Source: a virus. From it: a stretch of DNA of 28,291 nucleotides. The translations under genes were made by a program, and so were the position numbers. Positions 1-28,291 of this stretch are shown here, piece after piece (position 1 is the first letter of the stretch; each line of letters opens with the position of its first letter). A model generated the notes under the pieces. That model had not been told where the DNA came from, made no database searches, and saw only the letters and a program-made list of their open reading frames with translations. The stretch is from the IMG/VR virus record IMGVR_UViG_3300032296_000886, positions 1 through 28,291 of that record. One strand, written 5' to 3'.

Positions 1-1250
1 CCCTGCAAGTCTTCGATGATCTCGGGGATGCCCTTACCCCAGAACGCACCGGGGCACTTGATGAACGAGGTCTTGCAGTACGGCTTCTCGCCAAGGGGGT
101 CGTAGTTCAGGATCGCCTTGATGACGATGTTGCCCACCGCCCAGACGTTGGCGTCGTACTCGCGATCCTCGTCGGGCACCTCGTCGTCCGACATGCCCCA
201 CTCGCGCAGCATCTTGCCGCTGACCTTGCCCCAGAACTCCAGCGCATCGAACTCAGTCGTAGGCCGCATGTACGAGTAGTACTTGCGCTCCTCCTCGTTC
301 TTCTGAAGCTCCACGTCCTCATTGATCCACGACTGGCCGTTGCCGATCTCCAGCACCTTGCGGATGGCGTCTTCGTCGTAGCCCGGAATCCCGATGAGGT
401 CGGACAGTTGCATCCGGCTCAGGGGGTGGTACTCGAACAGGTAGCCTTCGTTGATGGTGCTGATCCCCGGCTCGGGATAGATGTAGAACGGATCGACCCG
501 CTCGTATTCCGGGCCGAGGCGCTCGATGGGTTCGACAACCGTCTGGCCCATCGCGTTGGTCTTCCACCCCAGCGCACGCTGGCGACGGACGACCGGCCCT
601 TTGACGAAGGCCGCAGGGAACGTCACGAGGTCAGTGATGAAATCGTTGAACGACGCCTCCCAGCCGCCTTGGGCGAACTGGTCTTGAATCTTGATCTTCA
701 TCCTGTCCGCACGAATTTGTGCTTGTTGCAGGATGGCGAAGCGGTAGTCTTGGCTGACCATCTCACGGATTTCAGCCATCTCCTCACGGTTCGGAGCCTT
801 GCCGTACTCCTCGACCATCTTGAGCACTCGCTCGGCGAAGATGCTCTGCACGTCCTTGTCCTGCGACGGGCTGAGGTCAGGGATGGGAGTGGCCTGCAAG
901 TCCCACGGGGGTGAGCCGTTATCGAGCAAGATGTCCCGCAGCCAAGACTCCGCAGCGCGGCACTTGACCTCGGTGATCATCATGTAAATCTCGGAGCCAC
1001 CCTGCGCACGAATCTGTTGCAGACGATCTGCTTCGTACTGGCCGTTACGCTGGCGCAGCGCACGCAGCATGATGTACTCGATGGGCTTCTTCGCCATCTG
1101 AGCACGATCCCAGCAGCCGCGCAAATAGGAAGCCAGCCCAAGGATGACGGGCTGGTTCTGACGCTCTTGCAAAGCGCGGTCAGATGCCTCTTGCTCTTGC
1201 CGCGCAAGATCAGAGTTCGATACCACTCGCAGGAATGTCAGTCCGGCCAT
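1..1250 (-). CDS. Phage portal protein (N-terminal part, cut by left window edge)
   Basis: The minus strand is open without a stop from an ATG at 1250 to the window edge, giving 416 residues of an incomplete protein. Portal proteins form the dodecameric ring at the capsid vertex through which DNA is packaged and to which the tail attaches. The translation starts MAGLTFLRVVSN. It contains a conserved-looking block near residues 392-412 (KPYCKTSFIKCPGAFWGKGI), matching my memory of the 'KxPGxFWGKGxPEL' segment of large P22-type or podoviral portal proteins. A good ribosome site (GGAAG) precedes the start. The gene begins 1 nt after the stop of the upstream 105-residue gene, so the two are probably co-transcribed and coupled. 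Its place downstream of both terminase genes supports the call. The exact family is inferred; the C-terminal half is not visible. Confidence 0.8.
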   Translation of the reverse strand, partial: MAGLTFLRVVSNSDLARQEQEASDRALQERQNQPVILGLASYLRGCWDRAQMAKKPIEYIMLRALRQRNGQYEADRLQQIRAQGGSEIYMMITEVKCRAAESWLRDILLDNGSPPWDLQATPIPDLSPSQDKDVQSIFAERVLKMVEEYGKAPNREEMAEIREMVSQDYRFAILQQAQIRADRMKIKIQDQFAQGGWEASFNDFITDLVTFPAAFVKGPVVRRQRALGWKTNAMGQTVVEPIERLGPEYERVDPFYIYPEPGISTINEGYLFEYHPLSRMQLSDLIGIPGYDEDAIRKVLEIGNGQSWINEDVELQKNEEERKYYSYMRPTTEFDALEFWGKVSGKMLREWGMSDDEVPDEDREYDANVWAVGNIVIKAILNYDPLGEKPYCKTSFIKCPGAFWGKGIPEIIEDLQ

Positions 1251-1251
1251 A

Positions 1252-1569
1252 TTACTTCCAGTGAGAGCAGCTATCGCCGTATTCACCCATGTCCATTTCC
1301 TCGCCCTTCACAATCTCCATCGCCATGTACGGCGATGTACCGCCGTTGACCAGCTTGGCAGCTTGCTTGAGTTTGGGGACATTGGTGATGGTCTGCGTCT
1401 TGTTGAAGTCTTCTTCCTCACGCAGCGCCTTCATGTACAGCTTGCCGCCCGTTATTTCCTTGGGCGGTAGGGGGCGCATGTCATAGCCCATCTGCGGCAT
1501 CTTCGCACGCACGCCAGACGTATCCATCTTGGGATTTGTTGAGAAGATCGTTCCGGGTTTGGTCGCCAT
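1252..1569 (-). CDS. Hypothetical protein between terL and portal
   Basis: This 105-residue protein is not one I recognise. The ATG at 1569 was chosen over an upstream in-frame start because a near-perfect AAGGAGG lies just before it. The protein is polar, with a Pro/Lys-rich N-terminal third, and ends in SCSHWK. No membrane segment or signal peptide is visible. It sits between terL and the portal gene, ends 1 nt before the portal ATG, and follows a terminator and a dyad, so it is the first gene of a new late transcription unit. Small proteins in this position are sometimes head-completion or scaffold-like factors, but nothing in the sequence shows that here. Confidence 0.75.
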   Translation of the reverse strand: MATKPGTIFSTNPKMDTSGVRAKMPQMGYDMRPLPPKEITGGKLYMKALREEEDFNKTQTITNVPKLKQAAKLVNGGTSPYMAMEIVKGEEMDMGEYGDSCSHWK

Positions 1570-1594
1570 GTCAGCCTCCTTACGGCAGGGTTCT

Positions 1595-1615
1595 ACCACG
1601 AAGTATACACGTGGT
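1595..1615 (-). promoter_or_regulatory. Dyad upstream of the 105-residue gene/portal unit
   Basis: Arms ACCACG (1595-1600) and CGTGGT (1610-1615) surround a spacer that itself contains the palindrome GTATAC (1603-1608). The dyad lies between the terminator at 1617-1656 and the AAGGAGG of the downstream gene. It could be an operator or an mRNA stem that sets access to the ribosome site. No convincing -35/-10 pair is seen here. Confidence 0.4.
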
Positions 1616-1616
1616 C

Positions 1617-1656
1617 AAATAAAAAGAAACCCCCAGAGATTTCTCTCGATGGGGGT
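1617..1656 (-). terminator. Rho-independent terminator after terL
   Basis: Read leftward, the stem ACCCCC/GGGGGT (1651-1656 with 1629-1634) encloses a smaller AGAG/CTCT stem. It is followed by a T-rich tail (complement of 1617-1628). It lies about 60 nt past the terL stop and before the next gene. Two further small hairpins lie between it and terL: CCCTC-TCGT-GAGGG at 1661-1674 and ACTGCT-GCGA-AGCAGT at 1688-1703. Confidence 0.75.
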
Positions 1657-1715
1657 GAATCCCTCTCGTGAGGGCAGGGAGGTGACAACTGCTGCGAAGC
1701 AGTGCTGCAAGCATA

Positions 1716-3104
1716 TCACGTCCACCCCAGAGCGGAAGCTCTTTTGATCTCGCGGCGCTGCTGCATCGGGTGCCCCTCGCTGGCGTTGCCAATGTGCAGC
1801 ATCAGGTACTGCAAGGCTTCGGCCACGTGCGAGTGCTTGTTCTTGTCGATGTCACCGTCGCCCTTGGGCTTGAAGCGGTAGCCGCCCATCATCGCCGCCT
1901 TCAACTGCGTGCAGCGCGGATCGACGAGGAAGGCCGGGTCGCCGTCCACCTGCCGCATGAGGTACTCGTCCACGGCGTTGATGCGGGCCGACACGCTGTT
2001 GGTCTTGGCAGGGATAACCCTCATCCCCTCCGCCTTGATGATGTCCACCGCCGAGCGTTCATCCGTCTGCGCCCGCTGCGTGCCCGCAGGGTCAACGACG
2101 ATGAGCACTGGGGCACCGGGGAACCGTTCGTACAGCAGGGGCTTGAGCATGGTGCGGACGAACCGCTGCACGCCCATGTCGAACGAGACACATTCGTCAA
2201 GTATCAGTGCGCGTCCTCGGGGGTCTTGCTGCCCCAGCACTGCTGCTGGCGTAAGCCCCAAGTCCATGCCAACCACCACAGGGCGAACGCCATTGACAAT
2301 GGCCCGGAGACGTTCCTTCGCCATGTGGTAGTCAGGCCGGAAGTATTTGTAGACCGGCATACCCGCCGAAGACAGTCCATAGTCACCGTCAATGTAGACA
2401 CGGATGTACTCCTCGCTGCGGCCTTGGGTGTCGTAGTATCCATCGGGCAGGTTCTCCACGTTCTCGGCGTAGGCGCTGCGGCCCGAGGGCTGCTTGAACA
2501 CATCCCAGCCGTTGTTGTTGGGGGAGACGCCATCCTTGGGATCGAGGCCCTCCATCTGGTAGTACCACCACGTGTCCATCGTCGGCGGGTTGGTATCCGC
2601 CCACATACCGTGCCACGTCGGCCCGCCGTCCTTGGCCGACGGGAATCGTCCAACACGTTTGGACATGGCGTCCACGATGTCGGGGTGGATGTCGCGGCAC
2701 TCGTTGAACCACGCGAAGGACAACTCCAGCGAGTTCAAGTTCGCCACGTCGTCGGCGTCATCCAGCGCCCGGAACATGATCTCGCACTCCACGTCGCCCA
2801 CCTTGAAGAAGTAGGTCTTGGTGGTGCGCATGTACTCCCCGCACTGGCCCGGTGGGAACCAGTCGAGGAAGGTCTTGATGGTGGTGTCCTGCAACTGACG
2901 TACAGTTTCACGGACGATGGCGCAGCGCGTCTTGCGCACACCCTGCTCGTTGGGCTGCTGCATGGAGGCGCGGCGCACCACCTCGAACGAGCAGGTCACG
3001 GACTTACCCGAACCCACTGGCCCCATGAGCACGCGCATCTTGGCGTTGGACGCCATGAACTTCTTGCCCGTGGGCGGTGGGGTGTAGTTGATGTCAAGCG
3101 GCAT
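1716..3104 (-). CDS. terL: Terminase large subunit (packaging ATPase/nuclease)
   Basis: At 462 residues this is a normal length for TerL, the motor that cuts concatemeric DNA and pumps it through the portal. Residues 28-35 (GPVGSGKS) are the Walker A loop. LSFAWFNE (about 128-135) is the Walker B strand with catalytic Glu135. The C-terminal RNase H-like nuclease shows VVVGMDLGL and LIVVDPAG, supplying two acidic metal ligands. The ATG at 3104 shares one base with the stop of the upstream gene (TGATG) and has an AAGGAA ribosome site, so translation is coupled. Terminator-like hairpins follow. Gene order TerS-like, two small genes, terL, then portal is typical of a packaging module. Confidence 0.93.
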   Translation of the reverse strand: MPLDINYTPPPTGKKFMASNAKMRVLMGPVGSGKSVTCSFEVVRRASMQQPNEQGVRKTRCAIVRETVRQLQDTTIKTFLDWFPPGQCGEYMRTTKTYFFKVGDVECEIMFRALDDADDVANLNSLELSFAWFNECRDIHPDIVDAMSKRVGRFPSAKDGGPTWHGMWADTNPPTMDTWWYYQMEGLDPKDGVSPNNNGWDVFKQPSGRSAYAENVENLPDGYYDTQGRSEEYIRVYIDGDYGLSSAGMPVYKYFRPDYHMAKERLRAIVNGVRPVVVGMDLGLTPAAVLGQQDPRGRALILDECVSFDMGVQRFVRTMLKPLLYERFPGAPVLIVVDPAGTQRAQTDERSAVDIIKAEGMRVIPAKTNSVSARINAVDEYLMRQVDGDPAFLVDPRCTQLKAAMMGGYRFKPKGDGDIDKNKHSHVAEALQYLMLHIGNASEGHPMQQRREIKRASALGWT

Positions 3105-3313
3105 CAGTGTTCCTTGAGTTCGCCCGACTCGTACTTCTCGCGCTGATCGAGGGAGTTGTGGATGATGACCCGCTCATCCTCGATGTCGGGTCGGGGGTGG
3201 CACCAGCAGGAAACACGCGGTATGTGGTCGCGCAGATCGTTGACAGGTACCACGTGGATCAAGTCGCACGTACAGTTCCTGCCTTGGTTGCAATCCCCGG
3301 TGCATGAACTCAT
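3104..3313 (-). CDS. Small cysteine-rich hypothetical protein
   Basis: This 69-residue protein has clustered cysteines and histidine (MSSCTGDCNQGRNCTC near the start, then CWCH around residues 36-39), suggesting metal binding. An AAGGAG ribosome site precedes the ATG at 3313. That ATG overlaps the upstream stop (ATGA), and the gene's own stop overlaps the terL start (TGATG). This double coupling and its place inside the terminase operon argue that it is a real late gene. I do not recognise the family. Metal binding is inferred from composition only. Confidence 0.7.
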   Translation of the reverse strand: MSSCTGDCNQGRNCTCDLIHVVPVNDLRDHIPRVSCWCHPRPDIEDERVIIHNSLDQREKYESGELKEH

Positions 3314-3513
3314 GCTGGCGCTCCTTCGACCAGCAAGATGATGAACTCGCGCCCGTGCTTCTTGCTGCGTGTGATCTTGGTCTGGTACGACAGGTTGGCC
3401 CGCCCCAGCGCGTTCTCCACCATGATGGCGTCGCTGGCGCTGCGCAATTTCAGGGCTTTGAAACCCTCGTAGGTCTGGGTGAACAGGTCTTCAATGTTCG
3501 ATGGGAGTTGCAT
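3310..3513 (-). CDS. Hypothetical protein in the terminase operon
   Basis: This 67-residue protein starts MQLPSNIEDLF and is basic in its C-terminal half (TKITRSKKHGRE). The ATG at 3513 lies inside the end of the upstream TerS-like gene (23-nt overlap). A TTG at 3537 would extend it by eight residues, but ATG is preferred. Its end overlaps the next gene by ATGA. The predicted fold would be a small alpha/beta unit ending in a hydrophobic strand (FIILLVEG). No family is recognised. Confidence 0.65.
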   Translation of the reverse strand: MQLPSNIEDLFTQTYEGFKALKLRSASDAIMVENALGRANLSYQTKITRSKKHGREFIILLVEGAPA

Positions 3514-3964
3514 CTTCGATCTCGGTCGTGGCTTCAATGGTGCGGGCGTCCTTCGGATCGGGGCCGAGGTTGATGGTGATCTTCACGCCGCCGCCACTTT
3601 CATTGGTGACTTCGGTCTTCGGCTCCAGACCCGCCCACTTCACGGTGGACTTGATGAGGTCGGCCTTCACTGCCGGTGAAACCGCTGGGTCGTGGATCAA
3701 CAACCACGAAGTTGTCAGGAGTTCTTCAGCCTGTGCGCGAGCTTTGAGTTTGAACGTCAGGCCCTTCTCACGTACCTCACCACGGTAGTGCTCGACCTTC
3801 TTCAAAAAGATGGGGTCTGCGTTGTAGGCGAGTATGTCGTTGGGCGTGATGTTGTGCCGCCCCATGATTTCTTGGAGCGTCTCTCCACTGCCTTCGAGGG
3901 TCAGTGCCACATCGAAGGCCAGCCGGTCATTCCACTTGGTGTGATGCAGGGGCAGGTTGTCCAT
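3491..3964 (-). CDS. terS: Putative terminase small subunit
   Basis: The 157-residue protein carries an HTH-like segment near residues 28-50 (TLQEIMGRHNITPNDIL). A later helical region (AVSPAVKADLIKSTVKWAGL) is followed by a Gly-rich turn and an acidic tail. An N-terminal DNA-binding HTH plus a helical oligomerisation segment is the usual TerS plan, and the gene opens the operon ending in terL. TerS recognises the pac/cos site and regulates TerL. No Shine-Dalgarno is visible before the ATG at 3964, and the promoter just upstream would start RNA at about this base, so the message may be leaderless. Call rests on position and HTH shape, not on a diagnostic motif. Confidence 0.6.
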   Translation of the reverse strand: MDNLPLHHTKWNDRLAFDVALTLEGSGETLQEIMGRHNITPNDILAYNADPIFLKKVEHYRGEVREKGLTFKLKARAQAEELLTTSWLLIHDPAVSPAVKADLIKSTVKWAGLEPKTEVTNESGGGVKITINLGPDPKDARTIEATTEIEDATPIEH

Positions 3965-3971
3965 GCTGGCG

Positions 3972-4002
3972 AATATAGCACGTGGGATTACTTGGGTGTC
4001 AA
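3972..4002 (-). promoter_or_regulatory. Leftward sigma70-like promoter for the terminase operon
   Basis: Reading leftward, a perfect -35 TTGACA (4002-3997) is followed after 19 bp by TATATT (3977-3972), preceded by TG-C as an extended -10 (TGCTATATT). The expected start of transcription is about 3965, directly at the TerS-like ATG (3964). Spacing is 2 bp longer than ideal, which the extended -10 can offset. Confidence 0.6.
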
Positions 4003-4152
4003 GAGGCGCGGTTATTCAGAAGTTTGGGGGTTTATCGGATCGAGCTAACTTTACACGTTCTATTTTTTGGGTCTTGCTTTATGGGGTTGGGTACAACTAC
4101 CGGGGGCCTTGCTTTTTTCAAGCCATGTACCCCCCTCCCCCTCGCGTCACGC

Positions 4153-4212
4153 ACGCGCATCACGTGCGCACGCGCATCATGTGCGCACATACGCATTACG
4201 CGCATTATGCGC
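4153..4212. repeat. Array of GCGCA...TGCGC palindromes
   Basis: A 17-bp unit occurs twice in tandem with one mismatch (ACGCGCATCACGTGCGC at 4153-4169; ACGCGCATCATGTGCGC at 4170-4186). A third, shorter palindrome GCGCATTATGCGC (4200-4212) follows. The perfect dodecamer palindrome ATGTGCGCACAT spans 4179-4190. The array ends 8 bp before the -35 of the rightward promoter, so it is likely an operator or activator array for that promoter, possibly acting on the leftward one too. Confidence 0.65.
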
Positions 4213-4220
4213 GAGGCAAC

Positions 4221-4249
4221 TTGACACTTTCGGCGGCATCGGCGAGTCT
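4221..4249 (+). promoter_or_regulatory. Early promoter copy 1
   Basis: TTGACA at 4221-4226 is followed after 17 bp by GAGTCT (4244-4249), then GG. The same arrangement, TTGAC-x-CT ... CGGCGAG-x-CTGG with identical spacing, lies before the paralogous gene at 5635. A consensus TATAAT is missing, so a phage-modified polymerase or an activator bound at the neighbouring palindromes may be needed. Confidence 0.55.
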
Positions 4250-4260
4250 GGATTTGTCGA

Positions 4261-4278
4261 TGCAGTGATCGCACTGCA
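4261..4278 (+). promoter_or_regulatory. Stem-loop or operator just downstream of early promoter 1
   Basis: TGCAGTG (4261-4267) and CACTGCA (4272-4278) form a perfect 7-bp stem with an ATCG loop. It starts about 10 bp after the predicted -10, so it would sit at the 5' end of the transcript. It may stabilise the RNA or be a repressor site. Confidence 0.45.
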
Positions 4279-4384
4279 AAGATTCAAAGCTCTTTAACAA
4301 CACGTAGCTGTCCCCTTGCCTGATGGCCTTCGTTTGAAGGTTGCATTCCGCTACCGGATGAGGGTCATCACTTAGGAGATAGCT

Positions 4385-4684
4385 ATGTCTGCAAAGACTT
4401 TTGAGGGTTCGGTGTCCATCGTCAAGAACACCAAGGGCGAAATCGCTCTGAAGAAAGACGCTGACGGCAAGTTCTCGGTTGACAACGCTGGCGAATGCCA
4501 CGCCAAGATGACCGAGCTTTCCAAGAAGCTCAAGGCTCCGATCAACAAGTACTCGTTGTTCGTGGCTGACGGTGGCACAGAGCCTGTGATGTTGGCTAAC
4601 CGGTTCGGCAACCCCTACATCGCCCTGCTCCCCAAGCGTGGCGATGGCGCTGTGAAGCGTAACGCTGTAACCAAGCTGGCGTAA
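4385..4684 (+). CDS. Early protein of unknown function, paralogue of the gene at 5635
   Basis: This is a 99-residue soluble protein with no recognised family. It aligns along its whole length with the product of 5635-5931. Shared features are an N-terminal F/YxGxVSV strand, DxxGKFS near residue 30, helix-forming Lys-rich middles, and the C-terminal block PVMLANRFGNPYIALLP. The ATG has a good AGGAGA site. It is the first gene of the rightward arm, lies in its own unit between the promoter at 4221 and the terminator at 4691, and has a long (about 130-nt) leader. First-transcribed phage genes often target host functions; that role is inferred from position only. Confidence 0.85.
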   Translation: MSAKTFEGSVSIVKNTKGEIALKKDADGKFSVDNAGECHAKMTELSKKLKAPINKYSLFVADGGTEPVMLANRFGNPYIALLPKRGDGAVKRNAVTKLA

Positions 4685-4690
4685 GTAGTA

Positions 4691-4722
4691 ACCCGGAGCG
4701 TGACAGGCTCCGGGTCTTTTTT
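4691..4722 (+). terminator. Rho-independent terminator after the first early gene
   Basis: A perfect 9-bp stem ACCCGGAGC/GCTCCGGGT (4691-4699, 4707-4715) with a 7-nt loop is followed by CTTTTTT (4716-4722). It begins 7 nt after the stop codon of the gene at 4385. Confidence 0.93.
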
Positions 4723-4738
4723 CAAACTGGAGAACCAC

Positions 4739-4825
4739 ATGAGTGACGACACAAAAGCAATCCTCGGCGCGATCATCTTCGCCCCCATCTTCTACTTCCT
4801 GCTGGTCGTAGTGATGTCCTTCTAA
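4739..4825 (+). CDS. 28-residue single-pass membrane peptide
   Basis: The ORF begins MSDDTKAILGA and continues with a hydrophobic run IIFAPIFYFLLVVVM (about residues 12-26), enough for one membrane helix. The ATG at 4739 has a CTGGAG ribosome site with good spacing. The gene is framed by two strong terminators, at 4691-4722 and 4830-4854, the latter 5 nt after its stop. A short acidic N-terminus and no charged residue inside the helix suggest N-out or N-in insertion without cleavage. Function is unknown; small early phage membrane peptides can act in superinfection exclusion or host takeover, which is speculation here. Confidence 0.65.
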   Translation: MSDDTKAILGAIIFAPIFYFLLVVVMSF

Positions 4826-4829
4826 CCAC

Positions 4830-4854
4830 AGCCCGCTTCGGCGGGCTTTTCTTT
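4830..4854 (+). terminator. Rho-independent terminator after the 28-residue peptide gene
   Basis: Stem AGCCCGC/GCGGGCT with a stable TTCG loop (4830-4847), followed by a T-rich tail TTTTCTTT. This is a textbook intrinsic terminator and isolates the region upstream from the large early operon. Confidence 0.92.
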
Positions 4855-5179
4855 GGCCTGCGCACAGCGCATCGGCTACGCGACCGCCACAGGTTGACAG
4901 CTTTCGGGCGGGGGCTTGGCCTTCGCTCTTTTCTTTGTGTACTACGTACACCATACGTCGGGGGTTTATAGCACCAGCCTCGCCGTACTGAACGACTTTA
5001 CAGTGGGGGGACTAGGCTAGTTTACACTTCGCTGTAACATGACACTGTGAATGTCAAGTTATACGTAACCTGACACAATCTAAGTTTACATGGCAACAAT
5101 CTATTTTTTACCTGACGCGATTTTCGGAAATTGACACATGAAACCTTACACACGTAAAGTGTCAAGTTGTGAGGAAAAC

Positions 5180-5449
5180 CCAATGAAATCAACCACTTAC
5201 GATGGGGGAGCCATGAGCCATGAGGTGAAGAACAATCTACTTGATATAGATAATATAGGTTTTTTGTGTATACCCTTTCACAAAGAGTTCACTCGACGTT
5301 TCATAACATGAAAGGCTCTGATCCTCTCCATTTTTCCGCGACATTATCTCCAAAAACGTAGATTATTTAGATTGTGCAGTGCAACATCCAATGAAATCAA
5401 GGACTTGCACGATCTAACAGCGATCTATTCCACCTCAAAAACGTAGATT
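5180..5449. repeat. Two dispersed direct repeats in the regulatory region
   Basis: CCAATGAAATCAA occurs at 5180-5192 and 5388-5400 (13 bp, exact). CAAAAACGTAGATT occurs at 5351-5364 and 5436-5449 (14 bp, exact, and ending in the TAGATTG motif). They suggest local duplication or conserved protein-binding blocks within the putative origin. Confidence 0.65.
5183..5311 (+). CDS. Possible small protein (weak call)
   Basis: A 42-codon ORF starts MKSTTYDGGAMSHEV and ends FTRRFIT. A GAGGA site lies about 8 nt before the ATG at 5183. An in-frame ATG at 5138 would give 57 residues, and one at 5213 has a strong GGGGGAG site. The inverted repeat TTGACAC/GTGTCAA just upstream could supply a promoter (TTGACA 5131, 18-bp gap, TAAAGT 5155). 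Against it: the codons are AT-rich and unlike neighbouring genes, and the ORF lies inside a repeat-rich control region. It may be chance. Confidence 0.22.
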   Translation: MKSTTYDGGAMSHEVKNNLLDIDNIGFLCIPFHKEFTRRFIT

Positions 5450-5546
5450 GTTGCGCTGTCAAGTTAGATTGTTGACGCACTTCCCCGCGCCAAGCCCCCT
5501 TTAAGCGGCTTAACATGACACATGTTCTTGGAAAACAGTCGGCCAC

Positions 5547-5575
5547 TTGACGCTCGGCGCGGCGGCGGCGAGACT
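5547..5575 (+). promoter_or_regulatory. Early promoter copy 2
   Basis: TTGACG at 5547-5552 is followed after 17 bp by GAGACT (5570-5575) and GG, matching copy 1 at 4221 in sequence and spacing. It is about 60 bp upstream of the gene at 5635 and would drive the long early run. Palindromes TTAAGCGGCTTAA (5501-5513) and ACATG-ACA-CATGT (5513-5525) lie just upstream. Confidence 0.55.
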
Positions 5576-5634
5576 GGCAGGGCCTCGGCGCTGGGCTTTG
5601 TTCAGCGTTTTACCAACCTTCTAAGGAGCCTATC

Positions 5635-5931
5635 ATGGCAAAGATTTACCAAGGTCAAGTTTCTGTGTTCAGCAATTCCAACAACCAGTTGGTTGTAAAG
5701 CCCGATGTGGAGGGCAAGTTCAGCCATGCCAATGTCACTGAACTTTACAAGACGATGGTCACTCTCGGCAAGAAACACAAGATGGAAGTTCGAGTGTTCA
5801 AGCCTGAAGGTGAAGCCCACTGTGACACTCCCATCCTCATGGCAGATCGTTGGGGCAAGCCTTACATCGCTCTGTTGCCAGAGCGCAAGGCCCCCGGTGC
5901 TGTCAAGGTGACTGTTCAGAAGCTGGCTTGA
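5635..5931 (+). CDS. Early protein of unknown function, paralogue of the gene at 4385
   Basis: A 98-residue protein starting MAKIYQGQVSVFS. It shares with the product of 4385-4684 the DxEGKFS motif, a Lys-rich helix (TLGKKHKM) and the near-identical C-terminal block PILMADRWGKPYIALLP followed by a similar VxKLA end. The two are therefore ancient duplicates, each behind its own copy of the same promoter. The ribosome site is AAGGAG, well spaced before ATG 5635. It heads the main early operon. Molecular role is unknown; the conserved block may be a protein-interaction or DNA-binding surface. Confidence 0.88.
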   Translation: MAKIYQGQVSVFSNSNNQLVVKPDVEGKFSHANVTELYKTMVTLGKKHKMEVRVFKPEGEAHCDTPILMADRWGKPYIALLPERKAPGAVKVTVQKLA

Positions 5932-5941
5932 GGAGCACACC

Positions 5942-6136
5942 ATGACCACACCCACTGTTCAAACCCTGCCCTACATCGCTCCCAAAAAGCGCCGTGCTGA
6001 ACCCAACCGCTTCGTTGTCAAGTGGATTCAGGGAGACACCATGTACTTCCAGTGGTTCAAACGTGACACTGCTGCCTGTGCTTTTCTCAACAAGTTGCTG
6101 GATGCTGGCATTGAAGCCCGTGTCCTGATGAAGTAA
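5942..6136 (+). CDS. Hypothetical small basic protein
   Basis: A 64-residue protein with a GAGGAG ribosome site, 10 nt after the previous stop. After a basic stretch (PKKRRAEPNRF) it has aromatic strands (VVKWIQGDTMYFQWF) and a helix (TAACAFLNKLLDAGIEARVL). This pattern of beta strands then a helix resembles small SPOR- or SHOCT-size modules, but I cannot assign a family. A hairpin follows the stop. Confidence 0.78.
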   Translation: MTTPTVQTLPYIAPKKRRAEPNRFVVKWIQGDTMYFQWFKRDTAACAFLNKLLDAGIEARVLMK

Positions 6137-6143
6137 ACGGTTT

Positions 6144-6165
6144 GGGGAGTGCCGACTCACTCCCC
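6144..6165 (+). terminator. Hairpin, weak terminator or attenuator
   Basis: Perfect 8-bp stem GGGGAGTG/CACTCCCC with a 6-nt loop, followed by only GCTTTC. It lies in the one sizeable gap (54 nt) of this part of the operon. The short T tail suggests partial termination or an RNA-processing/stability element rather than full stop. Confidence 0.5.
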
Positions 6166-6190
6166 GCTTTCAACTATCGGAGCAAACGCT

Positions 6191-6541
6191 ATGAAGATCG
6201 CCAATCGAGACGCTCGGAAGTTCGTCCAGCGTGAACATCCCTTCCAAGGGAACAACATCTTTGCCGAGTTCAAGACCCTGAACAACGCCGATGGAACCAA
6301 TGGCCCCGGCATGTGGTACGTGGTTTACAGCTACGGTGTCCACTGGCCGCTGTTCATCAAGGCTGAGGGGGTCTGGTTCGAGAACGAGGACAGGCACTCT
6401 GTGACCACTTCCAAGCACAGGACACAGACCCATCCCCACTGTCCCACGGTGCTGCTTTCCACCGAGTGGATGAAGCGACTGGCCCAAGGGGGTTACGCCG
6501 CCATCGCCAAAGAGCGCATCTTGACAGGGGGTGTGGCATGA
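6191..6541 (+). CDS. Hypothetical protein
   Basis: A 116-residue protein starting MKIANRDARKFV. The ATG at 6191 is preferred because of the CGGAG site upstream; an in-frame start at 6149 would fall inside the hairpin. The middle is rich in aromatic and Gly residues (GPGMWYVVYSYGVHWPLF) and a cluster of His residues follows (HRTQTHPHCP). It may be a compact beta-rich domain. The stop overlaps the next ATG (ATGA). No family recognised. Confidence 0.78.
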   Translation: MKIANRDARKFVQREHPFQGNNIFAEFKTLNNADGTNGPGMWYVVYSYGVHWPLFIKAEGVWFENEDRHSVTTSKHRTQTHPHCPTVLLSTEWMKRLAQGGYAAIAKERILTGGVA

Positions 6542-6756
6542 CAACGATCTACACCGGGGTAAAGATGACCATCAACGGTGTGCTTGATGAGCGCATCGAG
6601 GTTACGTTCAATACATCCGATGGAAACATTGGGTTGCGGTTCTACGACGACGACACTGAGGGCACCCAAGAATCCCTGTCGTTTGCTGCTGCCAAGCAGT
6701 TGATCAAGGCACTGGAGACAGCGTTTTTCATGCGGCAGAAGGGCGGTGCAGCATGA
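6538..6756 (+). CDS. Hypothetical protein
   Basis: A 72-residue protein starting MTTIYTGVKMTING. The predicted layout is three or four beta strands followed by a C-terminal helix (FAAAKQLIKALETAFFMRQ). It overlaps both neighbours by ATGA and has an AGGGGG ribosome site inside the upstream gene. No family recognised. Confidence 0.75.
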   Translation: MTTIYTGVKMTINGVLDERIEVTFNTSDGNIGLRFYDDDTEGTQESLSFAAAKQLIKALETAFFMRQKGGAA

Positions 6757-6959
6757 AAGGCAAGCCAACGCTTTACATCGACCAGTGGGGCAACCGCTGG
6801 TGGGCCAAGACCGTCAAGGAACTGCGAGAGCAGATCGGTATGGGGGGAAGCCGTGTGTCCAAGATGTACGTGGACAAGAAGGATGGCCGCTCTGTACACA
6901 TCGGCTATGTCGTCGGTCAGCACTGGCTGACCGCTTATCAACGAGTGGAGAACCCATGA
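6753..6959 (+). CDS. Hypothetical small basic protein
   Basis: A 68-residue Lys/Arg-rich protein with aromatic strands (LYIDQWGNRWWAKTVKEL) and a segment GGSRVSKMYVDKKDG. The helix-turn pattern TVKELREQIGMGGSRVSKMY is reminiscent of a small DNA-binding HTH in which the Gly-rich turn precedes a recognition helix. That is only a shape judgement. It starts inside the stop of the preceding gene (ATGA) and its stop overlaps the next start. Confidence 0.75.
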   Translation: MKGKPTLYIDQWGNRWWAKTVKELREQIGMGGSRVSKMYVDKKDGRSVHIGYVVGQHWLTAYQRVENP

Positions 6960-7174
6960 GCGAAGACTACCATCTCCCCATCTGCACCTGCTGCTATGCC
7001 GTCAGGGTTGAGCCGCATCGTAGGAATAGTCCTAGGCCGACATGTATGACATGTGCAGAGAAGTTGGCACGTGCTGTGAAGCACACCGTCGCACCGCTCA
7101 ACAAGAGCAACTACATGCTGTTCACCGACGTGGACATGCTCAAACAACTCAACCCTAAACGCACTGGAGAATGA
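6956..7174 (+). CDS. Putative zinc-finger protein
   Basis: A 72-residue protein whose N-terminal half has cysteines at 10, 12, 13, 30 and 33 (ICTCC ... CMTC), a spacing suited to a single zinc knuckle or treble-clef-like finger. The C-terminal half is a basic helix plus polar tail. The ATG at 6956 overlaps the previous stop by ATGA. Small phage zinc-finger proteins often bind nucleic acid or host proteins, but the partner cannot be told here. Confidence 0.72.
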   Translation: MSEDYHLPICTCCYAVRVEPHRRNSPRPTCMTCAEKLARAVKHTVAPLNKSNYMLFTDVDMLKQLNPKRTGE

Positions 7175-7175
7175 C

Positions 7176-7658
7176 ATGAAACTCAACAAGTTCCAAAAGC
7201 AAGCCATCGTTCGAGCCATCATGGCCGACGTTCCCAAGCCCGACAAAGCCAAGCGCCGCGCTGCTATCCAAGCCGAGGTGGTCAAGCTCATGTCCCCTGC
7301 TGTCCGCAAGGTTTACAACACGACTCCATCTGCACTGCGAACCCAGCATGTGGGGGACTTGTGCTACGACGGCGGTTCGTGGGCTACTCGTGATGTCATC
7401 GCTGGAGATGTTGCAGAGAAGGACATCAAGGCGATCTGCGAACCTTACAAGGCAGAGGATGAGACACGGTACAAGGCAGAGCGCAGTCTGGCCGGAGTGG
7501 TCGAAGCCTGCTCAACGCTCAAGCAACTCAAGGAGCGACTGCCTGAGTTCACCAAGTACTACCCCACCGAGGAGGCACCGACTGCCAACCTGCCTGCCCT
7601 TGCCAATGTCGTGGCTGATCTGTCCAAACTGGGCTGGCCCAAAGGAGCGAAAGCATGA
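7176..7658 (+). CDS. Conserved phage protein, possibly Nmad5-like
   Basis: A 160-residue protein with a helical N-terminus (MKLNKFQKQAIVRAIMADV) and a C-terminal segment TLKQLKERLPEFTKYYP. The start helix and the 'Tl-xx-L-xxxx-P-E-xxxx-P' segment resemble my memory of Nmad5, a phage family predicted to take part in nucleotide modification. The product of 12348-12977 has an analogous segment (TTLAPALKAWPPLWELIP). The assignment is tentative, because overall similarity is low and no catalytic residue is known to me. It begins 1 nt after the previous stop and overlaps the next gene by ATGA. Confidence 0.8.
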   Translation: MKLNKFQKQAIVRAIMADVPKPDKAKRRAAIQAEVVKLMSPAVRKVYNTTPSALRTQHVGDLCYDGGSWATRDVIAGDVAEKDIKAICEPYKAEDETRYKAERSLAGVVEACSTLKQLKERLPEFTKYYPTEEAPTANLPALANVVADLSKLGWPKGAKA

Positions 7659-7864
7659 AACAACCTTACATCCGACCGTTCGGCAAACCGATCCGAGAGC
7701 CACTGTGGCTGCGCTGTGTCAAGTGGCTGGGCAAGATGCTGCTGGCACTGGCCTTCGGCCTGCTGATGGCCGTGTTCCTGCTCGAATGGATGGTTGGCTG
7801 CGGTGAAACCTATGTTGACGCCAAGGGGGAACGCCATGAGCACCAATGCCTTTTCATCCGATAA
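7655..7864 (+). CDS. Small membrane protein
   Basis: A 69-residue protein with a basic N-terminus (about residues 1-27, several Lys/Arg), one strongly hydrophobic helix MLLALAFGLLMAVFLLEWMV (about 28-47) and a polar, cysteine- and histidine-containing tail. The positive-inside rule predicts N-terminus in the cytoplasm and tail in the periplasm. It starts in the ATGA overlap with the gene before and overlaps the next gene by 29 nt. It is too early in the map to be assumed a holin or spanin. Confidence 0.78.
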   Translation: MKQPYIRPFGKPIREPLWLRCVKWLGKMLLALAFGLLMAVFLLEWMVGCGETYVDAKGERHEHQCLFIR

Positions 7865-8078
7865 CCCACTGCGACTGTTCATGCTGAGGTATGGCAAGCG
7901 CGGTGCCCCAGTCCGTAACTCACAGGGCAACATCCTGTACTTTGAAACCAAGGAGGAAGCGAAACGATCCAGAGACGAACTCAACACGGGGGCAACCCCA
8001 CCCATCTTCGTTGTATCTCATGGCCCTGACCATCAACCCAAATCCGAGAGGAAAATCAAATGCGAGCCACTCTGCTGA
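7836..8078 (+). CDS. Hypothetical protein upstream of the AAA+ ATPase
   Basis: An 80-residue protein starting MSTNAFSSDNPLRLF. The ATG at 7836 has an AAGGGGG site; an earlier in-frame start at 7794 lacks one. The centre (GNILYFETKEEAKRSRDEL) reads as a strand followed by a charged helix, a pattern common in small DUF1508/KOW-like or 'YegP-like' units, not enough for assignment. It overlaps the start of the MoxR-type gene by 19 nt, so the two are translationally linked. Confidence 0.72.
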   Translation: MSTNAFSSDNPLRLFMLRYGKRGAPVRNSQGNILYFETKEEAKRSRDELNTGATPPIFVVSHGPDHQPKSERKIKCEPLC

Positions 8079-9046
8079 AAGAAACCATCAAGTCCCTGTT
8101 CCCCGTCCAGCGTACCCTGTGCATCGAGGGTAGCCCCGGTGGTGGCAAGACGACCATCGTCCATGAAGTTGCACAGGAACTTGACATCCCCTGCATCGAG
8201 CGACACATGCCGACCATGCTGGTCGAGGACTTCGGCATCCTGTTTCCCGACGGTGACGACAAGCTGCACTACAAGCTGCCCGACTGGTTCCCGGTCAAGG
8301 GCAAGGCTCCCGAGGCTGGCATCCTGCTGTTCGATGACCGCAACCAAGCTGGCCCCGATCTTCAGAAGGTGCTTGCCAACATCTGCCAAGCCAGAACGCT
8401 GCACGGTGTGTCCATGCCCGATGGGTGGCAGGTGATCTCCACTGGCAACCGACAGGCTGACCGTGCTGGTGCCAACCGTGTGCTGTCCCACCTTCGCAAC
8501 CGTGAGACTGTGCTGGAACTGGAGACACATCTGGACGACTGGACTGCATGGGCCATCAACCACGGTGTCAAGCCCGAGGTGATCAGCTTCATCCGCTTCC
8601 GTCCCGGTCTGCTGCATGACTTCGATCCTCAGCGTGACCAGAACGCAACCCCCCGAGCATGGGTTGACGGTGTGTCTGACGTGCTGGGCACTGTCCCTGC
8701 CGAGGCCGAGTTCGAGTGCTTCAAAGGTGCTGTGGGCGAGGGTGCTGCTGCCGAGTTCGTTGGCTTCGTTCGCATCTTCAGGAAGCTGCCCAACCCTGAC
8801 GCTATCCTGCTCAACCCTCAGACTGCTGACGTTCCCAAAGACCCAGCGACCCTGTATGCCCTGTCCGGTGCTCTGGCACAGCGGGCTACCGAGGCCAACT
8901 TTGAACGTGTCTGCCAGTACTCTGAGCGTATGCCTCCCGAGTTCTCGGTGCTGACTGTCAGCTATGCGGCCCGCCGTAACCCTGACCTTGCCAACACCCA
9001 AGCCTTCACCAAATGGTCGATCAACCACCAAGACGTGCTGTTCTGA
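8060..9046 (+). CDS. MoxR-family AAA+ ATPase
   Basis: A 328-residue AAA+ protein. Residues 24-31 (GSPGGGKT) are Walker A, 88-93 (ILLFDD) Walker B, STGNRQ with Asn130 is sensor 1, and R146/R148 in LSHLRNR are candidate arginine fingers. The second acidic residue of Walker B is Asp instead of the usual Glu, which may slow hydrolysis. MoxR/CobS-type ATPases form hexamers that remodel a partner, normally presented by a VWA protein. The DUF3150-like and HExxH-VWA genes downstream fit that pairing. AGAGGA precedes ATG 8060 and the stop overlaps the next start (TGATG). The substrate is unknown. Confidence 0.88.
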   Translation: MRATLLKETIKSLFPVQRTLCIEGSPGGGKTTIVHEVAQELDIPCIERHMPTMLVEDFGILFPDGDDKLHYKLPDWFPVKGKAPEAGILLFDDRNQAGPDLQKVLANICQARTLHGVSMPDGWQVISTGNRQADRAGANRVLSHLRNRETVLELETHLDDWTAWAINHGVKPEVISFIRFRPGLLHDFDPQRDQNATPRAWVDGVSDVLGTVPAEAEFECFKGAVGEGAAAEFVGFVRIFRKLPNPDAILLNPQTADVPKDPATLYALSGALAQRATEANFERVCQYSERMPPEFSVLTVSYAARRNPDLANTQAFTKWSINHQDVLF

Positions 9047-9258
9047 TGGACTACCTTGGATGGATTGACGACCTGCGGATACGTGGTCTGATTTCCGTCG
9101 ATGAACGACAAGCCATTGCCCACATGCTCAGGAGTGAACAGCCTTCTGTCGTGACGCAAGGGCTTGTCTTCTGCAACCGGATGAAGACGAGCCACCCCGA
9201 TCTGTGGATCGCATTCAAAGCAAAGCAACGTGTTCTGGGATTGAGTAAATCCAGATGA
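9046..9258 (+). CDS. Hypothetical protein in the ATPase-VWA module
   Basis: A 70-residue, mainly helical protein starting MDYLGWIDDLRIRG, with ISVDERQAIAHMLRSEQ in the middle and a basic C-terminus. The ATG at 9046 shares a base with the ATPase stop (TGATG), so it is coupled to it. An upstream in-frame ATG at 9013 lies inside the ATPase gene and is less likely. No family recognised; location suggests an accessory to the AAA+ protein. Confidence 0.72.
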   Translation: MDYLGWIDDLRIRGLISVDERQAIAHMLRSEQPSVVTQGLVFCNRMKTSHPDLWIAFKAKQRVLGLSKSR

Positions 9259-9295
9259 ACACACATCCATCAACTTGTATAGAGGAGTGACAACT

Positions 9296-10144
9296 ATGAA
9301 TCTCAACGACCGTGCCCTGCTGGTGCAACTCAACGTGTCCCAGTGGACTGCCCGCAAGTATGACAAGCGGGCTTCCAAGGAGGTGACGACTGCACACGGT
9401 GCAGCGTCTGCTGCTGGCCGCTTCAACAAGTCCCTGCTGCCGATGAACGACAAGCTGGACAACATCCACAAGAAGACCACCTTCATCCGTCAGAAGTACT
9501 ACGACAACACCCTGCCGTGGGGTATGGACGGCACCATGATGCTGCCCACTGCCAACTACCTGAACTTCATGTCCGACTTCCGCAAGGAGAAGGGTGACTG
9601 GGAGTCGCTGGTGCAGGAGTTCCTCGACGACTACGACCAGATGAAGATGGATGCCCAGCGCATTCTCGGTTCGCTCTACGACCCGGCTGACTATCCCAAC
9701 GGCTCTGAGTTGCGGCACAAGTTCAAGATGGACATGGCCGTGTTCCCTGTGCCCAGTGCAGACTTCCGGGTCAGCATAGGTTCGGAAGAACTGTCTCGCA
9801 TCCAGCAAGATGTTGAGCGACGTGTGAAGGATGCCGAGCAAGCTGCGCTGAAGGACGTATGGCAACGGCTCTACGATAGGGTCAAGCACATGGCTGAGAA
9901 GCTGGCCGATCCCAAGGCGATCTTCCGTGACTCGATGCTGGAGAACACTCGGGAAATCTGTGCCCTGCTGCCGAGGCTCAACTTCAGCGACGATCCCAAC
10001 TTGGAAGCCATGCGTCAGCAAGTGGAGGCATCCTTGTTGAAGCACCCCGAGGCACTGCGCAACGACCCCGACCTGCGGCAAGACACTGCTGCTGAGGCCA
10101 AGAAAATCATGGATGCAATGGGTGCATTCATGGGGAGCTTCTGA
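9296..10144 (+). CDS. DUF3150-like protein paired with MoxR/VWA genes
   Basis: A 282-residue soluble protein, mostly helical, starting MNLNDRALLVQLNVSQWTAR. GAGGAG precedes ATG 9296. The opening 'LxVxxWTARKxDKRAS' and the later YYDNTLPW, YPNGSELRHKF and VFPVPSADFRV segments recall DUF3150-type proteins, which are found beside MoxR ATPases and VWA proteins in phages and bacteria. The middle (about residues 160-220) is a long charged helix able to form a coiled coil. I assign the family from memory of context and motif, so it should be treated as tentative. It ends in a TGATG overlap with the zinc-ribbon gene. Confidence 0.82.
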   Translation: MNLNDRALLVQLNVSQWTARKYDKRASKEVTTAHGAASAAGRFNKSLLPMNDKLDNIHKKTTFIRQKYYDNTLPWGMDGTMMLPTANYLNFMSDFRKEKGDWESLVQEFLDDYDQMKMDAQRILGSLYDPADYPNGSELRHKFKMDMAVFPVPSADFRVSIGSEELSRIQQDVERRVKDAEQAALKDVWQRLYDRVKHMAEKLADPKAIFRDSMLENTREICALLPRLNFSDDPNLEAMRQQVEASLLKHPEALRNDPDLRQDTAAEAKKIMDAMGAFMGSF

Positions 10145-10437
10145 TGCAGATCACTATCGAGAAGATGCACTGCCCGCAATGCACTGAGAGTACCGCGTTT
10201 GAGGTACTGCGGTATCGCCCCGGCAAGGCGAACAATCGCACCACACTGCGGTGTGTGGGATGTGGACACGTGTTCGGAGTTGTTGAACCCAAGGAAAAGG
10301 AGTTCGTCGGATTGGAACTGGCCGAGATGGATGCAATCATCGACGGCAACATCACCATCACTGACCCGAGACTGCGGGATGGTGTGTACGGTGTGGTACT
10401 TGACACTATGACGACACTGATGGAGAAAAATACATGA
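10144..10437 (+). CDS. Zinc-ribbon protein in the ATPase-VWA module
   Basis: A 97-residue protein with a clear zinc ribbon: Cys10-x2-Cys13 and Cys37-x2-Cys40 (CPQC ... CVGC), the spacing of TFIIS-like ribbons. An acidic helical tail follows. The ATG overlaps the DUF3150-like stop, and the stop overlaps the next start (ATGA). It could bind nucleic acid, or act as a metal-binding adaptor for the module. The role is not shown by the sequence. Confidence 0.82.
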   Translation: MQITIEKMHCPQCTESTAFEVLRYRPGKANNRTTLRCVGCGHVFGVVEPKEKEFVGLELAEMDAIIDGNITITDPRLRDGVYGVVLDTMTTLMEKNT

Positions 10438-10628
10438 ACAAGGAGGACATCTTCGACGCTGATGGCACTGCCATACAGGCAGCGTATGACCTGATCCAAG
10501 TGATCCTGAAGACCGACCCCGGTGTATACGATGACATCGCTGGGCCTGTCCTGTTGCTGCTACGGCAGCGACTGGGTAGTTCATGGCGCAACGTACCCAA
10601 GAAACGCAAACCAAGGAGTGTGAAATGA
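10434..10628 (+). CDS. Hypothetical protein in the ATPase-VWA module
   Basis: A 64-residue protein, acidic and helical at first (MNKEDIFDADGTAIQAAYDLI), with a hydrophobic helix (GPVLLLLRQRL) and a basic tail (RNVPKKRKPRSVK). ATGA overlaps join it to the genes on each side. The hydrophobic run is too short and charged at its end for a membrane helix. No family recognised. Confidence 0.72.
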   Translation: MNKEDIFDADGTAIQAAYDLIQVILKTDPGVYDDIAGPVLLLLRQRLGSSWRNVPKKRKPRSVK

Positions 10629-11764
10629 CGACTGCAACCATTGACCTGAAGAAGCTGACCACCAAGCTGGCGAAAGCCAAGACCGCTCTGATTCTGGAGC
10701 ATCCGTTCGTCGGCACCATCGCCCTGTCCATGCCCTTCGAGTTCGACGAGAACATCAAGACCGCTGCCACCAACGGCAAGCGGATCAAGTTCAACCCCGA
10801 GTTCGTCAACGAGTTGACCGATGAGGAGGTCAAGTTCCTCGTGGCTCACGAGTGCTTCCATCCCATGCTGGAGCACAACTTCCGGCGTGGTCAGCGTCAA
10901 CCCCGGCGCTGGAACATGGCCGCTGACTACGTGATCAACAAGCTGCTGGTGGATGACGGCATTGGCCGGATGCCCAAGGTCGGACTGCACAACGATGCGA
11001 TCTACAACGCAGGGCACGGCACCAGCGAGGGCATCTACAACATCCTGCCAGAGCAGGACGAGAGTGACGGTGGGTTCGGCTCTGCCGATGGCCCGCTCGA
11101 TGACTGCGAGGACGGTGAGGGTAGCCCTGCCGAGCAGCAGCAACAGCAAGCCGAGTGGAAAGTGAAGGTGGCACAGGCTGCGCAAGCTGCCAAGATGATG
11201 GGCAAGATGTCGGCCAACATGCAACGTCTTGTGGATGAGGTGCTGCAACCCAAGGTGGACTGGCGTGACGTACTGCAACGCTTCCTCGTGAAGTGCCGCA
11301 ACGATCAGCGATCCTTCTCCCGGTTCAATCGTCGCTTCCTGCCGCAAGGCATGTACTTGCCCAGTGTCAGCGGTGAGGCGATGGGTGAGATCGTGTTCGC
11401 AGTGGACTGCTCCGGCTCCATCGACCAGAAGACTGTCAACCAGTTCGCTGCCGAGATTGCCAAGGTCAAGGATGACCTGCTGCCTGAGCGTATCCATGTG
11501 CTGTACTTCGACAGCGAGGTCAGCCACGTGGAATCCTACGAGGCCCACGATGATCTGGACATCAAGCCTCACGGCGGTGGCGGTACCGACTTCGCACCAG
11601 TCTTCGAGGCCATCATCGAGCATGGCTTCAACCCGGTAGCCATCGTGTTCCTGACTGACCTGTGCTGCAACAGCTTCGGCAACGAGCCTGATGCACCAGT
11701 GCTGTGGGTCACGACCGATCCGGGCAAGGCACCCTTCGGTGAGATCGTGGAGATGGGTGACTGA
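10625..11764 (+). CDS. HExxH metallopeptidase-like / VWA (MIDAS) protein, DUF2201-type
   Basis: A 379-residue two-domain protein. The N-terminal domain has His75-Glu76-x-x-His79 and a further His84, the zinc and catalytic signature of a metallopeptidase (DUF2201_N-like). A disordered acidic and Gln-rich linker spans about residues 143-176. The C-terminal domain is VWA-like with a full MIDAS: Asp261-x-Ser263-x-Ser265, Thr321 in GGGGTDF and Asp345 in FLTDL. VWA proteins present substrates to MoxR/CobS AAA+ rings, so the ATPase at 8060 is the likely partner. ATG 10625 has an AAGGAG site and overlaps the previous stop. Whether it cleaves protein or only binds metal is unknown. Confidence 0.9.
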   Translation: MTTATIDLKKLTTKLAKAKTALILEHPFVGTIALSMPFEFDENIKTAATNGKRIKFNPEFVNELTDEEVKFLVAHECFHPMLEHNFRRGQRQPRRWNMAADYVINKLLVDDGIGRMPKVGLHNDAIYNAGHGTSEGIYNILPEQDESDGGFGSADGPLDDCEDGEGSPAEQQQQQAEWKVKVAQAAQAAKMMGKMSANMQRLVDEVLQPKVDWRDVLQRFLVKCRNDQRSFSRFNRRFLPQGMYLPSVSGEAMGEIVFAVDCSGSIDQKTVNQFAAEIAKVKDDLLPERIHVLYFDSEVSHVESYEAHDDLDIKPHGGGGTDFAPVFEAIIEHGFNPVAIVFLTDLCCNSFGNEPDAPVLWVTTDPGKAPFGEIVEMGD

Positions 11765-11765
11765 C

Positions 11766-12107
11766 GTGGCAATCACAGCAATCGGCACAGTCCGGTTCGC
11801 TGCCCTTGCTGGTGCCCCTCCCTTACCGGAGGGGTATCACTTCGAGGCGATGCGGGACACACCCAACGGTGTACGTGTTGACGTGCATTTCAGAGGTGCC
11901 CGCATCTTCGAGATCGCTGCTGAACTGCGCTACGTACCAGAGTACGACGACCCCACTGGTACCCGGTTCGCTGCCCGAGTGGTGGAGGACAGGCACCCAA
12001 GGAAGCGGGCATTCAATCAACCCAGCAAATGGGTGGAGTTCGATGACATTACAACGCTGCTGCAAGCCATGCTTGCACGGCACAGGATAGGAGTAAGGCA
12101 ACCATGA
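11766..12107 (+). CDS. Hypothetical protein after the VWA gene
   Basis: A 113-residue protein with no ATG near the start. GTG at 11766 follows the VWA stop directly; GTG at 11757 would add three residues and sits closer to GGAG. The protein begins VAITAIGTVRFAALAGAPPLPEG when read literally, has beta-strand-like segments (VRVDVHFRGARIFEIAAELRYV) and a basic C-terminus (ARHRIGVRQP). Its stop overlaps the next start (ATGA). No family recognised. Confidence 0.68.
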   Translation: MAITAIGTVRFAALAGAPPLPEGYHFEAMRDTPNGVRVDVHFRGARIFEIAAELRYVPEYDDPTGTRFAARVVEDRHPRKRAFNQPSKWVEFDDITTLLQAMLARHRIGVRQP

Positions 12108-12337
12108 ACGTATTTCACGACGAGGAGTACACCGCACAGGTGATGACCGCAGCCAAGCGGATCAGCGAGGCACTGGCCGAGACTGAGTTCGACGTGGCGA
12201 CCAACGCCCTGATGACCATGCTTGCACAGTGCGGCAAGCAGTCCACGCTGACGACCGAGCAGTTCCTCACAGCGTCCGTGGTGCAGATGAAGCACCTGAT
12301 GGACAACATGACAGTAATCGAGCATCCCATTCAATAA
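12104..12337 (+). CDS. Hypothetical helical protein
   Basis: A 77-residue acidic, wholly helical-looking protein starting MNVFHDEEYTAQV. An AGGAG site lies upstream within the previous gene, which it overlaps by ATGA. Regular hydrophobic spacing in the segment 15-45 suggests a helical bundle. No family recognised. Confidence 0.75.
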   Translation: MNVFHDEEYTAQVMTAAKRISEALAETEFDVATNALMTMLAQCGKQSTLTTEQFLTASVVQMKHLMDNMTVIEHPIQ

Positions 12338-12347
12338 GGAGAGTGAC

Positions 12348-12977
12348 ATGGCAACAGTACGTTTTTCCAAAGAGTTGATCGACCGCATCGAGAAGGCAGC
12401 ACGTGCCAAGATGGAACCCGCAGTGAACCGGGTCAAGGAGCAGAAGCTCGACAACGCATGGGGTCAGAAGATTTACGACACCCTGTTCCTCGAAGACAAG
12501 CCGCTCATCGCACAAGTTCCTGCTGCATGGTTGCGTACCGTGGAGAACATCGAGATCAGCGAGGTCGGTGGCCGACACTGCGGTATGACCTTCACCTTCG
12601 CAACGCCGCAGCCGTGGCCGTACCAGTTCCCCGATACTGAACTGGCCCGCAAGCGTTCGTCCTATGGCGACAGCATCACCCTCAAGGAGCACCTTGTCTG
12701 GGGTGAGTTCCACGCTGAGGTGACTGCCTACCATCAACGTGTTCAGGAAGTAGCCAAGCGGCGCGATGAGTTCGTCGATATGGTCAAGAAGGTATGCAAC
12801 GCATACACCACACTGGCCCCGGCGCTCAAGGCATGGCCTCCCCTGTGGGAGTTGATCCCCGAGGACGTGAAGGACAAGCACCGTGAGATCAAGGTGCGTG
12901 AGAAGACCGAGGTGGTACTCGATGTTGACATCGGGAAACTTACTGCCCTGAGTACTGCTGCCAAGTTCGGACTGTGA
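12348..12977 (+). CDS. Conserved phage protein, possibly Nmad5-like
   Basis: A 209-residue protein with an AGGAG site before ATG 12348. It begins with a helical stretch (FSKELIDRIEKAARAKMEP) and has a strand-rich centre with MTFTFATPQPWPYQF. After a helical stretch comes NAYTTLAPALKAWPPLWELIP, the segment that matches the C-terminal part of the product of 7176-7658 and of Nmad5 proteins as I recall them. Nmad5 is predicted to work in phage nucleotide or nucleic acid modification. Family call is moderate at best; the gene itself is secure. Confidence 0.83.
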   Translation: MATVRFSKELIDRIEKAARAKMEPAVNRVKEQKLDNAWGQKIYDTLFLEDKPLIAQVPAAWLRTVENIEISEVGGRHCGMTFTFATPQPWPYQFPDTELARKRSSYGDSITLKEHLVWGEFHAEVTAYHQRVQEVAKRRDEFVDMVKKVCNAYTTLAPALKAWPPLWELIPEDVKDKHREIKVREKTEVVLDVDIGKLTALSTAAKFGL

Positions 12978-12979
12978 AT

Positions 12980-13396
12980 ATGAGACGACAAGTATTCATG
13001 CGCCCTGTGCCGATAGTTAATCGGAAGCAGCGCATCGACGATGAGAAGCGCCGAGAGTGGCTACGTGCCTTGCGCCGTTTCAAATACGGCATGAAGGTAC
13101 GTGCCAAGCTCGGTGTACTGCAAACCTACTGTGAACAAGTTGCAGCACAACGCAAGGGTAAACAAGTATGGGATGCACCCCAATGGGAGCACGACAGGTG
13201 GGTTACATTCCTGTACACTTGCATCAAGAACAATGAGTATCCACCGGAGCTACTCGAAGGGTTCGTGAAGACGGCAGAAGTGACGTTCTTGAATCCCAAG
13301 AAGCAGCCCACGGTGGAGATGACCATCGACGCAATGAACGAGGTATGCAAGCAGTTGAGTAGGCCGCTGCGTACCAAGTTCGGTGTGTTCATGTGA
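12980..13396 (+). CDS. Hypothetical basic protein
   Basis: A 138-residue protein starting MRRQVFMRPVPIVNRK. It is strongly basic in the first 55 residues, with a helical centre and a C-terminal helix (TVEMTIDAMNEVCKQL). The ATG at 12980 is 2 nt past the previous stop; a GTG at 12974 overlapping that stop is an alternative. The basic N-terminus suggests nucleic acid binding, though no motif is recognised. Confidence 0.76.
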   Translation: MRRQVFMRPVPIVNRKQRIDDEKRREWLRALRRFKYGMKVRAKLGVLQTYCEQVAAQRKGKQVWDAPQWEHDRWVTFLYTCIKNNEYPPELLEGFVKTAEVTFLNPKKQPTVEMTIDAMNEVCKQLSRPLRTKFGVFM

Positions 13397-13403
13397 GGTG
13401 ACA

Positions 13404-13901
13404 ATGGGCAACACGAAGAAGCCGCGCAAGAAGTACCGACCCAAGCCGGTACTACAGAACCCTGTGGGGTACGTGCTGGAGAGCATGGTACCGCTGCGTA
13501 ACCACGACTTCCCGCTGGTTGATCTCAAGATCAAGAACCACATGGCGATGACCATGCTGCTGCAAGGCAAGGCGAAGAAGGACGACATGGACAAGCTCAT
13601 CGCACTGAGCAACATGTCCGAGGCACTGTGGGAACTGGGGTTCGGCAAGGAGTACCAGAACGTCTGCATTGACGGGAGGTATGCGCTGCTGTCCATCATC
13701 AACCGAGCCACGCAACACGGACGCTTTACCCCGACAGGGCCTGAGATCACCATGCTCAACACACTGATGGAACTCCATGATGCACAGATGGAAGTCATCA
13801 CGGTGAAGGACATGGAGCGGGCACTGGAGGTGGTGAAGATGAAGCTGCGTCATGGACACGACACCATCAAGCTGCCGCCTGTACCGGAGCACTTGAAGTG
13901 A
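13404..13901 (+). CDS. Conserved hypothetical phage protein
   Basis: A 165-residue protein starting MGNTKKPRKKYRPKPV, with GAGGTGA before ATG 13404. A basic, unstructured N-terminus leads to a helical body of about 130 residues (MTMLLQGKAKKDDMDKLIAL ... VKDMERALEVVKMKL). I recall similar 'KKYRPKPV' proteins in other phages of proteobacteria, always without known function. The following 36-residue gene starts within its stop (GTGA). Confidence 0.82.
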   Translation: MGNTKKPRKKYRPKPVLQNPVGYVLESMVPLRNHDFPLVDLKIKNHMAMTMLLQGKAKKDDMDKLIALSNMSEALWELGFGKEYQNVCIDGRYALLSIINRATQHGRFTPTGPEITMLNTLMELHDAQMEVITVKDMERALEVVKMKLRHGHDTIKLPPVPEHLK

Positions 13902-14008
13902 ACCGCCGAGCACGACTACTGAACGCCCTGATCATCGCTGTCACGGTGGCATCGGTGGCCGTGCTCGTGATCAACATCATCCTGATAGCTACGTGGAGGT
14001 ACCCATGA
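13898..14008 (+). CDS. 36-residue single-pass membrane peptide
   Basis: Begins at a GTG that overlaps the stop of the previous gene (GTGA) and ends in an ATGA overlap with the next gene, so it fills the gap exactly. After a basic start (MNRRARLLNA, reading GTG as Met) it has a 22-residue hydrophobic helix (about 11-32, rich in Ile, Val, Leu, Ala) and a short tail ATWRYP. The Arg-rich N-terminus predicts N-in orientation. Function unknown. Perfect tiling and composition make it a credible gene. Confidence 0.62.
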   Translation: MNRRARLLNALIIAVTVASVAVLVINIILIATWRYP

Positions 14009-14250
14009 CGATGGAAGACGAACGCAACCTTGATCTCATGGTTGCTGAACTGGAGCAAGAGAACAAACTGATGAGAGCACGAAATGACAGACTCGAACGA
14101 GAGAACGAAGAACTCCGAGACGAGAACGCCCGATTCAAAGTCACACTGGAACGCATCATTGCCGTATCCCAGTTGGCCTTTCGGGACGGTAGACCCGAAA
14201 GAGTTAGAGAAGTGGGGCCGTCGAAACAAACCCGCTACTCCGAAGATTGA
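14005..14250 (+). CDS. Coiled-coil protein (possible frameshifted C-terminus)
   Basis: An 81-residue protein starting MTMEDERNLDLMV, with GGAGG before ATG 14005. Residues 10-55 form a clear heptad coiled coil (LEQENKLMRARNDRLEREN). After SQLAF the reading frame ends in a basic, unconvincing tail. The +1 frame instead continues as WPFGTVDPKELEKWG and further to a stop at 14275, 10 nt before the next gene, and looks much more protein-like. The product may therefore be longer by frameshift, or the sequence may hold an indel here. The role is unknown; coiled-coil proteins with basic ends may bind DNA or another phage protein. Confidence 0.7.
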   Translation: MTMEDERNLDLMVAELEQENKLMRARNDRLERENEELRDENARFKVTLERIIAVSQLAFRDGRPERVREVGPSKQTRYSED

Positions 14251-14285
14251 AGACTACGAACCCGCACCATTCTGAAAGGAACACC

Positions 14286-14756
14286 ATGAGCAAGATCACT
14301 AAGAAGCAGCAAGTCATCAACTGGTTTCTCAAGCACCCACTGGCTACGCCCAAGGTCGTGTCCGAGAAGTTCAAGATGGCGATGCCCGCTGTGTACACGC
14401 TGCGCAAGCAAGCTCTGAAGCAGGCGCAAGAGAGCAACGCTGCTGAGATGCTCGGCCCGCAGATCGACGAAGTATCTGCAACACACATCCCTGAAGTTGT
14501 TGTAGAGAAAGGCTGGGTCGATTCCCACCGGGCCAATGACCGCCAAGTGGGGGGAGATCACTACAAGTCGATGGGTGTGCAGCCGTGGGATGTCGTGGAC
14601 TCATGGCCCCGTGAGCAACGCATTGGCTACTACCGTGGCGGTGCGCTGAAGTACATCATGCGGATGGGCAGCAAGGACGAGTCCCCGATGGAGGTTGCCA
14701 AGGGGCAGCACTACATCCAGAAGCTGCTGGAGGTTCTCAATGAGCAACCCGAATAG
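14286..14756 (+). CDS. DUF3310 protein with N-terminal HTH (T7 gp1.7-like domain)
   Basis: A 156-residue protein with AAAGGA before ATG 14286. Residues about 5-45 form a helix-turn-helix (QVINWFLKHPLATPKVVSEK). The C-terminal half is a DUF3310 domain, recognisable from QVGGDHYKSMGVQPWDVVD and the later YYRGGALKYIMRMGSK and GQHYIQKLLE. DUF3310 includes phage T7 gene 1.7, a nucleotide kinase, so a role in nucleotide supply is likely. The added HTH is notable because T7 gp1.7 itself is not known to me to carry one; it may link the protein to DNA or to regulation. The next gene starts 17 nt before its end. Confidence 0.85.
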   Translation: MSKITKKQQVINWFLKHPLATPKVVSEKFKMAMPAVYTLRKQALKQAQESNAAEMLGPQIDEVSATHIPEVVVEKGWVDSHRANDRQVGGDHYKSMGVQPWDVVDSWPREQRIGYYRGGALKYIMRMGSKDESPMEVAKGQHYIQKLLEVLNEQPE

Positions 14757-14976
14757 TCTCACTGTCACGATGCCCAACCATGCCGGGACGGTCAGTCTCG
14801 CAAGTGGGTCAGCCATCACTCGTAACACCCTCCGGGTGGGCGACATCGAACTGAGCGAGGAGTTCATGGCCCGCATAGAGGCAGCAGTGGAGTTCATCGA
14901 GCGGTTCGCTGCTGAGAACGATGAAGCCCGCGCTGTGTGGACTGCCATCAAAACAAAGAAAAGGATACTGAAATGA
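14740..14976 (+). CDS. Hypothetical protein
   Basis: A 78-residue protein starting MSNPNSLTVTMPNHAG, with a perfect GGAGG site inside the upstream gene that decides the start at 14740. The N-terminal half is strand-like and the C-terminal half a charged helix (EFMARIEAAVEFIERFAAEN). It overlaps the next gene by ATGA. No family recognised. Confidence 0.77.
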   Translation: MSNPNSLTVTMPNHAGTVSLASGSAITRNTLRVGDIELSEEFMARIEAAVEFIERFAAENDEARAVWTAIKTKKRILK

Positions 14977-15335
14977 AGACACATACGTTTACCGATGAGG
15001 ACTTCGCCAAGTTCAAAGCAAAGGCCGAGGAACTGATCAACGCCTTCGGTCTGCACGAGTGGCACATCACCATCTCCCACGAACAGATTGGAGATCGTGT
15101 GGCCGCGCAGACTCAGTGCAACCACGTAGCTCGTCACGCATCCATCCGGCTGACCAAGCAGAACGAAGGCGACTTCGGTATCGAGTGGAACCCCGAGCGA
15201 TTGGCCTTGCATGAGGTCTTGCACCTGCTGATGTGGGACTTCTGCGAGACGACGGCGAAGCTGGCCGACGTGACCCACCCACTGGTTGTCGCACAGGAAC
15301 ATGCTGTGCTGCACCGTCTGATGAGGGTACTGTGA
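14973..15335 (+). CDS. HExxH zinc metallopeptidase-like protein
   Basis: A 120-residue protein with His80-Glu81-x-x-His84 in ERLALHEVLHLLMWD, a classic zinc-peptidase helix. Further His and Glu residues (AQEHAVLHRL near the end) could give the third ligand. Size and layout (helix, strands, active-site helix, last helix) suit a minimal SprT-like or minigluzincin fold. ATG 14973 overlaps the previous stop, and the stop overlaps the next start (TGATG). It could process a phage or host protein on DNA. Substrate and activity cannot be read from sequence. Confidence 0.82.
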   Translation: MKTHTFTDEDFAKFKAKAEELINAFGLHEWHITISHEQIGDRVAAQTQCNHVARHASIRLTKQNEGDFGIEWNPERLALHEVLHLLMWDFCETTAKLADVTHPLVVAQEHAVLHRLMRVL

Positions 15336-15595
15336 TGATCACCATACAGACAGTAAGTGTCAGTGCCTACGCACCGAGCGGACGCAACATCGACATCCTC
15401 GACCCGAGTGCGGTGCAGCAGAACTTCAGCAACATCCAGACGGAGTTCTATCAGACCGAGGAGCGCCACAACAAGCTGGACAAACGCATGACGGAACTGG
15501 AGTCGTTCACCCACTGGGTGGCGAAGAACCATCCGCATGTCATCCATGAATACGTTGTCAGCAATGCAGCGAAAGAAAAGATCGGAGTGGCATGA
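15335..15595 (+). CDS. Hypothetical coiled-coil protein before the DNA polymerase
   Basis: An 86-residue protein starting MITIQTVSVSAYAPSG. A strand-rich N-terminal third is followed by a helix with heptad character (NFSNIQTEFYQTEERHNKLD and on to about residue 65). It overlaps both neighbours (TGATG with the HExxH gene, ATGA with the polymerase), so it is coupled to polymerase translation. It could be a polymerase accessory, but no motif supports this. Confidence 0.75.
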   Translation: MITIQTVSVSAYAPSGRNIDILDPSAVQQNFSNIQTEFYQTEERHNKLDKRMTELESFTHWVAKNHPHVIHEYVVSNAAKEKIGVA

Positions 15596-17481
15596 TGGCA
15601 ATGGACATCGTAACCATCGACTTTGAAACCTACTACGACAAGGACTACAGCCTGTCGAAGATGACCACGGAGCAGTATGTTCGCAGCCCCCTGTTCGAGA
15701 TCATCGGTGTCGGTATCAAGGTCAACGACTACCCCACGGACTGGTACTCCGGTGACAACCCCGGCAAGTTCCTCAAGTCTCTTGACTACAGCAAGCGGGC
15801 AATCCTATGCCACAACACTGCGTTCGATGGTGCCATCCTGTCGTGGCTGTTCGGTATCCGTCCGAGGCTCTGGTTGGACACGCTCAGTATGGCTCGACCG
15901 CTGCACAACGTCACTGTCGGTGGCTCACTCGCCAAGCTGGTGACGTACTACGGGCTGGGCAAGAAGGGCGACGAGGTGGTGGCTGCGCTGGGCAAGCGCA
16001 AGGCTGACTTCACCGAGCCTGACCTCGCTCAGTACGGGCAGTACTGCATTAACGATGTGAACCTGACCAAGCAACTGTTCGACAAGATGAAGGTGGGCTT
16101 CCCATCCAGCGAGTTGTTGATCATTGACCAGACGCTGCGCATGTACACCGAGCCGACCATCGAACTGGACGTGCCGCTGCTGGAGAAGCACCTCGAAGAA
16201 GTGAAGACCCGCAAGCGCACACTGATGGCTGATCTGGGCCACGGCATGGGCGGTGAGCAGGCGGTGCAGGACATGCTCATGTCCAACGACAAGTTCGCCA
16301 ACTACCTCAAGTCGCTGGGTGTGGAGCCTCCGACCAAGACCAGTCTCAAGACAGGCAAGGAGTCGTGGGCGTTCGCCAAGACCGACAAGGGTATGACCGA
16401 CTTGCTGGAACATGCTGATGAGAGAGTGCAGGCCGCTGTGTCCGCTCGCCTCGGTGTGAAGTCCACGCTGGAGGAGACACGCACCGAAGCCCTCATCGGC
16501 GTGGCAGGGCGTGGCCGACTGCCCATCATGCTCAACTACTACGGCGCACACACTGGGCGCTTCAGTGGCGGCGACAAGCTCAACCTTCAGAACCTGCCAA
16601 GTCGTGGCAACACCACGATCAGACGGGCACTCAAGGCACCCGAAGGGCAGATGCTCATCTCCTGTGACTCGTCGCAGATCGAGGCACGTACTGTGGCATG
16701 GGTGGCAGGGCAGGACGATCTGGTGCAGGCGTTCCGTGACAAGCGGGATGTGTACTCCGAGTTCGCCTCTGAGGTCTACGGTCGCACCATCACCAAGGCT
16801 GACAAGGTGGAGCGGTTCGTCGGCAAGACCTGTGTGCTTGGGCTGGGCTACGGCATGGGCGCTGAGAAGTTCCGGCGCACACTGGAGATCGGGCAGGGCG
16901 GGATCAGCGTCAAGATCGACATCAACGAAGCCGAGCGGATCGTTCGACTGTACCGCCAGAAGAACTGGAAGATCGTGCAGTTTTGGCAGAAGTGCGGCAA
17001 CGCACTGAGAGACATGTTGTACGGTGGCACCAACGCCCTGCACCCGCAGGTTCACTACGACAAGAAGGGCATCCGCTTGCCCAACGGGTTCTACATCCAG
17101 TACCCGGCGCTGCGCGAGACTGCCAACGGGTTCATGTACATCTCGGATGCCCGCACCTACCAGAAGGCGCTCAAGGATCGAGTGCTCACTGGCGCACCAC
17201 CTGACGACATCGCATGGACGAAGGTGTACGGCGGCAAGGTGACGGAGAACATCGTGCAAGCTCTTGCTGCATTGGTGATCCGTGAGCAGATGGCCGCAGT
17301 CGGGATGCACTTCAAGGTGGCCTTCCAAGTCCACGACGAGATCATCATCGCTGTGCCCGAGGACAACGCACTGGCTGATCAAGCCAAGCTCGAAGCCCTC
17401 ATGTCCACCGCCCCCAAGTGGGCACCCGACCTCCCGGTTGCGTGTGAGTCCGGTGTGGCTGCGAACTATGGAGACACGTGA
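15592..17481 (+). CDS. Family A DNA polymerase with 3'-5' exonuclease
   Basis: A 629-residue replicative polymerase. The proofreading domain shows Asp10 and Glu12 (IDFETYYD), Asp79 (CHNTAFD) and Tyr151-x3-Asp155 (YCIND). The polymerase domain shows motif A with Asp359 (CDSSQIEAR), motif B Arg408-x3-Lys412-x3-Leu416-x3-Tyr420-Gly and motif C His581-Asp582-Glu583 (QVHDE). There is no 5'-3' exonuclease domain. Leu416 aligns with E. coli Pol I Phe762; Leu there is common in environmental phages and has been linked to slower, more accurate synthesis. It extends chains primed by the prim-pol encoded at 22795. The start at 15592 overlaps the previous stop by ATGA. Confidence 0.96.
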   Translation: MMAMDIVTIDFETYYDKDYSLSKMTTEQYVRSPLFEIIGVGIKVNDYPTDWYSGDNPGKFLKSLDYSKRAILCHNTAFDGAILSWLFGIRPRLWLDTLSMARPLHNVTVGGSLAKLVTYYGLGKKGDEVVAALGKRKADFTEPDLAQYGQYCINDVNLTKQLFDKMKVGFPSSELLIIDQTLRMYTEPTIELDVPLLEKHLEEVKTRKRTLMADLGHGMGGEQAVQDMLMSNDKFANYLKSLGVEPPTKTSLKTGKESWAFAKTDKGMTDLLEHADERVQAAVSARLGVKSTLEETRTEALIGVAGRGRLPIMLNYYGAHTGRFSGGDKLNLQNLPSRGNTTIRRALKAPEGQMLISCDSSQIEARTVAWVAGQDDLVQAFRDKRDVYSEFASEVYGRTITKADKVERFVGKTCVLGLGYGMGAEKFRRTLEIGQGGISVKIDINEAERIVRLYRQKNWKIVQFWQKCGNALRDMLYGGTNALHPQVHYDKKGIRLPNGFYIQYPALRETANGFMYISDARTYQKALKDRVLTGAPPDDIAWTKVYGGKVTENIVQALAALVIREQMAAVGMHFKVAFQVHDEIIIAVPEDNALADQAKLEALMSTAPKWAPDLPVACESGVAANYGDT

Positions 17482-17729
17482 TGAACGAAGCCAAAGAATA
17501 TGCTGCCATCATCGACGAGCAAGGCGCGGTCAGTCTGATCACTGACCTCAACACCATTCGCTACGGCCACGACGGAACCTTCTACTGGTACGAAACCCCC
17601 GACGGCGTGCGAGGACGCAGCTTGACACGTGGAAAGATGTTGGCCGCACTCAGTGCGGTGCGTATCCACCACCCCGGCATCAAACTGCAACTCGTAGGCA
17701 AGCTCCCCAAACGCAAGGAAAAGAAATGA
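17481..17729 (+). CDS. Hypothetical protein after the polymerase
   Basis: An 82-residue protein starting MNEAKEYAAIIDEQGAV, with beta strands around YGHDGTFYWYETPDGVRGR and a strongly basic C-terminus (GKLPKRKEKK). The ATG at 17481 overlaps the polymerase stop (TGATG) and has a GGAG site. The basic tail suggests nucleic acid contact. No family recognised. Confidence 0.75.
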   Translation: MNEAKEYAAIIDEQGAVSLITDLNTIRYGHDGTFYWYETPDGVRGRSLTRGKMLAALSAVRIHHPGIKLQLVGKLPKRKEKK

Positions 17730-17953
17730 CTATCGCTGAGATCAAGCGCGAACCGCGCAACCAAGACGCCCTCCAACTGCTGGAGGCTGTGACCCAACAG
17801 ATCAAGGACAGCCCCAACACCACCGAGGTGTTCCTGCTTGCCAAGATCGACGGCAACTACCACCGCTTCTCATCGGGCATCGAAGACCTGATGCAACTGG
17901 TGGCGACGCTGGAGTTGGCAAAGTTCGACGCCCTGCAACGGATGGCTGGTTGA
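17726..17953 (+). CDS. Hypothetical protein
   Basis: A 75-residue protein starting MTIAEIKREPRNQDALQ, with AAGGAA before the ATG that overlaps the previous stop (ATGA). Helix-strand-helix pattern (LLEAVTQQIKD, VFLLAKIDGNYHRF, LMQLVATLELAKFDALQ). No family recognised. Its stop lies in the -35 box of the promoter below. Confidence 0.75.
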   Translation: MTIAEIKREPRNQDALQLLEAVTQQIKDSPNTTEVFLLAKIDGNYHRFSSGIEDLMQLVATLELAKFDALQRMAG

Positions 17954-17977
17954 CAGGCGGCTGTGGTGGAGTACACT
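17950..17977 (+). promoter_or_regulatory. Internal sigma70-like promoter before the nuclease genes
   Basis: TTGACA (17950-17955), 16 bp, TACACT (17972-17977). It lies at one of the few gaps in the early run (17954-18031). A stem CGCAGG/CCTGCG (18003-18008, 18014-18019) follows in the leader, just ahead of the nuclease start codon. Confidence 0.5.
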
Positions 17978-18031
17978 GAGGCTTCCAACTTTACAAATTC
18001 CTCGCAGGTAGTCCCTGCGGGGCACACTGCC

Positions 18032-18688
18032 ATGCGTCTGAGCCACTCCTACTCGTCGATCAAGCTGTTCGAGAATTGCCCGCTGCGGTACTACCGCCAG
18101 CGGATTAAGAAGGACGTGGTGGACGAGGGTGGCGAAGCATCCAAGTACGGTGAACGTATCCATGCGTTCCTTGAAGCCCGACTGAAAGGGTCGGGATTGA
18201 ACGCAGAGACGGCGCAGTACGAACCCCTCTGCGCATCGGTGGAGCGCATCGCCAAGCAGGGCACCCTGCACATCGAGCATGAACTGGTGCTGAACGAGAA
18301 CCTTACACCAACAGGTTGGTGGGATGCTGACGCATGGCTGCGCAGCAAACTTGACGTTCTCGTAATTGTCGGCAACGACGCAGTGGTCATGGACTGGAAG
18401 ACGGGCAAGCGCAACGCCGACCAGTTCCAGATGCAGATGTTTGCAGCGCAGGTGTTCAAGCACTTCCCCGAGGTGCAGCGCGTCAAGACTTCCCTCGTGT
18501 GGCTCAAGACGATGGAGATGGACACCAACCAGTACAACCGCCTCGACATGAACGCGATCTGGGCTGAGGTGATGAAGCGCATCCAGCGCATCCACGACGC
18601 CTACGACCACGGCAACTGGCCTGCCCGCCCCTCTGGGCTGTGCCGCTTCTGCCCCTGCCGTCACGACTGTGATTACGCTAGGGTTTAA
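18032..18688 (+). CDS. PD-(D/E)XK exonuclease, Cas4/RecB-like with Fe-S cysteines
   Basis: A 218-residue nuclease. The start at ATG 18032 (MRLSHSYSSIKLFENCPLRY) is preferred over an upstream GTG because this 'hSxS-L-C' opening is where the family begins. The core shows His44, Asp108 (KLDVL), Asp121-x-Lys123 (MDWKTGK) and Gln132/134 (motif of the RecB nuclease family). Cysteines 16, 204, 207 and 213 give the C...C-x2-C-x5-C pattern that holds a 4Fe-4S cluster in Cas4 and AddB. It probably degrades host DNA or trims DNA ends in recombination, with the helicase and VRR nuclease next door. There is no CRISPR context. Confidence 0.9.
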   Translation: MRLSHSYSSIKLFENCPLRYYRQRIKKDVVDEGGEASKYGERIHAFLEARLKGSGLNAETAQYEPLCASVERIAKQGTLHIEHELVLNENLTPTGWWDADAWLRSKLDVLVIVGNDAVVMDWKTGKRNADQFQMQMFAAQVFKHFPEVQRVKTSLVWLKTMEMDTNQYNRLDMNAIWAEVMKRIQRIHDAYDHGNWPARPSGLCRFCPCRHDCDYARV

Positions 18689-18729
18689 CCTTACACAAAA
18701 TACTTGACAAGTCTGTAAAGGAGAGTATG

Positions 18730-19038
18730 ATGAGTGCCATGACACCCGAAGGCAAGATCAAAAAGAAGCTGGTCGAGATGCTGAAGAACGAGAAGGTCTG
18801 GTACTTCTTCCCCGCTGCCAATGGCATGGGCAAGGCCGGAATCCCTGACGTGATCTGCATCGTCGAAGGCCAGTTCGTCGGGATCGAATGTAAAGCGGAT
18901 GAAACGAAGAAGCCGACCACGCTGCAACTGATGTGCGCCAAGGACATCCGGGCAGCAGGTGGCTACTGGTTCCTCGTCTACGACGATTATTCAATCGCGG
19001 ATGTGGAGAAGTGGATTCAAACATGGAAGAACAGGTGA
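18730..19038 (+). CDS. VRR-NUC domain nuclease
   Basis: A 102-residue single-domain nuclease. The AAAGGAG site (18717-18723) favours ATG 18730 over 18727 (spacing 6 against 3). Motifs are GKAGIPDVICI with Asp40 and FVGIECKAD with Glu53-x-Lys55, the VRR-NUC (PD-(D/E)XK-type) active site. Stand-alone phage VRR-NUC proteins cut branched DNA such as Holliday junctions and may replace T7 endonuclease I, resolving replication intermediates before packaging. It sits between the Cas4-like nuclease and the SNF2 helicase, 4 nt before the latter's ATG. Confidence 0.9.
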   Translation: MSAMTPEGKIKKKLVEMLKNEKVWYFFPAANGMGKAGIPDVICIVEGQFVGIECKADETKKPTTLQLMCAKDIRAAGGYWFLVYDDYSIADVEKWIQTWKNR

Positions 19039-19042
19039 CAAC

Positions 19043-20608
19043 ATGCTGGTAGTTGAGAAGGCCAAGGCTCTGGCCCTCAAGCTGAACAACCCGAACCGGG
19101 TGCTGGACTCGATCCCCACGGCCAAGCCGCTGGAGGTTCGTGGCACCCAGATCGTGGTGACTCCGCACCGGCTCGATGAGGTCAGGGTTCTGCGCAATCT
19201 CGGGATCAAGGCACCCAGCCCCATCCTGCACTACTACGGCTGGCCGGGGCAGTACACCCCTTACGACCACCAGCGGGAGACGGCTGCGTTCTTGACGCTG
19301 CACCACCGCTGTCTGGTGCTCAACGAGATCGGCACGGGCAAGACCCAAAGCTCCCTGTGGGCAGCGGACTACCTGATCAAGACCAAGCACGTCAAGAAGG
19401 TGCTCATCCTGTCACCACTCAGTACGTTGGAGCGTGTGTGGGGCGACGGCATCTTTACCGGGTTGGTGCATCGCAAGTTCGTAGTGCTCCACGGCACCGC
19501 TGAGAAGCGCATGAAGTTGCTGCGCACCGAGGCTGACTTCTACATCATCAACCACGATGGCTTCCCCATCATCAAGGACGAGTGCCACGGCATGTTCGAT
19601 CTGGTGATCGTGGACGAAGCTGCTGTGCTGCGCAACCCATCGACCCAGCGGTTCAAGGTGTTCCGCAAGTGGATGGACAACAACCCGCAGGCACGGCTGT
19701 GGCTGATGACCGGCACACCGACACCGAACGATCCGACCGATGCGTGGGCACTGGCAAAGCTGGTCAACAGCCCGTACTGCACCAAGACGTTCACGGCCTT
19801 CCGTGAGCAGGTGATGATGAAGATCGGCCAGTGGAAGTTCGTGCCGCGCCCCGAGTCCGTGGAGATCGTGAAGCACATCCTGCAACCTGCTGTGCGATTC
19901 ACACGTGACGAGTGCTTTGACCTGCCCGAGACGATTGTGCAGACCCGGCAGGTGGAACTCACCGCCGAGCAGAAGAAGCACTACACCCAGATGCTGCGGC
20001 ACTTCGTCACTGAGGTGGCACAGGAGCGCAAGTCTGGCGGAACCATCACCGCAGTCAACGAGGCTGTGAAGATTCAGAAGTTGGTGCAGGTCGCTTGCGG
20101 CGTGGCGTATGGCGACGACGGTCAGAACATCGAGATCGACTGCTCACCACGTATCAACTTAGTGAAGGAGGTGATTGAGGAAGCTGGCGAGAAGGTGATC
20201 CTGTTCGTACCACTGACAGGGACACTGCACATGCTGGAGAAAGAACTGAGCAAGTACTGGACGGTGGGCGTGGTCAACGGCGAGGTGTCGAGCACACAAC
20301 GCAACAAGATATTCCACGACTTCCAACACCAGAAAGACCCCCACGTTTTGATTGCCCACCCCGGCACGATGGCTCATGGTCTGACACTGACCTCTGCCTC
20401 AACGATCATTTGGTACGGGCCGATCAACAGCAACGAGGTCTACGTGCAAGCCAACGGTCGCATCGAGCGTATCGGCAAGCGCAACGTGTCGAACGTCATC
20501 CACATCGAGGCCACTGACCTTGAGCACAAGATGTACGAGCGACTGAAGAACAAGCAGAAGTTGCAGGGCTTACTGCTTGACTTGATTCAACAACAAACAC
20601 AAAGGTGA
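19043..20608 (+). CDS. SNF2/superfamily 2 DNA helicase
   Basis: A 521-residue helicase starting MLVVEKAKALAL at ATG 19043; longer in-frame starts lie inside the VRR-NUC gene. Q motif YDHQ (74-77), motif I EIGTGKT (95-101), motif II DEAA (191-194), motif III MTGTPTPN (222-229) and motif VI QANGRIERIGK (from 469) define an SNF2-type SF2 ATPase, with no extra accessory domain. These enzymes translocate on double-stranded DNA and in phages are thought to support replication restart or recombination. The adjacent nuclease genes suggest a recombination or branch-processing set. Confidence 0.93.
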   Translation: MLVVEKAKALALKLNNPNRVLDSIPTAKPLEVRGTQIVVTPHRLDEVRVLRNLGIKAPSPILHYYGWPGQYTPYDHQRETAAFLTLHHRCLVLNEIGTGKTQSSLWAADYLIKTKHVKKVLILSPLSTLERVWGDGIFTGLVHRKFVVLHGTAEKRMKLLRTEADFYIINHDGFPIIKDECHGMFDLVIVDEAAVLRNPSTQRFKVFRKWMDNNPQARLWLMTGTPTPNDPTDAWALAKLVNSPYCTKTFTAFREQVMMKIGQWKFVPRPESVEIVKHILQPAVRFTRDECFDLPETIVQTRQVELTAEQKKHYTQMLRHFVTEVAQERKSGGTITAVNEAVKIQKLVQVACGVAYGDDGQNIEIDCSPRINLVKEVIEEAGEKVILFVPLTGTLHMLEKELSKYWTVGVVNGEVSSTQRNKIFHDFQHQKDPHVLIAHPGTMAHGLTLTSASTIIWYGPINSNEVYVQANGRIERIGKRNVSNVIHIEATDLEHKMYERLKNKQKLQGLLLDLIQQQTQR

Positions 20609-20612
20609 TGAC

Positions 20613-21059
20613 ATGAGTGAAGCAGAAGTAGCATCGGACGCACGACTCCGCATAAACGTGCCCAACGTAGGTGATGTGATCCGCACCTACATGAAGCTGC
20701 GCGACCAGAAAGCCGCCATCGAAGGCGAAGTGAAGGAGCGCGTGGCTGATCTCAAAGCCAAGATGGACAAGCTGGAGGCGTACCTCAAGACGCAGATGGA
20801 TGCGCAGGGACTGACCAGCTTCAAGTCTGACTACGGCACAGCGTTCCTCACCACCACGGACTACGCGAACGTGGCTGACTGGGATGCGGTGCTGGGCTTC
20901 ATCCGCGACAACGAGGCGTTCGACATGCTGGAGAAGCGTGTCAGCAAGATCGCTGTGCGTGGCTACATCGAGGCCAACAAGGCAGTTCCCCCCGGCATTA
21001 CATACGGCACCAAGCTGGAGGTGAACATTCGCAAACCCGGTGCCAAGGCAGAGGAGTGA
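20613..21059 (+). CDS. Conserved phage protein, helical N-terminus
   Basis: A 148-residue protein with AAAGGT before ATG 20613. Residues about 20-65 form a long charged helix able to coil (LRDQKAAIEGEVKERVADLK). The body has the segment QGLTSFKSDYGTAFLTT and ends in VPPGITYGTKLEVNIRKPG. I recall similar 'GLTSFKT-xx-GTA' proteins near replication genes in other phages, without an assigned function. Its place between helicase and SSB-like gene suggests a role in replication or recombination. Confidence 0.82.
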   Translation: MSEAEVASDARLRINVPNVGDVIRTYMKLRDQKAAIEGEVKERVADLKAKMDKLEAYLKTQMDAQGLTSFKSDYGTAFLTTTDYANVADWDAVLGFIRDNEAFDMLEKRVSKIAVRGYIEANKAVPPGITYGTKLEVNIRKPGAKAEE

Positions 21060-21060
21060 C

Positions 21061-21456
21061 ATGATCAAAGCATTCAAACGATGGCTGGCGAAAGCCGCCT
21101 ACGACGGGCTGAACCAGCCCAGAGAGACAGAGCGCATCAACAAGTTGCACGACATGTTCAGCAACAACATGGCCGCAATGGTCGCGTTCAAGATCGACAA
21201 CGGTTTCGTCGTCCGCACCATGAATCCAGACGCCGCTATCCACGGTGAGCGGATGCCGGGGTTTGTGTACTGCGCCGACCATCAAGCCATCGCTGACCAC
21301 CTCGTGTCGTCAGCCATGCGCGACAAGCTGGGCGTTCAGTCCGACATGTTCGAGAAGGAGAAACAAGCAGCACAACGTCAGTACGCAGCATCCCAAGCCG
21401 GTGGCCTCATCGGCGCATCCCGCGCCCTCGGCGCACAAGTCCAATCCCGTATCTAA
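21061..21456 (+). CDS. Hypothetical protein
   Basis: A 131-residue protein starting MIKAFKRWLAKAAYDG, with GAGGAG before ATG 21061, 1 nt after the previous stop. It has an amphipathic basic N-terminal helix, a middle with strands (AAMVAFKIDNGFVVRTMNPD) and a low-complexity Ala/Gln/Gly C-terminus. No family recognised. Confidence 0.78.
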   Translation: MIKAFKRWLAKAAYDGLNQPRETERINKLHDMFSNNMAAMVAFKIDNGFVVRTMNPDAAIHGERMPGFVYCADHQAIADHLVSSAMRDKLGVQSDMFEKEKQAAQRQYAASQAGGLIGASRALGAQVQSRI

Positions 21457-21472
21457 CCCAAGGAGTCTCACA

Positions 21473-22471
21473 ATGAGCAACATCGTTCCCGTCAACATCC
21501 AAGTTCCCGCCCACCTCGCCGGTCGTGTGGGTGTCCCATCTGTCCTCGGCGCTGCCCTCACTGGTGGCCTGTCGTCTGGTCAGACGTTCCCCAAGATTTC
21601 CATCAAGGCCAGCCGCTTCCGCATCAAGGAAGGCGACACCGAGACGGTGCTGGAGTCCACCACGCTGGACGTGGTTGTCGTCGGTGCCAACCCCCGCCTG
21701 TCCAAGACTTGGTACGCCAAGCAGTGGGACGCCAACGCCGAACCCGTGGCACCTGACTGCTTCTCTCTGGATGGTGTGTCGCCTGATCCCGAAGCCGAAG
21801 ACCCGCAGAACGATCTGTGCGCAAGCTGCCCGCACAACGCATGGGGTTCCAAGGTCACGCCCACCGGCCAGCAAGTCAAAGCCTGCTCCGACAAGAAGCG
21901 TCTAGCTGTCGTCGCTGCCGATGATCCGAGCGGCCCGGTCTACCTGCTGGAAGTCACGCCTGCTGCACTGAAGGGCCTGAACCAGTACCAGAAAGAACTG
22001 GCTGTGCGTGGCATCCCGCCTGAGATCGTCAAGACTCGTGTATCCTTCGACACTGATGCGTCGTTCCCGAAGCTGAAGTTCACCTTCGGCGGGTTCCTTG
22101 AGGCCGACGTACAGGAAGTTGTTGACACGCTGTTCGGTTCTGAACAGGTTAAAGAGATCACCGGGGAAACCCTTAGAACGCCAGTGGCTGTGCCCAAGAT
22201 CGCAGCCCCTGCACCAGTTGCGCCGAAGCCCGCTGTCAAAGCAGCGGCACCCGTTGAGGAACCTGCACCTGCCCCTGCACCCGCACAGGCTGCTGCCCCC
22301 AAGCGTGGTTTCGGCGCATCCAAACCGGCTGCTGCCGCCCCTGCCGCTGCACCCGCAGCGAAGGCGGCTCCGGCCAAGGCTGCTGCTCCCGCACCGAGCG
22401 CAGAAGCTGCAACATCTTTGGCTGATGAGATCGCTGCCCTTGTCGGGGAGGTGAACGCAGATGACGCCTAA
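21473..22471 (+). CDS. Four-cysteine protein with Ala/Pro-rich linker and acidic tail (possible ssDNA-binding protein)
   Basis: A 332-residue protein with AAGGAG before ATG 21473. The N-terminal 225 residues are beta-rich and hold Cys96, Cys116, Cys119 and Cys138 (CASCPHNAWGS region), likely a zinc or iron-sulphur site. Residues about 230-315 are low complexity, nearly all Ala, Pro and Lys, and the end (SLADEIAALVGEVNADDA) is acidic. A folded core, flexible linker and acidic tip match the architecture of single-stranded DNA-binding proteins, whose tips recruit partners. The neighbouring helicase and prim-pol support this. No OB-fold motif is provable by eye, so the function is an inference. 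Confidence 0.8.
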   Translation: MSNIVPVNIQVPAHLAGRVGVPSVLGAALTGGLSSGQTFPKISIKASRFRIKEGDTETVLESTTLDVVVVGANPRLSKTWYAKQWDANAEPVAPDCFSLDGVSPDPEAEDPQNDLCASCPHNAWGSKVTPTGQQVKACSDKKRLAVVAADDPSGPVYLLEVTPAALKGLNQYQKELAVRGIPPEIVKTRVSFDTDASFPKLKFTFGGFLEADVQEVVDTLFGSEQVKEITGETLRTPVAVPKIAAPAPVAPKPAVKAAAPVEEPAPAPAPAQAAAPKRGFGASKPAAAAPAAAPAAKAAPAKAAAPAPSAEAATSLADEIAALVGEVNADDA

Positions 22472-22748
22472 GCCGCCCCTCGACTTCAACAAGGTCGAGG
22501 CGCTTCGGAAGCACATGCTCCTGACAACTTCGGATATGGCCGAATTGTTGGGAGTGTCCCGGATGACTTATTATGGCTGGGTGAAGGGCAAGCCCCTTCG
22601 CAAGTCGAATGATGAGTCAGTCAGGACGATGCTTCGCAGGCTGCTGGCAGTGATGACAGACCACGGGTGGCCCATGCCAGACGTGATCGCGTCGGATCAG
22701 AAGCAGCGCAAGGAGCGCCTTGTTGCGATTCTGAACTCGGATAACTAA
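22461..22748 (+). CDS. HTH (Cro/CI-like) DNA-binding regulator
   Basis: A 95-residue protein with GGGAGGTGA well placed before ATG 22461, inside the end of the previous gene. Residues about 17-41 are a helix-turn-helix (MLLTTSDMAELLGVSRMTYY) with the 'S/T-x-x-x-A-x-x-L-G-V-S-x-x-T' pattern of XRE-type regulators, followed by GWVKGKPLRKSN. The remainder is helical. It may control the early promoters or the palindrome arrays at 4153-4212 or 5074-5474, but no link is shown by sequence. Confidence 0.85.
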   Translation: MTPKPPLDFNKVEALRKHMLLTTSDMAELLGVSRMTYYGWVKGKPLRKSNDESVRTMLRRLLAVMTDHGWPMPDVIASDQKQRKERLVAILNSDN

Positions 22749-22753
22749 GGTGG

Positions 22754-22778
22754 TGGGGCGGGCACAACACCCGCCCCA
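22754..22778 (+). promoter_or_regulatory. Very stable hairpin before the prim-pol gene
   Basis: A perfect 9-bp GC-rich stem TGGGGCGGG/CCCGCCCCA with a CACAACA loop begins 6 nt after the stop of the HTH gene. No T run follows, so it is not a standard terminator. It may be an RNA-stability or attenuation element that lowers prim-pol expression; the prim-pol AGGGG site lies just beyond. Confidence 0.6.
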
Positions 22779-22794
22779 TCTCAGCAGGGGCACT

Positions 22795-25644
22795 ATGAAC
22801 ACGTTGAACTTTCTTCAGCGGGTTCTACCGTCGGCAGGTTTCTATGTCACCACAGTCATCAATCCAGATGGGCGACGCCAAGGATTCTTCGCCACAGTAG
22901 AGGAACTCGCAAAAGCTGTCGTTGGCTTAGACCAGCGCGGCAACAACACATACTTCGCCATCTCGGCGTTCGTCGAGAAGGGGAACAGAAAACAGGAGAA
23001 CGTCCGGGCGACCAAGGTGATCGCACTGGATGTCGATTGCGGAGATGGCAAACCCTTCCCGACGTGGAAGGAGGGGCTGGCTGCGACGGGCAAGTTCATC
23101 CAAGAGATGGCACTGCCCAAGCCCATGATCATTCACTCGGGCAACGGTCTGCACGTCTACTGGGCGCTGACCGAAGAACTGGAGCCGCTGCGGTGGAAGC
23201 CGCTGGCCGAAGCCATGAAGGCTGCTGCCAAGGACAAGGGCTTCGAGATCGACCCGGCTGTGCCTGCGGACAGTGCGCGTGTGCTGCGCCCCGTGGGTAC
23301 CACGAACCCCAAGAGCGGAACTCAGGTCAAGCTGCTGATCGACGCAGCGCCCACCACCGTGGAGCAGATGACCTCGTGCCTGTCGGCGTACTTGGTGGCT
23401 CATCCTGTGAGCCTGCCACGTTCAACATCCAGCAGTCCGTTGGCACAAGCTCTCGTCGTCCAGAACGACCTGCCTCCGGCCAATGCCACCGTCGTGGCTG
23501 CGAAGTGCCAGCAGATCGGCTGGGCCATCAAGAACCAAGGCGATGTCGAGGAGCCATTCTGGTACGGCCTGATCGGTGTCGCGGCCTACTGCCAAGACGA
23601 AGTGGCAACCGCCATCGCGTGGTCGGATCAACACCCCGGCTACAACCAGAACGAAACCGTCCGCAAGCTATCACACTGGAAAACGGCAACGACAGGCCCG
23701 ACAACCTGCAAGAAGTTTGAGGAACTGCGCCCCGCTGGCTGCAAGGGCTGCAAGTTCAAAGACAAGGTGGGCACCCCTGCCCGCCTCGGCATCCAGTACC
23801 TTGAGGTCGCCCCGTCCAACACTGCCCCGGACTCAGCGGCCAACGACATCCCGGTGCCCCGCCCCTTCAAGCGCACCACGGACGGCATGAAGATGACCAT
23901 CGACGAGACGGACATCGACGTGTGCAAGTTCGACATCTACCCCGTGGCCTACGGCAAGGACGAGTCGCTCGGGTATGAGACGGTGCGCTTCCACTGGAAC
24001 CGCCCGCACATCGGCTGGCAAGAACTTGTGATGCGGCAGGCGCTGCTCACCGAAGGACACCGCGACTTTGCCACGGTCATCGCCGACCAAGGCATCGTCC
24101 TCCACAACCGTAACCAGACAGGATATTTTCAAATCATGCTGCGCTCATACATGGATGAGTTGCGGCAGAAACGTGCGATGACGAACCTGTACGCCACGAT
24201 GGGTTGGAAGGAGAACTTCTCCCAGTTCGTCATTGGTGACACGATTCTGCGTCGCAATGCTGATGGCTCCGTCAGCGAAGAATCAATCTCCCTCGCCTCC
24301 GGCTCTGCCCGACTCGGCCACGAGTTGTGGTCTACCGCTGGGTCGCTCGATGCGTGGATCGGCTTCACGTCGCTGCTTGCCAAGGCCGACCTGCGGGCAC
24401 ACATGTTCGCGCTGGCCGTGGGCTTCTCCGGCCCGCTGTATGCGTTCACTGGCCTCAAGGGTCTGACCGTCTCGCTGTACGGGCCGACAGGCGGCGGCAA
24501 GTCGCTGGCCCAGATGTGGATTCAGTCCATCTTCGGCAACCCCGAGAAGCTCCACTTCGCAGCCAAGTTCACCCAGAACTCGCTGTTCGGTCGCATGGGT
24601 CTGTACTCCCACATGCCCATGACCATCGACGAAGTGACCATGATGGACAACAAGGAAGTGGGCGACTTCGCGTACTGGGTCAGCCAAGGCCGGGACAAGG
24701 CGCGGATGAACCGCAACGCAGAGGAGCGGGACGCGAAGACGTGGGCACTGCCAGTGGTCGTGTCCACCAACAAGTCCATGAACTCCAAACTGATTGCCAG
24801 TGGTCTGGACACCGACGCGCAGTTGGCCCGTATCCTCGAAGTCAGCGTACCGCCCAGCAAGATATTCACCAAAGACAGCACGGCTGGCCGCAAGGTCTAC
24901 GAGTTCGTCACCAGCAACTACGGCCTCGTCGGTCGTGAGTTCATCAAGCGGCTGCTGGAACTGGGCGAGTCGGGTATCCGCGCTGCCATCGCGCAGGCCA
25001 CCGAAGACTTCCGCAAGGAGTACAAGGCGCAGTTCTCCGGTGAGGAGCGGTACTGGGAGCAGTCCATCATCCTTGCAAACCTCGCTGCCAAGCTGGCGAA
25101 AGACTGGGGCCTGATCGACTTCGACCACAAGGTCGGCATCGAGTGGGTGCTATCGCAAGTGGGAGCGATCCGTCGCGCTGCTGCGGAGTTCAAGGTCGAT
25201 GCGTTCGACCTGCTGACCGAATACCTCAACGAGAACTCAGACGCCACGCTGACCGTCACCCAGACGGGAACCAGCAAGCCACTGGTGGACTTCAGCCGTG
25301 TGCCCCGTGGCGAACTGCGGGTGCGCTTCGAGATGTACCGCAAGACAAACGGAGACATCTTCTCGCATGGCACCGTCATGCTGGATCGCACCCACTTCCG
25401 TCGCTGGCTGGCGCAGCGCGGCGCAGACTACAAGACGTTCATGGGTGAGTTGCACGACGAGGGCGTCGTCGCCACACCGAAGTCCAATAAGGCGTACCTC
25501 GGCAAAGACTCACCGATCAAGCTGGGCCAGTCCTACGTGATTGGGGTGAACCTCACGCATCCACGTCTGCAAGGCATCCTCAGTGACGCAGACCAAGCCC
25601 TTGAAGACTTGGCCTACGGTCAACTGAAGGTGGTCACTCCGTGA
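22795..25644 (+). CDS. Primase-polymerase / DUF927 helicase
   Basis: A 949-residue fusion protein starting MNTLNFLQRVLPSAG at ATG 22795 (AGGGG site; a longer GTG start would run through the hairpin). Residues 1-180 are an archaeo-eukaryotic-type prim-pol domain: Asp79-x-Asp81 (ALDVDCG), SGNGLH with His120, then ADSARVLRPVGTTNPK. The middle has a Cys-containing region (CKKFEELRPAGCKGCKF), and residues about 390-800 form a DUF927-type helicase with Walker A GPTGGGKS (563-570) and Walker B TIDE (Asp612-Glu613). It should unwind and prime DNA at the fork for the family A polymerase. Its 3' end overlaps the converging late gene by 11 bp. Confidence 0.93.
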   Translation: MNTLNFLQRVLPSAGFYVTTVINPDGRRQGFFATVEELAKAVVGLDQRGNNTYFAISAFVEKGNRKQENVRATKVIALDVDCGDGKPFPTWKEGLAATGKFIQEMALPKPMIIHSGNGLHVYWALTEELEPLRWKPLAEAMKAAAKDKGFEIDPAVPADSARVLRPVGTTNPKSGTQVKLLIDAAPTTVEQMTSCLSAYLVAHPVSLPRSTSSSPLAQALVVQNDLPPANATVVAAKCQQIGWAIKNQGDVEEPFWYGLIGVAAYCQDEVATAIAWSDQHPGYNQNETVRKLSHWKTATTGPTTCKKFEELRPAGCKGCKFKDKVGTPARLGIQYLEVAPSNTAPDSAANDIPVPRPFKRTTDGMKMTIDETDIDVCKFDIYPVAYGKDESLGYETVRFHWNRPHIGWQELVMRQALLTEGHRDFATVIADQGIVLHNRNQTGYFQIMLRSYMDELRQKRAMTNLYATMGWKENFSQFVIGDTILRRNADGSVSEESISLASGSARLGHELWSTAGSLDAWIGFTSLLAKADLRAHMFALAVGFSGPLYAFTGLKGLTVSLYGPTGGGKSLAQMWIQSIFGNPEKLHFAAKFTQNSLFGRMGLYSHMPMTIDEVTMMDNKEVGDFAYWVSQGRDKARMNRNAEERDAKTWALPVVVSTNKSMNSKLIASGLDTDAQLARILEVSVPPSKIFTKDSTAGRKVYEFVTSNYGLVGREFIKRLLELGESGIRAAIAQATEDFRKEYKAQFSGEERYWEQSIILANLAAKLAKDWGLIDFDHKVGIEWVLSQVGAIRRAAAEFKVDAFDLLTEYLNENSDATLTVTQTGTSKPLVDFSRVPRGELRVRFEMYRKTNGDIFSHGTVMLDRTHFRRWLAQRGADYKTFMGELHDEGVVATPKSNKAYLGKDSPIKLGQSYVIGVNLTHPRLQGILSDADQALEDLAYGQLKVVTP

Positions 25645-25645
25645 C
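25633..25645. repeat. Palindrome holding both converging stop codons
   Basis: GTCAC-TCC-GTGAC is a perfect inverted repeat. The stop of the minus-strand gene (25634-25636) lies in one arm and the stop of the prim-pol gene (25642-25644) in the other. The stem is too short for an intrinsic terminator and no T run flanks it. No other terminator is seen where the two arms meet. Confidence 0.55.
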
Positions 25646-28291
25646 GCCGTAGAGTTCGAGGATGCGTTCTGTCTCGGGACGCATCGCTCGTGTCTGTGTG
25701 CGCAGGAAGCGTTCCGTGGCAGTGCGCTGGGCCTCACGCAATGCGCGGTTGGCCGAACCCTCGAAGCTGCGGATTTCAAGGCCGGTGCCCTTGGCCGCTT
25801 CGTTCCAGTCCTTGACCATCTGCACCACTTCGCGGGCACGTTCGTTGTCCTTGGCGATCTTGGCGCTGACGTACATCCCACGATATGCTGCTGCGACATC
25901 CTTCTGGTAGTCGCCGATCCGCTTGGACAGCCGCACCACGTCGTTCTCTGCCACCGCAGCAGCCGGGTAGAAGCCCAGCGCCCGAGTCAGCATCGTGCCA
26001 AGATGTAGGTCGTTGCTGACCACATACCCCTTCTGACTGACGATGGCACCTGCGTTGTTGTAGGCCATCATGTCACCCAGCGCACGGAACATCACCACGG
26101 GCGACTCGCGCAAGATGGAGTTGAACGAGGTCTTGTCGTCCAGCACACCCACAGTCTCCAGTCCGTAGCGGGCTGCATCGGCTCCGGTTGCCAGAGCACC
26201 TTGCAGGAAGGACGCCACCGGCCCAGCGATCTCGATCAGTTCCCGTCCCACGTCTGCACCGGCCAGCGCGATGCCGGTACCGGGGATGATGTTGGACAGA
26301 GACACACGGTCGGCCACGTTGGCAGGCGTGATGGTGTTGAGCAGACCACGCATCAGGATGGGCGTCATGCCGGGAGCGATGGCGTCCAGTGCCTCGGCCA
26401 GAGACTTCTCGGCGCTGCCCTTCCACACGGCGTTCGGGCCAAGCCCCAGTGCCTGCGCAATGGTGTCGATGATGTCCATCAGGTCTTCGGCGAACGGTAG
26501 ACCCTTCAGACCGGCGAACATGGCAAGGATGCCCAGCGCCAGCAGTTGCTCCTTGCGGGGCAGCGCGGCCAGCATCTGGATGCTGTTGACCGGGAACATC
26601 TTGAACATGAACAGGAACTGGCGCACGTCACCACGGAACATGGCGGGGCGGTTGAACATCGCATACTCGCCCAGCGTGTTGTCGATCATGTCCACTGCGA
26701 ACTTGTCGGCCACCTCGAAAGCTGTTGCTGCGTCTTTGCCTTCGGCCAGAGCGCGTGCGTAGGCCATGCGGAACGCAGCCAAACCTGTTGCGCGGCGGCT
26801 GTGCTGCTCGGTGTAGTTGAACAAGGACATCCACACTTCAGCCGCAGCCTTCGTGGCACCAGAGCGGAACTTGCCCCGCGCAGAACCCAGCAACGAGTTG
26901 GTCAGTGCGGCCTGCATGGTGCCACCGCCGACTTCCTTCTGCATGAACCGCGCCTCGGCCTCGGTGAACCCGGATGCCTTGAGCTTGGCCGGGTCTTCGA
27001 GCAGGTCGTCCCAGAACTTCACTTCGCTCTGACCGAAACCCTTGGTCGAGTTGATGGCGCGGCTCAGTTCCACAGAGGTCATGCCCCAGCCGAAGCCGCC
27101 GCCGAAGGCGTTCTTCTGGTTGTACCCAGAGAAGGCGGGCAGCACGTTCGTCGCCAGCGACAGGTAGTTCAGGATGGCCGTGGCAAACGACGCGCCCATG
27201 AACGTGAAAGTTGTTGCCGTGCGGATTGCAGACGCTGCTTCGCCAGACGCGAAGTCCGTGTAGTCCACGTTGGTCTGTGACTCCATGAAGGCCACGGCGC
27301 GGCGACCACGATCCTTGTAGCGGTTGCCCATGACGGGCGACTCTTTGGTCACAAACGTGTAGTGGTAGTCGTCGAACTCCCGCTTCGCTGCCACCTTAGC
27401 CGCTTCGGGCATGGCCGGGTCTTTCTCGGCAGCTTCCCACGCAGCCTTGCGGCGGTCGTACTCGGTCTTGTCGCCGAACCACAGGCGGATGGAATCCGGG
27501 TCTGCATCATCAAACAAGCGGTCGAGCCGGTGCCGGTTCTGCTTGCGTGCCACAGTGGACGCAGTTGACTCAAGATGCTGCGACACGTACTTGATGGTGT
27601 TCGGGTCTTCACCGGGAGTGCCCGCACGCTTGAGGCGGGTACGAGCCTTGGCGTTCTGCTGGGTCAGGCCCACGATCAGACGCTCACGCTCCTCCGGCGT
27701 GATGCTGATGGAGAAGCGGGTGATGGCCGAGATGATCTCGTTGAGGTTGGCCTCAGCCGTGGTCGAGACTGTTTCACGGGCCGTCTCAGGCTGTGCAACA
27801 AGTTTGACTTTCCTGACCACGAACTCGGTGCCGTCCAGCACTTCCATCTCGAAGCCGCCCTCGACACCATCGAACATGCCTTGGATGCGCTCGGCCATCG
27901 CCTCTGCCTCGGCGCGGTTCTCCACCTGCGAGAACAGCAGGTGCTGGCGGTACTGCTCCGACACCTTGAGGATGCGGCCCGTGCGAGGGTCAACGGCTTG
28001 GATGCGAACCTGCCACGAACCCTCACGACCGAACGGCACGTAGCCGCCAGCGATGGAACGCTTGGCGAGTAGCTCGGCGTCGGTTTTGCTCAACTCGAAC
28101 AGCGCCAGATTCTGAATGGCCTGCTGCATGGCGAAGCGATCAGGGCCAGAGCGCGGGATGTTGGAATCCTTCTTCAGCGCCTCGATACCCTTGGACACAT
28201 CATCGGCTTCCTTCTGGTCGAAGAACGCTTGCACATCTGCGTTGCGGTCAGTGTCACGGCCCAGCACAGCGGCGTTGAACTTCTTGATGAA
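25634..28291 (-). CDS. Very large virion-associated or polyvalent protein (C-terminal part, cut by right window edge)
   Basis: The frame is open from the right edge to the stop at 25634, giving 885 visible residues; the true start lies outside the window. The protein is largely helical, with long charged stretches and a more hydrophobic region about residues 560-620 (QFLFMFKMFPVNSIQMLAAL, LLALGILAMFAGLKGLPF) able to enter or lie on a membrane. The layout, size and late orientation fit the giant internal virion (ejection) proteins of podoviruses or the 'large polyvalent protein' family, whose C-termini (LPD38-type) I recall as similar. No transglycosylase motif is visible in this part. Role as DNA-ejection protein is an inference. 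Confidence 0.75.
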   Translation of the reverse strand, partial: FIKKFNAAVLGRDTDRNADVQAFFDQKEADDVSKGIEALKKDSNIPRSGPDRFAMQQAIQNLALFELSKTDAELLAKRSIAGGYVPFGREGSWQVRIQAVDPRTGRILKVSEQYRQHLLFSQVENRAEAEAMAERIQGMFDGVEGGFEMEVLDGTEFVVRKVKLVAQPETARETVSTTAEANLNEIISAITRFSISITPEERERLIVGLTQQNAKARTRLKRAGTPGEDPNTIKYVSQHLESTASTVARKQNRHRLDRLFDDADPDSIRLWFGDKTEYDRRKAAWEAAEKDPAMPEAAKVAAKREFDDYHYTFVTKESPVMGNRYKDRGRRAVAFMESQTNVDYTDFASGEAASAIRTATTFTFMGASFATAILNYLSLATNVLPAFSGYNQKNAFGGGFGWGMTSVELSRAINSTKGFGQSEVKFWDDLLEDPAKLKASGFTEAEARFMQKEVGGGTMQAALTNSLLGSARGKFRSGATKAAAEVWMSLFNYTEQHSRRATGLAAFRMAYARALAEGKDAATAFEVADKFAVDMIDNTLGEYAMFNRPAMFRGDVRQFLFMFKMFPVNSIQMLAALPRKEQLLALGILAMFAGLKGLPFAEDLMDIIDTIAQALGLGPNAVWKGSAEKSLAEALDAIAPGMTPILMRGLLNTITPANVADRVSLSNIIPGTGIALAGADVGRELIEIAGPVASFLQGALATGADAARYGLETVGVLDDKTSFNSILRESPVVMFRALGDMMAYNNAGAIVSQKGYVVSNDLHLGTMLTRALGFYPAAAVAENDVVRLSKRIGDYQKDVAAAYRGMYVSAKIAKDNERAREVVQMVKDWNEAAKGTGLEIRSFEGSANRALREAQRTATERFLRTQTRAMRPETERILELYGVTE

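Follow-up and report, generated by a model that had tools for sequence, protein, structure and literature searches.

Three genes of the window, the 28.3-kb virus fragment analyzed here (IMGVR_UViG_3300032296_000886; bigger relatives measure about 51-60 kb), form a single co-inherited module and probably encode a MoxR-VWA-type machine that uses ATP to remodel proteins and has a built-in peptidase; this machine is possibly a protease. The core genes code for a MoxR-type AAA+ ATPase, a DUF3150-like protein, and a protein in which a HExxH domain is fused to a VWA domain. They are strictly co-inherited, their products carry intact motifs and recognizable domain folds, and the triplet recurs in phages and conjugative plasmids.

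Gene organization

The module is located at positions 8060-11764, with all genes on the plus strand. The initial annotation had described it as five to six overlapping genes whose products may act as one machine. Domain matches and conserved motifs confirmed the ATPase, the DUF3150-like protein, and the HExxH-VWA fusion, and co-inheritance of these three was upheld. The other three genes, for the zinc ribbon and the two small proteins, are lineage-specific extras; only a few relatives carry them, they were therefore ruled out as core parts, and a six-protein machine was not supported.

The ATPase gene (phrog_1297; 8060-9046) encodes the Walker A motif GSPGGGKT and the Walker B motif LLFDD. Its stop codon overlaps, in a TGATG junction, the probable start of a gene for a 70-aa small protein (9046-9258; ORF-finder start, 9013), which was found in two relatives at 61-64%. 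The third core component, a helical protein of 282 aa distantly related to PF11348, is encoded at 9296-10144. The accessory zinc-ribbon gene (10144-10437; CPxCG_zf, PF19769, 33.9 bits) starts at a TGATG junction and its product occurs elsewhere in relative L031; the accessory gene for a 64-aa small protein (10434-10628) has ATGA overlaps at either end. The last gene (phrog_1314; 10625-11764) encodes the two-domain, VWA-peptidase-like protein of 379 aa. Its ATG at 10625, within ATGA, is preceded by aaggag and was taken as the start instead of 10583, the unlikely start given by the ORF finder. A search of phages at the DNA level found no relative.

The HExxH-VWA protein

Both DUF2201_N (PF13203; E = 4.1e-49, 168 bits, cut-off 23.2) and DUF2201 (PF09967; E = 2.5e-30, 105.6 bits, cut-off 26.4) exceeded the curated cut-offs within this single protein, which places it in the DUF2201 family; the PHROG label "HNH endonuclease" for phrog_1314 was therefore rejected. 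The protein contains HECFH-PMLE-H, a putative zinc site (10847-10876, plus strand; His75, Glu76, His79, and His84, numbered from the ATG at 10625), and the MIDAS motif DCSGS...T...D, of which VDCSGS is encoded at 11402-11419 on the plus strand (Asp261, Ser263, and Ser265, same numbering). The HExxH-x4-H site and complete MIDAS reported before proved intact in all 80 viral relatives, which retain both histidines and the glutamate of HExxH, the third histidine, and every MIDAS residue; the phage zinc site shows no degeneration. Its residues, including the catalytic Glu, are also kept in N4, SBP1, phiFa, phage G, and MinM2. Two candidate third metal ligands, His84 and Asp101, are both invariant.

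Fold comparison of the VWA domain gave a Z score of 12.8; the VIA-align rows span mainly this domain (residues 250-379) and are therefore uninformative on the zincin. Foldseek matched the N-terminal domain to the minigluzincin selecase (probability 0.99, E = 0.025-0.034, 70-76 columns); the profile match to selecase was weak (E = 0.008).

Protease activity of the HExxH domain appears plausible. However, two plasmid triplets (L164, L169) have a degenerate HExxH and the HExxH Glu is replaced in more than one-fourth of the chromosomal homologues, so that cleavage cannot be universal. The HExxH domain might accordingly be a structural or substrate-binding metal domain and the module a non-enzymatic regulator acting purely as a chaperone, as RavA-ViaA does. 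In agreement with this view, part of the plasmid and chromosomal homologues have lost HExxH residues and retained the MIDAS, but the invariance of the putative zinc site and its Glu in the phages speaks against it, and we regard it as rather unlikely.

The ATPase

The ATPase passed the cut-off of Pfam family AAA (PF00004; 22.9 vs. 21.2 bits) and scored 21.1 bits against AAA_5 (PF07728; cut-off 22.0); relatives L163, L164, and L162 lie above the AAA_5 cut-off. The P-loop residues, D92, N130, R148, and R199 are all invariant in the alignment, Asn130, Arg148, and Arg199 being presumed sensor or finger residues from position alone. The replacement of the second acidic residue of Walker B by Asp (DD), noticed already in the initial annotation, is fixed in the window lineage (66/66); it was also found in five Burkholderiales plasmid homologues, and the remaining homologues have Glu. 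As read from the alignments, conservation of DD in 66 of 66 and of the HExxH and MIDAS residues in 80 of 80 relatives rules out chance for these motifs.

Midasin was the top solved-structure match of the ATPase profile (E = 2e-20). In the ATPase tree, every ATPase linked to a DUF3150-like protein is located within one clade (support 90/84).

The DUF3150-like protein

The relationships to DUF2201 and DUF3150 suggested earlier were borne out for DUF2201 and, by profile-profile comparison, for DUF3150; the sequence score of the window protein against PF11348 is weak and remains below the cut-off (10.3 vs. 24.9 bits). A PF11348 match was obtained with 15 of 34 relatives (best E = 6.6e-4), and the closest annotated relative, L167, scored 22.1 bits. 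Profile-profile comparison with DUF3150 by hhalign gave a probability of 94.7 and, across 237 columns, E = 5.7e-8; E was 0.25-0.85 for reversed and shuffled controls. This significant match indicates that the 282-aa protein is a distant DUF3150 relative, with common ancestry at the profile level. Searches of Rhizobiales genomes and phages with PF11348 returned no match, as expected for so distant a relationship. A fold search with the model of the protein (pLDDT 66) found no PDB match, a literature search for DUF3150 returned no papers, and an NCBIfam search gave no useful result. Pfam domains of the VMAP family are absent from the third component and its relatives; a MoxR-vWA-VMAP ternary conflict system was rejected for this reason.

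Distribution and gene neighborhood

The order of the core genes is identical in all 69 viral relatives showing all three. The triplet is also present in seven Rhizobiales loci, with altered gene order, and in cyanophages and Burkholderiales conjugative plasmids; co-occurrence of the core genes, implied by the initial annotation, was thus found across viral, Rhizobiales, and plasmid loci. The pair of ATPase and HExxH-VWA protein is conserved among many tailed phages; in N4-type phages and RHph_TM3_14A the pair is present and a DUF3150-like protein was not detected.

The module of the window lineage lies a few kb upstream of the DNA polymerase gene; in SBP1 it adjoins helicase and polymerase, and in RHph_TM3_14A the pair is located upstream of the polymerase. 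In the phages examined, the genes sit in the replication region, away from the structural region. The Burkholderiales plasmid copies are found between a PRTRC cassette and transfer genes. Gene neighborhood is weak evidence about the client.

Comparison with known systems

The combination is less novel than had been implied. The adjacent gp24/gp25 genes of Escherichia phage N4 encode homologues of the ATPase (26%) and the HExxH-VWA protein (30%), with HExxHx4H and MIDAS kept, and the two are listed by CoreGenes as a core pair of Schitoviridae (PMC7650795, Table 2). N4 differs from the window in that a DUF3150-like gene was not found and in its Walker B motif (DE instead of DD), and the DNA polymerase of the window phage is closest to that of RHph_TM phages rather than N4. 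A MoxR-vWA pair with an N-terminal metallopeptidase has been known from jumbo phages since 2021 (Iyer et al. 2021; PMC7824862). Domain pairing and fusion are as in the window; the part of that paper dealing with the pair describes no DUF3150-like third component.

A parallel triplet, CobS-like–DUF3150–CobT-like HExxH/VWA, exists in the same order in conjugative elements (IncC, pCAR1 ORF100-103, Rts1, SXT/R391; PMC2642839), so that the comparison with CobS-CobT made initially was apt. Most copies have HExxH followed by VWA within one protein, and the middle protein, a canonical DUF3150, is homologous to that of the window at the profile level. In contrast to the window, the ATPase is of the AAA_5+CbbQ_C (CobS) type, Walker B ends in DE or NE where read, and the VWA protein, with 545-731 aa in the copies read, exceeds that of the window in length and belongs to the CobT instead of the DUF2201 type. 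On plasmids this triplet is often located beside ssb-bet-exo; it is interleaved with these genes in IncC and directly follows ssb-recT-exo in Rts1.

The closest non-phage form is the Burkholderiales plasmid triplet (e.g., pRK1-1, Cupriavidus basilensis, L167), which shares DD in Walker B, a DUF2201-type VWA protein, and gene order with the window; its DUF3150-like protein is 34-42% identical. It differs in being flanked by the PRTRC cassette and, in several plasmids, T4SS genes, and in the degenerate HExxH of some copies. Midasin (Rea1) likewise combines an AAA+ ring with a MIDAS domain, but this eukaryotic protein is a single chain about 5,000 residues long, acts in ribosome maturation, and has no peptidase.

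Proposed function

In the remodelling machine that we propose, the ATPase subunits would assemble into a ring and the MIDAS of the VWA domain would grip an acidic side chain of the client or of the ring. The helical DUF3150-like protein may select clients or act as an adaptor. The pull on the client would come from ATP hydrolysis, which the Walker-B Asp probably slows, and the HExxH domain could then clip the client. In line with its gene neighborhood, the machine probably serves DNA metabolism. More speculatively, the client might be a protein on DNA or on the replication or recombination apparatus of the element, in a Cdc48/Wss1-like manner. Lytic phages and conjugative plasmids may even share a class of ternary machine, consisting of AAA+ ATPase, DUF3150-type adaptor, and zincin-VWA protease, which would extract and cleave proteins on replicating or recombining DNA as a bacterial counterpart of Cdc48-Wss1/SPRTN, with the ATPase of the window branch tuned to slow turnover by its fixed Walker-B Asp. 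We offer this wider proposal tentatively and consider it more doubtful than the machine itself. The triplet of Rts1 apparently does not belong to the 32 genes found necessary for transfer from E. coli to E. coli (PMC10838148), so any role there would be conditional.

Such a conditional factor is also what one would expect if the machine unfolded or cleaved a host protein, e.g., a defence factor, and mattered in some hosts only. Lytic phages and conjugative plasmids both carry the module and both face host defences. However, PADLOC defence-system models did not match; the screen returned only short P-loop matches to IetA (E about 1e-3), and a known anti-phage defence system was rejected, as no model matched over most of the protein. 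Furthermore, ATPase identity of 67-96% within the lineage is unlike most fast-evolving counter-defence genes. A role in counter-defence or host takeover is possible, though we would not expect it.

Less probable still is a chaperone-protease for virion assembly that would mature or process the particle's structural proteins, the function proposed for the jumbo-phage pair in the relevant part of Iyer et al. (2021). Conservation of the pair in many tailed phages is in favor of it, as is the analogy drawn there to Acidianus two-tailed virus, whose tail requires a MoxR-VWA pair (PMC7824862). But the same triplet is carried by conjugative plasmids, which form no virions, and the phage copies examined lie among replication genes; both facts argue against a purely virion role, and plasmid carriage makes virion assembly unlikely as a general function of the pair. 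Similarity to the giant virion RNA polymerase of N4 (gp50), taken as a marker of Schitoviridae, was found neither in the window, itself a fragment, nor in positions 1-39800 of G003 (all but about 2.7 kb) nor in L006. An N4-type vRNAP as client was rejected, given this result in a relative and the module-bearing plasmids that have no virion.

Metal insertion into a tetrapyrrole by a phage cobaltochelatase- or magnesium-chelatase-like enzyme is largely refuted and very improbable: CobS/CobT and ChlI/ChlD share the ATPase and VWA architecture and some plasmid relatives are annotated as cobalamin genes, but chelatases have no known requirement for an intact HExxH, and the large catalytic subunit CobN/ChlH (PF02514) was not found in 13 viral and four other triplet-bearing records (17 in total), with a positive control search.

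Significance

N4-type phages carry the ATPase and VWA-peptidase as a core pair that still lacks an explanation. Equally unexplained is the DUF3150 module, which belongs to the backbone of more than 1,000 sequenced plasmids; most of these are typed as conjugative, and resistance-carrying groups, IncC among them, are represented. The shared third component links the phage pair and the plasmid module into one testable question, for which laboratory systems exist with N4 in E. coli K-12 and pCAR1 in Pseudomonas putida KT2440. This linkage argues that the proposed role in virion assembly is not the whole story. Finding what the module acts on would account for a component that is widespread in mobile DNA.

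Organization of the gene module

Six tightly packed ORFs occupy window positions 8060 to 11764 on the plus strand, and four of their junctions are coupled by TGATG or ATGA overlaps; the second, third and last ORFs likely start at 9046, 9296 and 10625, respectively. The ATPase gave a match to phrog_1297 (E 2e-69) and the product of the final ORF one to phrog_1314 (E 1e-106); in the latter protein, Pfam detected DUF2201_N and DUF2201, each far over its cut-off. A set of 80 viral loci was compared. The genes encoding the ATPase, the DUF3150-like protein and the VWA-peptidase showed identical order and strand wherever all three were visible (69/69); at the 11 viral loci without the ATPase, the VWA gene starts at most 2.5 kb from the end of the locus. 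The middle gene was found once in each of 13 records of 51-60 kb. A zinc ribbon gene was present at six loci, at one of which (L031) it lies at another position; a 64-aa ORF was found at six loci and a 70/81-aa ORF at two. The machine therefore consists of three proteins with optional extras, and of the five- to six-gene module proposed in the initial annotation the triplet stood, but the zinc ribbon and both small ORFs did not belong to the constant part.

IMG/VR holds related records of about 51-60 kb; the record forming the window has 28,291 bases. No DNA-level relative of window 7000-13000 was found among 50,697 phage records searched. DNA polymerase, exonuclease, helicase and primase-like genes lie on the plus strand of the window, and a terminase gene on the minus strand. 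The nearest named relatives of the polymerase belong to Rhizobium phages RHph_TM3_14A/TM27/TM29 (37%) and Pseudomonas phage KPP25 (37%). Matches to Nmad5 (nucleotide modification associated domain 5) were observed in genes on either side of the module, at 7176-7658 (45.0 bits, above the Pfam cut-off of 27.0) and at 12348-12977 (22.2 bits, below it); across the lineage, relatives of the latter gene sit downstream of the VWA gene. The truncated end of a giant protein, showing no similarity to the virion RNA polymerase of N4, is located at 25634-28291 (minus strand); the matching region of the relative G003 contains a primase-like gene and a long open frame (about 2,775 aa). One contig of this phage lineage (L086) was placed in the MAG of an uncultured actinobacterium, which could either reflect a binning artefact or hint at the host.

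The VWA-peptidase

The HExxHx4H site and complete MIDAS recognized initially were intact in 80/80 viral relatives, as was a downstream Asp101; N4, SBP1, phiFa, phage G and MinM2 also keep all three. Among bacterial-genome homologues, the first MIDAS Asp was retained in 74/75 but the HExxH Glu in 53/75, and HExxH residues have been lost from two plasmid copies, L164 and L169. Coupling of the VWA domain to the ATPase is therefore the constant feature, with the peptidase site strictly retained in phages. The bacterial genome contigs L087-L161 carry a chromosomal ATPase/DUF2201 branch in which the MIDAS is retained and the HExxH Glu is often replaced (not seen in 22/75); this is possibly a pseudo-peptidase branch. 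In phrog_1314 and in RefSeq phage records (NC_008720 gp25 among them), this metallopeptidase-VWA family bears the label 'HNH endonuclease', apparently a misannotation that has been propagated.

The C-terminal part of the structural model (pLDDT 80) has a VWA fold (Z 12.8, rmsd 2.4 over 128 residues). For the N-terminal part, both Foldseek (prob 0.99, E about 0.03) and a profile search (E 0.008) gave a match to selecase, a minigluzincin.

The DUF3150-like protein and the ATPase

A weak DUF3150 match was obtained for 15/34 lineage members. Using tblastn, near-full-length relatives of the middle protein (about 30-42%) were found in cyanophages and 44 plasmids; among the matches listed, one cyanophage protein and two plasmid proteins are annotated as DUF3150, one of them scoring 22.1 bits against a cut-off of 24.9. 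Profile-profile comparison with canonical DUF3150 proteins from bacterial genomes gave a probability of 94.7 and E 5.7e-8 over 237 columns; reversed and shuffled controls gave E 0.25-0.85. The middle protein and DUF3150 proteins are thus distant relatives; the designation 'DUF3150-like' is supported at profile level, but the window protein itself misses the Pfam cut-off. Its model, of low confidence (pLDDT 66), is made up mostly of long helices, and structure searches returned no solved relative.

The best solved structure for the ATPase profile was Midasin (E 2e-20). The Asp replacing the Walker B Glu, already pointed out in the initial annotation, proved fixed in 66/66 viral relatives and occurs in five Burkholderiales plasmid ATPases. 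The Glu is present in N4, SBP1, phiFa, phage G, MinM2 and the Rhizobiales loci, the last being among 69 bacterial-genome homologues counted with Walker B DE. A DUF3150-like neighbour accompanied all ATPases in which the Asp was seen, but the converse does not hold. All DUF3150-linked ATPases fell into one group of the ATPase tree, with moderate support (90/84) and several long branches. This group is joined by a Gastranaerophilales homologue (L107) with Walker B EE instead of DE; no DUF3150-like neighbour was found on its short 4.6-kb contig.

Related modules on plasmids and in bacterial genomes

Gene-neighbourhood comparison revealed the triplet together in viral loci, Rhizobiales genomes, Burkholderiales plasmids and cyanophage MinM2, as expected for a co-inherited module. 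Its order in the plasmids and MinM2 is that of the phage, whereas in the Rhizobiales genomes (L087-L093) the ATPase gene comes after the DUF3150-like gene rather than before it. A PRTRC cassette is located near the triplet on Burkholderiales plasmids (L165, L167-L169), and type IV secretion genes adjoin the triplet in three of these four.

A parallel form exists on conjugative elements. Canonical DUF3150 occurred in 1,168 plasmid records, of which 978 are classed as conjugative. Six canonical-DUF3150 genome regions were read: within the part covered, a CobT-like VWA protein with HExxH was encoded in 5/6 and a CobS-like ATPase in most, with AAA_5 and CbbQ_C in the three scanned. The gene order is ATPase, DUF3150, VWA in pCAR1.2; in an IncC plasmid of E. 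coli, ssb-bet-exo is followed by the DUF3150 and VWA genes, which an AAA ATPase gene precedes, and in Rts1 ssb, recT and exo precede the triplet. Conservation of the block among pCAR1, R478, Rts1, SXT and R391 was described in 2009 (PMC2642839). Systematic deletion in Rts1 showed that bet and exo affect transfer, and the genes listed go from Orf224 straight to Orf239 (PMC10838148). By map position, not by the ORF numbers of that study, the triplet falls into this gap; apparently, it was therefore not found to be required for transfer between E. coli cells. An IS2 insertion seems to split the VWA gene of Rts1 (L191 11030-14192), so the product of at least this gene may lack function.

Both the ATPase/VWA-peptidase pair and the plasmid block are already known. 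The open-access papers searched, by which priority is not established, gave no description of a DUF3150-type third component linking the phage DUF2201-type to the plasmid CobS/CobT-type module, of strict triplet retention in a large uncultured phage lineage, or of a fixed Walker-B Asp in this phage branch.

Proposed function

In MoxR-VWA systems the VWA domain captures a client peptide and the ATPase transmits force (PMC7159879). Since a zincin adjoins the VWA domain here, the arrangement suggests that a captured client would be clipped by it, with the DUF3150-type helical protein as a putative adaptor. Cdc48 with the minigluzincin Wss1 (PMC4559962) is similar in working principle only, not by descent. 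A host factor is a possible client. A virion protein (PMC7824862) is disfavoured, because the triplet is also carried by plasmids, which form no virions, and because the phage copies are located among replication genes; a chelatase role is unlikely, since CobN was absent from 17 records. We slightly favour a protein from the DNA metabolism of the element itself as the client, because the neighbouring genes encode polymerase and helicase in phages and ssb-bet-exo in plasmids.
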